From a virus: a stretch of 64,000 nt of DNA. Shown in pieces: positions 1 to 64,000 of the stretch (positions are counted from its first letter, which is position 1; each line of letters starts with the position of its first letter). The notes under the pieces were generated by a model. It worked only from the letters and a program-made list of their open reading frames with translations, made no database searches and was not told where the DNA came from. The stretch lies in the IMG/VR virus record IMGVR_UViG_3300028844_005756, positions 21,834 through 85,833 of that record, one strand, 5' to 3'. Position numbers and translations under genes: made by a program.

Positions 1-2
1 CC

Positions 3-2357
3 TCCCGTGAACTCCTCATGTTGCATGAAGCATCACATGCTCTCCACACACCTGAATTTGGTACTCATGAAAAAGCCAAAGAATATGAGCAAGTTTTCAG
101 AACTATTCTAAATGTTTTGGAAGACAAACGCATAGAAGATATGATGAAAGAAAAGTTTCCCGGTTCAAAAGCCACATTTATTCGTGGATTTTTTGAGCTT
201 GTGAACAAGAACTTTTTTGGCATTCGTTTTCATGACAGTACAGAAGAACTTAGTTTAATTGATAGAATGAATCTACATTTTAAAGGTGATTATTACTTTG
301 AATGTGAATTCACAGAAGAGGAGCAATATTGGGTAGACCGCGCCGTACAAAATAAGACCTTTGAGGAAGTGTATCAAAATGCTCTAGAATTGTTTGAGTG
401 GATTAAAAAAGAATACTCTAAAGAAGTGTTGGAAAACATCAAATTCAATTTGGATGATTTGCAATTTGGTGATAGTGATTATGATGTTGATGGTAATCCA
501 ATTCAAATGGATTTAGACAAAGTTAAAGAATCTATTGGTGAAGAAGCATTTGAAGAATTGATGAACGCAATTGAAGAGAATAGAAAAGAAGATGCGGAAA
601 ATATTATCAATCAAAATCTAAAGGATGATAGACTAGATTTTGCTGAGAATAATTCTGCGAAAACAGATCAGAATTGGGAAAAGAACCAAGAAAATTTCAT
701 GAAGGATAGAGAGAATCAATACAATTCTTTCTCATACCGACATCCGCTAAATCTTAATATTCCAAGAAGAATCAATTGTGATGATTTTATTGTTAAAAAT
801 AGAGTTGTCACTGAAACATTAACAGAAAATTTTTCATATCTTTCCGATACAGAAAGAGAAAGTTTTCAAAACTTTATGAAAAAGCATAAAGATTCTATGC
901 GACAGATTCTCTCTCATATGGTTAGAGAATTTTATCGCAAAAAAGCTGCAGAAGATTATCGTAGAACGCAAGAATCTAAAACTGGTAATCTTGACTTGCA
1001 CAAATTACCACATTACAAATATAATTCCGATTTGTTCCTAAACAAGTCTGTGATAAAAGATGAAAAAAATCATGGGTTTGTGTTGCTTCTAGATTGGTCT
1101 GGCTCCATGAGTTCAATCATGACCAATGCAATTTTACAATTAATCAATAAAGTTACTTTCTGTAAAGCGATTGATGTTCCATTTGTAGCATATGCATTTT
1201 CATCCGAAGCAGGAAAAAGCTATGATACTCCACAAGATATTGTGGTACATGCAACAGATGAAAATGATTTAAGAATCGGTTATACTTATAAACTAATAGA
1301 GTTGTGTGATTCTACTAGAAAGAATTATGAAGAACAACTCCGAAATCTATATTATCTTGCATATTGCTTCATCAATAATAACATGATACCAGTTCATAGA
1401 TATACATCAATGAAAAATTCTTGTGATGAATATCTACGCATACATGGTAATGAAAAAGTAGATTCATTTCCTCAACAAAATTGGAGAGTAAGACAATTAG
1501 AACAATCTGTTGTTTTGAGTGATTTGTTTGAATTGGGTTCTACTCCACTGAACGATAGTTTAGTATTGATGAACCACGTATTACCCAAAACACAACAACG
1601 TATGAATGTGGATATCATGAACTTCATTACCATTACAGATGGTGATAGTGATTTTATTCAATCCCCAGCAAAGGTTAGCGATTCAAAGACATACAAACAA
1701 AATTGTCATCCGAAGAAAAATACCGAAACTTATACTGAGGACTCTATTGAAATTGATAAATTATATACAATTTTTGGAAGAAATGGTACAGCATCTAATA
1801 GACGGGGTGATAACACAATTTTCTTACGTTCACTGTATTCAGATAAGATCTATGATTTAACAATGCCAGAAATGAAAGATGGTGGATATGGCCATTCAAA
1901 GAGCAGAGAACGTACACGTACATTTGCTAAAGTATTGAAACAAGAAACCGGTGCGAATGTTATTAGCATTGAGTTGCTACCTAATAACAACAACTCTTTC
2001 AAAAAAACCATCATGTCAATGTATAACACTGATGATTTTGAAAAAATTGAAAAAATCTCCGCTGATTATCGCAAGAATGGTTTTGCAGTAATTGAAAATG
2101 GCTATGACAAAATCTTTGCAGTGAACACAAATGTAATCTGTGAAGAATCATACAATCGTAATTACTATTACGATGTTTCTAATCTAGATGAAGAACGTGA
2201 TTATTTTGATGATATCACTCAAACTAAGGATGGTAAATATACTACCAAACAATTGAAGAATGCACTTGTGAAAAATTCTTCTCAAAAAGCAAAACGGAAG
2301 TTCCTTGCTTCCAGAATTGTTGATATTATTTCCGATAAACAGAAAATTTCTGCTTGA
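3..2357 (+). CDS. CobT-like protein with VWA (MIDAS) domain, 5'-truncated by window edge
   Basis: The frame stays open through the left edge (codons for S-R-E-L-L precede the first ATG at 18), so the true start lies outside the window. The visible part begins with an HEASH (HExxH-type) motif followed by an N-V-L-E-D-K-R-I-E stretch, an arrangement recalled from CobT-like VWA proteins. About residue 353 there is a MIDAS motif, LLLDWSGSMSS (DxSxS), and near 535-545 a second metal-site-like FITITDGDSDF. The next gene is its expected partner, a MoxR/CobS-type AAA+ ATPase. Such pairs are usually chaperone-like: the ATPase remodels a target bound by the VWA protein. A role in cobalt chelation is only one possibility and nothing else here belongs to B12 synthesis. 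Its stop codon overlaps the -35 box of the next gene's promoter. The family is fairly sure; the substrate is unknown. Confidence 0.75.
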   Translation, partial: SRELLMLHEASHALHTPEFGTHEKAKEYEQVFRTILNVLEDKRIEDMMKEKFPGSKATFIRGFFELVNKNFFGIRFHDSTEELSLIDRMNLHFKGDYYFECEFTEEEQYWVDRAVQNKTFEEVYQNALELFEWIKKEYSKEVLENIKFNLDDLQFGDSDYDVDGNPIQMDLDKVKESIGEEAFEELMNAIEENRKEDAENIINQNLKDDRLDFAENNSAKTDQNWEKNQENFMKDRENQYNSFSYRHPLNLNIPRRINCDDFIVKNRVVTETLTENFSYLSDTERESFQNFMKKHKDSMRQILSHMVREFYRKKAAEDYRRTQESKTGNLDLHKLPHYKYNSDLFLNKSVIKDEKNHGFVLLLDWSGSMSSIMTNAILQLINKVTFCKAIDVPFVAYAFSSEAGKSYDTPQDIVVHATDENDLRIGYTYKLIELCDSTRKNYEEQLRNLYYLAYCFINNNMIPVHRYTSMKNSCDEYLRIHGNEKVDSFPQQNWRVRQLEQSVVLSDLFELGSTPLNDSLVLMNHVLPKTQQRMNVDIMNFITITDGDSDFIQSPAKVSDSKTYKQNCHPKKNTETYTEDSIEIDKLYTIFGRNGTASNRRGDNTIFLRSLYSDKIYDLTMPEMKDGGYGHSKSRERTRTFAKVLKQETGANVISIELLPNNNNSFKKTIMSMYNTDDFEKIEKISADYRKNGFAVIENGYDKIFAVNTNVICEESYNRNYYYDVSNLDEERDYFDDITQTKDGKYTTKQLKNALVKNSSQKAKRKFLASRIVDIISDKQKISA

Positions 2358-2382
2358 CATTTCTCCACAACACTGATATACT
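2354..2382 (+). promoter_or_regulatory. Sigma70-type extended -10 promoter for the CobS-like gene
   Basis: TTGACA (2354-2359), 17-nt spacer, TATACT (2377-2382) preceded by TGA, so it has both a perfect -35 and an extended -10. The predicted start is near 2389, 36 nt before the ATG at 2425. It shares its inner sequence with the promoters at 14823 and 15290. Confidence 0.85.
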
Positions 2383-2397
2383 ATTTCAGTGTTGTGG
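2365..2397. promoter_or_regulatory. Perfect 12-bp palindrome around the -10 box (operator-like)
   Basis: CCACAACACTGA (2365-2376) and TCAGTGTTGTGG (2386-2397) are exact reverse complements separated by 9 nt. That gap holds the TATACT -10 hexamer, so a dimeric protein bound here would cover the promoter core. It has no U-run and is not a standard terminator. Confidence 0.7.
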
Positions 2398-2424
2398 ATT
2401 TCCCCTATAATCAAGGAGATTATT

Positions 2425-3753
2425 ATGAGCCGTGAGATTGAACTTGTACGTGAACACCTGAATAATGACGTTGCTACTCGCAAAGAGATTGTTGTTGCTG
2501 CTAAAGAACTTGGAATCAAACATGGTCCTGTGTTGCGAAAAGCAGAGAAAATTTCTCATGGTGTTTATAAATTGGAGACTGTATTGAAAAAGACCCCACC
2601 TGTTAAAGAAAAAGTTGTAAATTTTCGGCCTAAACAAGAAGAGGTGAGTAAAGGTTATATACCTGAAAAAGACCCTTGCTTTGTTGCTTTTGGAGACTTC
2701 AGCGTAGTAGATGCCGTAATTGCATCCAAACGTTTCATGCCTGTCGTAATTACTGGCGATTCTGGTAATGGCAAGACTAAAATGGTAGAGCAAGCTTGTG
2801 CCAAAAACAAGCGTAATTTCTATCGTATGAATATTACTGTTGAAACAGATGAGATGGATATTCTTGGCCACTACAATCTGATTAATGGTGAAACAGTATG
2901 GGAGGACTCCCCACTAGTGGAAGCCGCTAAAGTTGGTGGCATTGTATTACTAGATGAAATCTTTGCTGGCAATCCAGCACGGATGTTGGCATTGCAAGGT
3001 ATTCTAGAAGGCAAGCCATTTCTAATCAAGAAAACTGGTGAACGTGTTATTCCGGCAGAAGGATTCAATATTATTGCAACTGACAATACAAAGGGGAATG
3101 GTTCTGAATCTGGACGTTACATCGGAACTAACATTCAAAACACCGCATTTCTTGAGCGATTTGTAATGTGTATTGACCATGACTATCCACCAAAAGCTAA
3201 AGAAATCAAGATGTTGGATAAGTACATTGAAGTATACAATATCAATATTGATGATAAGGATTATACAAATAAACTTGCGCAATGGGCAGAAGTCACTCGC
3301 AAATCTTACAAAGATGGTGCAATTGATGAACTTGTAACAACACGGAGATTGTTTCATATTTTGAACATTTATTCCGTATTGAACGATAAAGAAAAAGCTA
3401 TTCAATACGCAATCTCTAGATTTGATGAAGAAGTGCGAGATTCCTTCTTATCACTTTATAAAAAGATTGATGAAACTGTTGTTGACCCTAATCATCAACC
3501 AATTGAAAAGGAAAACCTAGTAACATTAGACCAACTTATAGATGAAGTTTTTGATGAGAAAGAAAAACAACATTATTTATTAGATTCTGCTGATTATGAT
3601 GAAAGGCATAAGTTGTTCAAATTATATCTTGAAACTTTGGAAGAATATACAGAATTAGAGCAATCTTATGATAGAGTTTTGCAAGCCGATTTGATTTATC
3701 AACGAAAACTTTTAATTGAAAAATTGTGGAATATTTTTGATTCCGCTTCTTAA
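2425..3753 (+). CDS. cobS: CobS/MoxR-like AAA+ ATPase
   Basis: 442 aa. The ATG at 2425 was chosen because AAGGAG lies 8 nt upstream; an in-frame extension to 2389 would start inside the promoter palindrome. Walker A is GDSGNGKT (111-118) and Walker B GGIVLLDEI (about 171-179), followed by ATDNTKGNG (about 218-226) and an LERF arginine-finger region (about 243-246), as in the CobS/MoxR clade. The first 80 residues, a small helical region and linker, precede the ATPase core. CobS homologues are common in T4-like marine phages, where they are annotated by similarity to cobaltochelatase. The adjacent VWA protein is the likely partner. The family is sure; a cobalamin role is not shown. Confidence 0.88.
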   Translation: MSREIELVREHLNNDVATRKEIVVAAKELGIKHGPVLRKAEKISHGVYKLETVLKKTPPVKEKVVNFRPKQEEVSKGYIPEKDPCFVAFGDFSVVDAVIASKRFMPVVITGDSGNGKTKMVEQACAKNKRNFYRMNITVETDEMDILGHYNLINGETVWEDSPLVEAAKVGGIVLLDEIFAGNPARMLALQGILEGKPFLIKKTGERVIPAEGFNIIATDNTKGNGSESGRYIGTNIQNTAFLERFVMCIDHDYPPKAKEIKMLDKYIEVYNINIDDKDYTNKLAQWAEVTRKSYKDGAIDELVTTRRLFHILNIYSVLNDKEKAIQYAISRFDEEVRDSFLSLYKKIDETVVDPNHQPIEKENLVTLDQLIDEVFDEKEKQHYLLDSADYDERHKLFKLYLETLEEYTELEQSYDRVLQADLIYQRKLLIEKLWNIFDSAS

Positions 3754-3762
3754 AACATCCTA

Positions 3763-3810
3763 AATAGTAGAGAAACAGTGGTAGTGTAAGTGTTCTCTAC
3801 TATTTTATTA
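3763..3810 (+). terminator. Stem-loop terminator after cobS-like gene
   Basis: AATAGTAGAGAA (3763-3774) pairs perfectly with TTCTCTACTATT (3793-3804), with an 18-nt loop, followed by TTATTA. The weak U-tract and wide loop make it a probable but not textbook rho-independent terminator. Confidence 0.55.
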
Positions 3811-3830
3811 ATTTATTTTGGAGTATATTA

Positions 3831-4730
3831 ATGGCTGAAGCAGAAAATACTGGTAATGTGTCCCCAGGTATGAAAACACAATTAGAACCTAAAGACTTTG
3901 AAGGTAAAAGTTTGATGGTTTGTATGCCTTGTTATGGTGGAATGATGGTAGCTGAAACAGCATCTCGCCTAATTGACCTCAACACTCTTTGTTCTTATTT
4001 CGGAATTAAACTTCAGTGTAAATTTATTATGAATGAAAGTTTGATTCAGAGAGCCAGAAACTATCTCACGCATTATTTTGAAATTTCCGATTTCACTCAT
4101 ATGATGTTTATTGATGCTGATATTGTTTTTGATCCAAGAGATGTATTACATTTATTACATCTTTCAGATGAAGACCATCAAGTCATTGGTGGACTTTATC
4201 CTAAAAAACATATTCTTTGGCCGAGAGTAGATAAGGCAGCAAAGGTTCCCGGATTTTTAGATGATCCTAATAAATTATCAGAATTTGGTGGGGATTTCGT
4301 TTTTAATCCCGCACATAGAGGTGAAATTGAAATTTTTAAGCCTGTAGAAGTTTTAGAAATCGGAACTGGTTTTATGATGATTAGTAAAACTGCACTAGAA
4401 ACATATCGTAATGCATATCCTAATTATGAATATAGACCAGACCATAATCATTCAAAAGATTTTAATGGTTCAAAAAATATTACTGCATATTTTCATGTAG
4501 ACTTCGACAGACCAGATACAACTGGTGGTGAAACTAATCGTCTTCTTTCTGAAGATTATTTCTTTTGTCAAATGTCACGTAAAGCAGGAACTAAAATCTG
4601 GGCATGTCCTTGGATGCAATTGAGTCATGTAGGAACTTACGTATATCGTGGTTCTGTACAAGCACTTGCTGCAATGGAACAAGTGAGTACAAGACAACAA
4701 GAAATTCCTACAATTGATATTAAAGGTTAA
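3831..4730 (+). CDS. Glycosyltransferase-like (GT-A fold) protein
   Basis: 299 aa, start set by TTGGAG 8-9 nt upstream. Residues 27-100 resemble a GT-A nucleotide-sugar transferase: a beta-strand opening LMVCMPCYGG, then MMFIDADIVF with a DxD motif (95-97) that would bind metal and sugar nucleotide. Later parts include GGLYPKKHILWPR and a conserved SEDYFFC region (about residues 240-250). Similar proteins are widespread in T4-like phages of marine bacteria and have no proven role; modification of phage DNA, virion proteins or host surface are possibilities. It is a single gene between a terminator and the replication cluster. Confidence 0.65.
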   Translation: MAEAENTGNVSPGMKTQLEPKDFEGKSLMVCMPCYGGMMVAETASRLIDLNTLCSYFGIKLQCKFIMNESLIQRARNYLTHYFEISDFTHMMFIDADIVFDPRDVLHLLHLSDEDHQVIGGLYPKKHILWPRVDKAAKVPGFLDDPNKLSEFGGDFVFNPAHRGEIEIFKPVEVLEIGTGFMMISKTALETYRNAYPNYEYRPDHNHSKDFNGSKNITAYFHVDFDRPDTTGGETNRLLSEDYFFCQMSRKAGTKIWACPWMQLSHVGTYVYRGSVQALAAMEQVSTRQQEIPTIDIKG

Positions 4731-4736
4731 AAAAAC

Positions 4737-4765
4737 TTTACTTTTTTAAAATTATATGGTATAAT
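4737..4765 (+). promoter_or_regulatory. Promoter in front of the replication cluster
   Basis: TTTACT (4737-4742), 17-nt spacer, TATAAT (4760-4765) with TGG directly before it (extended -10). The hexamer overlaps the ATG of the next frame at 4764, so a transcript from here cannot use that start codon. Confidence 0.65.
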
Positions 4766-5018
4766 GTTGATATATATTCAACCACATGAATTATTAGGAC
4801 GGTTTAAAAATAATCAAGAATTAATTGAAAGTATGTATAATCTTGGAATAGATTATGAGACAAACACATTAGATTGTGTATTTGAAGATGAGTGTGTTCC
4901 AGTTTTTAGTTTTAAGAAATATGGTTTTCTCCAAGATAATCGTTGGAGTACTTACGAAATTTCTAAAGGTTCGGCTGGTATTTTAATTGAAATTGTGATC
5001 TCAAAAGAGGAGTATTAA
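4764..5018 (+). CDS. Small hypothetical protein upstream of the sliding clamp
   Basis: 84 aa and acidic, with no recognisable domain. It ends 2 nt before the clamp gene, and its last codons hold the clamp's GAGGAG ribosome-binding site, so the two are probably translated together. The start is doubtful: ATG 4764 lies inside a good TATAAT box and has no ribosome-binding site. Either transcription comes from further upstream, or translation starts at a non-ATG codon such as TTG 4767, or at ATG 4833. Confidence 0.55.
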   Translation: MLIYIQPHELLGRFKNNQELIESMYNLGIDYETNTLDCVFEDECVPVFSFKKYGFLQDNRWSTYEISKGSAGILIEIVISKEEY

Positions 5019-5020
5019 TT

Positions 5021-5722
5021 ATGATGAAACTTTCAAAATCAGACCTATTGTTCTTATCTAACTTTGCTTCAATCAATGAATCAATTCATATCTATGAAGG
5101 AGCAATGCAAAGTACAGTTGCCAATTCTGGAAATTTATTTGCATTTGCCTCCTTTGATGAGGATTTTCCAAAAGAGTTTTGTATCTTTGATTTAAATCAT
5201 TTTATTTCTGTGTACTCTTTAGTTTCATCTACAGGAGATACAGTTTTAGAATTTCCAGAAGATAAACAATATCTGGTAATTAAATCAGATAAAACAAGCC
5301 AAGACATTCGCTTTTGTGATGCCAAACTTGTAGAAGAATTAGATAGAAATAAAAAGTATGTAATTGAAAAACCAGATATTGTATTTACAATTAGTGAGTC
5401 ATTATTAGAGTATGGTAAAAAATCTGCCGCTATTAATGGTTTTACTAATTTAGTTTTTGAAGGTGATGAAACTGATATCTATATGGTTTCTGAAACCATT
5501 ACAAATAATAGTAATAATTCTTCTGAAAGACATCGTAGAAAAATTGAACAATCAAATACATCCGGACAATCATTTTCTGCTGTATTTGAAGTTTCTAAAT
5601 TAAAAATGTTGAGTGATGATTATGAAGTGAGAATTGCTGCAAAGGGCGGAGCACAGTTTACATCAAAAAATCGTGATTATAAATTTTTTGTAGCACTTCA
5701 ACAACCCGTAACTTTTGAATAG
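5021..5722 (+). CDS. 45: DNA polymerase sliding clamp (T4 gp45-like)
   Basis: 233 aa, close to the 228 aa of T4 gp45. The N-terminus MKLSKSDLLFLSNFASIN matches the gp45 pattern MKLSK..LLKNFA.IN, and later blocks (ICIFDLNHF-like, ISLV-like, INGF, Y.VRIAAKGGAQF.) align along the family. The protein forms a ring that tethers the replicative polymerase and, in T4, also couples late transcription to replication. GAGGAG sits 10 nt before the first ATG; the second ATG (5024) is an equally possible start. It heads a cluster with 44, 62 and regA, the same relative order as in T4. Confidence 0.9.
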   Translation: MMKLSKSDLLFLSNFASINESIHIYEGAMQSTVANSGNLFAFASFDEDFPKEFCIFDLNHFISVYSLVSSTGDTVLEFPEDKQYLVIKSDKTSQDIRFCDAKLVEELDRNKKYVIEKPDIVFTISESLLEYGKKSAAINGFTNLVFEGDETDIYMVSETITNNSNNSSERHRRKIEQSNTSGQSFSAVFEVSKLKMLSDDYEVRIAAKGGAQFTSKNRDYKFFVALQQPVTFE

Positions 5723-5729
5723 GATTAAT

Positions 5730-6038
5730 ATGTCTTATAATGTTTGTTCCTGTAAACTTTCTACAGGTGAAGAAATTATTGCTAAAATAGATGAAGGTCA
5801 AAATTTTTTAAACCAATCCGGCATTATAGAACTAAAACAACCTTTTGTGTTAATACAAACACAGCAGGGTATTGGAGTTATGCCTTGGATAAACACAGGT
5901 TCAACAGAATCGGTAACAATTAAAACAAGTCACGTTGTTACAATTGTTAAGACTAAATCAGAAGTAGAAGCTATGTATGTTAAAGCAACTTCAGGTATTG
6001 ATATTGCAACAACAGATGCATCCTCTATTATCATGTAA
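5730..6038 (+). CDS. Sm-like-fold small phage protein
   Basis: 102 aa. ATG 5730 follows AGGATTAAT; an in-frame ATG at 5715 would overlap the clamp gene more. The order of short strands (NVCSCKLSTGEEIIAKI, then a strand ending LKQPFVLIQT, then VMPWINTG, then VTIKTSHVVTIVK) is that of the Sm/LSm-like beta-barrel proteins often found beside gene 45 in marine T4-like phages. A nucleic-acid-binding role is likely from the fold but not shown. The last 15 residues are polar and probably disordered. Confidence 0.6.
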   Translation: MSYNVCSCKLSTGEEIIAKIDEGQNFLNQSGIIELKQPFVLIQTQQGIGVMPWINTGSTESVTIKTSHVVTIVKTKSEVEAMYVKATSGIDIATTDASSIIM

Positions 6039-6039
6039 T

Positions 6040-6612
6040 ATGAAAAACACGATTATAAGCTTGAGTGTACTTATGATATCCTCTATTACCATAAGTGCAA
6101 ATGAAAAAACATCTAACATGTTTTATGATAACTCAAGATTTGAAAGAAGTGTAAAATATTGCATACTAAAGGCGAATAAAAAACAATATTTTGACTTTAT
6201 AAAATCTATATTTTTGAAATATAATTTACCAAATAAATTAATTTTTATTCCTGTTATTGAAAGTTGTTTTAACCCCTATGCTAAATCTTCTCAAGGTGCA
6301 TTAGGAATGTGGCAAATCAATGATATTACTGCCAGACATATTGGACTAAGAGAAGGTTTTTTCACAGATGAAAGATATAACTGGAAAAAATCTACAGTTG
6401 CTGCAGCAAAATATTTATTATTTTTAAAAGAAAGATTTGATAGTTGGGAATTAGTTCTTGCGGCATATAATGTAGGCCCAACTTTTTTGAAAAGTCAAAT
6501 TGTAAAACATAAAACTTCTAATATTGAGAAATTGAAATTACCTAAAGAAACCAAAGATTATGTTTATAAATTTAGAGCATTATTTAAATATTTAAAATTA
6601 TCAAGGAGTTAA
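6040..6612 (+). CDS. Secreted lytic transglycosylase (SLT domain)
   Basis: 190 aa. The chosen ATG (6040) begins one nt after the preceding stop and gives a clear signal peptide: MKNTII, a hydrophobic core, and likely cleavage after S-A near residue 20. The SLT fold is visible in PVIESCFNPYA with catalytic Glu74, then GALGMWQI (about 87-94) and AAYNVGP (about 141-147). It should cleave peptidoglycan glycan strands from the periplasmic side. An enzyme inside the replication cluster, separate from the endolysin at 11.2 kb, could remodel the wall or help late lysis. It has no visible strong ribosome-binding site and may be translated by coupling. Confidence 0.82.
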   Translation: MKNTIISLSVLMISSITISANEKTSNMFYDNSRFERSVKYCILKANKKQYFDFIKSIFLKYNLPNKLIFIPVIESCFNPYAKSSQGALGMWQINDITARHIGLREGFFTDERYNWKKSTVAAAKYLLFLKERFDSWELVLAAYNVGPTFLKSQIVKHKTSNIEKLKLPKETKDYVYKFRALFKYLKLSRS

Positions 6613-6616
6613 TAGT

Positions 6617-6928
6617 ATGAGCAGCAATCAACCTAATAGTTTAACATCTGTTGTATTACCATCAGCAGAAGCAGATATTAAGGCAATTCAAAGAGTGTTA
6701 AAAGAAGTTTCTGATTGTATGACAAGAATTGATTCAGAAAAAGATTTTATTAAAGATGCTTTAGGTGATTTATCAAAGCAATATCAAATTCCAAAAGTAA
6801 TGTTAAATCGTGTAGCAAAAGCTTTTCATAAAAGAAATATTGCTGAAGAACGTGCAAAAACAGAGGATGTTTTTTATTTGTATGATGGAATATTTTCTAC
6901 CATAAAACAAGTAGAGAATGAAACATGA
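6617..6928 (+). CDS. dsbA: DsbA-like double-stranded DNA-binding protein
   Basis: 103 aa, AAGGAG 8 nt before ATG 6617. The C-terminal two thirds align with T4 DsbA (89 aa): MLNRVAKAFHKRN.AEERAKTEDVFYLYD..F against the T4 pattern MFNRLLALYHKDN...FEAETEEVVELYD.VF. T4 DsbA binds DNA near late promoters and stimulates late transcription; a similar role is inferred. The N-terminal 25 residues are an extra extension. Its stop overlaps the next ATG (ATGA). Confidence 0.75.
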   Translation: MSSNQPNSLTSVVLPSAEADIKAIQRVLKEVSDCMTRIDSEKDFIKDALGDLSKQYQIPKVMLNRVAKAFHKRNIAEERAKTEDVFYLYDGIFSTIKQVENET

Positions 6929-7017
6929 CTTCAATGATTTTATTTGCTATCGGACTTGGATTGGGTTTTGGTGCTGGCATTTACCTGTCAAAAAATGTGT
7001 TGACAACTAAAGAATAA
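6925..7017 (+). CDS. 30-aa single-span membrane peptide
   Basis: Starts in an ATGA overlap with the dsbA-like stop, so it is translationally coupled. It encodes a short hydrophobic segment (SMILFAIGLGLGFGAGIYLS) and a charged tail LTTKE, i.e. one glycine-rich transmembrane helix. Small peptides of this type are common in T4-like genomes. The -35 box of the next promoter lies in its last codons. Function unknown. Confidence 0.6.
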   Translation: MTSMILFAIGLGLGFGAGIYLSKNVLTTKE

Positions 7018-7028
7018 TTTGTTATAAT
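7000..7028 (+). promoter_or_regulatory. Consensus promoter upstream of the 64-aa ORF and gene 44
   Basis: TTGACA (7000-7005), 17-nt spacer, TATAAT (7023-7028): both hexamers are perfect consensus. The predicted start near 7035 leaves almost no leader before ATG 7038, so it may mainly serve gene 44 and downstream genes. Confidence 0.75.
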
Positions 7029-7037
7029 GGAGTTGTT

Positions 7038-7232
7038 ATGAGAAGTAATAATAGGTTTGCAAAAGGAATTCGTAGAAAAGGAGCAATTGAGCGACTTGAA
7101 AAGAATATTGCAGACTATGTGACTCTTATGAAAGAGACTAAAGACAAGGATACTTTGAAAAAATATGAGCAAAAAATTGAAAGGCATCGGACTGCCGTTG
7201 AGAATACAAAGAAGAATTTGAAAAATATTTAA
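7038..7232 (+). CDS. Small basic coiled-coil protein
   Basis: 64 aa, strongly charged, predicted mostly helical with heptad-like leucine and isoleucine spacing (IERLEKNIADYVTLM, then LKKYEQKIERH). GGAG lies a few bases upstream, and the start region TTGTTATG resembles the T4 RegA target. It sits between the dsbA-like gene and gene 44. No known family is recognised. Confidence 0.65.
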   Translation: MRSNNRFAKGIRRKGAIERLEKNIADYVTLMKETKDKDTLKKYEQKIERHRTAVENTKKNLKNI

Positions 7233-7316
7233 ATGGAGTTATATTTTGAACTACCTAAAAATAAACAAATGTCTTTAAACCTGGAGTATGCAGATGCCAT
7301 ACAAAAAAATGAATGA
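7233..7316 (+). CDS. Possible 27-aa peptide before gene 44
   Basis: An ATG directly after the previous stop opens a 27-codon frame (MELYFELPKNKQ...). A competing very short frame starts at the ATG after CTGGAG near 7278. Neither can be told from chance in this AT-rich leader; the region may instead be untranslated leader of gene 44. Confidence 0.2.
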   Translation: MELYFELPKNKQMSLNLEYADAIQKNE

Positions 7317-7362
7317 ATAATTAATAGAGTGTAAATGCATAAATTTATATAATGGTATTATT

Positions 7363-8310
7363 ATGATTGTACGTGATGAATTTTTATGGGTACAGAAGTA
7401 TCGCCCTAAAAGTGTTAATGATTTAATTTTACCAGAAGATATTAAAAATACTTTAATATCTTTTGTTGAACAAGGTAGTTTGCCTAATTTTTTATTTCAT
7501 TCGCAATCAGGCGGTACTGGTAAGACTAGTGCCGCTCTCGCTATAGCTCATCAATTAAACCTAGAAGTAATGATGATCAATGCTTCTGAAGAAAGAAGTA
7601 TTGATATTATTCGTACAAAAATGACAGATTTCTGTTCTGCTATGTCTGTTGATGGCAGAAGAAAAATGTTAATTCTTGATGAGGCAGACCATCTTCCTGA
7701 TTTAAGTCAAAACGCTTTGAGAAACTTTTTTGAAAAGTTTTCTTCAAACTGTTCATTTGTTATGACTGCAAATCAAGCACAAAGAATTATTGCACCACTT
7801 CAATCAAGATGTGCAGTAATTGAATTTAAATTTCCAAAAGAAGAAAAACCCAAACTTGCTGGTGAGTTTTATCTAAGAGTGTGTCATATTCTTGACAGTG
7901 AAAACGTATCTTACGATAAAAAATTAATTCAACATGCAATTGTGCATTTCTTTCCGGATTTTCGCAGATGTATAAATGAACTCCAAAGATATAGTGCAAG
8001 TGGAGAATTATCAAATAATATTTTATCAAATGTTCAAAATGAAAGTATTGAAAACTTATTAGAGGCTATTGAAAATAAAAAATTTCAGTTAATAAGAAAA
8101 TTCATACTTGAAAATTGGCATGGTACTGAGCAAGAACTTTATCGTTCTCTCTACGAAGAACTTCTAAAAAATGCTAAACCAGAATGTATTCCCGATATTA
8201 TATTAATACTTTCTAAGTATGGATTTGAATCTACATTTGCTGTAGATAAAGAAATACATACATTAGCTTGTATGGTTGAACTAATGACATTACCTATACA
8301 ATTTAAGTGA
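7363..8310 (+). CDS. 44: Sliding-clamp loader ATPase subunit (T4 gp44-like)
   Basis: 315 aa, about the length of T4 gp44 (319). It starts with the clamp-loader signature FLWVQKYRPKSVNDLILP. Walker A is GGTGKTSA (50-57), Walker B LILDEADHL (103-111), and the SRC arginine-finger motif lies at 148-150. Together with gp62 it opens the gp45 ring and loads it at primer-template junctions using ATP. The start has no strong Shine-Dalgarno (GGTATTATTATG), which would suit control by RegA as for T4 gene 44. It is followed 6 nt later by gene 62. Confidence 0.93.
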   Translation: MIVRDEFLWVQKYRPKSVNDLILPEDIKNTLISFVEQGSLPNFLFHSQSGGTGKTSAALAIAHQLNLEVMMINASEERSIDIIRTKMTDFCSAMSVDGRRKMLILDEADHLPDLSQNALRNFFEKFSSNCSFVMTANQAQRIIAPLQSRCAVIEFKFPKEEKPKLAGEFYLRVCHILDSENVSYDKKLIQHAIVHFFPDFRRCINELQRYSASGELSNNILSNVQNESIENLLEAIENKKFQLIRKFILENWHGTEQELYRSLYEELLKNAKPECIPDIILILSKYGFESTFAVDKEIHTLACMVELMTLPIQFK

Positions 8311-8316
8311 GGTAAT

Positions 8317-8754
8317 ATGTCAACAAATGTTTTTGGTTTAGAGAACCATGAAGAAGTTGAATATGAATTAGAACCGCCCAAGAAAATAAATTTGTTTGAG
8401 TATGTAAAATCAATTAATACTAAAGAACAATATCTCGGAGATAATTTAGAAAATTACTCATCATATATAGTTAACAAGGCTATTGCCAGTTATCAAGATT
8501 GTATTTTTTTTGTAAAAGAGATGAATCTTTATCCTGCACTTAGTGATAAAATGGAGTATGACTTTTACTATTATAGTATTAGTAAAAGAAAAAGATTCGC
8601 TGAGTGGATGAAACGTGACCAAGATAAAATAGAACTTGTTAGCAAGTTTTATAATGTTTCTCTTAAAAAAGCTGCGGAGTTTCTGGATATACTATCCGAT
8701 AGTGAATTAAAAGACATAGAAAAATCACTAACTTATGGTGTTACAGAAAAATAA
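8317..8754 (+). CDS. 62: Clamp-loader small subunit (T4 gp62-like)
   Basis: 145 aa, shorter than T4 gp62 (187). The match is in the centre: MNLYPALSDKMEYDFYYYSISKRKRFAEW against the T4 pattern MNL.[26 protein letters not shown], followed by helical repeats. It has no ATPase motif, as expected; it acts as the fifth, inactive clamp-loader subunit. GTGAGGTAAT provides a ribosome-binding site 6 nt after the gene 44 stop. The position between 44 and regA is as in T4. Confidence 0.85.
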   Translation: MSTNVFGLENHEEVEYELEPPKKINLFEYVKSINTKEQYLGDNLENYSSYIVNKAIASYQDCIFFVKEMNLYPALSDKMEYDFYYYSISKRKRFAEWMKRDQDKIELVSKFYNVSLKKAAEFLDILSDSELKDIEKSLTYGVTEK

Positions 8755-8759
8755 AAAAA

Positions 8760-8767
8760 TATAAATA
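8760..8767 (+). promoter_or_regulatory. T4-type late promoter motif TATAAATA upstream of regA
   Basis: An exact match to the T4 late promoter -10 element, 47 nt before the regA ATG. In AT-rich DNA single matches can be chance, but this one is intergenic and properly oriented. Confidence 0.4.
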
Positions 8768-8813
8768 TATTTGATGAGAATTATATGTTAAAATAAATTA
8801 TTAAGGAGATTTT

Positions 8814-9236
8814 ATGTTATCCGAAGATACTATGAACGAAGATATATTTCGTGGCGTTGGAGTGGAAGTAGATTTAAAAAGTCAAGATGATTTTTTAAAA
8901 GTTAGAGAAACATTAACTAGAATTGGAATAGCTTCTAAAAAAGAAAAAAAATTATACCAATCTTGCCATATACTACATAAACGTGGAAGATATGTAATTT
9001 TATCTTTTAAAGAACTTTTTAAATTAGATGGTAAAGAAAGTAACTTTACTGAATCAGATTTAGCTAGAAGAAACACAATTGCTAAATTACTTCATGATTG
9101 GAATTTAGTTGAAATTAAAGATTTAAATCAAGTAGAAGAACCTTTGGTTCCAATTTCTCAAATAAAAATAATTCCACATAAAGAAAAGATTCAATGGGAA
9201 TTGGTAGCTAAGTACCAAGTTGGTTCTAAAAATTAA
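8814..9236 (+). CDS. regA: RegA translational repressor
   Basis: 140 aa (T4 RegA: 122). Similarity to T4 RegA is strong: DDFLKVRETLTRIGIASKK and LYQSCHILHKRGRYVILSFKELF match the T4 sequence nearly residue by residue, as do RRNTIAKLLHDWNLVEI and the C-terminal KIQWELVAKYQVG. There is an N-terminal extension of about 14 residues relative to T4; a second ATG at 8832 gives a shorter form. AAGGAG lies 8 nt upstream of ATG 8814. RegA binds AU-rich translation initiation sites of early phage mRNAs. In T4 the polymerase gene 43 follows; here it does not. Confidence 0.93.
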   Translation: MLSEDTMNEDIFRGVGVEVDLKSQDDFLKVRETLTRIGIASKKEKKLYQSCHILHKRGRYVILSFKELFKLDGKESNFTESDLARRNTIAKLLHDWNLVEIKDLNQVEEPLVPISQIKIIPHKEKIQWELVAKYQVGSKN

Positions 9237-9258
9237 TACCATTTACTAGTGATTTATT

Positions 9259-9453
9259 ATGAAAAAAATGACAGCATTCAAAAAAAGAACTAACATTAAA
9301 TTAATTGTTAGTTCTTTCAACACAAAAAAATTCATAAAAGAATTTATGAATTTAATGGATAATAAAGGTTTGAGTGAAGAACAAATAGATAAATTATTAT
9401 ATAATCATTGTCTATATGATAAAAATAGTCCATTAAAATTGAATAAAGGTTAA
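9259..9453 (+). CDS. Small duplicated protein, copy 1
   Basis: 64 aa, lysine-rich. It is a paralogue of the next gene: both contain F-K, then SFN.KKFI.EF, then LS.EQ, and end in the same 16 residues NHCLYDKNSPLKLNKG. The 3' ends are also identical in DNA (see the repeat entries). No domain recognised. It lies downstream of regA with a weak ribosome-binding site. Confidence 0.65.
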   Translation: MKKMTAFKKRTNIKLIVSSFNTKKFIKEFMNLMDNKGLSEEQIDKLLYNHCLYDKNSPLKLNKG

Positions 9454-9463
9454 TTATGGAAAA
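9402..9463 (+). repeat. 62-bp direct repeat, copy 1
   Basis: Matches 9602-9663 with one difference (T at 9454, C at 9654), exactly 200 nt away. It covers the 3' end of copy 1, its stop, and the start region of copy 2. Confidence 0.95.
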
Positions 9464-9653
9464 GGTGGTAGGTTTTAAACACCTAAAAGATAAAGAAAAT
9501 ATTCATACTAAATCTTTTAATAGAAAAAAATTTATAAATGAATTTGTAGAAGTCATTAAAAATGAAAAATTATCAAAAGAACAAAAAGTAGAAATACTTT
9601 CTAATCATTGTCTATATGATAAAAATAGTCCATTAAAATTGAATAAAGGTTAA
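9456..9653 (+). CDS. Small duplicated protein, copy 2
   Basis: 65 aa paralogue of the preceding gene, diverged in the first two thirds but identical in the last 16 residues. It starts 2 nt after the stop of copy 1, and its start codon lies inside the first 62-bp repeat. The second repeat likewise carries the start of the dUTPase gene. AAAGG before each ATG gives a shared translation signal. Function unknown. Confidence 0.65.
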   Translation: MEKVVGFKHLKDKENIHTKSFNRKKFINEFVEVIKNEKLSKEQKVEILSNHCLYDKNSPLKLNKG

Positions 9654-9663
9654 CTATGGAAAA
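9602..9663 (+). repeat. 62-bp direct repeat, copy 2
   Basis: Second copy of the repeat at 9402-9463. It covers the 3' end of the second paralogue and the first codons of dut. Confidence 0.95.
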
Positions 9664-10195
9664 CTGGAGAGTAGTGAATGATAATAATGAACCTGTTAAG
9701 TTAGGTGTTTATAGAATATATGAACATGCCATGTTACCTACTTTTGCTACAGATGGTTCAGCATGTTTTGATGTGTATGCTTCTTTACCAGATGAGTCAA
9801 CAGTTAAAGTATATAGCAGTAACTTTCAAGACTATGCTAAAGTACTTGTACGTTCTGATTGCATAACAATTTATAATGGTCATCGTGCTATGATTCCAAC
9901 TGGAATCATTTTTGATATTCCCCAAGGATACAGTGTACGCCTACATGCAAGATCTGGTTTAGCTTTAAAAAATGGTATTGTTTTAGTTAATCAGGAAGCC
10001 GTTATTGATTCTGATTATGTACAAGAAACATTTGTTTTAATTGAAAATACATCATTAGTTCCTTTTGAAGTGACAGATGGAATGAGAATTTGTCAAGGTG
10101 AACTAGTTAAAAATATACCAACACTCATCAATGAATCCGTAGTGCCACCGGAAGAACGCAATCGTAAAGGTGGCTTTGGTTCAACTGGTGTGTAA
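9656..10195 (+). CDS. dut: Trimeric dUTPase
   Basis: 179 aa. The five dUTPase motifs are visible in order: DGSACFDVYA (33-42), ARSGLALK (98-105), NQEAVIDSDY (112-121), ICQGELVK (145-152) and C-terminal RKGGFGSTG (170-178). The catalytic Asp in IDSDY and the P-loop-like C-terminal motif are intact. Motif 3 has A where G is usual before VIDSDY, and VQE follows instead of the usual xG. The enzyme hydrolyses dUTP to dUMP, keeping uracil out of phage DNA and feeding dTMP synthesis. A region around residues 45-75 is an insertion compared with compact bacterial enzymes. It overlaps speD by one base. Confidence 0.93.
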   Translation: MENWRVVNDNNEPVKLGVYRIYEHAMLPTFATDGSACFDVYASLPDESTVKVYSSNFQDYAKVLVRSDCITIYNGHRAMIPTGIIFDIPQGYSVRLHARSGLALKNGIVLVNQEAVIDSDYVQETFVLIENTSLVPFEVTDGMRICQGELVKNIPTLINESVVPPEERNRKGGFGSTGV

Positions 10196-10608
10196 TGAAA
10201 TTAGAACATAAACACTTTATAGTTAGAGCAGAAGTAGCAGGTACTCCTAAACTACAAGATATATCTTTTGTTGAAGATTGGATGTCACGTTTAATTAAAA
10301 GTGTTGGTATGGTTACTTTAATAGAACCTAAAGCGGTTTATTGTGACAAAGAAAATAATCGTGGAATTACGGCAATTGCCGCACTTACAACAAGTTCAAC
10401 AACATTACACATATGGGATGAGAAACCACCATGTTATTTACAATTTGATTTATATTCATGTAAATCATTTGACTATGAACATGTTTTACACGCAATCAAT
10501 GAATTCGGAATGACAAGATATGAATATTATATGTTAAATCGTGAAACTCCGTTTTCTCATATACACGCAAAAGGCCATGGACTCTTTGAACCGAGCATCT
10601 CTAAATGA
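10195..10608 (+). CDS. speD: S-adenosylmethionine decarboxylase proenzyme-like (SpeD)
   Basis: 137 aa, near the length of bacterial class 1B AdoMetDC. The core TTSSTTLHIWDE (65-76) aligns with the SESHLTIHTWPE cleavage region: Ser67 would become the pyruvoyl group, His72 matches the processing His, and Cys89 in FDLYSC matches the catalytic Cys. The usual His right after the cleavage Ser is Ser here. Decarboxylated AdoMet feeds spermidine synthesis, and polyamines can neutralise packaged DNA. speD is known from T4-like cyanophages. It is coupled to dut (TAATG). Confidence 0.85.
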   Translation: MKLEHKHFIVRAEVAGTPKLQDISFVEDWMSRLIKSVGMVTLIEPKAVYCDKENNRGITAIAALTTSSTTLHIWDEKPPCYLQFDLYSCKSFDYEHVLHAINEFGMTRYEYYMLNRETPFSHIHAKGHGLFEPSISK

Positions 10609-11041
10609 TGCATCTGATATAATTAAAATATTTTATCTTTATCGTGATATATTTCCCCACATCAGAAAAGACTACATAGATAGAAACCTTGAAAAAGGTA
10701 ATGTTATATATGAAAATGATGTTATTATAATATATAATAAGTATTTGAAAAAAACACGATTAGGCAACATACATGCTTTAAAAGGTAATTTTATACTACA
10801 TCAAATAGTAACAAAATATAGAGATGGAAGAGCAACACAAATATTTAAAAAGTTTTTAAATGAATTAGATGATAAATTGTTTTTAACTGTAAGAAGCAGT
10901 AACACTAAAGCTATTAATTTTTATGAAAGGAATGGTATGAAATGTGTAGGGGATATTGCTTGGAAAAACAATACACTTCCAGGTAAAGTATTTTTATATA
11001 CTACACCAAATAATTTATATGAAAAATTTGCATTACTATAG
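10577..11041 (+). CDS. GNAT-family acetyltransferase-like protein
   Basis: 154 aa. ATG 10577 was chosen because AAAGG lies just upstream and the protein then begins with the family's first helix; it overlaps speD by 32 nt in another frame. The C-terminal half has the GNAT signature: a strand-helix with YRDGRATQIFKKFL (acetyl-CoA loop position), then LTVRSSNTKAINFYERNGMKCVG, the typical N..A..FYE..GF ending. It would transfer an acetyl group to an unknown amine. Adjacent speD raises the idea of a polyamine substrate, but this is only inference. Confidence 0.75.
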   Translation: MDSLNRASLNDASDIIKIFYLYRDIFPHIRKDYIDRNLEKGNVIYENDVIIIYNKYLKKTRLGNIHALKGNFILHQIVTKYRDGRATQIFKKFLNELDDKLFLTVRSSNTKAINFYERNGMKCVGDIAWKNNTLPGKVFLYTTPNNLYEKFALL

Positions 11042-11210
11042 AAGAACTTTTACATTTTTTGTTATTTTTTATGCAATGTGGTTGATACTATTTTACGGCA
11101 GTTGGAATGTTGAAAATGAGTATTCTAAATTTCATCATGATAATTTCGTAAGATTATGTAAAACTAATTATGAGAATATACATGAAAATGTACGAAGGTA
11201 TTGTTCATAA
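11019..11210 (+). CDS. Small membrane protein, single span
   Basis: 63 aa from ATG 11019, overlapping the acetyltransferase gene by 23 nt. A hydrophobic stretch FTFFVIFYAMWLILFYG near residues 10-27 forms one transmembrane helix, after a short basic N-terminus and before a soluble tail of about 35 residues with two Cys. It lies directly before the endolysin gene, so a role in lysis (holin or spanin-like) is possible, but no signature proves it. Confidence 0.55.
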   Translation: MKNLHYYRRTFTFFVIFYAMWLILFYGSWNVENEYSKFHHDNFVRLCKTNYENIHENVRRYCS

Positions 11211-11228
11211 TTTATAGGAGAATAATAA

Positions 11229-11678
11229 ATGTTTAAACTATCACAGCGGTCATTAGACAAACTAGAAGGTGTAAAACCTGAATTAGTAGATGTTGTTAAA
11301 AGAGCAATTGAGTTAACAACAGTAGACTTCGGAGTTATTGAAGGTTTACGAACAGAAGAACAACAGAAGGCACTTGTAGAAAAAGGTGCATCACAAACAA
11401 TGAAATCAAAACATCTCACTGGCAATGCTGTAGACTTAATGGCATATGTTGGCGGAAGAGGATGTTGGGAATTAAATGTATATGATGAAATTGCAGATGC
11501 TGTGAAAGCCGCTGCAGAAGAACTCGGAACTCCGATTCGCTGGGGTGCTGCATGGACTGTCAGTGATTTGCGAAATTGGGAAGGAACAGCAGAGGAAGCT
11601 ATGAATGCGTATATAGACATTCGTAGAGCAGAAGGAAGAAGACCTTTTATAGATGCTCCACATTTTGAGCTTGTATAA
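11229..11678 (+). CDS. Endolysin, peptidase M15 (L-alanyl-D-glutamate peptidase type)
   Basis: 149 aa, start supported by TAGGAGAATAATAAATG. The zinc site of the T5-endolysin/M15 family is clear: SKHLTGNAVDL (His62, Asp69) and the C-terminal PHFELV (His145). EGLRT (about 38-42) and the W-G-A segment are also typical. It cleaves the stem peptide of peptidoglycan for lysis or wall turnover. There is no signal peptide, so it would need a holin or spontaneous release. The preceding small membrane protein is a candidate helper. Confidence 0.9.
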   Translation: MFKLSQRSLDKLEGVKPELVDVVKRAIELTTVDFGVIEGLRTEEQQKALVEKGASQTMKSKHLTGNAVDLMAYVGGRGCWELNVYDEIADAVKAAAEELGTPIRWGAAWTVSDLRNWEGTAEEAMNAYIDIRRAEGRRPFIDAPHFELV

Positions 11679-11686
11679 AAAAATCC

Positions 11687-11714
11687 TTGACTTTTCAGAT
11701 AGTTTTGATATGAT
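11687..11714 (+). promoter_or_regulatory. Promoter for the PD-(D/E)XK nuclease gene
   Basis: TTGACT (11687-11692), 16-nt spacer, TATGAT (11709-11714) preceded by TGA. It lies 46 nt before the ATG at 11760 and right after the endolysin stop, so the nuclease has its own transcript start. Confidence 0.65.
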
Positions 11715-11759
11715 AGATGAATATTCACCGCTAAGAAAAATTTTAGTTAAAAAGCTACC

Positions 11760-12296
11760 ATGATTACAAAGCAAATCATAGATAGACTGACAGATGAGGT
11801 AAAGGAATTATTTGATTTTTACGACAAAAAGAAGTTAAGAAAATCTGATAAGCAGAAATCTGAAGATATTTCTGGTTTGCTTGAGACAGTGATGGAAGAA
11901 ATGATTGAAGGTGCGATTGCTCCAAAAGTTGATAGTGAGCCAGATATTCGTTTGAATGGTGAGCCTGTTGAGATTAAAACAACATCTGGTGATTCTTGGA
12001 GAGGTGGAGAATACTCTAAGCGAGGTGGATATTTCATTTTTGTTTCATGGAAATTGAATGAAAATAATGTCCCATCATTTTTTATAGCTGGATTAAGTTT
12101 ACAAAAAGATGATTGGATTATTAGTAAATCTAAAAATTATTATGCAACTACTTTTAATAAAAAGCAATTATTAAAAAATCAAGATAGAGTAGATTTTTAT
12201 AGTGGTAAACTCAAATCATACATGCGAGGTTCACAACAATGTATTTCTTTAGTATATGATAATACTAAAGAGTTTGATTTAAAATCTTTATTTTAA
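11760..12296 (+). CDS. PD-(D/E)XK nuclease, restriction-endonuclease-like
   Basis: 178 aa. The nuclease core is PDIRLNGEPVEIKTT: Asp62 and Glu71-Ile-Lys73 fit the D-x(8-9)-E-x-K signature, and the preceding helix supplies Glu residues (about 43-50). GG-containing loops and YFIFVSW follow as the next strand. Such proteins include type II restriction enzymes and T4-like phage nucleases that degrade host DNA. No methyltransferase gene lies nearby, so if it is sequence-specific the phage DNA must be protected another way. It has its own promoter; the ribosome-binding site is weak. The fold is likely; the specificity is unknown. Confidence 0.65.
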   Translation: MITKQIIDRLTDEVKELFDFYDKKKLRKSDKQKSEDISGLLETVMEEMIEGAIAPKVDSEPDIRLNGEPVEIKTTSGDSWRGGEYSKRGGYFIFVSWKLNENNVPSFFIAGLSLQKDDWIISKSKNYYATTFNKKQLLKNQDRVDFYSGKLKSYMRGSQQCISLVYDNTKEFDLKSLF

Positions 12297-12301
12297 AATA
12301 C

Positions 12302-12377
12302 TCCTGATTAGCTCAGTTGGTAGAGCAAATGACTGTTAATCATTGGGTCGCTGGTTCGAGTCCAGCATCAGGAGCCA
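12302..12377 (+). tRNA. tRNA-Asn (GTT)
   Basis: Complete cloverleaf: acceptor TCCTGAT/ATCAGGA, D arm GCTC/GAGC with AGTTGGTAG, anticodon stem AATGA/TCATT with loop CTGTTAA, and T arm GCTGG TTCGAGT CCAGC. The CCA end is encoded (12375-12377). It serves AAC and AAT, very frequent in these AT-rich genes. Confidence 0.97.
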
Positions 12378-12394
12378 AACCTTATGGAGTAATT

Positions 12395-12580
12395 ATGGCT
12401 AATGCTAAACAAAAGAAAGTTGTACGTAAAATGCTTTCGCAAATTGAAGTGATGAAAAAGAAAGCAACTGAAAAAAAGGAATCTGCTGAAGTTATTGCAA
12501 GAAAAGAACAAAATATGTTGAATTATTATAAAGATAAATTCGGAAAAAGGTTTGATGAATTTGCTGATATGGTAAGCTAA
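12395..12580 (+). CDS. Small lysine-rich helical protein
   Basis: 61 aa from ATG 12395, preceded by TATGGAGTAATT (GGAG). It is highly basic and helical (KKVVRKMLSQIEVMKKKATEKKES) with a short C-terminal FGKRFDEFADMV. It begins 17 nt after tRNA-Asn and ends 8 nt before the tRNA-like element. No known family. Confidence 0.6.
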   Translation: MANAKQKKVVRKMLSQIEVMKKKATEKKESAEVIARKEQNMLNYYKDKFGKRFDEFADMVS

Positions 12581-12588
12581 AGAGATAT

Positions 12589-12675
12589 GCGGGGTGTTCC
12601 ATTCACATGTCTTATATACATGCGGCAAAACAGAGTGGCGGTGCCAATGAAGTTCAATTCTTCCACCCCGTACCA
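12589..12675 (+). tRNA. tRNA-like element without D arm (loop reads UAU)
   Basis: 87 nt. GCGGGGTG (12589-12596) pairs with CACCCCGT (12664-12671; seven Watson-Crick pairs plus one G-U), followed by ACCA (discriminator and encoded CCA). A canonical T hairpin GAAG TTCAATT CTTC lies at 12649-12663. CATGT CTTATAT ACATG (12606-12622) makes a perfect 5-bp, 7-nt anticodon-type hairpin with U33 and triplet TAT at 12613-12615 (would read AUA, Ile). Only about 9 nt replace the D arm, and no GG D-loop is present. A 25-nt region with a possible GGCA/TGCC stem takes the place of the variable arm. It may be a highly aberrant tRNA, a tRNA pseudogene, or a tRNA mimic. The parts are directly visible; its function is not. 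Confidence 0.5.
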
Positions 12676-12707
12676 CATTTAAAAAAAATATATTTATTAT
12701 GTAATTA

Positions 12708-13088
12708 ATGGAAAATAATACAAATAATGAAGATTTAAAGTTCAATGAACCTTTTCTTGAAAAAAAAGAAGTAACTGCAATTTCATATGATAGTTCCGTA
12801 GTAGATGAAATTGTTGAGAATGAACCGCAAATCACAAAAATTGTAACTCCTGTTGATGATTGGACCTATTGGGCAAAATGGATTGGTAATGCGTTTCTCA
12901 TTGTTGGTACATTACTTACTAATTTAGCATTACTTCCAATGAACTATATTTTTAGTTTGATTGGTTTATTTTTATGGGCTATTGTTGCAGCACAATGGAA
13001 TGACAGAAGTTTAGTTGTTTTAAATGTTTTTCTATTAGGTACAGTTGCAATGACTTTAGCCCAGCATATTAAAGAATATTTTTTATAA
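12708..13088 (+). CDS. Membrane protein with three hydrophobic segments
   Basis: 126 aa. The first 55 residues are acidic and soluble. Then come three hydrophobic segments: about 58-78 (WIGNAFLIVGTLLTNLALL), 80-97 (YIFSLIGLFLWAIVAA) and 102-120 (LVVLNVFLLGTVAMTL). An N-in topology with three helices is plausible. Hairpin-rich small membrane proteins of this kind occur in T4-like phages; a holin role is possible but the long acidic N-terminus is unusual for one. The spacer after the tRNA-like element is only about 30 nt. Confidence 0.6.
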   Translation: MENNTNNEDLKFNEPFLEKKEVTAISYDSSVVDEIVENEPQITKIVTPVDDWTYWAKWIGNAFLIVGTLLTNLALLPMNYIFSLIGLFLWAIVAAQWNDRSLVVLNVFLLGTVAMTLAQHIKEYFL

Positions 13089-13095
13089 GGTAATT

Positions 13096-13253
<158 letters not shown>

Positions 13254-13261
13254 GTTTTTTT

Positions 13262-13285
13262 AGGTGTTTTTAGTAAAAAATACCT
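13262..13285 (+). terminator. Hairpin after tRNA-Arg
   Basis: AGGTGTTTTT (13262-13271) pairs with AAAAATACCT (13276-13285) through one G-U pair, loop AGTA. It follows a run of T at the end of the tRNA, so it could act in either direction or protect the tRNA 3' end. Confidence 0.4.
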
Positions 13286-13294
13286 ATATATGAT

Positions 13295-13334
13295 CAGAAA
13301 AAAACTATAAAGACTGAAACGTTTTTTCTGTTTT
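13295..13334 (+). terminator. A/T-rich terminator hairpin
   Basis: CAGAAAAAAAC (13295-13305) pairs with GTTTTTTCTG (13321-13330) with one bulge, followed by TTTT. The large loop (15 nt) makes it a moderate candidate. Confidence 0.4.
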
Positions 13335-13338
13335 GTCA

Positions 13339-13374
13339 CCTGTCTAAACAACAGGGTTGCTGATTAGCAGCAAC
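13339..13374 (+). promoter_or_regulatory. Two stacked leader hairpins before the ParB-like gene
   Basis: CCTGT/ACAGG (13339-13343 with 13351-13355) directly abuts GTTGCTG/CAGCAAC (13356-13362 with 13368-13374), 30 nt before ATG 13405. The contiguous stems could stack. No U-run follows, so leader RNA structure or an operator is more likely than a terminator. Confidence 0.45.
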
Positions 13375-13404
13375 AATTCTATAACTAACCATAGGATAAG
13401 TATT

Positions 13405-14775
13405 ATGCAAACTATCAATACCCCCAGTGTAAATCTACACACAACAGAAGCTTTCACCGCAACAGAACAAAATATTCTCAAAGAATATCTAGAAAAGAAA
13501 GAAAAGAGATTTCCTCATAGATATGATGAAACATATCTTCAAAAGAGCGGATTGCGACTTTCTGAACATTGTGCTATTTTAAATAAAGAAGATATTGTTG
13601 TTGAGAAACCAGGTCATTTCACAAACAATTTAGTTTGGGCAGGTGGAATCAATAATAAATTTAATGATATTAAGAAAAGTTTAAGTGAAGATGGTTATGA
13701 ATTATCACATATACCACCTGCAGTTTATTTTGATAAAAAGGAAAAAAAATATCAACTAGTTGATGGAAGAACTAGATTTAAAATTTTGGAAAATTATGAT
13801 ATTAGTAATATTATAGTAGATATCTATGAGAAAATTGAAGGGGCATCAGAAAAAACAGTTGAATTAGGATGTGGTAGACTACAAACACAATCAAATTTAG
13901 GAAGGGAAATTGCTGGTAAAGTTACTGATAAGGATATTATTTCAAATGTTCATTCATGGATTGAAAGTGGGTTTATCAAAAAAGAAGACTCGACTACTAA
14001 AAAAGAAGAAGATAAACAACCTGATTTGACTAGTATAATAGAGTTTATTAATGATTTTTATAATCCATTACATGTTAAAAGTTCTAAAAAAATAAACAAT
14101 TTAGCAAATGCCGCCAGAGATACATATGGACAAAATACTAAACGAATAGTTTGGATTGATGTTAAAGATGTGCAGACTTGGTTGGGTGTAGATAAAAGAA
14201 CTAATACTAGAATTCCAAATAGTCAAAGACCACCAGAAGACCTTGACAACCCTATGGATAATAAGAATTCTTATGTTGATTCTTTTCCAGATGGAGCAAC
14301 ACATAGCAGGGGTACTTGTTATTTAGAAATTGATACAACTCAAGCAAGACGTGCCGTTGCTGCAGCAGCAAATCATGCTAGATTAAATCCTAACTGCGAC
14401 ATTAGAATTATTATATATGTTAAACAAATAACAGATAATGAAAATCCTGCAATTGCTTATAATAGAGAAATTACTAGGTTTGTTAGAACTTTTTATGGTA
14501 CTCTAAATCAAATTTCAGAATGTTATTTTAATAAGGTAACTCCATTAGTTGATGTGGTTTCTATATATGGTGCTGTACCAAGTTTAAAAGAGTATCATAA
14601 TACTAAAGAACTTATTCTTCTTAATTCAGCTTCGGTTGGAACTACTGGGTCTAATCCAAAATGGTTTCAAAAAAATCCCTTAAAGTTAAATGGAATATCA
14701 TCATATGATTTATTAAATACTATTTCTATCAATAATAACGAAGAAGAAGATGATGATGATAGTTGGCTTGATTAA
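13405..14775 (+). CDS. ParB/Srx-fold-like protein
   Basis: 456 aa. ATG 13405 follows AGGATAAGTATT; non-ATG starts upstream would cover the leader hairpins. Residues 102-137 (HIPPAVYFDKKEK, then YQLVDGRTRFKIL) resemble the ParB/sulfiredoxin-like core, where a D-G-x-x-R motif follows two strands. The rest has no clear match; a Pro/Asn-rich linker lies around 275-300 and the C-terminus is acidic (EEEDDDDSWLD), as in some DNA-mimic or SSB-type tails. ParB-like domains bind CTP or act as nucleases in phages; which applies here is unknown. A strong terminator follows, so this is a single-gene unit. Confidence 0.5.
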   Translation: MQTINTPSVNLHTTEAFTATEQNILKEYLEKKEKRFPHRYDETYLQKSGLRLSEHCAILNKEDIVVEKPGHFTNNLVWAGGINNKFNDIKKSLSEDGYELSHIPPAVYFDKKEKKYQLVDGRTRFKILENYDISNIIVDIYEKIEGASEKTVELGCGRLQTQSNLGREIAGKVTDKDIISNVHSWIESGFIKKEDSTTKKEEDKQPDLTSIIEFINDFYNPLHVKSSKKINNLANAARDTYGQNTKRIVWIDVKDVQTWLGVDKRTNTRIPNSQRPPEDLDNPMDNKNSYVDSFPDGATHSRGTCYLEIDTTQARRAVAAAANHARLNPNCDIRIIIYVKQITDNENPAIAYNREITRFVRTFYGTLNQISECYFNKVTPLVDVVSIYGAVPSLKEYHNTKELILLNSASVGTTGSNPKWFQKNPLKLNGISSYDLLNTISINNNEEEDDDDSWLD

Positions 14776-14786
14776 ATAAATATGTT

Positions 14787-14810
14787 GGGGAGATTTTTCT
14801 CCCCATTTTT
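14787..14810 (+). terminator. Rho-independent terminator after ParB-like gene
   Basis: GGGGAGA (14787-14793), loop TTTT, TCTCCCC (14798-14804), then ATTTTT. Compact GC-rich stem and U-run: a textbook terminator. Confidence 0.9.
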
Positions 14811-14822
14811 CAAAAAAATCCC

Positions 14823-14850
14823 TTGACATTTCCCCACAATCTGCTATACT
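14823..14850 (+). promoter_or_regulatory. Extended -10 promoter abutting tRNA-Asp
   Basis: TTGACA (14823-14828), 16-nt spacer, TATACT (14845-14850) preceded by TGC. It is nearly identical to the promoters at 2354 and 15290. The predicted start (about 14857) falls inside the tRNA that begins at 14853. Confidence 0.8.
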
Positions 14851-14852
14851 TT

Positions 14853-14929
14853 GGCCTGTTAGTTCAGTTGGTTAGAACGCTTGCCTGTCACGCAAGAGGT
14901 CACCGGTTCAAGTCCGGTACAGGTCGCCA
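14853..14929 (+). tRNA. tRNA-Asp (GTC)
   Basis: Complete cloverleaf: acceptor GGCCTGT/ACAGGTC (one G-U), D arm GTTC/GAAC with AGTTGGTTA, anticodon stem CTTGC/GCAAG with loop CTGTCAC, T arm ACCGG TTCAAGT CCGGT, and CCA encoded. Confidence 0.97.
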
Positions 14930-14949
14930 CAACTCTTTAGGAGATTCAT

Positions 14950-15255
14950 ATGTCTGAAGAACATCCATTCGGTCGACAACTAGAAGTTATCAGTGGTTTT
15001 GAATTAGAAGACGGTTCAGCGATTAGATGCTGGAAAGACTTTGATAACGGATATTCTATTTCTACTATCCGACATAACATGTCATATGGCGGAAAAGCAG
15101 GTCTGTATGAGATTGCCGTATTCTACAAAAGAGTAGGTAGAGAAGTAGAAGGCATCACAGATGAAGGTGATTATGTTGCTGGTTGGTTGACTTATGAAGA
15201 TGTGCTTGAAAGGCATGAGAAAGTCAAGAACCTTCTACCTAATCTTCTAAACTAA
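14950..15255 (+). CDS. Hypothetical 101-aa protein
   Basis: Starts after TTAGGAGATTCAT. Beta-rich N-terminal two thirds (LEVISGFELEDGSAIRCW, YSISTIRHN, LYEIAVFYK) and a helical end (YEDVLERHEKVKNLL). It appears to be a compact globular cytoplasmic protein; no family is recognised. It shares the transcript from the promoter at 14823 and is closed by the hairpin at 15260. Base composition is less AT-rich than most neighbours, like the helicase that follows. Confidence 0.7.
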   Translation: MSEEHPFGRQLEVISGFELEDGSAIRCWKDFDNGYSISTIRHNMSYGGKAGLYEIAVFYKRVGREVEGITDEGDYVAGWLTYEDVLERHEKVKNLLPNLLN

Positions 15256-15259
15256 TCTC

Positions 15260-15288
15260 GGATATTCCTGGTAAATCCAGGAATATCC
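15260..15288. terminator. Perfect 12-bp hairpin between two transcription units
   Basis: GGATATTCCTGG (15260-15271), loop TAAAT, CCAGGAATATCC (15277-15288). It ends one nt before the TTGACA of the next promoter and has no U-run on the plus strand. It could be a terminator, or an operator beside the -35. Confidence 0.6.
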
Positions 15289-15289
15289 C

Positions 15290-15318
15290 TTGACATTTTC
15301 CCTCAGTCTGCTATACTA
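15290..15318 (+). promoter_or_regulatory. Extended -10 promoter for the UvrD-like helicase
   Basis: TTGACA (15290-15295), 17-nt spacer, TATACT (15313-15318) preceded by TGC. It lies 44 nt before the ATG at 15363 and belongs to the family with the promoters at 2354 and 14823. Confidence 0.85.
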
Positions 15319-15362
15319 TTTCTATTGAGTGAGACAACTCTCCACACTAGACAAGAGGCATC

Positions 15363-16898
15363 ATGACCCCTACAGCAGAACAACAAGCAATCCTAAATGG
15401 CTTCAACACTGTAGAAGGCAACATCAAAGTTCTTGCTCTTGCAGGAACAGGTAAGACCTCCACACTCTTGGAATTGGTACAGCAGAATCCAACCCAAACT
15501 TTCCTCTACATTGCTTTCAATCGTGACGTTAAGGAAGAAGTTGAGCGCAAAGCCCGTGCCAAAGGCATGAGCAACCTCAAAGTCAAGACTCAAAATGGTT
15601 TTGCTCTTGAGCTTGCAAGAGGTGCAGGTCTTAACTGCAACAACATCAAAGGCTACATGTCCGTCAAGGATATCATCGCCCGCCTCAACTTGACTGGCAA
15701 TGACAAGTTCCTTGCATACCATGCATTTCAAGTCATGACACGTTTCATGGTTTCCCGTGATACCACAATTGCTATGAAGCATGTACCCAAGGATGTTGAA
15801 GAAAAAATCTACAACAACATCCGCCGCTACACCAACATGACTGAAGATAAAATTCTTCAAGAAACCGATAAGCGCAAAAAACGTGCAGTACAAATTGCAC
15901 AACGTCTGTTCTCTTCTTTTGACTTCAACAGTGACGTTATGCTGCATGATGTATACGTCAAGTTGGTTCAAATGCACTACAATGAAATCCCTGTTACAGA
16001 AGACGTTGTTCTTTCTGATGAATCACAAGATGTAAATCCAGTATTCTCGGATATTATCTCCCGTGTAACTGCCCGTGTGATTGCTGTAGGTGACAACAAC
16101 CAAGCAATTTACCAGTTCCGTGGTGCAGCAGACTACCTGAAAGAAATGCCTTCAGAAGCTACATACACTCTGACACAATCATTCCGCTTCTTGCCAGAGA
16201 TTGCAGACAAGGCAAATGAATTGCTGCAGCATATGACAGACCTGCGCATCAAAGGTTTTGAAGGTGTGGAAGAAGAGAATACTTCCGCTGTACTGTGCCG
16301 CACCAATATGGGTTGTTTGACAGAAGCAATCTCAATGTTGGATCAAGGTGTTTCATTTTCTCTTGAAGGTGGAGTTGACAACGAAGGATTCCGCATGATT
16401 GAGGATTTGGTTTCTCTTTCAGATGGCAGAACATACGATGTACGACATCCTGACCTCAAAGGATTGCGCTCAATTGAAGAATTCAACAAAGAGTTGGAAG
16501 AGGATTTGCTAAATAGAGAGTGGAAAACTTCCTTGCGTGTAATTGACAAGATGGGAGGTTTTGACAATGCATTAAACATCATTCAGCAAATCAAAGATTC
16601 TCAGCGCAAAGTTCCTGCTGATGCTGTAGTCATCACCACTATGCACAAATCAAAAGGTAAAGAGTGGAATAGTGTGCGCATTGCTGATGATGCAGAAATG
16701 GTATTCTACAAGTCTGATGTTGATGCAATGGGCAGAAGAACAAGAGTTGCCATTGAATTCAAAGATGCTCCTGTGATGGAGAAAAACCTCTTCTATGTTG
16801 CAGTTACCCGAGCAAAAAGAAACTTGGAACTCGGACTTTCTCAGCGATTGTTCTATGTTGAGAAGTCCGCAAATACAGTTATTCCAGAAGCCGCATAA
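15363..16898 (+). CDS. UvrD/Rep-type superfamily 1 DNA helicase
   Basis: 511 aa, start set by AAGAGG upstream of ATG 15363. SF1 motifs in order: I LALAGTGKTS (24-33), Ia FLYIAFNRDV, II LSDESQD (217-223), III GDNNQAIYQFRGA (243-255), IV QSFRF, V TTMHKSKGKEW and VI LFYVAVTRAKRNL near the C-terminus. It should unwind DNA 3'-5' using ATP; roles in recombination or replication restart are inferred from the family. It is shorter than cellular UvrD, lacking large 1B/2B insertions. Codons ending in C (AAC, TTC, ATC, GAC) are much more frequent than in surrounding genes, suggesting strong expression or a recent different origin. Confidence 0.92.
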   Translation: MTPTAEQQAILNGFNTVEGNIKVLALAGTGKTSTLLELVQQNPTQTFLYIAFNRDVKEEVERKARAKGMSNLKVKTQNGFALELARGAGLNCNNIKGYMSVKDIIARLNLTGNDKFLAYHAFQVMTRFMVSRDTTIAMKHVPKDVEEKIYNNIRRYTNMTEDKILQETDKRKKRAVQIAQRLFSSFDFNSDVMLHDVYVKLVQMHYNEIPVTEDVVLSDESQDVNPVFSDIISRVTARVIAVGDNNQAIYQFRGAADYLKEMPSEATYTLTQSFRFLPEIADKANELLQHMTDLRIKGFEGVEEENTSAVLCRTNMGCLTEAISMLDQGVSFSLEGGVDNEGFRMIEDLVSLSDGRTYDVRHPDLKGLRSIEEFNKELEEDLLNREWKTSLRVIDKMGGFDNALNIIQQIKDSQRKVPADAVVITTMHKSKGKEWNSVRIADDAEMVFYKSDVDAMGRRTRVAIEFKDAPVMEKNLFYVAVTRAKRNLELGLSQRLFYVEKSANTVIPEAA

Positions 16899-16956
16899 TT
16901 TATTGGTAATAATATGATAAATATAAAGAAATATAAAACTTATTCAGAGAAAATAA

Positions 16957-17451
16957 ATGAAAAAATTTCTAGCGGCACTTGCTTGTGGTGCGTTCATAAT
17001 TGCCAGCACAGTGCCCGTTCAAGCAGACCCTCTTTTATTTGGTAAAGAACTTCCTCCTCCTCAACAACAGGTAGTTCCAAAAGGAGTACAACCAAATGTA
17101 GATTATCCTACGGTAATGATTGGTCAATTCATGTCATTCTGTATTAATATGATTATGATGAAATTATCCAGCGAAGGTGTACCAAGAAATATAGCTGCGG
17201 AAAATGCTGGATATGTATGTTCTTGTATTATGGATAGTTATCGTGAAGAAAATCAGCAAGCTGAATTTCAATTTGAATTAACAAGAAAAAATGAAGGTGA
17301 TGTTCCATTGTTTAAAAAACATTATACTAACTGTAGTTTATTGAATGCTGAACGAACTGGAAATATGAACATTAACCCAAGAAAAAGCATTTGGGTTAAT
17401 CAACTTAACAAACCAGAAAATATTTTAATAAATTTTAAAGAGAAAAAATGA
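16957..17451 (+). CDS. Secreted/periplasmic protein, unknown
   Basis: 164 aa with a clear signal peptide: MKKFLAALACGAFIIASTVPVQA, cleavage expected after VQA (residue 23). The mature part is Pro/Gln-rich at first, then helical with four Cys (CINM, VCSC, NCS), which may form disulfides in the periplasm. No family recognised. A secreted phage product could act in superinfection exclusion or envelope change; nothing proves this. The stop overlaps the next start (ATGA). Confidence 0.7.
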   Translation: MKKFLAALACGAFIIASTVPVQADPLLFGKELPPPQQQVVPKGVQPNVDYPTVMIGQFMSFCINMIMMKLSSEGVPRNIAAENAGYVCSCIMDSYREENQQAEFQFELTRKNEGDVPLFKKHYTNCSLLNAERTGNMNINPRKSIWVNQLNKPENILINFKEKK

Positions 17452-18020
17452 GTCGTTTAACATTTCCAACTGTTTTTGCTAAAGAGCAAAATACATATTT
17501 TATTAAAGATAGAATGAGAATGTATTTGTTTGACCACACATCGCAATACATATTTCAACTTTCTTTTGTGTTAGGAGAAATAACTTCTACTGGTCTAGAC
17601 AAGTATGTTTATGAAAAATATTCTGCAAGAGAAAAATTACAAGTTTTTTCAAACGAAGAAATAGTTTTTTCAAGAAGAACATATACTGATTCCAATGGTG
17701 ACACCGTAAATCAGGTTGGTACTGATGGTTATACCTTTTTAAATGATCAACTATTGTATGATGCACAATTAGGATATGATGCTTTTAACATTAATAAGGA
17801 TTTAATTACAGTATCTGCTGGCGGTACATATTCTACATATCCAGAACAATTGGCAGCATCAAAATATATAATGAGAGACAAAGAATGGATAACTAAATTT
17901 GCACAAAAACACTTTTTATTAATATTTAAAGCTAATAATCTAAATCAGACACCAAAAGTTTTATACGGATTTCGTATGAGAGATTTGCGTGACCATCCAT
18001 ATGATAAATTTAAATATTGA
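17448..18020 (+). CDS. Hypothetical 190-aa protein
   Basis: Coupled to the secreted-protein gene by a 4-nt overlap. It is rich in Tyr and Phe, has no signal peptide, and alternates short strands and helices (FPTVFAKEQNTYFI, MYLFDHTSQYIFQLSFVLGE). Coupling suggests the same time of expression as the upstream gene. No known domain. Confidence 0.65.
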   Translation: MSRLTFPTVFAKEQNTYFIKDRMRMYLFDHTSQYIFQLSFVLGEITSTGLDKYVYEKYSAREKLQVFSNEEIVFSRRTYTDSNGDTVNQVGTDGYTFLNDQLLYDAQLGYDAFNINKDLITVSAGGTYSTYPEQLAASKYIMRDKEWITKFAQKHFLLIFKANNLNQTPKVLYGFRMRDLRDHPYDKFKY

Positions 18021-18055
18021 TTAAAAGATTTTTATAATATGAAAGAGATGTTTTT

Positions 18056-18364
18056 ATGAAAGTAGAGAAACTTAAAGAATTAGTTTTTGAAGTTGCGAAC
18101 TGTGAAGAAAATAATAAAAATGGTGGTGTTGGTGGATTATATATATTATTTTCTATGTGGAGAGAAGATAGCACATGGTCTTTTGTGCAGTCATACATTA
18201 CCAAAGAGGGAGTTCACCATATGACCAGAACAATCTCTCAAGAATTGTTGGATAGGCAATATCTTAAATTAACTTATGTAAATGGAAATACAAATGAAGT
18301 TAATATATTATTGAATACAAAAGAATATTATTATATGGAGTCTGAAGATGAAAAAGAAAGTTGA
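18056..18364 (+). CDS. Hypothetical 102-aa protein
   Basis: An acidic N-terminal helix (KVEKLKELVFEVANCEE) is followed by a Gly-rich turn and strands (LYILFSMW, WSFVQSYI, KLTYV, VNILL). The weak start signal lies in GAGATGTTTTT. Its end overlaps the next gene by 17 nt in another frame. No family recognised. Confidence 0.6.
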   Translation: MKVEKLKELVFEVANCEENNKNGGVGGLYILFSMWREDSTWSFVQSYITKEGVHHMTRTISQELLDRQYLKLTYVNGNTNEVNILLNTKEYYYMESEDEKES

Positions 18365-18563
18365 GTTAGATTTTGATATGCCAGAATGGGCAAAATATCA
18401 TGCTGTTGATGAGAATGGTGATTTTTGTGTTTTTGATGAAAAACCTTTTCTAGTTGATAACATTGTAGGTGAAGGGATTTTTGAAACAAAAACTAATTTT
18501 ATGATTTTAGCAAAAAATTGTGTAGTTGATAATTGGAAAGCCTCATTAACTCCTCTTGATTAA
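18348..18563 (+). CDS. Hypothetical 71-aa protein
   Basis: Starts inside the preceding gene, with TGGAG about 11 nt upstream. It is acidic and beta-rich (VELDFDMPEWAKY, DFCVFDEKPFLV, IFETKTNFMILA). Probably cotranslated with its upstream neighbour. Function unknown. Confidence 0.55.
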   Translation: MKKKVELDFDMPEWAKYHAVDENGDFCVFDEKPFLVDNIVGEGIFETKTNFMILAKNCVVDNWKASLTPLD

Positions 18564-18577
18564 AAAAAAGGTTTATT

Positions 18578-19654
18578 ATGAAAAAAAGGCGAAAACACTC
18601 TATCATTTCAATGGAACCCCATTCTGTTGAACAACTTTCTGAATTTGATATAGCCAGATATTATAATTATTATCGTATTAATTATACAGAAAAAGATGCT
18701 AGAAATTTTTTATGTGAATTTGTCAAATCAACAAAGAAGCAAGCAATAATTAATAGTCAATCATATATTCCATTGGCATATGGATGGTTGGCTAGAATTA
18801 TTACAAATGGCAATAAAGTTCCTGTTGAGTATGTTGATAAACTCAATCATTATATTGAGAGTATTAAACTACAAAAGAGAAAGGTTGAAAAGCCCACACT
18901 TCTACCAACAATTTCTGCAGAAAGGAAAAATAAAAATAAAGAAAATGATGCATATTCTTTTTTAGAAACACTGATAGATAAATTATACGACACAAAGGGT
19001 AAACACACTATAAGTGCCGAATCTACTATTTTAATGTATGGTTTAAGTAAATCAAATACACAAGTTTTAGCTGAAAATTTAGAACAAGATCATCTAAGAG
19101 ATTTGCGAAATATTCCAAACGATGAAGATCTTCAAGAAGGTTATTCTTTTCTTACTAAAAGACAATTAAACATAATTTTTAAAAATCTAAAGCAAGTAAA
19201 AGAAGAGTTACTATCTGTTAAAAATATTGTAACTTCAGAAAATAAGAAAACACGGGCTATTAAACTTAAACCTATTTCTGAAATTATTAAAAATATAAAG
19301 TTTAAAAATGAAGTTTACGGTCTTTCTACAGTAGAAATAAAGCATCTATTAGGCAAGCGAGTTGCGTATGTAGTGTCTGATGCGAAACGAACTATTCTGA
19401 GATTGGAGTCTAAATCTGGATTTGATGCGAGATCTTCTTTTCTTACAAATGTGGATTCTGCTGAAAAGATTATTGTATATGGTAGATATCAAGAAAGTGC
19501 TGCAATTTATTTGGCAAAAGCAAAAACTGAAAAAGACGCAAAGAATTTAAAAAAGCACATTCGGGTTCGTAGGTATGAACCTATAGAAATTAAAAACAAT
19601 GAATATCGCACTACTGATAAATTCTGTGTTATTCAAAATTATTTAGATTTATGA
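18578..19654 (+). CDS. Hypothetical 358-aa protein
   Basis: Basic N-terminus (MKKRRKHS), a helical first half, then a charged linker (KNKNKEN), a second helical section, and a mixed alpha/beta C-terminal part (VYGLSTVEIKHLLGKRVAYVVSD, AEKIIVYGRYQESAAIYLAKA). Lys/Arg clusters suggest nucleic-acid binding, but no motif identifies a family. It is the largest gene in this run of small unknowns. Confidence 0.6.
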   Translation: MKKRRKHSIISMEPHSVEQLSEFDIARYYNYYRINYTEKDARNFLCEFVKSTKKQAIINSQSYIPLAYGWLARIITNGNKVPVEYVDKLNHYIESIKLQKRKVEKPTLLPTISAERKNKNKENDAYSFLETLIDKLYDTKGKHTISAESTILMYGLSKSNTQVLAENLEQDHLRDLRNIPNDEDLQEGYSFLTKRQLNIIFKNLKQVKEELLSVKNIVTSENKKTRAIKLKPISEIIKNIKFKNEVYGLSTVEIKHLLGKRVAYVVSDAKRTILRLESKSGFDARSSFLTNVDSAEKIIVYGRYQESAAIYLAKAKTEKDAKNLKKHIRVRRYEPIEIKNNEYRTTDKFCVIQNYLDL

Positions 19655-19664
19655 GGTAACAATT

Positions 19665-20093
19665 ATGTCTTTGAAACCAATTCCTATTATCTTTAAAGAA
19701 ATATCAGATGCTAAAACACATCTAGAAAAAGTTAAAGTTTTAAAAAATAATCGCAATAGTATGGTTGATTTACTATTGGAATTAGCATTTAGTAAAAATT
19801 TAAAAATTAATTTGCCCGATGGTGAACCACCTTATATAAAAACGGGAGAAGCAGATTTATTTAATGCTACTCTTTTATATGCTAACAGAAAGTCAATTGA
19901 ATTGTTTATAAATGAAAATACAATGCATATTCCTCAAGTCAAACGTGAGCAATTATTCATAGATTTATTAGAAAATTTGGATATCAATGAAGCAAAACTT
20001 TTATGTGAAGTTAAGGATAAAAATTTAATTTCTTATCCCGGTATTAAAAAGAAAGTTATAGAAAAAGTTTATCCCCAATGGGAACTTATTTAA
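19665..20093 (+). CDS. Conserved-type phage protein (resembles DUF6433 family)
   Basis: 142 aa. The segment LELAFSKNLKINLPDGEPPYI recalls a small T4-like phage family in which a helix is followed by a hydrophobic strand and LP.G.PPY; I cite DUF6433 from memory and it needs a profile check. All-helical after that, ending KVYPQWELI. GAGGTAAC precedes ATG. It lies one nt before the DHODH-like gene. Confidence 0.5.
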   Translation: MSLKPIPIIFKEISDAKTHLEKVKVLKNNRNSMVDLLLELAFSKNLKINLPDGEPPYIKTGEADLFNATLLYANRKSIELFINENTMHIPQVKREQLFIDLLENLDINEAKLLCEVKDKNLISYPGIKKKVIEKVYPQWELI

Positions 20094-20094
20094 A

Positions 20095-20805
20095 ATGACT
20101 CTTTATATTGCAGCACCTTTTGGAAATTATATTAAAACAGCAAATATTAGAAGTGTGGTAGGTTCTTTTACTGTAGAAAAAAGAACTGGATTATTAAAGC
20201 AGATAGCCACTACGCTAAGATACCATGATGGTGTATGGTATAATGCAATAGGATTAAGAAATCCTGGCATAGAATATGGGTTGAGAAGATATAATGAGTC
20301 AACAGGAGATATATTATCTGTAGCCGCTATCAAATCCGGAGATTGGGAAATCTTAAACAATATTATACCTTTTAATACAGATATTGAATTAAATTTAAGT
20401 TGTCCTAATATAGAACATTTTGATGATTATAATCAAGGCATTGATAAGTTTTTAAATGGAGATAGAAAGGTAATTGCTAAACTATCACCTTTAACAACAA
20501 AAGAAACTATTGTAAGTTTAATTAATCAAGGATTTGATAGTTTTCATTGTTGTAATACATTACCAACAGAAAAAGGCGGTATGAGTGGAAAAGGCCTTTA
20601 TGTTCATATAGAAAGATTAATAAGGATCATAAAGTACTTTAAAAAAGATGCGGATATAATAGCGGGAGGAGGTATTGAAAACATAGAAGATATAAGAAAA
20701 TATAATAAATTAGGAGCAACCTCATTTTCACTCGGTACTGTATGTTTTAATTTGTTTAAACTATTTAATGTGATAAAAGAATATAAAAAAAGTAATCTTG
20801 ATTAA
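20095..20805 (+). CDS. Short dihydroorotate-dehydrogenase-like flavoprotein
   Basis: 236 aa; class 1 DHODHs have about 310. Several DHODH blocks are visible in order: NAIGLRNPGI (50-59), IELNLSCPN (97-105), VIAKLSP (126-132), HCCNTLPTEKGGMSGKGL (151-168) and DIIAGGGIENIEDI (187-200) followed by SLGTVCF, the FMN-phosphate-binding end. The N-terminal part is shortened, and the usual SxS-T flavin motif is replaced by GSFTVEKRTG. It would oxidise dihydroorotate to orotate in pyrimidine synthesis if active. A phage copy could raise UMP and dTTP supply alongside dut. Confidence 0.75.
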   Translation: MTLYIAAPFGNYIKTANIRSVVGSFTVEKRTGLLKQIATTLRYHDGVWYNAIGLRNPGIEYGLRRYNESTGDILSVAAIKSGDWEILNNIIPFNTDIELNLSCPNIEHFDDYNQGIDKFLNGDRKVIAKLSPLTTKETIVSLINQGFDSFHCCNTLPTEKGGMSGKGLYVHIERLIRIIKYFKKDADIIAGGGIENIEDIRKYNKLGATSFSLGTVCFNLFKLFNVIKEYKKSNLD

Positions 20806-20809
20806 AAAC

Positions 20810-21550
20810 TCACCTAATTTTTCTTGCTGATTTTAATTTTTTCTTTCCTTGGCAATGTGCACGTTGGCTAAACCCCTTGGGGTTATTACAGTCAATGGAC
20901 TTTTTGTATTTCTTAGTCCATTTTTCAGCAATGTCATAAAATTGTTCTCTCAGAGCTTCAGATGCTTCGCCAGTAGGGTTTACATACCAACCATAAAACT
21001 TAGCATTAGGATAATCTTTTTTCAAAGAAACAAAAGAATTTAGATTTGCTTTTGAATCATCGTACATAATGACCTTATCGTAAGTATCCTTGTTCATCAG
21101 AGAAAGAATGATTTTTTTCTTGTTTTCCTCAATAGTTCCACCCTTCATGTTACCGGCACGGTATACATGAACTTTTTTCATATCAATTCCGTACTTACGA
21201 AAGGTATCTAAAAATAATTCTTTATCATCAAAGTCCGCTCTGGCAGTAACCATTACAACTTTATTCCCACGATTGATATCTCTCTTCAATTGTTTCATCA
21301 TAGGAATGATCGGTTTTGCATTATCAAAAAATTCTTTTGCATTGCGAAAGTTCTCAAAATCAAATTCTTCACCGTCCTTGAGTTTATAGTTGGTGAACTC
21401 ATGACTGTTCAGTTCCCTTATTTTTTTCCCATCTTTCATTACTCTAACTTTTGTTGATGTGTGAACCAACGTATCGTCAATATCAAAGACAACTAAAATT
21501 TTAGTGAGTGCCTCTTGCAAATTTAAAAAGAATTGTTTAAAGTTTTTCAT
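20810..21550 (-). CDS. HAD-superfamily phosphatase with capsid-targeting-like N-terminus
   Basis: 246 aa. HAD motifs: VVFDIDDTLVH (21-30, nucleophile Asp23), VVMVTARAD (T/S motif) and KVIMYDDSKAN (acidic motif). The N-terminus MKNFKQFFLNLQEA looks like T4 capsid-targeting peptides, with a possible gp21-type cut after LQE (residue 13). The C-terminus carries IDCNNPKGFSQRAHCQGKKK, a Cys/His motif I recall from tails of other marine phage proteins. It overlaps the upstream 630-aa gene by 4 nt, so both are made together. A polynucleotide or nucleotide phosphatase role is possible; the substrate is unknown. Confidence 0.8.
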   Translation of the reverse strand: MKNFKQFFLNLQEALTKILVVFDIDDTLVHTSTKVRVMKDGKKIRELNSHEFTNYKLKDGEEFDFENFRNAKEFFDNAKPIIPMMKQLKRDINRGNKVVMVTARADFDDKELFLDTFRKYGIDMKKVHVYRAGNMKGGTIEENKKKIILSLMNKDTYDKVIMYDDSKANLNSFVSLKKDYPNAKFYGWYVNPTGEASEALREQFYDIAEKWTKKYKKSIDCNNPKGFSQRAHCQGKKKLKSARKIR

Positions 21551-23439
21551 GTAAAATTGTATACACGGTTATTTAAATGTATTGCACCTTTCGGTGTAAG
21601 TTTTCTTCTGAAAATAGTAAATGCTATGTAGTTTAATTGTTCATCTAGTTTATTCTTTCGTACTTCTTCTGTTTCTTTTTCCAAGTCTTTAAAGAATCCA
21701 GGACCTAAATCTTTGAAATAATCATTCACTATTATATCTATAACTTTTGTTTCAAATTTAGGTTCTTTACTAAAATCGGTTATTGATTTAGTAGAATTAT
21801 GCATAAAGAATCCTTTGATTCCACTCGGCTCATCACTCTTCAATATCTTTTCAAATACTTCCAATTCTTTAGAATCTCCAAAATATTTTGCCATACCAGG
21901 CCAAATATCAACTGCAGCTAATTGTAGTTTCAATGGAACTTCTTTTTTAAGTTCATACCATCTATTTACCCATCTACCTAAGTCACGGACACTTGTATTC
22001 TTTTCTTTAGCTTCCTTTAATGCGAATATAAATGAATCAACATCTAGTTTAGAGTTTTCAAGTTCCATTAATACACGCACATGCATCGGCTCTTTTATGA
22101 ATGCCCACTTATAAAAATAGTTTAGAAATTTAGCATCATCAGTATAATGATGCATTCCAACGGCAGCATCTGGTTCCTTCTTGATTACTTCTTCTAGAAC
22201 ATCTTTGTCTAATTTAACATTGTAATCCTTACATGCTTTATAGAAAGTAGTCATTCTTGTATGCATTGCTACATTTCCTTTTGCATACAAAGGCCTAGTT
22301 TCTTTCATTGGATCGTATTTGTTCCTAATAATATCTTTTAAAATATAGTTAATCTTTTTTTCTTTAGAATCTAGTTTCTTATATTCAATTGCATGTGGTG
22401 TTTTATCCTCATATGTTTTATTATCAATGATATCCAATACTTTATAACCTGCTCTGGATAAAAATACTGCTTGTACAGGCTCTGCCTCATGAATAATTCC
22501 ATAACCACTTCTATCACTAATAGAATCATATCCAATATTAATCAACAAATTAGCCCATGCGTTAGCCGCTGGTTTTGCACCTTTCTTTTCATTTGGTGAT
22601 GGGTCTTTCATTATTACCAAATCAAATTTAAAATCTCTAGATTCTTTTTTAATAAATTTATACGGGTCAGTTTTCATTTCTGCTGGAACTGATTCAACTT
22701 TATCTGGTAAAAAATCTTTTATTTTATCTTTTTCTGTTAAGTCTACTTCTGCATTAAAGCTAGTTGGACCTTCAGCATCCTTTAAAGTATAAACCATATT
22801 GTATGTGTTATCCTTGTCATATTCTTTTGAAGTTGCTGTAAGTTGTTTTACTTTCCTTGCTTGTGCAATTAATCCAGAAACTGTTCTAGTTATGTTCCAA
22901 AATTCAGCACCACGATTTTCAGCCTTTGCACCTTTCATTGAATGCTCAATAACAGACAACATCATATAATACATTAGCTTTTCATTTTTAATATTCAATA
23001 CATCCATCAATTTTTTAGAGGCATACTCAATTATTTTTCTCACATCCTTTTCTAGCATAGCTTGCTTATAATCTCTACCAACATCATTAATATTTTTATT
23101 ACCCTTTCTTTTAAGAATAGCTATTTTAGGTTTTTCTTTTACAAAAGGAACATTAAATCTTTTATATTCTTTACCACCACTATACATTAAATAAACTTCT
23201 TCTAGAGGATATGTGTATACACCATTCGGAGTGTTGAATTTTGATTTGGTGTTCAATCCTACTTGTGCTGATAGTTCACCGCTTTTACCTGTTTCTGTAA
23301 ATTCTTTTGCATTAGATATGAATGAAATAAAAATATCTGGGTCCTTCTCATATTTTAACAATGCCTCAACAGGAAATTGTTTTACATTCAATTCTGGATT
23401 TCTTCTAGCTTCTGTTAAAATAGTTGTAAATGATTTCAT
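21547..23439 (-). CDS. 630-aa putative internal head protein with capsid-targeting-like N-terminus
   Basis: Begins MKSFTTILTEA, matching the T4 internal-protein leader pattern, with a possible prohead-protease cut after LTE (residue 10). Downstream, FNTPNGVYTYPLEEVY (about 68-83) and YGIIHEAEPVQAVFLSRAGYKVLD (about 315-340) look like conserved catalytic or binding loops, but I cannot assign a family. The C-terminal 250 residues are helical, with repeated W and LK segments. It leads a two-gene minus-strand unit with the HAD phosphatase, 46 nt behind a TATAAATA late-promoter motif. Late expression and the leader both fit packaging in the capsid. Confidence 0.7.
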   Translation of the reverse strand: MKSFTTILTEARRNPELNVKQFPVEALLKYEKDPDIFISFISNAKEFTETGKSGELSAQVGLNTKSKFNTPNGVYTYPLEEVYLMYSGGKEYKRFNVPFVKEKPKIAILKRKGNKNINDVGRDYKQAMLEKDVRKIIEYASKKLMDVLNIKNEKLMYYMMLSVIEHSMKGAKAENRGAEFWNITRTVSGLIAQARKVKQLTATSKEYDKDNTYNMVYTLKDAEGPTSFNAEVDLTEKDKIKDFLPDKVESVPAEMKTDPYKFIKKESRDFKFDLVIMKDPSPNEKKGAKPAANAWANLLINIGYDSISDRSGYGIIHEAEPVQAVFLSRAGYKVLDIIDNKTYEDKTPHAIEYKKLDSKEKKINYILKDIIRNKYDPMKETRPLYAKGNVAMHTRMTTFYKACKDYNVKLDKDVLEEVIKKEPDAAVGMHHYTDDAKFLNYFYKWAFIKEPMHVRVLMELENSKLDVDSFIFALKEAKEKNTSVRDLGRWVNRWYELKKEVPLKLQLAAVDIWPGMAKYFGDSKELEVFEKILKSDEPSGIKGFFMHNSTKSITDFSKEPKFETKVIDIIVNDYFKDLGPGFFKDLEKETEEVRKNKLDEQLNYIAFTIFRRKLTPKGAIHLNNRVYNFT

Positions 23440-23484
23440 AATACTAAAAAGATTTTTTGATAAATAAATGTATTGGTTATGTTA

Positions 23485-23492
23485 TATTTATA
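23485..23492 (-). promoter_or_regulatory. T4-type late promoter motif for the 630-aa/HAD unit
   Basis: TATAAATA on the minus strand (TATTTATA on plus), 46 nt upstream of the ATG at 23439, in the divergent intergenic region. Confidence 0.5.
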
Positions 23493-23513
23493 AAATTTAA
23501 AATGGAGTATCTT

Positions 23514-23765
23514 ATGCCAAGCTATGATTATCACTGTGATACCTGCGAAAATGATTTTGAAATTTTTATGTCAATTTCAAAAAGACATGAACCTATTAAT
23601 GAAGAATGTTCAAAAAATAACTGTTCTCTTAAATTAAAAGTTTCATCACCAACTATCGGTTACGATAATTTTTCTTTAACTGGTAAAAAACCAGATGAAG
23701 GCTTTCGGGATAAGTTAAGAGAAATGAAAAGAAACATTCCTGGAAATACAATTAATGTGGATTAA
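23514..23765 (+). CDS. Zinc-ribbon protein (FmdB-like)
   Basis: 83 aa from ATG 23514, with AATGGAG 8 nt upstream. The N-terminus SYDYHCDTCENDFEIF holds the first CxxC pair, and Cys in EECSKNNCSLKL gives the second, as in FmdB-family zinc ribbons. The C-terminal part is short and basic. Such small proteins are common in T4-like phages, probably as nucleic-acid or protein adaptors. It runs divergently from the 630-aa gene. Confidence 0.65.
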   Translation: MPSYDYHCDTCENDFEIFMSISKRHEPINEECSKNNCSLKLKVSSPTIGYDNFSLTGKKPDEGFRDKLREMKRNIPGNTINVD

Positions 23766-23767
23766 TT

Positions 23768-23841
23768 AAAGGAGGTTTCTAATAGAGAGATATTAAATAG
23801 CTCACTCGGGTTTTATATTCTGAGTGAGTGATAGCAAACCT
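23768..23841 (+). promoter_or_regulatory. Structured leader of phoH with orphan Shine-Dalgarno
   Basis: AAAGGAGG (23768-23775) is a perfect Shine-Dalgarno with no ATG, GTG or TTG at useful distance. AGGTTT (23773-23778) can pair with AAACCT (about 23836-23841), enclosing a 7-bp hairpin CTCACTC/GAGTGAG (23801-23807 with 23822-23828). The phoH start is at 23876. Confidence 0.4.
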
Positions 23842-23875
23842 GAGTAATTCTTGTTAAAACAATACGGAGTTACTT

Positions 23876-24670
23876 ATGTCAAGAAAAAAGACACAAACTT
23901 CTAACCAAAACCGCGGATTGCAATTAAGAGAAATTGAGCCGATGACTAATGCTCAAAATTTATTATTCAATTCTTTTTATGATGGTCATCATGTAATTTC
24001 AATGGGAACGGCGGGTACAGGTAAATCTTTTTTATCTATTTTTCTTGGGTTAGAAGCAGTGTTTGACCCACATTCTCCATACAAAAAAGTTCTCATATGT
24101 AGGTCTTGTGTGCCTTCTAGAGACATTGGTTTTTTACCAGGAACTGAAGAAGAAAAAATTTCTGTTTATAAAAGACCATATCAATCTATTGTGCAAGAAC
24201 TTTTTAAAAGAGATGACGCTTGGGAAATTCTTGAAAAGAAGGGAGTAGTGGAGTTCTGTTCTACTTCTTTTTTAAGAGGAACAACTATAGATAATACAAT
24301 TATCTTTGTTGATGAAATTCAAAATTTAGCTTATAACGAAATTCATAACGTAGTCACTCGCATAGGAAAGGATTCGGCTTTAATTTTGGCAGGAGATTTT
24401 GGACAAATGGATTTAGATATGGAAGAAAGTGGGATTAAAGATTTTTTTGAAATAGCTAAAAAAACAAAAGGTTTTAAAATCGTGGTGTTTCAAGAAAAAG
24501 ATATTGTCCGAAATGATTTTATTAGAGATTATATTATAGCTAAAAATCAATATGATAAAGAGAAAAAAGAAAGGATATTATACAATGGTCACAAAGTACA
24601 AAGAGAACCTTTTAATAATATTGTAGTTGCTGGTCAGCGATATTCTATAGAAGCAACCCCCGTAAATTAA
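23876..24670 (+). CDS. phoH: PhoH-like ATPase
   Basis: 264 aa. Walker A GTAGTGKSF (44-52), RSCVPSRDIGFLPGT (77-90), which is the PhoH signature loop, Walker B IIFVDEIQN (142-150), and AGDFGQMDLD, the PhoH sensor region. PhoH proteins are RNA/DNA helicase-related ATPases common in marine phages; the cellular role is linked to phosphate starvation in some hosts but unsettled. TACGGAG precedes ATG. A hairpin follows the gene. Confidence 0.9.
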   Translation: MSRKKTQTSNQNRGLQLREIEPMTNAQNLLFNSFYDGHHVISMGTAGTGKSFLSIFLGLEAVFDPHSPYKKVLICRSCVPSRDIGFLPGTEEEKISVYKRPYQSIVQELFKRDDAWEILEKKGVVEFCSTSFLRGTTIDNTIIFVDEIQNLAYNEIHNVVTRIGKDSALILAGDFGQMDLDMEESGIKDFFEIAKKTKGFKIVVFQEKDIVRNDFIRDYIIAKNQYDKEKKERILYNGHKVQREPFNNIVVAGQRYSIEATPVN

Positions 24671-24687
24671 TCTAAATACACAAGGTA

Positions 24688-24707
24688 GGGGAATTTTAAT
24701 ATTCCCC
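24688..24707 (+). terminator. Hairpin after phoH
   Basis: GGGGAAT (24688-24694), 6-nt loop, ATTCCCC (24701-24707). GC-rich stem but followed by CAAAAC rather than U, so a weak terminator or an RNA 3'-end stabiliser. Confidence 0.5.
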
Positions 24708-24723
24708 CAAAACGAGAAAGTAA

Positions 24724-25128
24724 ATGCAAGAATATGAAGACATAGTAAATGATGTTTTAGATTTTTGCAAATCTAGAAAGTATACAGTAGCAGGCATAGA
24801 CAAATTATTTGAACATGAAGATTTTAATATACATAATGATGAAGTTATAGCAAGAATAATGCTTTATAACCATGCTCCATTAATGCTTGAAGTTTATAAT
24901 ACAAATACATTAGGATTGTTTTTTAATCTTTTTGAATGTGATCCATTTTCAGCAAGTTTATTTACTAAAGAATTTTTAGAAAAAAAAGTAGATATAATTT
25001 CTGCATTTGTTGAAATGAAAAATTCAGAAGGAAAAATAACTAAATTACTTTTTGGTGAAAAAGCAGTAGAACAATATGCAAAAGAACGTAAAACTAAATC
25101 AGAAACACCATTATTATTTTTAAATTAA
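24724..25128 (+). CDS. Hypothetical 134-aa protein
   Basis: Acidic, mostly helical (EYEDIVNDVLDFCKSRKYTV), with a hydrophobic centre (LGLFFNLFECDPFSASLF). It ends one nt before the amidoligase-like gene and is probably cotranslated with it. No family recognised. Confidence 0.6.
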   Translation: MQEYEDIVNDVLDFCKSRKYTVAGIDKLFEHEDFNIHNDEVIARIMLYNHAPLMLEVYNTNTLGLFFNLFECDPFSASLFTKEFLEKKVDIISAFVEMKNSEGKITKLLFGEKAVEQYAKERKTKSETPLLFLN

Positions 25129-25129
25129 A

Positions 25130-26518
25130 ATGCTACCATTTAAAAGTTTTTTAACTGAAGGTATTAAAAAAAATCAAATAGATCAAGTCTTCAGCAACAA
25201 TGATTTCAAAGTTGGTCTTGAATTTGAATTTTACAATGAAAGATTCTTAGAAGATAGCAATCGTCCGAGCGCAGAAGAAACATTACTACTTGGTACACTT
25301 TCTGATTTACTCACTGGTGCAAAGAAAAAAAATAGAAACATATTGAATAATAATCGTAATGTTGAAAAGAACAAAAGAAATAAAATCATAACAGATGATG
25401 ATATTTTAAATGATTTTCAGACAAGAGAACGTAAGATATTATTAGGATATTTCAAAAGACAAGGATTAAATGAGAAAACTGTTGCGGACTACATCTACTA
25501 CATTGTAGCTCAAGCAGGCTCTAGATTTAAAGAGTTGTATTATCCTCAAAATTATAAACAAGATGTATTTGACAGAGTGAAAAGACAACTAAGAAAGTTG
25601 GAAAAATTTATGGATTTGCTGAACGCACAAACAGATGAGAATGTTCCATTTGCAGACGTAAGAAAATTCTATAAGCAAGAAAGAAATTTACCACCATTCA
25701 TCAAGAATCCATTGATATCTAGTAAGCATGGTGCTACTGCAAAAGCAAATAGATGGGCAATTGTAATTGACCAATCAATTTCACCAGCACTCGGTGGTAT
25801 AGAGATGGTAAGTCCTGTGATGAGACCGCAAGAGGCATTAGAAGTAACTGATAAAATGTTCAACTACATTAGAAATGTTGGTAATACAAAATCAATGGCA
25901 TCTGCAGATGAATTTGAAGAATCAGACCCAGATTACAATGTAAGGGATGTGCAATGTGGATTACACATCAACATATCATTTACACCAGAAAGAATGAAAA
26001 AGTTTGATGCATTAAAATTTTTACTCTTCTCTCATGAATCTCAAGTGAATAATAAAAAATTATTTGGAGATAGAAAAGATGCTGAATTTATAGATGGTAC
26101 TTTAAAAGAAATAAAAGATAATTATTTTCGTACTGCAAAAACAGTAAATTTGTCACCAGAATCTTTAGGAAAATGGTTAGATGAAAAAGTAAAAAAGAAC
26201 AATATGAAAACAGGTATAGCAGTATTAGTAAGCACATTACAGCTTTTTGATAAGTATACCAATATCAATTACTCTCACTACAAATTCAGTAATAGAACTA
26301 TTCGCAGAGCAGGTTCAGAACGTATTGAAATTCGTTACTTTGGTGGTGAAGGATATGAGGATAAAATTATGACTTTCAGAAGAGTTCTTGGTGAGTTGTT
26401 ATATGCTCTGGATGTAGCTACAGATCCTGAAAAAGAAAAAGATAGATACTATAAGAAAGTTTATAAAATTTTAAATAGTATAAAAGAGTTTGATAAAGAA
26501 AAATCAAAGCGAAAGTGA
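25130..26518 (+). CDS. Amidoligase-like enzyme with capsid-targeting-like N-terminus
   Basis: 462 aa. The N-terminus MLPFKSFLTEG resembles capsid-targeting leaders, with a possible cut after LTE (residue 10). The catalytic part looks like the COOH-NH2 (glutamine-synthetase-like) ligase fold: FKVGLEFEFY (26-35) with paired Glu, WAIVIDQSISPALGGIEMVSPV, CGLHINISF and ERIEIRYFGGEGYEDK near the C-terminus. These families join amino and carboxyl groups with ATP. A charged insertion of about 140 residues follows the first motif. The substrate is unknown; modification of peptidoglycan or proteins after injection is speculation. Confidence 0.7.
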   Translation: MLPFKSFLTEGIKKNQIDQVFSNNDFKVGLEFEFYNERFLEDSNRPSAEETLLLGTLSDLLTGAKKKNRNILNNNRNVEKNKRNKIITDDDILNDFQTRERKILLGYFKRQGLNEKTVADYIYYIVAQAGSRFKELYYPQNYKQDVFDRVKRQLRKLEKFMDLLNAQTDENVPFADVRKFYKQERNLPPFIKNPLISSKHGATAKANRWAIVIDQSISPALGGIEMVSPVMRPQEALEVTDKMFNYIRNVGNTKSMASADEFEESDPDYNVRDVQCGLHINISFTPERMKKFDALKFLLFSHESQVNNKKLFGDRKDAEFIDGTLKEIKDNYFRTAKTVNLSPESLGKWLDEKVKKNNMKTGIAVLVSTLQLFDKYTNINYSHYKFSNRTIRRAGSERIEIRYFGGEGYEDKIMTFRRVLGELLYALDVATDPEKEKDRYYKKVYKILNSIKEFDKEKSKRK

Positions 26519-26558
26519 AATTATATGCCAATAAAAACTAATGTAGGTAATAAGAGTT

Positions 26559-26828
26559 ATGAGTGAAAATAAGTTAAACGAATATAATAGTTGGCGAGTA
26601 TTATTTTATGAAAGTGAGGATGAACTTTATGAAGGATATTTGTTTAAATCTAAAAATGATGCTTTAGAAGCAGCAATGCAGTTTTGTAGACAAATGAGTC
26701 CCAATGAGAGAACAAAACTTATAAAAGCTAATGCTAAAGGTATGATATTAGGCGCCAGAAATTCTAATGAATTTACTATCATAAAACCCCCCGAAAACGA
26801 AAAATTTAAAAAAAGTGAAAAACAATGA
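26559..26828 (+). CDS. Hypothetical 89-aa protein
   Basis: Acidic N-terminal half (SWRVLFYESEDELYEGYLFKSKNDALEAAMQFC), a strand-strand-helix pattern, and a charged C-terminal tail. AAGAG lies just upstream. Its stop overlaps the thermonuclease start (ATGA). No known function. Confidence 0.6.
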   Translation: MSENKLNEYNSWRVLFYESEDELYEGYLFKSKNDALEAAMQFCRQMSPNERTKLIKANAKGMILGARNSNEFTIIKPPENEKFKKSEKQ

Positions 26829-27262
26829 AACATCTTTTGAGTTTATTTTTAGTATTTTGTTTATTAATAATTACTAATATTTCATATGCAGAAGATTTAG
26901 AATTTCCTATATTCAAAAGTTGCTATGATGGTGACACTTGTAAGTTTGATATACCAGATGTGCCAGATGTTTTTGGTAAAGGTCTTTCAATAAGAATACG
27001 TGGTATTGATACACCAGAAATACGTGGCAAATGTGAAAATGAAAAGGTTCTAGCAAAAAAGGCAAAGGAATTCATTAACTTTCTAATGAACAAAGCGACA
27101 ACAATTGAAATTAAAAATGTGGAAAGAGGAAAATACTTTAGAGTAGTTGCTGATGTTTATGTTGATGGTAAATCAATTGCGGAATATATGATTCAAAACA
27201 ATTACGCATTACCTTATGAAGAAAACATTGATTGGTGTAGATACAGGCGCATAAGAAAATAA
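26825..27262 (+). CDS. Secreted thermonuclease (staphylococcal nuclease fold)
   Basis: 145 aa. Signal peptide MKHLLSLFLVFCLLIITNISYA with cleavage after SYA (22). The SNase core is present: CYDGDTCKF (33-41), IRIRGIDTPEIRG (56-68) with the catalytic Arg and Glu region, and GKYFRVVADVYVDGK (about 102-116) with the second Arg. An insertion DVPDVFGKGL follows the first motif. Four Cys (33, 39, 70, 138) may form disulfides. It should degrade DNA or RNA outside the inner membrane, for example DNA of competing phages or debris, and is coupled to the 89-aa gene. Confidence 0.88.
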   Translation: MKHLLSLFLVFCLLIITNISYAEDLEFPIFKSCYDGDTCKFDIPDVPDVFGKGLSIRIRGIDTPEIRGKCENEKVLAKKAKEFINFLMNKATTIEIKNVERGKYFRVVADVYVDGKSIAEYMIQNNYALPYEENIDWCRYRRIRK

Positions 27263-27381
27263 CACATTACCTGAAGCTTTATATTAGACACCAGTTAATT
27301 TTTATAATCAAGATAAGCTTAGTTATAGCAAAACATTTAAAAAAATAAAAAAATAATTTACACCTCTCATATATTGAGTGA

Positions 27382-27389
27382 TATAAATA
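27382..27389 (+). promoter_or_regulatory. T4-type late promoter motif for the tail-fibre gene
   Basis: Exact TATAAATA, intergenic, 57 nt before the ATG of a 967-aa structural gene, as expected for late transcription. The remaining 27263-27446 gap is plain A/T-rich sequence. Confidence 0.65.
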
Positions 27390-27446
27390 AATAAAACACT
27401 TCTATCGTATTTGAAATATTTAAACAAAAGAATTTTTTAGGCAACT

Positions 27447-30350
27447 ATGAGTTATATTCCCCAATTATTATTAGCTAATACATTTGGCGAATGGTTGAAT
27501 ACAATAAATGATGTTATAGCTGAAAATAATAATTCAACAGCAAATGGCACACCAAATACATTAACAAGATACGATGCTAACGGTTCGCTAGAATTTAATG
27601 AGTTAAAAGTCTTTGATTTACAGCTAAAATCTGGACCTGTAATACAAGAAATCAGAACAGATTTTACACAAAATAATGATACGTCTTTATGTACAACTAA
27701 ATCTGTATATGATTTAGTTTCGGGCGCAACTTCAGTAATTGTTCCTGTAAAAGCCAAGACATTAACTTTTGGAACAAGTGGATTATATGTAAATACTATT
27801 TCCACATCTTTCGGTCCATTAGATAACAAAACTCTAGTAACTTCAAATGCAGTTTATAATTTATTAAACGGAATCAGAACTGTACCTATTGCATTTAATA
27901 CAGACACACTTCAATTTGGTACCGGTCTTGTTATTAATGCAATAGCAGATGATTTTAGTACTATTGATAGTAATACTGTTGCTACAACAAATGCTGTATA
28001 CAATTTACTTACTGATGGAGCAATAAGTTTAAATACAGTGTTTAATAACTTAAAATTAGGAAGTGGTCCTAATATTGATAAAATTGTTACTAACTTTACA
28101 AATACACCACCTGATGATACAAGTTTAGTAACAGCACTTGCTGTATATAATCTAGTTGGTGGACCAGATAATAATATCACTACACTAGAAGGTGTAAGCT
28201 TAGAATTATCATCTGGCAATAAAGTGACGGATATTGTACACAATTTTATGTTTATTAATAATGATTTATTACCAACTACAAAAGCCGTTAACGATAGAAT
28301 TTTTAATGTTCTCACTAGTGGAACACATACAATAAATCTTATAGCGAATACAGGTAATTTTACCGAAAGCCTAACTGCTGATGATATACACGCAAATACT
28401 GCAAATGTTGATGTATTATTAATTGCAAATAATATTAATGTTACAAACACACTATCAATAAATAACCTAACTGCTAATTATATCACTGCAAATGTAGTAG
28501 ATATGCAAACAATGATTTTTGATGATTTAGTAGTTAATAATGTTCACACAGATTTTTCAACAATAAATGATGAAACTTTAGTAACATCAAATGCAATTTA
28601 TAATCTTATAACAGATGGTGATGTTTCTATAAATTCAGTGTTTAATAGTACAGAAACACAAACATTTATATTAAATGGAAACACTGTAACTAATGTTGTT
28701 AGTGCAATAAACAATACAAATATAAATCAAAATACTTTAGCAACAACAGTAGCCATTTATGATTTGATATCAGGTAATAATACGACATTACCTTCAGTAC
28801 CACTCTCAGCAAATACACTTCAATTTCCTGGTGGTGATCCTAATGTATCAATAAATTCTATATCTACAGACTTTTCAACTATTGATGACAATACTTTAGT
28901 TACTGCGAATGCTGTATACAATTTATTAACAGATGGTCAAATATCAATTGATTCTAAATTTACATCATTAACTCTTGAAAATGGTGTAACTGTAAATGGA
29001 ATTTTTGATTCTTTTACAACTGCAAATATTAACAGCTATTCTATTGCTACAACAGCAGCAATAGAAAATGGATTGACTAATGGTTCTATTGCTGCTTATT
29101 TTAGAGAAATAGAAGTTGATAATGTTTTTTGTCAATTTATAAGTGTCAATAATTTAAATTATCTAGACTCTATTTCACAAAATACATCTTCTGAGAGATT
29201 ACAGGGATCAATTGTTACTCCATATGTTTATACTTCAGCTATTGAAGCATATAATGAAAAAGATGCAACAAGCACAGGCATATTATTCGGTGATAGAGGA
29301 GCATCTCCCGCAGGTGAAACTATTTCTTCTACAACAACTGCAATATTTGCGAATGGTAATATTCAATTAAAAATTGAAGATGGTAGTATAAATGCAATAA
29401 GCAATCCAATCATAACAACAAGTAATGTTGTAAGTGATCATATTGACTCTGATTATGCAAAGATAAATTATATTGTTAATAAAGCAACTGCAAATACACT
29501 AGTGTTTCCTGATTTTGGAAATCAGGAATTAATTGGTAATACAGCCACTCAAACATTAACAAATAAAACTTTAGGTAAAACAGACATATCCGGAGATATT
29601 GTACCTACAGTAGATTCAATATACAGTCTAGGTTCGCCTGCTAATAAGTTTAAAGATTTATTTTTATCTTCAGCTACATTGTGGATTGGTGATAACATAA
29701 AATTGGATGCCTCTTCAGGTGTTGTAAAATATCTTAAAAGAGATGTCAATGCAGTACCATTTATAATTTCTTCGTTGGGAGGTAACGGACCTAATGCGAT
29801 TGCATATGTGAATACAACATTTAATTATAATCCAGCAAAAACTACTCTATCAGAATTAACATTAAATGACCATTTAAGTTATCTAAACACTTTTGCAGGA
29901 TATGAAACATCTGATGTAGGTACATTACTACCTCCTGAAGTAGATAGTAATGGAAACATTAGCTATTATTATAATATTAATGATTATGATGAAATCATAT
30001 ATTCAGAAACTCCTGGTAAAAATGCTTCTGAAGTTTTAACTGATGATTTAAATGCAACTATTGATTATCATGAAACTGATAATGTTGTTTTCAAAAAACC
30101 ATATGGTGATTTTTTCTTAATAGTAAATCGAGTGTCTGAGTTGGAAGGTGTAACGGTTCATGCAAAAGTGCATGTGTTGCAAAATACAACACCTTATACT
30201 TTAAGCAATATAGTGATAAATGGAAATACAGTCTCTTCAATGAATATGTCTGGTAATTTAGAAATGCAAGTAGCAAACACTTATAATACTTACGATATTG
30301 ATGCTGTTTATCTAGACAATCAGTGGTATAGCACGGTTATGGTAAAATAA
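27447..30350 (+). CDS. Repeat-rich tail-fibre / adhesin protein
   Basis: 967 aa, low in Cys and rich in Asn, Thr, Ser and Val, as in fibrous phage proteins. The first 600 residues hold about nine copies of an imperfect repeat with the core I-x-x-F-S-T-I-D-x-x-T-L-V-T-x-N-A-V-Y-N-L (for example near 27790, 27950, 28550 and 28860). Around 690-760 there are fibre-type motifs ATQTLTNKTLG and SLGSPANKFKDLFLSSATLWIG, known from intertwined trimeric fibres. The C-terminal 200 residues form a separate beta-rich region that may bind the host. It is the only large plus-strand structural gene here, with its own late promoter and terminator. Confidence 0.75.
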   Translation: MSYIPQLLLANTFGEWLNTINDVIAENNNSTANGTPNTLTRYDANGSLEFNELKVFDLQLKSGPVIQEIRTDFTQNNDTSLCTTKSVYDLVSGATSVIVPVKAKTLTFGTSGLYVNTISTSFGPLDNKTLVTSNAVYNLLNGIRTVPIAFNTDTLQFGTGLVINAIADDFSTIDSNTVATTNAVYNLLTDGAISLNTVFNNLKLGSGPNIDKIVTNFTNTPPDDTSLVTALAVYNLVGGPDNNITTLEGVSLELSSGNKVTDIVHNFMFINNDLLPTTKAVNDRIFNVLTSGTHTINLIANTGNFTESLTADDIHANTANVDVLLIANNINVTNTLSINNLTANYITANVVDMQTMIFDDLVVNNVHTDFSTINDETLVTSNAIYNLITDGDVSINSVFNSTETQTFILNGNTVTNVVSAINNTNINQNTLATTVAIYDLISGNNTTLPSVPLSANTLQFPGGDPNVSINSISTDFSTIDDNTLVTANAVYNLLTDGQISIDSKFTSLTLENGVTVNGIFDSFTTANINSYSIATTAAIENGLTNGSIAAYFREIEVDNVFCQFISVNNLNYLDSISQNTSSERLQGSIVTPYVYTSAIEAYNEKDATSTGILFGDRGASPAGETISSTTTAIFANGNIQLKIEDGSINAISNPIITTSNVVSDHIDSDYAKINYIVNKATANTLVFPDFGNQELIGNTATQTLTNKTLGKTDISGDIVPTVDSIYSLGSPANKFKDLFLSSATLWIGDNIKLDASSGVVKYLKRDVNAVPFIISSLGGNGPNAIAYVNTTFNYNPAKTTLSELTLNDHLSYLNTFAGYETSDVGTLLPPEVDSNGNISYYYNINDYDEIIYSETPGKNASEVLTDDLNATIDYHETDNVVFKKPYGDFFLIVNRVSELEGVTVHAKVHVLQNTTPYTLSNIVINGNTVSSMNMSGNLEMQVANTYNTYDIDAVYLDNQWYSTVMVK

Positions 30351-30370
30351 TAATTCACAGGTGAATAACA

Positions 30371-30405
30371 AAAAAGCCGAGGTTTTTACACCTCGGCTTT
30401 TTTTA
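30371..30405. terminator. Bidirectional terminator between fibre gene and gp8
   Basis: AAAAAGCCGAGGT (30371-30383), loop TTTTAC, ACCTCGGCTTTTT (30390-30402), continuing T on plus and A-run on the other side. It serves both convergent units. Confidence 0.95.
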
Positions 30406-30425
30406 TTTAAACAGCGTTTGCACTA

Positions 30426-32765
30426 TCAGAACTGAATACTAATCTTCAAGTCTTCAGTTTGATTTTGTGAACGAGATACCATACTTCTGTTCTCAACGTA
30501 AAGAATTTTACCAGAACCAGGTAACATGCCTGGTGTATTTGCTGTATTAGCAGTAACAGTAAATGCCTCTACATTTTGAGCATCAGCAGAATGATAACCT
30601 AGTGATTTAATTTTAAAATCACCACTTGCTAAAAGTGTACCAAAATCTTTTCTTGGCTTAATTACACGGATTCTCTTAGAGAATACATCATGATCTACAA
30701 TTCTAGCAGTAGCAACTAATAGACCTGTTGAATTTGCATAAATTCCTACATCCATATCAGGTTCAAAGTTTAATGTATTACCATTCAAACTTCCTAAAGA
30801 AGCAGATGTTAAATTAATTCTATAACATTGGTCAGTTTTATAACCTCTAAACAATTCTGTATATGCACTTGGATTCATCCAGAGTCTTGTTTGATCTGAA
30901 GAATAGGTTCTTGGATTTTTAAGAATACCAATCTTTCTGAATTCGTTACCAACTGTAAATTCATCAGATTCTGTACCTTCAAATCTAGCATTAATCATAA
31001 CATTATGACCACCTAATTCTTCTACAGCATCAAATCCATGTCCTCCTACGGGTGGAATATGTGCATGTACTGTAGCGGTAGAATAATTATTTGCAGTACC
31101 AGTAACCATAGCACTATCTACACGATAATGATATTTACCAGGATTTGTTACTCTTACATCAAGTACTCTACCCGGTCGTTCTCTATGATATCCAGGTGTT
31201 GTTGTATTAAACAATGGTTCAACAATTCCATATGCATTAAATCCATCAATAGGATCTGTTGTCGTAGTACTTTGATGATTCGCTTCAATTTTTACTCTTG
31301 GATGAATTTCAACTACAGCATCCTCATTTACTATCTGTGTTGCTGCAGGAAGACCGGCAACACCAGTAACACTTGTTCCTATCAAACTTTCTATGGTTGC
31401 AGAATCAATTGTAAATTCAATTGTGCCATCTGTAAAGTCAGAACCACTTGTTAATTGTACACCGCTGATTGGGAATACATATCTTTTGAATGCATCTCCA
31501 TTTAGAGTACTATCAGTAGAAGATTTAATTACAACACCATAATCTAACCAAGTATCTAATCCTTTATGACCCATGGCTACTAGTCCTGCATCAGGAGTGG
31601 CCGTCCATGTTCCGCCAGCATGACTTAAATTATTTGCAAAACTAAACATATTGTAGTGAGTGTTAGAACTTAAATCTAGTCCAGCATTTGTTCCTGCTTC
31701 TGGATCTGGAAAATCACAATTGTTAACAGTATTCCATACTATTTGGAATGTCAATGAATTTTGAGAATCATCGTAATTTACTTGTGCAGAACTTGAACCA
31801 AATTGATAATATCCATCTCCACCCTGCATTTCATATCCCTCAACAGTTGAATCATTGGTTTCAACTGCATACTTATCTACTGTAACATTTAAGATACCGC
31901 CTGGAATAGCAGTTGTTTCAACTGTATATTGATCTGAGAAATCATTTTCAATTGTTCCATTTTCTTTACGTATTCTTCTTACCGGAATATAAGAAGTGGT
32001 AACAAATTTTAATGCTTCTCCAGCATCAATAGTATAGTAATATTTCCATTGATATCCGTCATTATCGTCATCACCCAAAACCATATAATCTTCACTGATG
32101 CCACCATCAGTTACAAAGTTTAAAGGTTCTTGATATGATTTGTGATCCCACAGGTAAACAGTATTGCCGTTAACACCATTGAAATTTTCAACTTTTCTAA
32201 ACTTACCAACACCTTGCTTTAAACACTTGTAAATTCTAAATCTTCTATTCACAGTGTGAATCAACATGTCATCATAAAATAAGAAAGCAGAACGGTCATC
32301 GTAACCATCATATCTTGTACCCAAAGTCCAGTTCCTAAGGCCTGATTGGATCTCTACAGTTCTTTCACGCTTAATAACGTGTGATACTTCGCTATCGGAA
32401 ACTTTCTTAGCAGCAATCATATCATCCCAGTGATTAAAGTGTGAATCTTTTACACTATCAACTGGAAATGGAGGATTGTTTTCGTTTAAATTCGGATCAA
32501 TAGAACCATCCGGTGTATCAGAAGGATTCCACGGAGATACTCTACCTATAAACAAATACATTTGGTCATCCAATGCATAGTAAGGTATAGCATTTAGGTT
32601 ATTAACTGAAGGAGCAGATGTGACACTCAAATCACCATCTAGTCCAGGAGTCATGTCTTCTATTCGTATATATCCACCAACACCATGTTCTGATTTTTCT
32701 TCAAAACTTTCTTTAAATTGTTTTGCATTACTAACACGAAAAGTATTATGCACTAGTGCGGGCAT
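30426..32765 (-). CDS. 8: Baseplate wedge protein (T4 gp8-like)
   Basis: 779 aa, more than twice T4 gp8 (334), so with large insertions. Family features: the N-terminal pattern ending YLFIGRVSPW, then PPFPVDSV and HWDDMIAAKKVSDSEVSHVI; the middle DGYQWKYYYTID; and the C-terminus GSGKILYVENRSMVSRSQNQTEDLKISIQF, which matches the T4 ending YMENRPPI.RA.DQTEEI. gp8 forms part of the baseplate wedge. AGGAG is 8 nt upstream. It is the last gene of the minus operon, after the giant protein, in the order 6-(7)-8 as in T4. Confidence 0.85.
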   Translation of the reverse strand: MPALVHNTFRVSNAKQFKESFEEKSEHGVGGYIRIEDMTPGLDGDLSVTSAPSVNNLNAIPYYALDDQMYLFIGRVSPWNPSDTPDGSIDPNLNENNPPFPVDSVKDSHFNHWDDMIAAKKVSDSEVSHVIKRERTVEIQSGLRNWTLGTRYDGYDDRSAFLFYDDMLIHTVNRRFRIYKCLKQGVGKFRKVENFNGVNGNTVYLWDHKSYQEPLNFVTDGGISEDYMVLGDDDNDGYQWKYYYTIDAGEALKFVTTSYIPVRRIRKENGTIENDFSDQYTVETTAIPGGILNVTVDKYAVETNDSTVEGYEMQGGDGYYQFGSSSAQVNYDDSQNSLTFQIVWNTVNNCDFPDPEAGTNAGLDLSSNTHYNMFSFANNLSHAGGTWTATPDAGLVAMGHKGLDTWLDYGVVIKSSTDSTLNGDAFKRYVFPISGVQLTSGSDFTDGTIEFTIDSATIESLIGTSVTGVAGLPAATQIVNEDAVVEIHPRVKIEANHQSTTTTDPIDGFNAYGIVEPLFNTTTPGYHRERPGRVLDVRVTNPGKYHYRVDSAMVTGTANNYSTATVHAHIPPVGGHGFDAVEELGGHNVMINARFEGTESDEFTVGNEFRKIGILKNPRTYSSDQTRLWMNPSAYTELFRGYKTDQCYRINLTSASLGSLNGNTLNFEPDMDVGIYANSTGLLVATARIVDHDVFSKRIRVIKPRKDFGTLLASGDFKIKSLGYHSADAQNVEAFTVTANTANTPGMLPGSGKILYVENRSMVSRSQNQTEDLKISIQF

Positions 32766-32793
32766 ATTTTTTCTCCTATTTAAATTTTCTTAA

Positions 32794-35700
32794 TTAAACT
32801 TCAATTCGTACAGTCTCTAAAAACTCTTTTCTATTTATGTTCGGATCATTATATTCTGTTTCAAATGTATTTAGCGCACTAATATTCCAAGTATAAACCT
32901 CACTCACAGTATAATTCATTTTTAATGTGGCATGTAAATACGTCTGTTTATCATCACCTTTTCTTTTTAAATGTTTTTCAATTTCAAATCTTATATAGTC
33001 ATCAGTAAAAGGTCTAATCACAGTATTTAATAAAAAATTGTCATTCGTTATTCCATTATTTATAGTGTTTATTTGACTCTCTTTAAATCCAAAGGTGTTA
33101 TTTATATTTCCTTCTGAATCAAAACTTAAAATTTTCTCAAAATCTACTAAAGATATATCATCTGGAGTTGTTGAAAATGAATAATCAAAAATTTCTTTTG
33201 CAAATAATTCTGCTTGAACTGTAGGTATATTAGATTCTAAAATATAATATTTTAATTTTAAAGGAACTTTTTCTGTTATTTCTTCTTTTAAAAAAGTATC
33301 AACTTTTTTATCTAATTGAAATAAAAAATTTCTATCTTCAATTTCATTAAATATTTTTGTTAGATTTTCATTTTGAATTAATTCTATAGTACCATCAAGG
33401 ATCTTTTCAGTACCAATAATATTTGATACAGTTTCTTTAAATTTAGATTTTCCATCTTGTATATCAACAGTTGTGATAGAATATTGAGTTTTTGGAGATA
33501 CAATAGGTATTGTATTAATAATATCATATCTTAATTTAGTAAGAACTTTTGGTCTTATTTGCTTTTCTAAAAAGGATTCTGTTATTCTATCATTTAGCGA
33601 TATTGCACTATTTTCATTATAGACATAAGATTCACTAAAAAATTCAATTTCTGTAGAGTCCATAAAAGATGTAGAATCTATGAAAGTATGCTTATCATTA
33701 TACAATATAGATATTTCATCACTAGTTAATTCTTCCATATCAGATATAATGACATATTCTATTTCATCATTGTTTGTCAAACCTACATCTACAGTCTTCA
33801 CAGTATCATATGTGTGTTCGGCTATTTGACTATTTAAATAATTACCAATAATTTCATTTTGTTTATTAATAATAAAATCTTTTCTTCCAATTTTAGATTT
33901 ATCAGAAATAAATTCTACAAGATTTTCAAATTCAAGAACAACTTCTTCTGTTGCTATTGTATTATCTAAAATAGTTGCTTGCTTATCATATACAGTAGTA
34001 CTTGATGTAATTGCAGTATGTATTAAATCTAAAGTAGGATTATATGTGAATTCTAATTCATTTAGAACAGAAACTGTTGGAATATAATCTAAATTATAAG
34101 GAACGAGTTTAAACGGTAAATAGTCATCAACAAAATTATTAAAGTATGAAGTAATTCTATCTTCATAACTTAATGTGACATTTCTGTCAAGTAATTTGGG
34201 ATTATGTTCGTATTCATCAATTACAGAGTAAATATCTGTAGTTGCATCTGCAAATGCTGTGTTACCGTATAATGTTGTAAACGGAACTATATTCACATCA
34301 ATAGGTACTTTTGGATTGTATGTTATTTCTGGTTCATTCAGTACAGTAGCCGTTGGTACAGTCTCACTTTCAAAATCCACAAAAATCTTAGGTATCATAT
34401 CTAAAGAAAATTTTGTATCCACCCATCTACTAATGACTCTATCTTCTGCAAAAGTTTTGTTTCTATCAACTATTATAGTATCATCTTCAAATCCATATTC
34501 AAATGTTACATCATGAGTTGCGTCCGCAAATGCCGTGTTTCCATATAATGTTGTGAACGAAACTATTTCTGTATTTGCAAGAACAATTGGATTATATGTA
34601 ATTTCAGGCTCAGAATGAACTCTTACAGTAGGAATATCACTTAAATTATAATACTTTAATTGTAAAGGTCTATAGAAACCAAAGAGAGTATTATCTGTCC
34701 AGGGTCCTATAATATCACTTAATGAAAATGTTTTATGTCTATCAAGTATTAAATTTTCGTTTTTAATTTCAAATTCAAAATCAATATCTTGTGTAGCATC
34801 TAAGAATGTTGTATTTCCTGTTAATATTCTATTATCAATATTAATGACTTCCATATTTTCAACATAATCTGTAATCGGCACTACTTCAAGATATGCAGTT
34901 ACAGATGGTAATGTATCTTGACTATATTCACGTATAACCCATGGTCTCATAAAATGTTCTATGATTGTAAATTCATATGGGTAGATATAATCACTTCTAA
35001 TTATAAGTTTATTTCTATCAATAATATTGTTTTCAATGTCTTCTTCTATTTCACCCATGATATCAAAACTAGAATCTAAAAATGTTGTGTTTCCATAAAG
35101 AGATGAAAACAATTCAAAATTAGTGAGTAATTCTGTATTTGCTTGTCTCTCATTTCTTATGTAAGTACCATCTATTCTTACTGAAGGTAATTTATCCAGA
35201 ATATAATCATCCATTTTTATTCTAGAATAATCCTTAATTAAAATAGGAGTCCATGGTAAAATGATATCTCCTAAATCTACATACTTATTTCTATCTTCAA
35301 TTATAATAGGAATTTTTATTTCGGTTTGTGCTTCTGCAAGTTCTAATTCAAAATAAATAGCTGGAGGCGCTGCATCTGAGAATATGCTGTTTGGATGTAC
35401 GAGAGGACTTACATCCTCATTTGCTGTCCGTTTACTTATAATAATCGCATCTTGAATAAATGCACTTGGTATTTTATCTAAAACATAATCTGAAAATTTA
35501 ACAGGAAGATATCCAGCAATAAATTGCCTTTTCCAATTCTCAAATTGAGTATCTAATGTTATGTATTTTCTTCTATCTTCTATCTCAAAATGATTTTCTA
35601 TATCTGTTTTACTAATGACTTCCGTAGAAGAATCTAAAATAACAGTGTTGGCAAAATAAATAGTTTCTTTGTCTAATACTGTAGATAAATCCTTTGATTT

Positions 35701-38700
35701 AGGACTTGTATACAAAAAGGGTTCTGACAATGCGCTTGTGGCGGGCATTGTGTCACCCAAATATGGTTTATATTTTTTATGGAGATTATAAACTATAAGA
35801 TTGTTTTTGTAATCAACAATTTTTTCATCAAAATTAAAAAATAAATTTCTATTTAAAACATCAACAAATATTTTACGATTTACATCTGTTTCTAAAGGTG
35901 TTACATCAGTTACTGCAGGGTTATCACCTCCACTTACTAGAGTGGACAATGGATCAAATCCAGATTCTGATATACCAACAAATTTATGAACAGGTGGGGG
36001 TATTACGGTAAAGTCTTGTTGAATTGATTTGCTAGGTAATGATGGGTCTAAACTGAAAGGTTCAAATGCAAAATTATTAATGTGATTCACATGCACACTC
36101 ATAAAATCAATATCACCAGAATTTACATCATTAGCAACTATGGTTGACCAAATTATAAAATTATCTTCGTTGTATATTGGTTTTAAGTTATCCAAGTCTT
36201 CAATATTTTCAAAAGTAACTAGAGTATCAACATTAAAATTTTCGCTTTCTTGAAATAATTTTCTTTCAGGTAGTAAACTATCTTCATCAAATGTAAAATT
36301 ATCATAACTATCAAAAGTTAATTCATCCGAATCAAAATAAGAAGATGGTTTTATACCATATGCGCTTTTGTTTGTAGAATTCACAAAGGTATAATATATA
36401 ACAGGGTCAGTATCACTACTTGAATCTGCAAAATTTAATCTTGTAATTACATATCTTAAATCAGGTTCTTTTAATTGTAATGAATCTATGTGGTGATAAT
36501 TTAAAATTTTATCATCTTCTACTTCAACACTTGGTAATCCAGATTCTGTTCCTGGATGCGCATTTATACTTCCTAATAATATTAGAGAACTTACTCTATT
36601 CTTTTCAAACTCCTCAAAGAAATTTAAAATTACAACTTTTGCTTTTGGTTCAAATTGATGGTCAGGACAAAGAACTGTTTCAATATCTGCAATAGATATT
36701 TGTGTTATTTTCTTATCATCATCTGAATTTATTAGAATCGCTTCTCGGAAAATCTTAGGTATTTTTCCACGTATTGCAGGTATTCTGTTTTCAAAAGACA
36801 GTGTTGATATTCTATTTTTGGGTTTATCCATAGCCGGCTGAATATCAAACTTTGCAGCAGTAGACTCAATATTTAAAAATACCGCACTATTATTTTCTTC
36901 ATCAGATGATTGAATAGAAAGTGGTAATATTTGTTCATCAATATTAATAACAACATGGAGGGGAACATCTGTTACTGAGCGTATTGCAGTATCAGTAAAA
37001 GAGTCATTGGATAATGTGCTTGTACTTTCAAAGAATAAAAAGTCTTTTATATTAATAGAAAATGAAGTAAATGTTGTCGGTCGTTCAGTTAATTTATGTT
37101 CAAATGTATCTAATACAGTTTTGAATTCTTGCTGATAAGCTAATGTTAATACTACATCTACTTCATCTGTAATTACATCACTATTCTGGAAAGTCGTCCG
37201 TAGGGGTTCCACTGTCAACGGCCCTTGGGGTGAGGGTTGTGTTGTTGGCTGTGTTTCCGCTGAAGTTAAAAAAAAAATTTCCGAAGGATTTACTATCGGA
37301 TAAGGGGTTGAATCTACTGTATTATAGTCAAATATTATTGTATTTGACCTTGGTTGCATTATACTATAACTTTCAAGGTCTATGGCTACATTTTCATAAT
37401 CTACATTAATGAATGTTTTTTCTATCTTCGTTACTTTTGGTAAAGTATAATTATTTTCAATAAATGATTGCCAACTAATTACTTCTAATATACCTTCATC
37501 TACTTCAAAAGGAACTTTAATTGTATCTTGATTATTCTTCAATGTCAGACAGTATAATAATCCTGTGTATGGAACTTCAATCTTATCTATTTCTTTATCA
37601 ATATCTCTCAATTCCATTATTGCTCTTTTACCCGTACCGGCTAATGTTTCATCAGGTACTGCTAAAAAGTCTAGTTCTGTTGGTGGTTTTGTTTTTGATG
37701 ATAGTTTTCGTCCTTTAATTATTTTATTTGATGTAACTAAAGCTAATTCTTGGTCTGGAGAAACTGTTATAGACACACTTGAATGATCTGTATACTGATG
37801 CATTATTCCATTATATTCTCTTGTTGCTATACTATCTGGCAATTGCCAAACTATAACACCATCTTCTTTCACATTAGCAACATGCATATAGGGTTCTAGA
37901 TTTTCAAAAGTTACCCAACCATAATCTCTTGTAAGTATTTCTGCATTTGGTAAATAAGAACCTTTGCCGGATAATGTATTTCCTGAAACTAATGGTAGAT
38001 ATTCATTTCTTTCTGTATCAGAAAATTCTATTTCTGCGTTGCTAAATTGTTGTAAATCAGAACTAAATCTTGGTTCATATAAATCGGTAAATGGATCTCT
38101 TACTACAATATATCCACCCTTTGCAATATCTGGCACATGTTCAAATACACGTTCTACTCTTACTCTAAAATTATAAATTGTTCTATCTGCATCTAAAGAA
38201 CCAATTGCATTTTTTCTATATCCAATTACATCAGCAATCCAGTTTGCTTCATCTTCAACATTTATAATTTTCACAAAAGATTGTACGGCTACAATACCAT
38301 CATATAGTCTTGTATCAGTGATAATTGAATTTTTCTCATTTGTTTTTCCATAATCATCAAAATCTCTAAATGAATTTTCACTAGGTTTTGATATAATATC
38401 TTCTATGAAAAAACGAAATCCTTCAAAAATCGGTGCTATTGCATTTACTTCTATTTCTGGATATTCAGATGTTGCAATCTCCTCATTGTGAATAAATTCA
38501 TTTTCTAATTCTATTTGATTAATAACATCACCAATAGTTGCATCTGCAAAATTTAATCTTTCTACTTCTATATGCTCAAATATTTCAGCAATTATGTAGC
38601 CACGGCTGTCTATTTCTATTTCATGCAATTCATGTGTTTTTATTCTAAAGTCAAGTTCAAGTTCAAATTTATTTCTTATAAAATGTAAAAATCCTGCAGG

Positions 38701-40779
38701 ATGTAATTCATCTAAAAGTAAAGGTTCTATTAAACTTGCTGGTATTTTAGTACGTATTTCATATGAATAATTTTGATAATAATAACCATCATGAATATAT
38801 TTGTTTGATGATAATTTACTTCTGTTGTCTAAGAAAGAATCAAAAGAATCAATGAACAACCCTTCTTCATATTCATATTCTGATTTCAAACCGTGTGCGA
38901 TATCATCTTGATTAAACACTCTTTCTTCTGGATTGTGAATAAATTCAAATACATCATCTGATTTAGTCATTAAACCCATTTGAAGTGTTTTAATCTGAGC
39001 TACACCATCACCTAAAACACTTTCCAACTTAGCACTATTTGCAAGAGGATTAATCTTTATTAAATCTTTTATTTCTAAATTTAAAGTTGTGCCAAAGGGC
39101 AACCCTATCTCACTGAAATCATTTAGAATTGTATCTAATTTTATTTGATTGTTATCAAATCTTTCATTTTGTCCTAATTCAATTTCAACAAAAGTATCCG
39201 TTTCTAAATCTTTTACTGACCTTAGTGTTATAAATCTTTTAACTTCTACGTCTTCACTGAGTATATCCAAGTCACTCAAATATATTTGTTCTTCATCAGC
39301 ATTTAGAGTTACATCTCCAATACAAATAGCTTCATTAAAATCTCCAGGTGTACTTGTGCCACCTTTCATATAAACTAAAGTATCATTCTGAATATATGCA
39401 GTATTTGCTTCGTTATTATCAAATATAACATCAAAATAGTTCAATAACTCTGCTTGTGGTAAAGGATTTTTTGCAACAACAGGTGGAGCAAATTCATATC
39501 CTAATCCGGAATCATCAAATGTAATTTCTTTTATACCACCCATTTGAAAATCAGTAACAACATCACTGGGTAATTCTTTTAATGGAGTAGCATCTCTAAA
39601 CAATATGGAATTTTCATAAACTTCATCTAGTAATGTTTCATCCTCATAAAAAGATACTGGTCTATTTTTTAATATATTGTAAAAAGAATTGAAATAAGTA
39701 GTAAGAGTTGGATTTACTTCAATTTCTGAAACATACGCACTTGCTGTGTATTCTGCATTTGTAAATGCATTGTCAAAAACAATCGGGTCACCCACACGAT
39801 AGCATAAACCGGGGTCATTTATTTTTATATTAGTAATAGAATGTTTTTTAAGTTTTGTAATTTCTGCTCTACCATCACCATAATTAAACATATCACCGAC
39901 TTTATGACCAATACCACCATCTGTTATTTTTAAGCCAGTAATTGAATTTTTTATTACACCTTTTACTGCTTCTAATCCTGTGGTAATATCATATCCTACT
40001 ATAATTTCATTTTCTTTAAAAGTTCCATTAATGTAAACTAAATCAAGAAAGGCCTTTGTGGTGTTGTTTTGATTTTTAGTTATGATGTCACGACATATAG
40101 CAGATGCTTTTGATTTAGGTGCATAAATGCGAGTTTGATTAAATTTACTTATGCTAGAATTATATTCAATTTGTATTAAATTTTGTTCGTAATAACCACT
40201 ATCAGAAAGTCTCAGTATATCTACTTTCGGATAATATAATTCTATAATATCATCAAAGAATATTCTAAAAAACCAATAGTAAGAATTTTCAGTATCTTTG
40301 TTTTTATAATAATCTAATATTTTTTTGGTAAGAATATTTGGGTCTAACCTACGAAAAATACTATGATCAAGAGAAACATTCTTTTTAAAGTATTTCTGAA
40401 AGACTGTGAGTGCGGTTTCGTAATTAGTATTTTCCTCTATATCCTGAGCATATTGATGTATATTCTTATATAATTTTTTAATAAAATATATTTCACCGCT
40501 AATACCATTTACTAATAATTCATTTCTATAAAAATTATTCGTTTCTGTTTCATAATCAAAATATACTCTATCTTTAGTAACTATTTTTACAATGGCTTTT
40601 GCTTTAGACAGAGAACCATATATGATGTCACCCACGGATAATTTTTTATTATCTGTAAGAAGTATTACTGATGATTCTAAAAAATTATAATATTCCTCAA
40701 TAAACTTCACAAAGTGAGGATATTGCTCTAAAAAATAATTTGGAATATGACTTTCAACCAATTCTTTAGGAGTTGTCAT
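32794..40779 (-). CDS. Giant baseplate protein in the gp7 position, with Hint-like domain and repeats
   Basis: 2661 aa. It lies between gp6 and gp8 as gene 7 does in T4 (gp7 1032 aa), but I see no direct gp7 similarity. The N-terminus (IPNYFLEQYPHFVKFIEEYYNFLE) is a type found in structural proteins of marine T4-like phages. Residues about 937-1094 resemble a Hint/intein fold: SYLPNAEILTRDYGWVTFENL, then YNGIMHQYTDHSSVSITVSPDQE, then YTGLLYCLTLKNNQ, but with Ser at the usual Cys and no terminal HN, so splicing is not expected. Residues about 1640-2510 hold at least ten 93-residue repeats ending in D-x-I-P-T/S-V. It overlaps gp6 by 4 nt; GGAG precedes the start. Confidence 0.75.
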   Translation of the reverse strand: MTTPKELVESHIPNYFLEQYPHFVKFIEEYYNFLESSVILLTDNKKLSVGDIIYGSLSKAKAIVKIVTKDRVYFDYETETNNFYRNELLVNGISGEIYFIKKLYKNIHQYAQDIEENTNYETALTVFQKYFKKNVSLDHSIFRRLDPNILTKKILDYYKNKDTENSYYWFFRIFFDDIIELYYPKVDILRLSDSGYYEQNLIQIEYNSSISKFNQTRIYAPKSKASAICRDIITKNQNNTTKAFLDLVYINGTFKENEIIVGYDITTGLEAVKGVIKNSITGLKITDGGIGHKVGDMFNYGDGRAEITKLKKHSITNIKINDPGLCYRVGDPIVFDNAFTNAEYTASAYVSEIEVNPTLTTYFNSFYNILKNRPVSFYEDETLLDEVYENSILFRDATPLKELPSDVVTDFQMGGIKEITFDDSGLGYEFAPPVVAKNPLPQAELLNYFDVIFDNNEANTAYIQNDTLVYMKGGTSTPGDFNEAICIGDVTLNADEEQIYLSDLDILSEDVEVKRFITLRSVKDLETDTFVEIELGQNERFDNNQIKLDTILNDFSEIGLPFGTTLNLEIKDLIKINPLANSAKLESVLGDGVAQIKTLQMGLMTKSDDVFEFIHNPEERVFNQDDIAHGLKSEYEYEEGLFIDSFDSFLDNRSKLSSNKYIHDGYYYQNYSYEIRTKIPASLIEPLLLDELHPAGFLHFIRNKFELELDFRIKTHELHEIEIDSRGYIIAEIFEHIEVERLNFADATIGDVINQIELENEFIHNEEIATSEYPEIEVNAIAPIFEGFRFFIEDIISKPSENSFRDFDDYGKTNEKNSIITDTRLYDGIVAVQSFVKIINVEDEANWIADVIGYRKNAIGSLDADRTIYNFRVRVERVFEHVPDIAKGGYIVVRDPFTDLYEPRFSSDLQQFSNAEIEFSDTERNEYLPLVSGNTLSGKGSYLPNAEILTRDYGWVTFENLEPYMHVANVKEDGVIVWQLPDSIATREYNGIMHQYTDHSSVSITVSPDQELALVTSNKIIKGRKLSSKTKPPTELDFLAVPDETLAGTGKRAIMELRDIDKEIDKIEVPYTGLLYCLTLKNNQDTIKVPFEVDEGILEVISWQSFIENNYTLPKVTKIEKTFINVDYENVAIDLESYSIMQPRSNTIIFDYNTVDSTPYPIVNPSEIFFLTSAETQPTTQPSPQGPLTVEPLRTTFQNSDVITDEVDVVLTLAYQQEFKTVLDTFEHKLTERPTTFTSFSINIKDFLFFESTSTLSNDSFTDTAIRSVTDVPLHVVINIDEQILPLSIQSSDEENNSAVFLNIESTAAKFDIQPAMDKPKNRISTLSFENRIPAIRGKIPKIFREAILINSDDDKKITQISIADIETVLCPDHQFEPKAKVVILNFFEEFEKNRVSSLILLGSINAHPGTESGLPSVEVEDDKILNYHHIDSLQLKEPDLRYVITRLNFADSSSDTDPVIYYTFVNSTNKSAYGIKPSSYFDSDELTFDSYDNFTFDEDSLLPERKLFQESENFNVDTLVTFENIEDLDNLKPIYNEDNFIIWSTIVANDVNSGDIDFMSVHVNHINNFAFEPFSLDPSLPSKSIQQDFTVIPPPVHKFVGISESGFDPLSTLVSGGDNPAVTDVTPLETDVNRKIFVDVLNRNLFFNFDEKIVDYKNNLIVYNLHKKYKPYLGDTMPATSALSEPFLYTSPKSKDLSTVLDKETIYFANTVILDSSTEVISKTDIENHFEIEDRRKYITLDTQFENWKRQFIAGYLPVKFSDYVLDKIPSAFIQDAIIISKRTANEDVSPLVHPNSIFSDAAPPAIYFELELAEAQTEIKIPIIIEDRNKYVDLGDIILPWTPILIKDYSRIKMDDYILDKLPSVRIDGTYIRNERQANTELLTNFELFSSLYGNTTFLDSSFDIMGEIEEDIENNIIDRNKLIIRSDYIYPYEFTIIEHFMRPWVIREYSQDTLPSVTAYLEVVPITDYVENMEVINIDNRILTGNTTFLDATQDIDFEFEIKNENLILDRHKTFSLSDIIGPWTDNTLFGFYRPLQLKYYNLSDIPTVRVHSEPEITYNPIVLANTEIVSFTTLYGNTAFADATHDVTFEYGFEDDTIIVDRNKTFAEDRVISRWVDTKFSLDMIPKIFVDFESETVPTATVLNEPEITYNPKVPIDVNIVPFTTLYGNTAFADATTDIYSVIDEYEHNPKLLDRNVTLSYEDRITSYFNNFVDDYLPFKLVPYNLDYIPTVSVLNELEFTYNPTLDLIHTAITSSTTVYDKQATILDNTIATEEVVLEFENLVEFISDKSKIGRKDFIINKQNEIIGNYLNSQIAEHTYDTVKTVDVGLTNNDEIEYVIISDMEELTSDEISILYNDKHTFIDSTSFMDSTEIEFFSESYVYNENSAISLNDRITESFLEKQIRPKVLTKLRYDIINTIPIVSPKTQYSITTVDIQDGKSKFKETVSNIIGTEKILDGTIELIQNENLTKIFNEIEDRNFLFQLDKKVDTFLKEEITEKVPLKLKYYILESNIPTVQAELFAKEIFDYSFSTTPDDISLVDFEKILSFDSEGNINNTFGFKESQINTINNGITNDNFLLNTVIRPFTDDYIRFEIEKHLKRKGDDKQTYLHATLKMNYTVSEVYTWNISALNTFETEYNDPNINRKEFLETVRIEV

Positions 40780-42617
40780 GTATCAAATAACTCCGCTTTT
40801 GCTAAATTAGAAGAAGTTGATGACCTATCTATAAATGCAGAAGGTGTTATATAAATGTCATCAATAGAAATTGTTAGAATTTGTTCTTTAGATGGTATAA
40901 TAATAAATTCATCACATTGAATTTCAAATGTCATTTCTGATGAATCTTCTCTTATATATGTTGGTGAAAATCCTTCTAATATAAAAATGCCAGAATCATA
41001 ATCTATTTTACCTATATTTTCTTTTAGTGTAAATTCTACGTCTGAACCGGATACGTTTATTGTGAAAACTATATCAACGCCTGTATATGTTGAATTTTCT
41101 TTTAGATAACAATTTGATATTAAATTATTATTATTATCAATATAATCAAATCTACTTGCAGTTAAAGAACCTTTTTTAATCTTGTTATTAAAATTTATAT
41201 TATAATAAACTCCAATCCCAACTTCAATATTTCTTTTTTTGTATAAATTTATAGTTAAATATGAACCCATGAAATATTGACTTATATCATCTACAAGTTT
41301 AGTAATATTTGCTAATTGAAAATTACTATAAAATTTTAATAAATTATTTTTAGAATAATCAAATATAACATTCTTCACATTATCTACAATTTCTATTTGA
41401 TTCATATTAATGTCTAAGGAATCATAAACTACATTAGCATTAATTTTAATATAAGTATATTCGGGATTAACAATTCTCGGTAGTATGGTAATTACATTTA
41501 ATTGGTCAAGTCTTGACTTTATGTAATCTATTTCATAATTAGATAACAATGCTCTATTTTTTGGTTTAATCGCACAAAATACACTACCATACAACGGAGG
41601 AGTATTCTTTTCTCCACCCCAAACAGAAATTGATTCTATGAAAGGAAAATATTTCATCAAAATAATTTGATAATCTTTTTCAGTGACTGTGCGATTTTGA
41701 CTGAAATATAATTTTCTTGCATTATTTCTTATATCATCGGCATTTTCTTCATCTTCTCCTTGTGAAGAAAATTGAATAGTTTCTATTAAAAACGTGTTAA
41801 CAAAGTCGTTTTTATTTTCAATATCAAAAGTTACACACTCATTAGCATCTTCACCTGAAGTAACCAAATAATTTAATTCAATTACATTATTATTTTTAAT
41901 AATTTTTCCTAAAATTCCATCTCCAAAAATTATTTGATATTTTCCATTATAATTTTGTTCTATGTAAAATATTTCGGAATCTTCTGTAAGTAATGTAATA
42001 TCAAATACTCTGTTGTATTTTGTGCGCAATCGTTCAAGTTCATTTTCTCTAACATGTACTGTAAGGTATGTTAAATCTATATCTTTACTAGAAATTTCAA
42101 ATTTATTTTCTAATAATAAATTATTTACAACTATTTCTTCTGATATTAAAGTGCCTTGAGTGAGTGTTATATTTGATGTGAATTGATTACTATTTGCTAA
42201 AACAATAGAAGTTTCACTAATAAATGGATACAAATTTCCATTGGCTGTTTTACCTAAGAACTTAGTTCCTGCTAATATATTTTTTGTATAATTAGCAGAT
42301 AAATTTCCAGTAAGTCTAAAATTTATTTCAGCTTTAGATGCAGTTTTTGCATTTGATAAATATCCTATTTGCTTTGCTATTGATGCAGCATTTTTTCTTT
42401 TTTGTGCTGTATCTAAAAATAATTCACTTGCTACTTGATTTAAATAATAAGATTGATATTGTGTATTATATGATAATAAATCAACAACAAAGTTCAAGCC
42501 AGATGCTTCAAAATCATAATCTTTAAATTCTGAACTGTTCTTAACATAGTCTATTAAATTTTTTCTAATTGTTAAAAAATCTAATTCGCTGATATTTTCT
42601 GATGGAATTTTTGACAT
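40776..42617 (-). CDS. 6: Baseplate wedge subunit (T4 gp6-like, baseplate J family)
   Basis: 613 aa (T4 gp6: 660). The N-terminus LDFLTIRKNLIDYVKNSSEFKDYDFEASGLNFVVDLLSYNTQY is a strong gp6/J-family match, followed by LDTAQKRKNAASIAKQIGYL. The centre has the J beta region (ERLRTKYNRVFD, YQIIFGDGILGK, RNNARKLYFSQNRTVTEKDYQ). gp6 dimers make the inner ring of the baseplate. It lies 2 nt after gp25, the same pairing seen in many contractile systems. Confidence 0.93.
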   Translation of the reverse strand: MSKIPSENISELDFLTIRKNLIDYVKNSSEFKDYDFEASGLNFVVDLLSYNTQYQSYYLNQVASELFLDTAQKRKNAASIAKQIGYLSNAKTASKAEINFRLTGNLSANYTKNILAGTKFLGKTANGNLYPFISETSIVLANSNQFTSNITLTQGTLISEEIVVNNLLLENKFEISSKDIDLTYLTVHVRENELERLRTKYNRVFDITLLTEDSEIFYIEQNYNGKYQIIFGDGILGKIIKNNNVIELNYLVTSGEDANECVTFDIENKNDFVNTFLIETIQFSSQGEDEENADDIRNNARKLYFSQNRTVTEKDYQIILMKYFPFIESISVWGGEKNTPPLYGSVFCAIKPKNRALLSNYEIDYIKSRLDQLNVITILPRIVNPEYTYIKINANVVYDSLDINMNQIEIVDNVKNVIFDYSKNNLLKFYSNFQLANITKLVDDISQYFMGSYLTINLYKKRNIEVGIGVYYNINFNNKIKKGSLTASRFDYIDNNNNLISNCYLKENSTYTGVDIVFTINVSGSDVEFTLKENIGKIDYDSGIFILEGFSPTYIREDSSEMTFEIQCDEFIIIPSKEQILTISIDDIYITPSAFIDRSSTSSNLAKAELFDT

Positions 42618-42619
42618 CG

Positions 42620-42997
42620 TTAGCGTATTCTTTTTAATGTTTTCTCAAACGTTATCAGTTCTTGAGGATTTGATCTTAATCGGTATTTTATGTATATTGT
42701 AATACTATTTACATCTTGTTCTATTTGAGTATCTTCAAGTACTATTCTTTTTTCAAAGTTTTCAATTTGATTTTGTATACTTGTTTTTAAAATATCTTGT
42801 TGTATAAAACTGTTTAATTCAAAGATATAATCTTGAATACCTACTCCAAACTCAGCGTTATATAATCTTTCTCCAGGTCTTGTGAATAAGATGTGATTTA
42901 ATGCACGGAATATAGTTGTTCTAGCATCTAAATTTTTTACTTTTTTAGATATGGGATGGGGTATAAATTTTAAATCTATATCTGAAAATCTTGACAT
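42620..42997 (-). CDS. 25: Baseplate wedge subunit (T4 gp25-like)
   Basis: 125 aa (T4 gp25: 132). Key pattern: DLKFIPHP (N-terminal clip), NLDARTTIFRALNHILFTRPGERLYNAEFGVGIQDYIFE, with the conserved R-PGER and FG-G residues, and RLRSNPQELITFEKTLKR at the end. It makes the core bundle with gp6 and gp53 and contacts the sheath. AAGG lies upstream, and GATAAATA 17 nt before the ATG may be a weak late-promoter form. Confidence 0.95.
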   Translation of the reverse strand: MSRFSDIDLKFIPHPISKKVKNLDARTTIFRALNHILFTRPGERLYNAEFGVGIQDYIFELNSFIQQDILKTSIQNQIENFEKRIVLEDTQIEQDVNSITIYIKYRLRSNPQELITFEKTLKRIR

Positions 42998-43037
42998 TTA
43001 AATTAAACCTTTAAATTATTTATCAAGGTATATTTTT

Positions 43038-46000
43038 TTATTTTATTCTATAAAAGAATATTTGACTACTTGTAATGGTAAAGGTCAGTTTTTGCATATC
43101 TAAGTCACCATTATCATAACCTATAAGAATATACGGTTTTAAAACATAGGACTCTTCTTGACCTATTACAATTTCTCCAATAAATTTTTTCTTTTTTCTC
43201 CTTCCAAATTTAAAAACTTCACTAGCATCTCCATTTAATTGTTTAGCGTAACGAAATGCATTTTCTCTACCTTCAAAGAAAACTCCCATATACACATTTA
43301 TTTTATTTATCTCAGGTACAATATCATTTGTTCCTGCTTGTGTAGAATCATAAGTTACTCCTAGCTCAAACTCATAGCGATATGTAAAATCATTTGTTAT
43401 TAAATTAGAATATCTCACAAGTTCCATTGCTGAAGTTGAGGTCACTCCGTGTAAATAATTATTATTTAACTTACCGAAAAGTTTAAATTCATAATTGCCT
43501 GCGTTCAAGGTTCCTGTAAAATAATTTGGATCATTAGATAAAGCGAGTGTTTTTGAATCATTTAATTCAAAACTTTCTGTTGTTCTAAATGGGATAAAAG
43601 ATATTGTATACGGAATAGGCTCTGCCTTTATGGCCACCGAAGGATTCGTATCTTCACTCAGTTGTGATAAATCATTTTCTAAATCTTGTAACGTCTTATT
43701 AGGTAACAGGTCAAGTATCGTTTGCTCATCTAGTGGGGTTAAACCTTCTTGTGTGACCGCATCTCCTTCTTCATCTATTAATCCTAACGCATCAGCAATA
43801 AACCGTATAGGGTATACGTTCATTCCTTTTGGTAAATAGCTTAATAAAATTAAAGAAAATCCAAATTCACTTGAAAGTTTCTTTTCTATTTTTGAAATCT
43901 CTTGCCAAATCTGACTTTTATACATTTTAATACTATTATCATCTTGATTTTTTTCATATTCTTCTTTAGGAACAACACCTATATCTGTCACATTGGCGTA
44001 CAATGAGCTTCCGATATTAAGTATATTTGATGGAAGGTCTGAAAGACTATCTATCTTTTCTTGTATTGACGCTCCCAATGCTGCTGCGGCTTGAGCTTCA
44101 GATACTCTATCTGTATTTCCTACTTGAATTTGAGCATTGTCTTCTATTTGTTTGTTTTTATCGTCATGATTTGTTGTTTGCGCAAATAAAGAATTTATTG
44201 TTTTCTTAAAATTTTCCGTTTCTACAGGATCAATTTGACGCATTCTACTTAATAATGTACTAATGCTACTAACGTCACTTGGTCTAAAATTTATTCTAGG
44301 AACTTTAGAATAGCTATCAGTATTTGTTAAATCAGAAGCGAGTTTATCATAACCTTCAAATCCTGTCTCTCTACAATACTTTCCATAAATTACACCTTCA
44401 AATTCTATACTTAAACTTAATATTTCAATTAATGATTCTATTGCTTCTATTAAACTCAATAAAGAAGATTTTAATTCTTTTAATCTTTTAATCATCAAAT
44501 CAAAAAATACAGTTTCCGGCTCAAAAATATTGGCAATTTTTAAAACTTTATTTTGTATATCCTTGATTAAAGGTGTGGTTCCAATCATATCCGAAAAATT
44601 TAATTTAGCCCAATTTCCTCTCACATTACCATCTACAAATGGCTGATTAATATCACTTATGATAATACCATCTCCCAGTATATCATACTCAGTTCCATTA
44701 TATTTAACGATATGAACATACTTATCTGCATTATATAAATCAGGAGCACTGTTTATTCTACTACCAAAAGGTTCAACTTTAATGGTAAATTCATGTATAT
44801 AATTTTGAGATTCTATTGTTGCGTCAAAATTATATACTTGTTGAATATAATTTTTATAAAGACTAGTTTGATTTACAATTGGATAAGAACTATGATAAAA
44901 AATTACATTTGCAGAATTGCCTTCTGTAGAAACTGCAGAACTTTTCACTTTAAGTATATCTAACTGATTTTTTTTATATTCTATACTTTCTATAATATTA
45001 TTAGCACTTTCTCTGAATTGTTCTTTTGTTAAAGTTAATATTTCACTCTCTAATTTTATAATGTCATCTTCTTTTTCTTTCAGAATTTCTATTCTTTCTG
45101 CATTTTGAATATCTGGTGGTGTGATTGTAAATTTATCTATTAACTCAAGATTCTCATTTCTTATGACATTTCCTGCCGCAACTATATCATTAATCATACC
45201 ATCAATAACACTTCTATCAGAATTTAATTCTTCTTGCAAGAGTAATTCATTTTTATCAATTTCTGATGTGTATTCTGCTTTTAGCCTAGAAAATCCTGTT
45301 GTATGGTCATAAACTTCATTTTTTATAAAACAGCCTAAATCAGGGTCTAAGCCTGCCGCTTCTTTTACTGACCTACATTCAAGATAATTGTCTATTTGTT
45401 TTTGTGTTGAATTTAATAATGAAGTATATTTTAAAATTTCTTGTGCATAAACAGATTCATTTTCCAAAAACTCAACTTGATTTTTATAATTTTGATATTC
45501 ATCTTGAAATGTATTAATATTACTAATTAATGTTGTTAGAGTATTCCATTTAGAACTTGTATATAAATTAGATAAATCTGGATTTCCATATGTAAATAAT
45601 AAATTTTCAAATGAAGATGTATAGGTTGTTAAATTATCATTGAATGTATCAACATTTGTAATATCGGCATTTAAAACACTTGCAATTCCATTTTGAATTC
45701 CATAATATACTATTTCGCTTCTCAACTCACGAATATCTTCTTGTGTTCTTTTATATTCTATATTGTCTGAAATATTGAAATCATATACACTAGAAAATCT
45801 ACTATCTGACATATCTAAATTTTTAAGAATATCTAAATTTTGATTATCAATATATCCCTGATCTTTTAAATGTTTTTCTAATCTTTCTTTTCTTTCTGCT
45901 GGCATGTTTGCCACAGGGTCTGCAGGCACTATATAAATGTCATTTAAATTAGGATCTTCGGGATATCTCTTTATTGTATATTCATCAATTTTTTTATAGT

Positions 46001-46880
46001 TAGTAGAAGAACTTTTTTTTGAAACATCTATTCCTGTTAGAGACACATTGGATAGTATCTTTACTTTTTTTATTTTGGGTTTAAAAAGCCCATTCACATC
46101 ATCATAGACTCCATTTAATGATTCAAGTTGAAATAAATTAGAAAGAGTGGCAATTGACTGTACATATCTTAGTATGCTTTTTGCATTACTTCTGTAGTCA
46201 ACAGAGAAATATAAAAATATAGCTTCGTAAAGTCCTAGAGGTCTTGATAAATTTTCAACAGATTTTTCAAAAGTTATAAAATCACTATCAAAATGTTTAG
46301 GTTTATCTTCATCTTCAGATATTCTGTAAAAATTTTCAAGTGTTTTTTGAATCTTTTTTCCACTTTGTATTATATCTTCAGCAACATCTGTCTTGTAAGG
46401 TAAATAATATGGTATATTTGAGTCTGAAGTATCATAAAATTTCTTGTATGCAATTTCTGCTTGTTTTTCAAGTGAAGTTGTTGGTAGGCCGTTAAAACCC
46501 CAATCAGTCAAATTGGGAGGTATTACAAGTAAATGTACACCTAATCTAAGATAACTATCTAATGCATTGTATACCAAGTCTGCAATGTAGTTTGCAACAG
46601 CATTCATAAAATTAAAAATCAGAGAATAAAAATCTCTGAAGAGTGCTACTGAAGTAATAATAAAATCAAAATTATTTATAACTAAATCTCGCACGTTCTC
46701 CATATACTCTTGAGCCTCTTCCATGAGTTCTTTATTACCAGCACTCAATCCTACCAAAAATGCGTTATCTAATTTTTTCCATTCACCGGCACCTGACGGA
46801 TTATCAAATTCACTTTTTGATAATGCATCACCAAAACTGGTAAGTTCTCTACCGATAGCATAACGTTTACCTTTACTCAT
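43038..46880 (-). CDS. 1280-aa virion structural protein, unknown
   Basis: Placed between unknown virion genes and gp25. The first 130 residues include a hydrophobic stretch (FDFIITSVALFRDFYSLIFNFMNAVANYIADLVYNALD) that could insert in a membrane or pack in an assembly. Residues about 360-700 are strongly helical and charged (coiled-coil-like). The C-terminal 250 residues are beta-rich (TISFIPFRTTESFEL, YEFKLFGKL, YRYEFELGVTYD). There is no recognised T4 counterpart. Size and operon position suggest a baseplate or tail-tip component. Confidence 0.65.
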   Translation of the reverse strand: MSKGKRYAIGRELTSFGDALSKSEFDNPSGAGEWKKLDNAFLVGLSAGNKELMEEAQEYMENVRDLVINNFDFIITSVALFRDFYSLIFNFMNAVANYIADLVYNALDSYLRLGVHLLVIPPNLTDWGFNGLPTTSLEKQAEIAYKKFYDTSDSNIPYYLPYKTDVAEDIIQSGKKIQKTLENFYRISEDEDKPKHFDSDFITFEKSVENLSRPLGLYEAIFLYFSVDYRSNAKSILRYVQSIATLSNLFQLESLNGVYDDVNGLFKPKIKKVKILSNVSLTGIDVSKKSSSTNYKKIDEYTIKRYPEDPNLNDIYIVPADPVANMPAERKERLEKHLKDQGYIDNQNLDILKNLDMSDSRFSSVYDFNISDNIEYKRTQEDIRELRSEIVYYGIQNGIASVLNADITNVDTFNDNLTTYTSSFENLLFTYGNPDLSNLYTSSKWNTLTTLISNINTFQDEYQNYKNQVEFLENESVYAQEILKYTSLLNSTQKQIDNYLECRSVKEAAGLDPDLGCFIKNEVYDHTTGFSRLKAEYTSEIDKNELLLQEELNSDRSVIDGMINDIVAAGNVIRNENLELIDKFTITPPDIQNAERIEILKEKEDDIIKLESEILTLTKEQFRESANNIIESIEYKKNQLDILKVKSSAVSTEGNSANVIFYHSSYPIVNQTSLYKNYIQQVYNFDATIESQNYIHEFTIKVEPFGSRINSAPDLYNADKYVHIVKYNGTEYDILGDGIIISDINQPFVDGNVRGNWAKLNFSDMIGTTPLIKDIQNKVLKIANIFEPETVFFDLMIKRLKELKSSLLSLIEAIESLIEILSLSIEFEGVIYGKYCRETGFEGYDKLASDLTNTDSYSKVPRINFRPSDVSSISTLLSRMRQIDPVETENFKKTINSLFAQTTNHDDKNKQIEDNAQIQVGNTDRVSEAQAAAALGASIQEKIDSLSDLPSNILNIGSSLYANVTDIGVVPKEEYEKNQDDNSIKMYKSQIWQEISKIEKKLSSEFGFSLILLSYLPKGMNVYPIRFIADALGLIDEEGDAVTQEGLTPLDEQTILDLLPNKTLQDLENDLSQLSEDTNPSVAIKAEPIPYTISFIPFRTTESFELNDSKTLALSNDPNYFTGTLNAGNYEFKLFGKLNNNYLHGVTSTSAMELVRYSNLITNDFTYRYEFELGVTYDSTQAGTNDIVPEINKINVYMGVFFEGRENAFRYAKQLNGDASEVFKFGRRKKKKFIGEIVIGQEESYVLKPYILIGYDNGDLDMQKLTFTITSSQIFFYRIK

Positions 46881-47026
46881 TTCTTATTGCCTGATTTTTT
46901 TGTTTTTCTTTCAAAATCCTCAACATATCCCAGATAGGTTTTCAAAGTTTCTTTTAAATTTTCAAGTTCAGTTATTCTTTCTTTAATTATTGTTTTATTT
47001 TTTTCAGTTTTTACATTCTCTTTCAT
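46877..47026 (-). CDS. 49-aa helical protein
   Basis: ATG at 47026 is preceded by AGGAACAG. The stop overlaps the next start (ATGA), and its first 23 nt overlap the end of the 693-aa gene. Sequence: a basic N-terminus, then ITELENLKETLKTYLGYVEDFERK, a short coiled coil. The tight overlaps on both sides argue it is real. Perhaps a small structural adaptor or assembly aid. Confidence 0.65.
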   Translation of the reverse strand: MKENVKTEKNKTIIKERITELENLKETLKTYLGYVEDFERKTKKSGNKK

Positions 47027-49085
47027 ATATTTCTGTTCCTACTATGTGGTAATCTCTAAAGTTTTTTGTAGAAGGTGTATTCTTGAAATCATCAATATCA
47101 TCTTCTAAAAGTTTTTCATATTCTAATAAACTATTCACTGATAATCGTGTTTGCTCTACAATTCCATTTGGTTCAAGATACCATAATATAAATTGAATAA
47201 TTTTATAAGATAGATTTTTTGGTTCTCCAGAAGATAAAGTTTTGAAATAACCATTATTTTCATCACATAAAAAATTCCATGTATTTAATTTATAACCATC
47301 ATCCTGTTTAAGTATATTCTGTATAGTTACAAAGTCTCCGATTACTTCATTTATATTACTTACAGTATCTTGAGGTAGTGTTGGATATTCTGTAAATACA
47401 TTTTCATAATGAGAAAATGTTGCTGTTCCTACATTGGGTACATCCGCAACAGTAGCACCTTCAATAAAATTACCCAAAAAATTTAAATTTCCAGTTGTTG
47501 CATCATCTGGCCAACCTGTATTTTCCAGATAATTGTTCCAATTTGTTTCGTTTGTAGGAAACATTAAATCATGTAGATTAGTTTCTTGTTTTTCTTTTTT
47601 ATCTTTAGGGTCTATTGAAGTTAAGTGATCTTTTAATTTAATATTTAAATTCTTTTCGTTATTTGTATCAGAATCGTTTTTTAATTGTTTTGCCAATTGT
47701 TCATAGAATACACCAATTTTAGTTTCATATAATAAACAAAATAAACTTGGAACAAAATGTGTATATTTTTTAGATAAATGAGAATCAGATTTTGTTAAGT
47801 TATTAAAAAATCTAGAAGGTATGACTGCATTTTCTAAAAATGGTTTTTTATAATTAAAGGTAGTTGTGTATGGATATAATGGATTCTGATTGAAAAATGG
47901 ATAATAAAATTGCGTATACAAATAAGCATGATATGAAATAGGTGCAAATGTTCCGGGTGTCTGAAAATATTTATATGCTGGATGTTTTATTATTTCACTT
48001 TTATCTAAAACTGCAATTCTTTTACTGACAATTTCAGCAGATGCAGTTACTGTTGCTGCGTAATTTCTTTTGTTTCCTGTAATTAGTTCTAAAATATCAT
48101 TTAAAAATTGAAAAAATCCTGCTACAATGTTCCATAATAAAGAACCTAAAGGAATTAGAACTCCTCCAGCTGGATTGGGAATATCCAATCCTTTGATACT
48201 ACTCTCTAATCCAATAAAAGGATTGGGAAGTCCAACATATTTACCACCTCTTGCTTCAGCAACACCATTTATTCTGAGTTTAGTTTCGTATGGTTTTCTA
48301 TTTATTTTGACATTAAAAACTTTAGGACTTTTCGCACCATTTCCATCTTCTAAAAATCCTGTTGAAAAATGTTGATTATAAAAATGTTTTGTACTTACGA
48401 TCTTTCTATACTCAGTATCTGTTTTAATATCCCCATTATCTCCTAACCAAATAGTACATGTGCCGCCTGTTGGTATGAGGTCGCCAGCTAGTCCTCCAGG
48501 AACTTTTTCACAATTTATATTAGTGTTAATTTGTACATCAACTCCCGTTTCAAAACCATTCTCTATGTCACCCCATTCACCTTGCCATTCATATATACCA
48601 GTAAATCCTACTCTATCATCATAATCGTCAATTTCATTATCATCATTGTCAACATAACCACCTTTTGAATTTATTATTACTGCTGACTCGGATTTAAGTC
48701 TGAGTTCCCACGGCTGTGTGGAATCATTCGCATCATAAAAAGATTCACTAACACCCTCACTGGAGTATACTAACTCCATAGGAACTGGAGCCGGAGAGCT
48801 ATAGACTTTTTTATCAACTGCTAATCCTAAATCATTATTATAAGGTCCTAAACCTAACCCATAATTACCTTCGCCGTAAGTATTTTCATCTTTAAGTGCC
48901 GCATCTGGACACATGTATAATCCGAGATAATCATAGAAATTTTTAGAAGGAACTTTCATGATATCATTTGCTTTATCTACATTAGCATTCCATTTTTTAT
49001 TGATAACTAATTCCGGTGTTACTACTGTAGCAGTACCAATAACAGTTTCAATTATACTTTTAATTTTTCTTAAATATTGTTTCAT
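47004..49085 (-). CDS. 693-aa virion structural protein, unknown
   Basis: Mixed composition. Near residues 255-360 there is a Pro/Gly segment (GLPNPFIGLESSIKGLDIPNPAGGVLIPLG) followed by a hydrophobic stretch LLWNIVAGFFQFLNDILELI, possibly membrane-active. Many Tyr, Asn and Phe residues follow (FYYPFFNQNPLYPYTTTFNY). No known family. It belongs to the unknown block between gp5 and gp25. ATTTAAGAAAA upstream gives only a weak ribosome-binding site. Confidence 0.6.
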   Translation of the reverse strand: MKQYLRKIKSIIETVIGTATVVTPELVINKKWNANVDKANDIMKVPSKNFYDYLGLYMCPDAALKDENTYGEGNYGLGLGPYNNDLGLAVDKKVYSSPAPVPMELVYSSEGVSESFYDANDSTQPWELRLKSESAVIINSKGGYVDNDDNEIDDYDDRVGFTGIYEWQGEWGDIENGFETGVDVQINTNINCEKVPGGLAGDLIPTGGTCTIWLGDNGDIKTDTEYRKIVSTKHFYNQHFSTGFLEDGNGAKSPKVFNVKINRKPYETKLRINGVAEARGGKYVGLPNPFIGLESSIKGLDIPNPAGGVLIPLGSLLWNIVAGFFQFLNDILELITGNKRNYAATVTASAEIVSKRIAVLDKSEIIKHPAYKYFQTPGTFAPISYHAYLYTQFYYPFFNQNPLYPYTTTFNYKKPFLENAVIPSRFFNNLTKSDSHLSKKYTHFVPSLFCLLYETKIGVFYEQLAKQLKNDSDTNNEKNLNIKLKDHLTSIDPKDKKEKQETNLHDLMFPTNETNWNNYLENTGWPDDATTGNLNFLGNFIEGATVADVPNVGTATFSHYENVFTEYPTLPQDTVSNINEVIGDFVTIQNILKQDDGYKLNTWNFLCDENNGYFKTLSSGEPKNLSYKIIQFILWYLEPNGIVEQTRLSVNSLLEYEKLLEDDIDDFKNTPSTKNFRDYHIVGTEIYERECKN

Positions 49086-49089
49086 GAAT

Positions 49090-50595
49090 TTATTTTGTTA
49101 TAATTAAATTATGATAGTTTGGTGTAGTACCCACAACATATAATTGTCCAATTGGAGTAGAACCTGAGCCGATTGTTGTTCCTGTAATAGGGTCTGTAGG
49201 ATTTACTGTACTATTAATATCAGAATGTTTGATATTTAATGTTCTTATTTCTATTTCACCACATGAATTAAAAAATTCAATAGTAGCAATTGTATCATTT
49301 GGATCTGGAGTAAAAATAATTTGTTCAATTACTGATGTATCTATTTGTTTAATTATAGTATCAGATGAGTAATCAAAAGAAATACGATAAAATTTACTAT
49401 CAAAGTTAAATGGAGTATCGGGTGTTATCGTTGTCTCTACTCTATATTCAATTGCAATCGGATTATAGAAATTATAAATCCCTGAACTATCTTGAGCAGG
49501 ACTTAGCACATTAAAAGTAAGAACATTTGGATTGGGTAAAACACATTTTTCTTCAACAGTTAGAACAGAAGTTGGGTCTGCAACACCTATAAACATATTC
49601 ATGTTTTTATTACGATTTTGTACACCTTTTAAAAATTTTAAAGTATCATAATCGTCTATTAAATCAATTGCATCTATGTATATTGTGTCGGAACTACTTC
49701 CTCCAACCGGTGTTCTACTATAAGATACTCCACCAGAAGGAACATCCCAAGTAAGTCCACTATCTGTGAGATTATCATAAATGGTTGTTTTAAGAATTTC
49801 ACTTACCGTATTAGAAATTAAAGGTGATGAGTCAATGTAAAAATTTACATAACTTACTGCATTACCGACATTGCCTGCAGATGAAGTAATTTCAAATGTT
49901 TTAAATGTTTGTAATAAATCGCCTGTCCAATTACTCGCATTGAATTTATATGTTAAAGCTCCGGATGCATTATCAAATTCATCATATCCAATAACTTTAA
50001 CAGTATGATATCCTCCAGATGGTATACTTAGATTATATGGAAAAGTAGTAACATCTGAACCTAAAACACCATCAACTTCAATTGATGCTTTAACTGAAGA
50101 ACTTATTTCATCATATAGGTCAATTTCTAATATCGTTGGTGGACCATTAAATCCAGTTTTATTTCTTAATGTCAGTAGTGGTGGAGTATTATCCTGCAAA
50201 GGACGTAAATATATATAACTTTCACCGCCATTGCCGTCATGTGAATTTGTACCAACAAGAGAATATAGATATACAAAATCACCGATTTCTGGCCAAACTG
50301 CTGAGATGTTTACAACACGATATGGTTCTCGGTTAGTTTGATCAAAAACTGCAACAGGAGGTGAAACTGCAACACCATCTTGTTCAACTAAAAACAATTT
50401 TGCAGCTACATCTCTTGGACCTGCATCACCTTGACTTCCTCTAATTTCTCCTTCAGTATGATAACTTATCGTTGGTTGCTTAACAGTCGCCGTATACATA
50501 CGATACGATGTACTGCTATAGCTTTCTATTTTTTTCAAACCATCATAAGTCCACTCAGATGGGTTAGGAAAGAAAGGTGTTAAAGTAATTGCCAT
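49090..50595 (-). CDS. 501-aa virion protein with Ig-like beta domains
   Basis: Beta-rich throughout. Residues about 135-215 read like an Ig-type fold (NTPPLLTLRNKTG, LEIDLYDEISSSVKASIEVDG, GYHTVKVIGYDEFDNASGALTYKF). The C-terminal end is short and Gly/Thr-rich. Ig-like domains on phage tails often help weak binding to cell surfaces. It starts 1 nt before the end of the glycosyltransferase gene. No T4 equivalent is visible. Confidence 0.6.
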   Translation of the reverse strand: MAITLTPFFPNPSEWTYDGLKKIESYSSTSYRMYTATVKQPTISYHTEGEIRGSQGDAGPRDVAAKLFLVEQDGVAVSPPVAVFDQTNREPYRVVNISAVWPEIGDFVYLYSLVGTNSHDGNGGESYIYLRPLQDNTPPLLTLRNKTGFNGPPTILEIDLYDEISSSVKASIEVDGVLGSDVTTFPYNLSIPSGGYHTVKVIGYDEFDNASGALTYKFNASNWTGDLLQTFKTFEITSSAGNVGNAVSYVNFYIDSSPLISNTVSEILKTTIYDNLTDSGLTWDVPSGGVSYSRTPVGGSSSDTIYIDAIDLIDDYDTLKFLKGVQNRNKNMNMFIGVADPTSVLTVEEKCVLPNPNVLTFNVLSPAQDSSGIYNFYNPIAIEYRVETTITPDTPFNFDSKFYRISFDYSSDTIIKQIDTSVIEQIIFTPDPNDTIATIEFFNSCGEIEIRTLNIKHSDINSTVNPTDPITGTTIGSGSTPIGQLYVVGTTPNYHNLIITK

Positions 50596-50596
50596 A

Positions 50597-51454
50597 TTAA
50601 TACATATTCTTAATAAATTGTTTTAAAAATCCTATTGGGGAACAATACATTTCCCATATGTACCTATTATTTTTTTGAATTTCTTTTAAATTTTTACTAG
50701 TAATAAAATTATCAATTTTATTTTCTATATTTTGTATCTCATCTTCTTTTTGTATGACTAAACAAATATCATTTATATCATATTCTTTTTCAAAAATAAA
50801 ACATCTATCACTATCAATTAAAATCGGGATTCTCCCCATCATTAATGTTTCATAAAAACGATAACAATAATTACCTGCACCTCTATAACAAAGTGTAAAT
50901 AAATTAGTATCTATATTATGAATAAATTCATTTTTTAATTCAATATCTGTAGTGCCTGTGAGTAACTCATTTCTTATAATAAAATTTTTTTCATATTTTA
51001 ATAAATTGAATTTATTAATAATATTTTTACGTCCATAAAATAAATGTCCGCAATAGCCTATACTTATATTATTTACGTAATTATTTTTAAAAGAATCTTC
51101 ACAAAATGCTGGAAATGAATATTCAGTTTTCTTTTGTAGTGATTTTAATAAAGCCGTTCTATATAGTATAATATTTTCATTATAATTATAGTGTTCATCT
51201 ACAATATCATTAGAAAATCCATAGACCAAATCATATTTGTTTAATGAATTTAAATATAAATCAGAGACTTCATAATTTAATTCTTTAGGAAATACTACAA
51301 TAGCATCTCTACTATTAGTATATTCAAATTTTTTTAAGCAGAATTCTTGAACTCCTTCAAATTTTTTTACTGTATGAATTATATTTTTACCATAAAGAGG
51401 TAAAACAAGTCTATTAAATTCTGAGAAATCATCATTATATAAGATTGGTATCAC
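50597..51454 (-). CDS. Exostosin-like glycosyltransferase
   Basis: 285 aa. The region FTLCYRGAGNYCYRFYETLMMGRIPILIDSD (about 187-217) is the exostosin/GT47-type nucleotide-sugar motif (L.PRG.G..S.R..EAL..G.IPVLI). The preceding part has helix-strand repeats of a GT-B fold. It overlaps the upstream 1477-aa gene by 4 nt and abuts the Ig-like virion gene, so it is made with structural proteins. It could glycosylate a tail protein; the target is an inference from position. Confidence 0.7.
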   Translation of the reverse strand: MIPILYNDDFSEFNRLVLPLYGKNIIHTVKKFEGVQEFCLKKFEYTNSRDAIVVFPKELNYEVSDLYLNSLNKYDLVYGFSNDIVDEHYNYNENIILYRTALLKSLQKKTEYSFPAFCEDSFKNNYVNNISIGYCGHLFYGRKNIINKFNLLKYEKNFIIRNELLTGTTDIELKNEFIHNIDTNLFTLCYRGAGNYCYRFYETLMMGRIPILIDSDRCFIFEKEYDINDICLVIQKEDEIQNIENKIDNFITSKNLKEIQKNNRYIWEMYCSPIGFLKQFIKNMY

Positions 51455-54400
51455 AACTCTTTTTCTTCAAAATCAACAATACGCAATAAATAACTATCCA
51501 TAAGATTAGGTGGAGCAGTAAGAGGAGTTTTTAAACTTAACAAAAATGTGCCATCCTCTGTTGTTCCTCCGCCATCTTGAATCTGAACTTTATTGCCATT
51601 CATTTCAATATTCACTGCCGTTGAGCCTAATTTATACTCAATACTTGTAGATACTGCATTGTAATTGAAATAATAATCAGAAGCTGAATTATCTTTTGAA
51701 CATAACGACAGTGTTCTACTGACGTTGCCTGTACCCACAGGAGCAGCAGCATACTCATTTTCACTGTTTGCTGTCACTGTCCCATCCATAAAGACAGGTT
51801 TGAAATACTTAGACCAATTCTCTAAAGCATTACCATTTGTAGCAGTTAAATAATGAGTTGTATTTTTATCATAATTATTGAAAAATATATTTGTTTTAGA
51901 GAGACCGTTTCTACCATTTTTCAAAATTTTAAATCTATGTGGATTTACAACATCAGCTACTTCTATTTCCAACCCACAATGACTATAATCAAATTCATTC
52001 AATAGTGTACTTTCTGAATAAGAAACTAAATCACCATAAGGGTCATCCTTGTCGGCTGGTGTAAATTTTGCTTTTCTAATAGAAAGAATGTCTCCAGCAG
52101 CAAATCCATGAGAAACTGGATTATTATCTAAAATAGTTTCTAAAATAATGTATGGGTCCTCTCCATCTGTAAAATATAGCTTACCAACTGAAGATGATGA
52201 TAATATATTATCAAACTCTTGAAATCCATCAACTAAACTTGGATATAAAGGAATTCCTTTAGAAAATGAAAATAATTGATAATTAAATACATTGATGTAT
52301 GAATTTAAACCCTGTGTGATATTAACAACATCTTTTGCGGTCATTGATTTTAGTGCGGCATTGTTATTTCCATCTTGAATAAAATCTTCTCCTCTATACA
52401 AAATAACTTTATTTGTAGCTGCCGCCGGTACAAAGAATGTTGGTGAATTTCCATCGTCACTACCTGTTGATGCGCTTTTCATCAAAAATTGTCCTACACC
52501 ATCTTCGTCAAATCCACTATTTTTTAAATCTGGTGATTCAGAATTTGATTTTATATTAAAACCAATTCTTTGTATTTTTCCTTCAAACTCGGAACTCTGA
52601 AGATATGGTGGGTCAAGTGTTATTTCTGTATCACTTACAATAGATTTAACTTGATGATACATTCTATAGTTTGTTAGAAGACCGCCTTGAATTGATTCTA
52701 ATGCTCTTGTTGTTTTTGCTGGTCTTGAGAATGTGGTAGCATTAAATCCATTATCAATAAGAGTATTATCAATTCGATATGCACCTTCTAAACGATTGCC
52801 ATTTATTAATTGAAAACGATATTTCTCATCATCTACATAAACTACATCTCCTATTTCAAATGTAGTATTTGCTAGATAATTTGGATTTCCAAATTCAATT
52901 GTAGCTATTTTTCTATTCGTTGGTGAAGGTATTACTGCTACTCCACCAACATCAATTTCTGTTATACTTTTGAATAAATTAGCTTTAGTTCTTACTTGCT
53001 CAGAAAAAATTTCAGTTTTTGAAGAGTCTATTGAATAAAGTGCTGTATAATTTATTCTCAATCCATCATAATCTATAGAATTTGCAGTGATATTTCCGCT
53101 ACTATCCAAAGTGCCGAGATGCGTATTTTTAGTGAGTGTGTATTGAACACCGGATAGTAATATTCTAATGTTATCTTGATAATATTTTGTAAAATCTGTT
53201 CCCATATAATAAACATCTGAAGTGCCTGTTGTGAAGAAACTTCCTCCCACTGCACGATTTGGGAAATTCAATTCTATAATATCATCTTTCTCCAATTCTT
53301 CTGTGAATATACTACCTTCTCCCTTTATGGGGTCACGTAATGCCAATGCTCTGCCGGTATAATTTATAGGAGTAGTTACTGATGATATGAATGGTGGATC
53401 AAGGTCTGGATTTAAATTAATTGGAAATTCAATATCAAGTTCAGGAACTATAATTGTATCACCATCCTCAAGAGAAGTACCGTTAATTGGAGTAACACCT
53501 CCTATCGGTCCGTTTATTTCAACAAATACTTCATCTCCTGGTGAAATTTTTACCGCACCTGTTAATTCAAATTTATTTTGTAATATAATTTCTTCACCCT
53601 CAATAGGGGAACCATCCATAATCATTCTTAATGGTTTAGGTTCAGGATTCACTACTTTAGAATATGGGAAACCTGCATTTGGTGTAATGTAAGGAAATTG
53701 ATTAGAGTTGACTGGTATCAATAAGTTTGTATCTGGTAACTCATTTGCACTAGATGAAATATCTATTGTTGAAACACAATTTTCTGTATCCGGTACATTG
53801 TTCAATAAGCTACATTTCATAAATGGAAGCCACGGAACATCTTCATCAAAGCCAGCTTCTCTATATTTTGGTATAAATGCTGTAAGTGGCAATGTCCTTT
53901 CGGATGGGTTTTCAAGAAAATCAACTGTGGAATTGGCACATCTAATAAAATTATTACTATCTGTAGTTAAACATTGTAATAAAATTGTATGAGTTTTTTT
54001 CTTGTCATCATCTGCCGTATCATTATAATAAGCGAATGCTTTTTCTGCAAAGAACCCTCCACCTATCCAATTTTCCTGTTGGGGTTCATTTTGGTCTTGA
54101 AATGGTAAAGCACCTCTTAAATTAAATCTGTGAATATATCTATCAATATCTTCTTCAGATGATATAGACTTTTTAAGACCTCTGAGAAATGCTCTTTTGA
54201 TTCCTAGTGCTGTGCAGACTCTTACAATTTCAGAGTACTCAACAAAATTATATTTTTTCATTTCTTCAATCATTAAGTTTGCATTTTCAATTATTTTTTT
54301 TCTTAATGATTGTACTGCTAATGGTGCTGTTGATAATCGCAAACTTAAAGTTTTACGTTTTTGTATATCATAAACATCATTAGTATTAAATCCAGATGGT

Positions 54401-55884
54401 GATGTTGGTGTAATTGGTCCCGGCGGCTGTACAGAACCTCCAGAGGTAACGTATGCTTGACTGAAAATAAAACATACTTCATCTCCAGTATTAACAGATG
54501 CTGTGTATTCTGTTGTAGAACCACCAACAAGACCAATTGAACCGCCTAACAAATCAATAGTAAAGGTATGTTCTCCTGCATCTTTAGAATTTTTTGTTAT
54601 TGATTGTACGACAACAATAGAATCACCAACATTATAAGACGAAAGGTTTGGTAAGGTATTAGTGTTACCATCAAAAGCCCAAATGCTTCTATAAACATTA
54701 TCTACAAAATATCCTGCATTACTTAAATCTAATAATTTTTGATTATTAGTAGGATTCTGTGAACTAAAAACAGTCTCACCTTGATTATATTTAACGTTTG
54801 GTAGAATAGGAGTAGCTGAAGTATATTTTCCACAATAAGTGATTGGATTTCTTATTTCCCATTGTTTCTGTGTTGGTGGCGCAGGTGGTACTATAATGTT
54901 TTCTTCATATGTTGTAGCATCAACAGATGTAATATGAACTAAATGTATTGGCTCATAATCATTTCCATTTAATATTGGATTTGCGCTTACTTTATCTTGT
55001 CCATAATCATTATTTTGTAATTCATTTAAACTTGATATGAACTTGCCTTTATGTGAATCATAAAATACAAAATAAGGTAGTGTAGAATGTTCCGTAAAAT
55101 CTGTTAAGATATTTCCAACTACACTGTTATTCAGTGTTTTTACATTAACATTAATTACATCCAAGTCACTCATTAAATTTACACGGGCATAATTAGGCGG
55201 TGACCAATTTAAACTATAATAGTGGAAATCTCCACTAGTTGTTATTTTATTACCTCTGGTATATGTTACACCGTCTGAACCTGTAACAATGTTAAATATT
55301 GTAGAAAAGTCATAATATTTTACACCATCTCTCCAAACTTCTTTTGGATAATTCTGAAAAGGATTACCAAATCCACCTGAAATTGGACTTCTATATTCCA
55401 TCCAATATGTTTCAGCACCTGCAGTTCTATCGTATGTATTTGTACTTTGTGCTGATACGATAGTTGGATCATTAGCAGGATTAATATAAATAACGTTTCC
55501 TGTTCCTGCAGCAAATTGGTTGGAATTTCTTTTCCAATTAAACAAAACACAATATTCATCTACTTGTGGAAAAAATACATTTTTAAAGGGAGCAGTGTAA
55601 ACATATCCACAGGGAGGAGACGTAAAATCGGAAGAATATGTGTTATGTCCGATTGTTAAATTACTTGTTGCTGAAGATTTAAGTGTCAATACATCTATAA
55701 TTTCTGGAGACGGTCCTGTTAAATATAACCATTCGGTTTTAACGTCTTCCCAAATAAATTCATTGCTACTTGTATTAACTTTAGTAGTTGATGTGATAGA
55801 ATATTTAATTCTTATTCTAGCATTCCAATTTGCTGGTTCATTTCCTAAACTTACTGAACCTGCTGATGATGTAATTAATGCCAT
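51451..55884 (-). CDS. 1477-aa virion structural protein, unknown
   Basis: Large multi-domain protein. The first 480 residues are beta-rich with many aromatic residues; about 490-640 is a helical segment (LRKKIIENANLMIEEMKKYNFVEYSEIVRVC); a Gly/Pro-rich linker of short beta units follows from about 690; the C-terminal part again has beta repeats. The start MALITSSAGSVSLG follows other small virion genes. No T4 equivalent is seen. Likely a tail-tip or baseplate-associated fibre or spike part. Confidence 0.6.
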   Translation of the reverse strand: MALITSSAGSVSLGNEPANWNARIRIKYSITSTTKVNTSSNEFIWEDVKTEWLYLTGPSPEIIDVLTLKSSATSNLTIGHNTYSSDFTSPPCGYVYTAPFKNVFFPQVDEYCVLFNWKRNSNQFAAGTGNVIYINPANDPTIVSAQSTNTYDRTAGAETYWMEYRSPISGGFGNPFQNYPKEVWRDGVKYYDFSTIFNIVTGSDGVTYTRGNKITTSGDFHYYSLNWSPPNYARVNLMSDLDVINVNVKTLNNSVVGNILTDFTEHSTLPYFVFYDSHKGKFISSLNELQNNDYGQDKVSANPILNGNDYEPIHLVHITSVDATTYEENIIVPPAPPTQKQWEIRNPITYCGKYTSATPILPNVKYNQGETVFSSQNPTNNQKLLDLSNAGYFVDNVYRSIWAFDGNTNTLPNLSSYNVGDSIVVVQSITKNSKDAGEHTFTIDLLGGSIGLVGGSTTEYTASVNTGDEVCFIFSQAYVTSGGSVQPPGPITPTSPSGFNTNDVYDIQKRKTLSLRLSTAPLAVQSLRKKIIENANLMIEEMKKYNFVEYSEIVRVCTALGIKRAFLRGLKKSISSEEDIDRYIHRFNLRGALPFQDQNEPQQENWIGGGFFAEKAFAYYNDTADDDKKKTHTILLQCLTTDSNNFIRCANSTVDFLENPSERTLPLTAFIPKYREAGFDEDVPWLPFMKCSLLNNVPDTENCVSTIDISSSANELPDTNLLIPVNSNQFPYITPNAGFPYSKVVNPEPKPLRMIMDGSPIEGEEIILQNKFELTGAVKISPGDEVFVEINGPIGGVTPINGTSLEDGDTIIVPELDIEFPINLNPDLDPPFISSVTTPINYTGRALALRDPIKGEGSIFTEELEKDDIIELNFPNRAVGGSFFTTGTSDVYYMGTDFTKYYQDNIRILLSGVQYTLTKNTHLGTLDSSGNITANSIDYDGLRINYTALYSIDSSKTEIFSEQVRTKANLFKSITEIDVGGVAVIPSPTNRKIATIEFGNPNYLANTTFEIGDVVYVDDEKYRFQLINGNRLEGAYRIDNTLIDNGFNATTFSRPAKTTRALESIQGGLLTNYRMYHQVKSIVSDTEITLDPPYLQSSEFEGKIQRIGFNIKSNSESPDLKNSGFDEDGVGQFLMKSASTGSDDGNSPTFFVPAAATNKVILYRGEDFIQDGNNNAALKSMTAKDVVNITQGLNSYINVFNYQLFSFSKGIPLYPSLVDGFQEFDNILSSSSVGKLYFTDGEDPYIILETILDNNPVSHGFAAGDILSIRKAKFTPADKDDPYGDLVSYSESTLLNEFDYSHCGLEIEVADVVNPHRFKILKNGRNGLSKTNIFFNNYDKNTTHYLTATNGNALENWSKYFKPVFMDGTVTANSENEYAAAPVGTGNVSRTLSLCSKDNSASDYYFNYNAVSTSIEYKLGSTAVNIEMNGNKVQIQDGGGTTEDGTFLLSLKTPLTAPPNLMDSYLLRIVDFEEKEL

Positions 55885-55918
55885 AGTTTAAACTCTTTAT
55901 CTTCTTATTTTCATAGTG

Positions 55919-56386
55919 TTATATAAGTGGTCCATAAATAGGCGAACCTAATAATTTTGGGTCTGATACTGATAGTACTATTGAGCGACATTCTCTATCA
56001 ATTGCAACTGCTAAATCTGTTGCCATAATTTCAGGAACAGGCTGTGGTGTACTGACTATTCTTACTACATCACCTAACATTAAGCCATATGGCACACTAA
56101 TTGATATTTGATAAAGTGTATAAATTGATGATAATCCACTTTCTATAGCACTTACTAATTTTGTAGCAAATATTTGAGGTACAATATTAGGAGTACTAAA
56201 AACTCCAATAATTTGAGTAAGAGGTGGACTCCAAGCTAAAAAATTACCAAATGCTACATTCATGCCTGAACGAACATAATTATCCAATCCTTGCACAAAT
56301 TCAGTTGCTGCTATGGTGGGAGAAACATTAATTTGGCGAAACGTTTTTATAAAGGGAGGTATCAAAAGACCAGCACTTAATGCCAT
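55919..56386 (-). CDS. 155-aa virion protein with internal repeats
   Basis: Contains three related segments of about 45 residues: (V/P)xIAATEFVQGLDNYVRS, PQIFATKLVSAIESGLSS and PEIMATDLAVAIDRECRS, each followed by a hydrophobic strand region. Such triple repeats may form a small threefold or helical module. It lies directly after the gp5-like spike gene in transcription order, where a spike-tip or hub accessory is plausible. No family recognised. Confidence 0.6.
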   Translation of the reverse strand: MALSAGLLIPPFIKTFRQINVSPTIAATEFVQGLDNYVRSGMNVAFGNFLAWSPPLTQIIGVFSTPNIVPQIFATKLVSAIESGLSSIYTLYQISISVPYGLMLGDVVRIVSTPQPVPEIMATDLAVAIDRECRSIVLSVSDPKLLGSPIYGPLI

Positions 56387-56395
56387 AATTTATCC

Positions 56396-58477
56396 TTAAA
56401 ATACGAATGTTTTTTTACAATAAGAATCAAATATAAAATTACTTACATATGGATTTGTGACTACATCTAATGGACCTGTCGGACCCATTGGAGTCAAATG
56501 TTGATGACTTAACAACAATGTCATAAATGTTAAACCTTTAAGAGCGGGCTCAACTGCAGCAAAATCTCCAACTTGAACTACTCCTGTATTAGTATGTATA
56601 GTAGCTCCTGTTTCGGCCATAGCATTGAACCGAGTACCTGCCTTTACGAATACTTCAGTACCTGCCTGTATGAAAGTTCCAATTTTTGAATTAGTATTAA
56701 GACTTAACCCTGCATTTATTAGCACATTCATTCTGGCCAAAGCATGAATATCTGTAGCAGTAGATACCATTCGTATAAAACCACCCGTTTCTTCTACTGT
56801 ACCTAATTGTGTAGCTTTAATTTTTATACTGTTTACTGTCTGAGTTTCTAAAACAATATTACCCAATCTAGACAGAAAATATATATAGCCAGTTTGTGTT
56901 TGTCCTATAATGCTAGCTGGATGTGTATAGTGATCTTCAAACTCAGGTGAAGGCTGAAATTGCTGGAGTGTTGCTATTGAAGTAGGTAATGGAGATGTAA
57001 CTGTAAGAGAGGCAAGGTCAGCTATAAACCCTTTCGGTCTTGAGGATATTCTAGTATCACCATCTTGAGCATTCAATTCTATATGACCGTGTCTGGCCTT
57101 TACCTCTACACCAAGTGGTCTTGGAGCATAAATTGGTAGCATAAAGAAATTATTTTCAGCAATCATAGAAACAGTATGACCAGCGTTCATAACTATATTG
57201 TCAGCAACACCTAAACTATAATGTGCGCTAGATGCAACTTTAATATTACCACCAGATAAATTAAGCATACCTCTCGCATTGAGTTCATACTCATTTTGTA
57301 TTGTATGTTGATGATTAACAGCATTAGTCTGCATCAATGCGGTAGATTGAATAATCTCATTCATTCCCATTTGATTTACAGAAGAACTAATAATGTTCAC
57401 TCTACCAGATGATGCTAATATATTAAAGTCACCTTGTTCAAGTGTCAAATTATAATTACTAGAACCGCAAACTCTTAATTCATAATCTTCACCAGACACA
57501 CGGGAAGAATTAATCATTAAAGCATAGCCACGCTTAAATGTTGAGTATTTTGAACCCTTTACATATTCAAATTTATTAGCTTCGTTAAAATCATATCTTT
57601 CAGAAACAGTTTGTGTTACTAATTTACCATCAGGATGTATTTCTCTGAATGTACCTGAACGATGATACTCATGTATTCTTTCTGCTCTTGGTGTGTCATC
57701 AAATTCTAATATATGACCAGATTCAGTTTCCCAAACATGATTAAATGGGTAAATAGCAGCATATGGAGATGACGGTTGGTCAAACTTAAAAGATTTTCTA
57801 GCAGTGGATACATTTTTAGTTTCATTTAAATATCTTGACATCATAGGTTCTTTAAGAACCCTTGTATTTGTTTCAAATGTTGATGCTGATGATATAGCAG
57901 GGTCATTAAATATTCCTAGATCAAGAATACCTCTTGCTAGTTTAGGTGTTGTAGATTGATCTTGTCCTTCTAAACGAGGATATCTTTGAACATTCTGGTC
58001 TTCAACAATTTCAACGCCTAATTCATCCTCTTCATTTTTTCTTACAGTTATCGGGGGAGATGGGTATCCTCTTTGCTCTAATAAAGAGTCGGTTCTCACA
58101 TCTTTAAATCCATACATAAACCAATCAGGATCATCGGAACGATTTAATTTATCTGGTTTTGTAGCATATCCTCCTAACGCACCTATAACTAAAGGTTGTT
58201 GAGCATCAGCCCCATCAAGATAAAATCCAACAACCCAAGAACCCTCAACAAGTCCTGTAGGACTTCTACCAACATCTGTTTGTGCACCAGAAGTAGTCGG
58301 TTGCATAACCATTGCCCAAGGTAGGTCTTCCGTAGGTAAATCCACATTATCATTCGTATGATCTCCAACACAACGAACTTGTACACGCCCTAAGAAGTTG
58401 GGGTCCATGCGATTTTCAACAACACCAATGAACCATCGTAAATTTGAACCAAAATTTATATTATTTAAATCTAACAT
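56396..58477 (-). CDS. 5: Baseplate hub / central spike protein (T4 gp5-like)
   Basis: 693 aa. The N-terminal OB-fold is clear: NLRWFIGVVENRMDPNFLGRVQVRCVGDHT, LPTEDLPWAMVMQPTT and GSWVVGFYLDGADAQQPLVIGALGG. The T4 lysozyme domain is absent, replaced by a longer region. From about 330 the chain is a series of short strands (YNLTLEQGDFNILASSGRVNI..., NIKVASSAHYSL...), the triple-stranded beta-helix of the spike. It punctures the outer membrane. It follows the gp27-like gene without a gap. Confidence 0.88.
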   Translation of the reverse strand: MLDLNNINFGSNLRWFIGVVENRMDPNFLGRVQVRCVGDHTNDNVDLPTEDLPWAMVMQPTTSGAQTDVGRSPTGLVEGSWVVGFYLDGADAQQPLVIGALGGYATKPDKLNRSDDPDWFMYGFKDVRTDSLLEQRGYPSPPITVRKNEEDELGVEIVEDQNVQRYPRLEGQDQSTTPKLARGILDLGIFNDPAISSASTFETNTRVLKEPMMSRYLNETKNVSTARKSFKFDQPSSPYAAIYPFNHVWETESGHILEFDDTPRAERIHEYHRSGTFREIHPDGKLVTQTVSERYDFNEANKFEYVKGSKYSTFKRGYALMINSSRVSGEDYELRVCGSSNYNLTLEQGDFNILASSGRVNIISSSVNQMGMNEIIQSTALMQTNAVNHQHTIQNEYELNARGMLNLSGGNIKVASSAHYSLGVADNIVMNAGHTVSMIAENNFFMLPIYAPRPLGVEVKARHGHIELNAQDGDTRISSRPKGFIADLASLTVTSPLPTSIATLQQFQPSPEFEDHYTHPASIIGQTQTGYIYFLSRLGNIVLETQTVNSIKIKATQLGTVEETGGFIRMVSTATDIHALARMNVLINAGLSLNTNSKIGTFIQAGTEVFVKAGTRFNAMAETGATIHTNTGVVQVGDFAAVEPALKGLTFMTLLLSHQHLTPMGPTGPLDVVTNPYVSNFIFDSYCKKTFVF

Positions 58478-60025
58478 TTAACCAATTATATTATTGAATT
58501 TATATTGCAATCTTAATTTTCTAGATTCATCATGTATATCATTTACTATTTCTGAAGAAAGTACTGATGTCTTTACAACAGTTCTATCTGGTTCTAAAAA
58601 TATATCTGATGAATCAGTTGCTGTAGCAAACTCACTACCATCTAAATTATAAGATTCGCTGATAGTATCTGTTACCATTTCTATTAATAATTTATATTTT
58701 TCACTTAAATCTACAGAATGATGTATTCTTGTCACAAGATAATTACCAGATACATAAGTATCTCCTTTTTCTTGATCTCTAGGTACATAAAAATTGATTA
58801 TATCACCAACTGCTATATTACCAGAACTATCACCAGCCATTTCAACTTGTACAACTAATGAGTCAATCTGAGATTGCATACTCATTCGTCTTTGATATAC
58901 TTCTGATTTGTGGTCAGAATAATCTTGGGATTCTAAATCGCCCTTATGAGACATCACTGTTGAGCTTACTGTCAATGGTTTTTCATTGCCAACATCATGA
59001 GTAATATCACTATATTCTGATGTTAATAAAAATTTATTGTTATTGATATGATAATATTTTTTAGCATCTTTTTGATAATAAAATTGTTTTGTTTCTACGT
59101 TTCTTTTTTCAATATCTACATAATTAATTTCCGAAGAATACATTCCTTTTGACATATTTTTAAAAACATCAAATCTTTTAACTATTTTATAATCATAAAC
59201 TACATTCCACTGAACTTCTTTATTTTCCGACACATCTTTTGGTATATAAACTATAGTTTTAATTTTATTTGAATTTTTTCTATTTTTGAAAACATCTTCT
59301 AAATTTACAAAACGAAAACGATTAATGTCTTGAAAAAAGAAAAATAACGCTCCAGTTGTAGAACTTGCTCTCACACATAATTTATTTAAAAGACGAAATG
59401 GTGAAAAATTCGGAACAACATACTTTTCTATATGTCCTGAATTTGTTTCAATACCATAATAATTTAAACTTACATCTTTTTCTTTTACATAATATTCGGA
59501 TTTCTCAACAACACTTACCGATTTTTCATTTATTAAACCTAAATATTTTTCACAAATAATACTCACAATATCAGACAAATACCCTTTAGAAAAAGACCTT
59601 GATATTTTTTGTTTTTCACTTCTAATTGCAACTTCAGATGTTAATAACAATGTATAAAGAACAGAATTTTCATTTATTTTTTCTATTTCAGAAATACCTG
59701 TAACTCGCATTCTAAGTTCTATTGCTATTTTAGTATGCATAGAACGAAAACATAATTGTACTGTTTCTTCACCTATAATTGGAAAATCTGTAAGTAAATG
59801 ATTTGTATCTAATAAACTTAGAGAGCCTGTTAAACAATTAGAATACAAATCTTCAAAAATACTAAAATTAGTATAGATTAGGTCTAATTTATATTGTTTA
59901 AAAATAGGGTCTTTTCCCGCAACTGGTATACGAGGAGATTCTAAAAGTAGTGATAATAATTCATAATCACCAATTTCGCTTGGATAAAATACTGTCTTTA
60001 CTGACTTATCAAAAACTCTTCTCAT
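58478..60025 (-). CDS. Baseplate hub protein (T4 gp27-like)
   Basis: 515 aa. The segment LDLIYTNFSIFEDLYSNCLTGSLSLLDTNHLLTDFPIIGEETVQLCF resembles the hub tube-domain pattern (I-x-D-L..G.I.L.D...L...FPI.G.E.L). C-terminal parts (GDIINFYVPRD, YLVTRIHHSVDLSEKYKLLIEMV) are typical OB/LysM-like hub ends. Its place between gp53 and gp5 fits a hub role: it sits above the gp5 spike and joins the tube. Overlaps gp53 by 4 nt. Confidence 0.75.
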   Translation of the reverse strand: MRRVFDKSVKTVFYPSEIGDYELLSLLLESPRIPVAGKDPIFKQYKLDLIYTNFSIFEDLYSNCLTGSLSLLDTNHLLTDFPIIGEETVQLCFRSMHTKIAIELRMRVTGISEIEKINENSVLYTLLLTSEVAIRSEKQKISRSFSKGYLSDIVSIICEKYLGLINEKSVSVVEKSEYYVKEKDVSLNYYGIETNSGHIEKYVVPNFSPFRLLNKLCVRASSTTGALFFFFQDINRFRFVNLEDVFKNRKNSNKIKTIVYIPKDVSENKEVQWNVVYDYKIVKRFDVFKNMSKGMYSSEINYVDIEKRNVETKQFYYQKDAKKYYHINNNKFLLTSEYSDITHDVGNEKPLTVSSTVMSHKGDLESQDYSDHKSEVYQRRMSMQSQIDSLVVQVEMAGDSSGNIAVGDIINFYVPRDQEKGDTYVSGNYLVTRIHHSVDLSEKYKLLIEMVTDTISESYNLDGSEFATATDSSDIFLEPDRTVVKTSVLSSEIVNDIHDESRKLRLQYKFNNIIG

Positions 60026-60531
60026 AAATCTATTATCTCTGTAGATAAATCTGCTTGAACACGATTAATAATAATGTTATCAAAAACTTTTATATGTTTC
60101 TTTTTTTCATTTTCTAGAATTGAATGTTGGTATGCAGATACAGATTTTACTGCAGTGGGTGATGTTCTACCAACTTCATAACCAAATTTATCATAATATG
60201 CGACAATTTTTTTATTTGAAGCTTCTATTGACCCATATTTTTTAATCAACTCTTTATCTAAAATTTCTGAAGGCTTAACCCAATCGGAATAAATGCTGTA
60301 TATATCATTTAATATTAAAATAGTCCAAGTGAAATCATAACTTTCGTATATTTCATAAGAAACCTCTTCCGGTCTTTTTTCATTTTCTATTTCATAATTG
60401 TTAATAATTAAACTATCCCGATTATTTTTTATATAATCTAGTAGCTTAATACGAACTGTTATGTCTACTAAGTTTACGGAATTATTTTTTATATTATATG
60501 AAGTTTTTGGAAATTCTTGAAAAAAATACAT
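60022..60531 (-). CDS. 53: Baseplate wedge subunit (T4 gp53-like)
   Basis: 169 aa (T4 gp53: 196). Family pattern: FPKTSYN near the start, VNLVDITVRIKLLDYI, IENEKRPEEVSYEIYESYDFTWTILILNDI and a W-x-K/P element SDWVKPSEI. It completes the gp6-gp25-gp53 core. Start ATG 60531, 13 nt after the gp54-like gene. Confidence 0.85.
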   Translation of the reverse strand: MYFFQEFPKTSYNIKNNSVNLVDITVRIKLLDYIKNNRDSLIINNYEIENEKRPEEVSYEIYESYDFTWTILILNDIYSIYSDWVKPSEILDKELIKKYGSIEASNKKIVAYYDKFGYEVGRTSPTAVKSVSAYQHSILENEKKKHIKVFDNIIINRVQADLSTEIIDL

Positions 60532-60544
60532 TTATTTTTTTATG

Positions 60545-61399
60545 TTATTGATGAACTGAATCAACATCACTTCTTGTGAATACTTTAGTTTCTTGTAAAG
60601 TTAGACTTATTGAAGTAGATGTGTAATATTTTGCAACACCATCTTCACCTTCAAAAAATGCCATTTCATTTTGGTCTTGCACATCATTATGAGAAATATC
60701 AAGCTTAGTGACTACTGTAGGTAAAAATTTAAATTTATTATATATCTCATCATTTACATATATCTCTAAGTGTAAATTACTTGGATATTTGTAATGATTA
60801 TTATAGTTTATGGTTGCTGCTATATTTCTATTTATTGTAGTAGGTAACACATTCTTACGAAATGTATTTTCTATTGTAATTAAATTTTTTGCTTCAATTT
60901 CATTTTTAGCAAATAAATTCCAAGTAAAATAGAATAAACGATATGCTTGGTTTTGTCCTTGAAAAAAAGTAGTTGTATTTGGATTATATGCTACACCTTC
61001 GGCATAGGTGCCTGCCTTTATAGCTGCATTATCTGCTCTTAATATACCAGAGGTGACAAAAGCTTCAAGTGCTTCAGTTGCTTTAAAATTATCTATAGTA
61101 TGCGCCATTGCACCTTGAACACCTTCTGGAGTCATGCCATATTCTCTTATATTAGAAAATAATACATTACCCAAAACTCCAATATTTTCAGTATTGTAAT
61201 TTGCAGATACAGATTCTACTAATAATCTAGGAGCAATAGGTAAAAACATAACAGGATGTTGTATTTCTGTTATTTCAAGATTTGCATTTTTATTAGAAAC
61301 CTTATGCTTAGTGAAGACTAATTTCAAATAATTTTTTTGATAACCTGTTTTTCTTAACTCATTTGGAAAAACTATAGGTTCTATAATACTTGATGCCAT
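60545..61399 (-). CDS. 54: Tail-tube junction / baseplate cap protein (T4 gp54-like)
   Basis: 284 aa (T4 gp54: 320). It shares features with the following (upstream) gene: VSANYNTENIGVLGN, a NPNTTTFFQGQNQAYRLFYFTWNLFAKNEIEAKNL segment, and a C-terminal E-G-E-D-G-V-A-K-Y-Y end. These are the tube-fold features of gp48/gp54. Assignment as gp54 rather than gp48 rests on order (48 then 54) and is not certain. Confidence 0.75.
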   Translation of the reverse strand: MASSIIEPIVFPNELRKTGYQKNYLKLVFTKHKVSNKNANLEITEIQHPVMFLPIAPRLLVESVSANYNTENIGVLGNVLFSNIREYGMTPEGVQGAMAHTIDNFKATEALEAFVTSGILRADNAAIKAGTYAEGVAYNPNTTTFFQGQNQAYRLFYFTWNLFAKNEIEAKNLITIENTFRKNVLPTTINRNIAATINYNNHYKYPSNLHLEIYVNDEIYNKFKFLPTVVTKLDISHNDVQDQNEMAFFEGEDGVAKYYTSTSISLTLQETKVFTRSDVDSVHQ

Positions 61400-61401
61400 G
61401 T

Positions 61402-62397
61402 TTATCCTACGTCATCTGCTGTATAAATTTTGTTTTCCATCATAATAATTGTTATATCATAAGAGTGATGGTAATAACCCTTTTCACCTTTAATAAAAGT
61501 TTCTGTATCCGAACTAACTCCATAATAAGCAGATATATCACGTATTACATACTTATGCGGAAAATTCATTAAGTAATTTACATCTCTCATTGTATTATTG
61601 TATTTTTCTACAATTTGTAGTTCAAATTCAAAAGGTATTTTAAATGTGGAACTAAACAATGTATCGGCAACTTTCTTGTCTTTTTCAATAACATCTAATG
61701 AATCTTGAACTTCTTGTGGTGTTGAATCAAATGTAAGGGCATTTGATATTTGCGAGAGTTTAGTTTGTACGTACTCATCTAAATATTGAAGTCCATTTTG
61801 AAATAAATTGAATTGTGTAAGTTTAGGTAATGTAGCTTTCTGTAATGATTTTATGATTGTTTCTAATTCTAAAGCATCTTCCTCATTTTTAGGAGAAATT
61901 TTCCATTCAAGTGTAAATTCTCTAACTCTACTTACACCATCAAATAGTAAAGTAAAGTTCGGTGCTCTTGAATATCCTGAAGCTTGTGCTCCTATTTTTA
62001 AAAAATAATTATCAGTCTTAGCTATCTGCTGTTCTATAAAAGTATCTATAACTGATAATCCATTATCTAAAACTTCTTGTTTTACACTATCATATGCATC
62101 TCCCAAAGAAAGTCTCTCTCCTTTGACAATATTACGTATGCTTCTATTCACCGCATCATATTTGTTTTTTACTAATTCTCCCAAAACACCCAGTTCTTCT
62201 CTATTATAATCTAATTGAAATTCTTCTCTTAGCAAACCTTTTGGTAAAGGTAAATATATTATAGATTCTAATTTTCTTTTGTTTTTATTTTCGGCAGTAG
62301 TCTTCGTAGTTGAAACATCATATATCATCATTTTAAGAAAAAACTTTTGAAAAGTTTCTAAATGTATTTTTTTAGGATAAATCAAACTATTAATCAA
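61402..62397 (-). CDS. 48: Baseplate tail-tube protein (T4 gp48-like)
   Basis: 331 aa (T4 gp48: 364). Paralogue of the next gene: FQLDYNREELGVLGEL, APNFTLLFDGVSRVREFTLEWKISPKNEEDALELE, and a C-terminal KGEKGYYHHSYDITI. It starts the minus-strand operon 11 nt from the divergent gp4-like gene. It forms the first ring of the tube on the baseplate hub. Confidence 0.75.
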   Translation of the reverse strand: MINSLIYPKKIHLETFQKFFLKMMIYDVSTTKTTAENKNKRKLESIIYLPLPKGLLREEFQLDYNREELGVLGELVKNKYDAVNRSIRNIVKGERLSLGDAYDSVKQEVLDNGLSVIDTFIEQQIAKTDNYFLKIGAQASGYSRAPNFTLLFDGVSRVREFTLEWKISPKNEEDALELETIIKSLQKATLPKLTQFNLFQNGLQYLDEYVQTKLSQISNALTFDSTPQEVQDSLDVIEKDKKVADTLFSSTFKIPFEFELQIVEKYNNTMRDVNYLMNFPHKYVIRDISAYYGVSSDTETFIKGEKGYYHHSYDITIIMMENKIYTADDVG

Positions 62398-62408
62398 AAA
62401 TACCCCTT

Positions 62409-62843
62409 ATGAGAAAAACTAATTATCGTCAAGGAAAATTTTATATTAAAAATGAAGGTAAGTATCGTGGAAACTCACGTAATATTATTTATCGTAGTTC
62501 TTGGGAAAAGAGAATTATGGCATTTTTTGATCAATCATCAAATGTTGAGTGGTGGAATTCAGAAGGAATGATAGTTCCATACTTAAATCCAATAGATAAA
62601 AAAATGCATTCATATTTTCCAGATTTTATTTTCATGAATAAAAGTAAACAAACCTACATGATAGAAGTTAAACCGTATCGTGAAACACTACCTCCATCAA
62701 AAAAATTAAAAAATTATAGAAGTGCTGCGATTACTTACATAATCAATCAATCAAAATGGAAGCAAGCGCAAACGTTTTGTGAGAAACAAAATTGGAAATT
62801 CATAGTTTGGACAGAGAATGAAATGAAGAAAATGGGAATCTGA
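62409..62843 (+). CDS. 4: Head-completion nuclease (T4 gp4-like)
   Basis: 144 aa (T4 gp4: 150). Strong pattern: YRGNSRNIIYRSSWEKRIMAFFDQSSNVEWWNSEGMIVPYLNPIDKKMHSYFPDFIF, then MIEVKPY. P-D-F and E-x-K give the PD-(D/E)XK (TnsA-like) nuclease core. The protein is added late to packaged heads so tails can join. In T4 this gene lies beside 53 in the same direction; here it is divergent from the baseplate operon, with 11 nt between ATGs. Confidence 0.92.
   Translation: MRKTNYRQGKFYIKNEGKYRGNSRNIIYRSSWEKRIMAFFDQSSNVEWWNSEGMIVPYLNPIDKKMHSYFPDFIFMNKSKQTYMIEVKPYRETLPPSKKLKNYRSAAITYIINQSKWKQAQTFCEKQNWKFIVWTENEMKKMGI
62486..62493 (-). promoter_or_regulatory. Candidate late-promoter variant for baseplate operon
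   Basis: GATAAATA on the minus strand, inside the gp4-like gene and 89 nt upstream of the gp48-like ATG. One mismatch to TATAAATA. The only reasonable candidate seen in front of the operon; weak evidence. Confidence 0.25.
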
Positions 62844-62905
62844 GTAATATCAATTACTTAGCAAAATACTAGACATATCTAATAAAAATACTAGATGAAT
62901 CTAGT
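62843..62905. other. Two small hairpins after the gp4-like gene
   Basis: AGTAAT/ATTACT (62843-62848 with 62853-62858) and ACTAGA/TCTAGT (62890-62895 with 62900-62905). A short direct repeat AATACTAGA lies between. Weak stems; possibly RNA 3'-end structure. Confidence 0.35.
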
Positions 62906-62926
62906 GAAAAAACTTTATTATATTAC

Positions 62927-62955
62927 TTGACATTTTATTTTATTTTTGATATATT
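62927..62955 (+). promoter_or_regulatory. Promoter for the SF2 helicase
   Basis: TTGACA (62927-62932), 17-nt spacer, TATATT (62950-62955) preceded by TGA. It lies 41 nt upstream of ATG 62997. Confidence 0.75.
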
Positions 62956-62996
62956 ATAAGAGATATTTTATTTTCTAATCATCATTATGGAGGACC

Positions 62997-64000
62997 ATGC
63001 AAGAGATTGAAATCAATAAGTATATTAGTGAGTTGAATTCTGATGCCTTCTTTTGTCATAAAAATTATACTTCTCTGATAGACTCGCCAACCGGTTCGGG
63101 TAAAACAGAACTAATCTTCAAGAGGTCAAAAAACACTGACAAAATTATCATTGCATTTCCATACACTTCTCAAGTCATTCAACAAAGAAAAAAATATCCA
63201 TCATATCAATATCTTTATGATGATAAACAGTTTGATGAAAAGTTATCTAACAGAATAGTTTGTACATATGATAAACTTGTTTCACTAATCACAAGAGACC
63301 TAGATCTAAATGAATATGAATTACACGTAGATGAAGTACACAATCTATATGTCTCTGCAAACTATCGTGACCGTGTCATGTATTATATCTCACGTTCCAT
63401 TCGCAATCAAATCTATAAAAAAATATATTTGTATTCAAGTACATATGATACAAAGTATTTGAATAACTATTTGATTATCAACGAACACTTTAAAGTCAGA
63501 AGAAGGAAAGATGTTAAGGATGATGTGACATGTATTCATTTAGAGAATAGTCAAAAGATTACAATGAATGAAGCCATGATTTACCATTTTCAACATAATG
63601 TAAAGCCAGATGAGAAGGCTTTAATTTATCGCAATAATAAAAGTGAAAATATAGCACTTAGGAATTCATTGCAAGACATGGGATATAAAGTTGTTGTAGT
63701 TGATAGTGACAGTAAAAATGAGGAAGAGTCCATTAAGATATTGGAAACTGAAAAACTATCTGGCAAAACGGATGTTCTTATCACAACATCAATGTTGACA
63801 GAAGGTATCAACTTGTTAAACAAGAACATCACTCAGATTCATTACATTGATAAAAAGAAAAGTGCTACTACTATTCGCCAGTTTGCAAGCAGAGCCAGAA
63901 ATGGTAAACACAAAACATTTGTCTGGTATAAAAAAGAAGAAACCTTCAAGTTAAAGAAAGATATATTTGATGAATGGTTTGACTTTACCGAGAATGCTAA
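62997..64000 (+). CDS. Superfamily 2 (DExH) helicase, 3'-truncated by window edge
   Basis: 334 codons visible, no stop. ATG 62997 follows GGAGG. Motif I is DSPTGSGKT (29-37), Ia IIIAFPYTSQV, II VDEVHN (DEVH, 112-115), III-like LYSSTY, V-like VLITTSMLTEGINLL and VI TIRQFASRARNGK (Q-x-x-x-R-x-R). The near-complete helicase core suggests little is missing. The host substrate (DNA or RNA) cannot be told. Its strong promoter and distance from the late operon suggest early expression. Confidence 0.88.
   Translation, partial: MQEIEINKYISELNSDAFFCHKNYTSLIDSPTGSGKTELIFKRSKNTDKIIIAFPYTSQVIQQRKKYPSYQYLYDDKQFDEKLSNRIVCTYDKLVSLITRDLDLNEYELHVDEVHNLYVSANYRDRVMYYISRSIRNQIYKKIYLYSSTYDTKYLNNYLIINEHFKVRRRKDVKDDVTCIHLENSQKITMNEAMIYHFQHNVKPDEKALIYRNNKSENIALRNSLQDMGYKVVVVDSDSKNEEESIKILETEKLSGKTDVLITTSMLTEGINLLNKNITQIHYIDKKKSATTIRQFASRARNGKHKTFVWYKKEETFKLKKDIFDEWFDFTENA

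What the first reader, a model, noticed from the sequence alone, without database searches (positions are those of the whole stretch)
20810..26518. Three enzymes share capsid-targeting-like leaders: a possible head-packaged, injected effector set
The HAD phosphatase (MKNFKQFFLNLQE then A), the 630-aa protein (MKSFTTILTE then A) and the amidoligase-like enzyme (MLPFKSFLTE then G) all begin with a short amphipathic peptide ending in L-x-E plus a small residue. T4 internal proteins use such a leader (MKTYQEFIAE then A) and the gp21 prohead protease cuts after (L/I)xE. That three functionally unrelated enzymes within 6 kb have it, and no other gene in the window does, suggests co-packaging and injection with the DNA. 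The leaders are seen; the packaging is inferred.
Basis: partly seen in the sequence, partly recalled or inferred. Interest (0 to 1): 0.88.

Follow-up and report, generated by a model that had tools for sequence, protein, structure and literature searches.

The report
T4-type leaders mark head-packaged phage proteins
Three proteins of an uncultured T4-like phage begin with the short address tag that phage T4 uses to load proteins into its head; related tags sit on enzymes that others found in purified virions of marine phages, so the tag probably marks a cargo that enters the host with the DNA.

Summary
The three genes start with 10- or 13-residue leaders ending LQE|A, LTE|A and LTE|G. A T4-derived pattern matches 5 gene starts on the 85.8-kb contig (two outside the window) and none of 459 internal methionines. 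It is absent from five phages that lack a gp21-type protease.

The leader is conserved where the body is not: its P1 glutamate is one of only 23 invariant columns among nine homologues of the 630-aa protein (25-63% identical to it), and it is invariant in four amidoligase homologues. The phosphatase has a second site (IAE|K) before a basic C-terminal module; that module recurs in many phages with glutamate at the same position in 90 of 98 contexts.

In published cyanophage virion proteomes, the non-structural, non-lysis enzymes I could check carry such leaders or sites. All three strict-leader proteins of S-CREM2 are virion proteins.

Packaging plus gp21-type trimming is the best explanation (about 0.82). 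Injection is inferred. The contig is partial and carries no gp21. The 630-aa protein is not shown to be an enzyme. This is a new variant of the T4 internal-protein system.

The parts
21547..23439 (-). 630-aa protein of unknown activity, first gene of a two-gene operon; nine-member family known only from uncultured phages
   Evidence: ORF; homologues in IMG/VR; no family or fold match; no relative in annotated phages
23410..23439 (-). leader MKSFTTILTE; predicted cut after E10
   Evidence: sequence; E10 invariant in nine homologues
20810..21550 (-). HAD-superfamily phosphatase, 246 aa, with C-terminal basic module; start overlaps the stop of the 630-aa gene
   Evidence: Pfam DUF2608 over cut-off, PHROG 415 polynucleotide kinase E 1.6e-11; DxDxT, T and DD motifs present
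21512..21550 (-). leader MKNFKQFFLNLQE (13-residue form); predicted cut after E13
   Evidence: sequence; same 13-residue form in two other genes of the contig
20813..20923 (-). C-terminal module KWTKKYKKSIDCNNPKGFSQRAHCQGKKK.., 37 aa, charge about +13, preceded by IAE (second predicted cut)
   Evidence: module seen in many phages; Glu at fixed position in 90/98 contexts; charge
25130..26518 (+). amidoligase-like protein, 462 aa
   Evidence: Pfam Amidoligase_2 E 6e-4, just below cut-off; homologues
25130..25159 (+). leader MLPFKSFLTE; predicted cut after E10
   Evidence: sequence; E10 invariant in four homologues
23485..23492 (-). TATAAATA, exact match to the T4 late-promoter consensus, 46-53 nt before the 630-aa start
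   Evidence: 11 copies in 85.8 kb, both strands; 5 within 100 nt upstream of a gene, about 0.6 expected

Best explanation
The three proteins are internal head proteins of a T4-like phage. Each carries an N-terminal capsid-targeting leader that docks it into the prohead core. A gp21-type protease then cuts after the (L/I)xE motif during head maturation, and the trimmed proteins stay in the head with the DNA and enter the host at infection. The phosphatase is cut a second time after IAE, which would free a small basic peptide. The loaded set is a variable cassette: the slot after the 630-aa gene holds different leader-bearing genes in related phages. Shown here: the leaders, their conservation, the recurring site-plus-module layout, gp21 in relatives, and the match with published virion proteins. 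Inferred: targeting, cutting and injection in this phage, and a purpose in early host take-over or counter-defence (by analogy with T4 Alt, IPI and IPIII).
For: Strict leader pattern enriched at gene starts and absent from gp21-lacking phages. E10 is one of 23 invariant columns in nine diverged 630-family proteins and invariant in four amidoligases. Positions 4, 7, 8 and 10 match those found to matter in T4 IPIII (PMC9026906). The same slot holds other leader-bearing genes in L006, L132 and L133. Second site: Glu at a fixed position before the C-terminal module in 90/98 contexts, 37/44 after thinning. gp21 on contigs with 630-family homologues (G011, G013) and in complete relatives. Virion-detected enzymes bear the leader: S-CREM2 SAM hydrolase, kinase and cytidylyltransferase, 3 of 3 strict-leader proteins in virions, P 0.011; S-SCSM1 NMNAT; S-SM1 T4-GC190. 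Late promoter before the operon and basic mature proteins.
Against: No gp21 on this contig, though it is a fragment. No virion or N-terminal data for this phage or for close relatives. Proteomics papers allow that enzymes co-purified. The 13-residue leader and the K after the second site differ from the classical T4 form. In S-CREM2 some virion proteins of unknown function lack a clear leader.
Confidence: 0.82

Rival explanations
1. Chance: L-x-E within the first 15 residues is common in Lys/Glu-rich, AT-rich phage proteomes.
For: A loose pattern matches about 1-2% of internal Met codons.
Against: The strict pattern gives 5 starts and 0 internal matches on the contig, and the glutamate is conserved in homologues only 25-63% identical.
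Confidence: 0.02
2. The leader is a docking peptide for another virion or replication complex (baseplate, tail or membrane) and is not cut.
For: The genes lie close to baseplate and tail genes; an amphipathic N-terminal peptide can dock elsewhere; no cleavage data exist here.
Against: Conservation centres on the P1 Glu and P3 hydrophobic residue, which in T4 matter for processing; the same site recurs before internal modules; leader pattern not found in phages without gp21.
Confidence: 0.08
3. The proteins are packaged core or scaffold components that are trimmed but have no role in the new host.
For: T4 core proteins such as gp22, gp67 and gp68 are also gp21 substrates (PMC9026906); loss of IPIII lowers T4 head assembly.
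Against: HAD motifs are intact and cargo differs between related phages at the same slot, unlike a structural part; leader-bearing virion proteins elsewhere are enzymes.
Confidence: 0.08

Closest known systems
T4 internal proteins IPI, IPII, IPIII and their capsid-targeting sequence
   Same: short leader with aromatic residue 4, hydrophobic residue 7, L/I at 8, E at 10; basic mature proteins; variable cargo set
   Different: cargo here includes larger proteins (233-620 aa after trimming), one a recognisable phosphatase; a 13-residue leader form; a second internal site with a separable module; phage not cultured
T4 Alt (packaged and injected ADP-ribosyltransferase)
   Same: larger head-packaged protein trimmed at the N-terminus by gp21; Alt is also cut near its C-terminus, as proposed for the phosphatase
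   Different: no sequence or fold relation found between Alt-type enzymes and the 630-aa family
Cyanophage virion-associated enzymes (S-CREM2 SAM hydrolase, APH-like kinase, cytidylyltransferase; S-SCSM1 NMNAT; T4-GC190)
   Same: leaders of the same form, found in this work; detected in virions by others
   Different: different enzymes and hosts; the cited papers, in the passages read, do not discuss a leader
Polyvalent proteins (Iyer et al. 2017, PMC5512222)
   Same: proteins predicted to be packaged and injected for conflict with the host
   Different: those are single multidomain polypeptides; here separate genes share an address tag

Membership tests
T4-type internal protein with capsid-targeting sequence | N-terminal leader with aromatic 4, hydrophobic 7, L/I 8, E 10 | tested here: met
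   630-aa protein and amidoligase in the 10-residue form; phosphatase in a 13-residue form (rule from PMC9026906)
T4-type internal protein with capsid-targeting sequence | gp21-type (S77) prohead protease in the same genome | tested here: inconclusive
   none on the 85.8-kb fragment; present on contigs G011 and G013 with homologues and in complete relatives
T4-type internal protein with capsid-targeting sequence | present in purified virions | not testable with these tools
   only for leader-bearing proteins of other phages
T4-type internal protein with capsid-targeting sequence | leader removed after (L/I)xE | not testable with these tools
   no N-terminal peptide data
T4-type internal protein with capsid-targeting sequence | injected with DNA | not testable with these tools
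   inferred from T4
HAD-superfamily phosphatase (20810-21550) | DxDx(T/V) motif, Thr/Ser motif and acidic DD motif | tested here: met
   DIDDTL, MVTAR and MYDDS present; Pfam DUF2608 over cut-off
Amidoligase_2 (PF12224) | score over Pfam gathering cut-off | tested here: inconclusive
   20.2 bits against 22; GLEFEF and CGLHINIS blocks conserved in homologues; fold model low confidence
ADP-ribosyltransferase (considered for the 630-aa protein) | match to a known ART family or fold | tested here: not met
   no match; low-confidence model without PDB match
Polyvalent protein (Iyer et al.) | several disparate enzyme domains in one polypeptide | tested here: not met
   separate single-activity ORFs

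The most novel reading that the evidence does not exclude
T4-like phages of marine and fresh water share a general address code: a leader ending in (L/I)xE loads unrelated enzymes (phosphatase, amidoligase-like protein, nucleotidyltransferases, kinases, SAM hydrolase, Cas9-like protein) into the head for delivery before gene expression. The same protease sites separate small modules in head polyproteins, so gp21 releases several basic peptides from one chain. Leaders alone would then predict much of the injected protein set of such a phage from its genome.
Probability: 0.55. Interest if true: 0.82.

Novelty: new variant of a known kind. Interest (0 to 1): 0.7.

Why it matters
If the leader is a general address code, injected effectors of abundant T4-like ocean and lake phages could be read from sequence, including metagenomes. 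It would explain why nucleotidyltransferases and kinases keep appearing in cyanophage virions, where authors could not rule out co-purification. It also names concrete candidates for first-response counter-defence, the role shown for T4 IPI and suggested for IPIII. Existing mass-spectrometry data could test it by looking for semi-tryptic N-termini after LxE.

Tried and rejected
gp21 on the contig: none, but it is a fragment. Annotated phages: no relative of the 630-aa protein or of two diverged homologues, one weak relative of the amidoligase. Idea that the 630-aa protein is an ADP-ribosyltransferase (from its GIYTYPL and IHxxEPxQAVF blocks): not supported by family, PDB or fold searches; one viral-library fold hit carries no name. 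Fold of the amidoligase: low confidence, nothing significant. Defence-system library: nothing relevant. A loose leader pattern was too noisy and was replaced by a strict one. One recurring module (SKAQQ) mostly starts at Met and does not show the site. No paper found on capsid targeting in cyanophages beyond one review that mentions both terms; the library holds open-access papers only.

Full report
SETTING. The window is 64 kb of an 85.8-kb viral contig (window = contig 21834-85833) on which no gp21-type protease was found. Its genes (gp45-type clamp, PhoH-like, gp6-type baseplate wedge) are those of a T4-like myovirus; its gp6 is under 60% identical to anything in the phage collection.

OBSERVATION. 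The three ORFs and leaders are exactly as described. The strict pattern finds five on the contig: the three, plus MKRYSEFWEVILE|K (DUF3008 protein) and MKSFKLFLDQITE|A, adjacent small genes about 14.5-14.9 kb upstream of the window start. Leaders come in two lengths: M-x-x-[FY]-x-x-[hydrophobic]-[LI]-x-E (10), and the same with three residues inserted (13). In T4 IPIII, positions 4 and 7 carry targeting and 8 and 10 carry processing (PMC9026906). The 10-residue window leaders have F4, I7 or F7, L8 and E10.

CONTROLS. In nine T4-like genomes or fragments (own contig included; gp21 seen in seven of them), 13 of 6969 near-start Met match and 2 of 7415 internal. In five phages without gp21: 0 of 1405 and 0 of 1649 (gp21). 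T4 itself gives IPII- and IPIII-type leaders plus gp61.1 and a probable false positive that looks like thymidylate synthase. In the further IMG/VR and cyanophage loci, 42 starts match against 6 internal; these loci were picked by related genes and are not a random sample.

CONSERVATION. Nine 630-family members (25-63% identical to the window protein) all keep the leader, and E10 is one of 23 invariant columns. Four amidoligases keep E10, even where one leader has shrunk to MKVLLE|G.

CARGO SLOT. After the 630-family gene lies the phosphatase in the window; a 47-aa leader-plus-module gene MKTYKDFCIYLSE|KWTEKYKKSIDC.. in L006; a 76-aa gene with the module in L132; a 365-aa protein MITNFKTFLLE|S and a 107-aa protein in L133. 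L137 holds two 630-family copies and a third gene, all starting MLSYKE[YF]LxE; the third weakly matches an ADP-ribose glycohydrolase family.

SECOND SITE. The phosphatase ends ..DIAE|KWTKKYKKSIDCNNPKGFSQRAHCQGKKK... This module occurs at protein starts, after leaders and inside mosaic proteins near gp16/gp17 and gp23 of cyanophages. With at least 4 residues upstream, Glu sits two residues before the conserved Trp in 90 of 98 contexts, with a hydrophobic P3 in 77 of the 90 (background Glu 7%). After thinning to 44 mutually dissimilar contexts it is 37, while no other position exceeds 23%. Other modules of the mosaics also tend to follow a hydrophobic-x-E site (27/33, 16/32, 13/19, 5/12 against 12% background); one does not. 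This fits a head polyprotein cut by gp21, which is an inference.

VIRION EVIDENCE. Published proteomes give a partly independent test. In S-CREM2 (PMC10665884; 52 virion proteins) all three strict-leader proteins (SAM hydrolase, APH-like kinase, cytidylyltransferase) are virion-detected (P = 0.011); a looser pattern gives 5 of 6 (P = 0.0024). Its Cas9-like virion protein has FMAE|A at residue 25, and its major capsid protein has LTE|A near the N-terminus. The S-SCSM1 NMNAT detected in virions (PMC9602691) corresponds to a protein starting MKSFLQFLKE|A. The S-SM1 homologue of T4-GC190, a cluster found in S-SM1 virions (PMC3037559), starts MKKFSAFLNE|A. Some of these authors allow for co-purification, and the sets are small.

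EXPRESSION AND CHARGE. An exact TATAAATA lies 46-53 nt before the 630-aa start. The mature proteins are basic, pI 9.1-9.6; the full-length forms rank 4, 7 and 8 of 55 by pI.

FUNCTION. The phosphatase has complete HAD motifs and resembles a phage polynucleotide-kinase family (PHROG 415); an RNA or DNA end-healing role is a guess. The amidoligase match is below Pfam's cut-off. The 630-aa protein remains without family or fold. In T4, injected IPI blocks a restriction system and IPIII is needed on one wild strain (PMC9391042), so counter-defence is the natural hypothesis, untested here.

VERDICT. Packaging and trimming are likely; injection is probable but inferred. It works like the T4 internal-protein system; formal membership waits on gp21 and virion data for this phage. 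New elements are the larger cargo, the second leader length, the modular second site, and the match of the leader with virion-detected enzymes of other phages.

Noticed in passing
L263:7704-10313 (S-CREM2, contig OR473000.1): A Cas9-like nuclease reported in S-CREM2 virions has a leader-like site (LRFASFMAE|A at residue 25), which suggests a head-packaged Cas9-like protein.
   Followed up: partly
L263:10579-12846 and 7704-10313; L180:10761-11984: A short domain after the leader (KAxxLxLxxxGxGxWxD..GKL) is shared by a nucleotidyltransferase, an APH-like kinase and a Cas9-like protein found in virions or in a virion-detected cluster.
   Followed up: partly
T4 NC_000866 18966-19130 (-), gp61.1: T4 gp61.1, a hypothetical protein, starts MKTFKEFIKE|D, a capsid-targeting-like leader.
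   Followed up: no
L001:18282-19067: A second Amidoligase_2-like gene on the same contig, just over Pfam's cut-off, has no leader.
   Followed up: no
L137:6991-10639: Three genes share the leader MLSYKE[YF]LxE: two 630-family copies and one protein with a weak ADP-ribose glycohydrolase match.
   Followed up: partly
L185:5635-6978 and L140:12083-13585: Other leader-bearing candidates beside 630-family relatives: a metallopeptidase-like protein (HEWAH motif, weak match) and a poly(A)-polymerase/HD protein.
   Followed up: partly
L001:1680-6838: ORFs that look like a purine-biosynthesis cluster by eye lie near the contig end; no family search was done.
   Followed up: no
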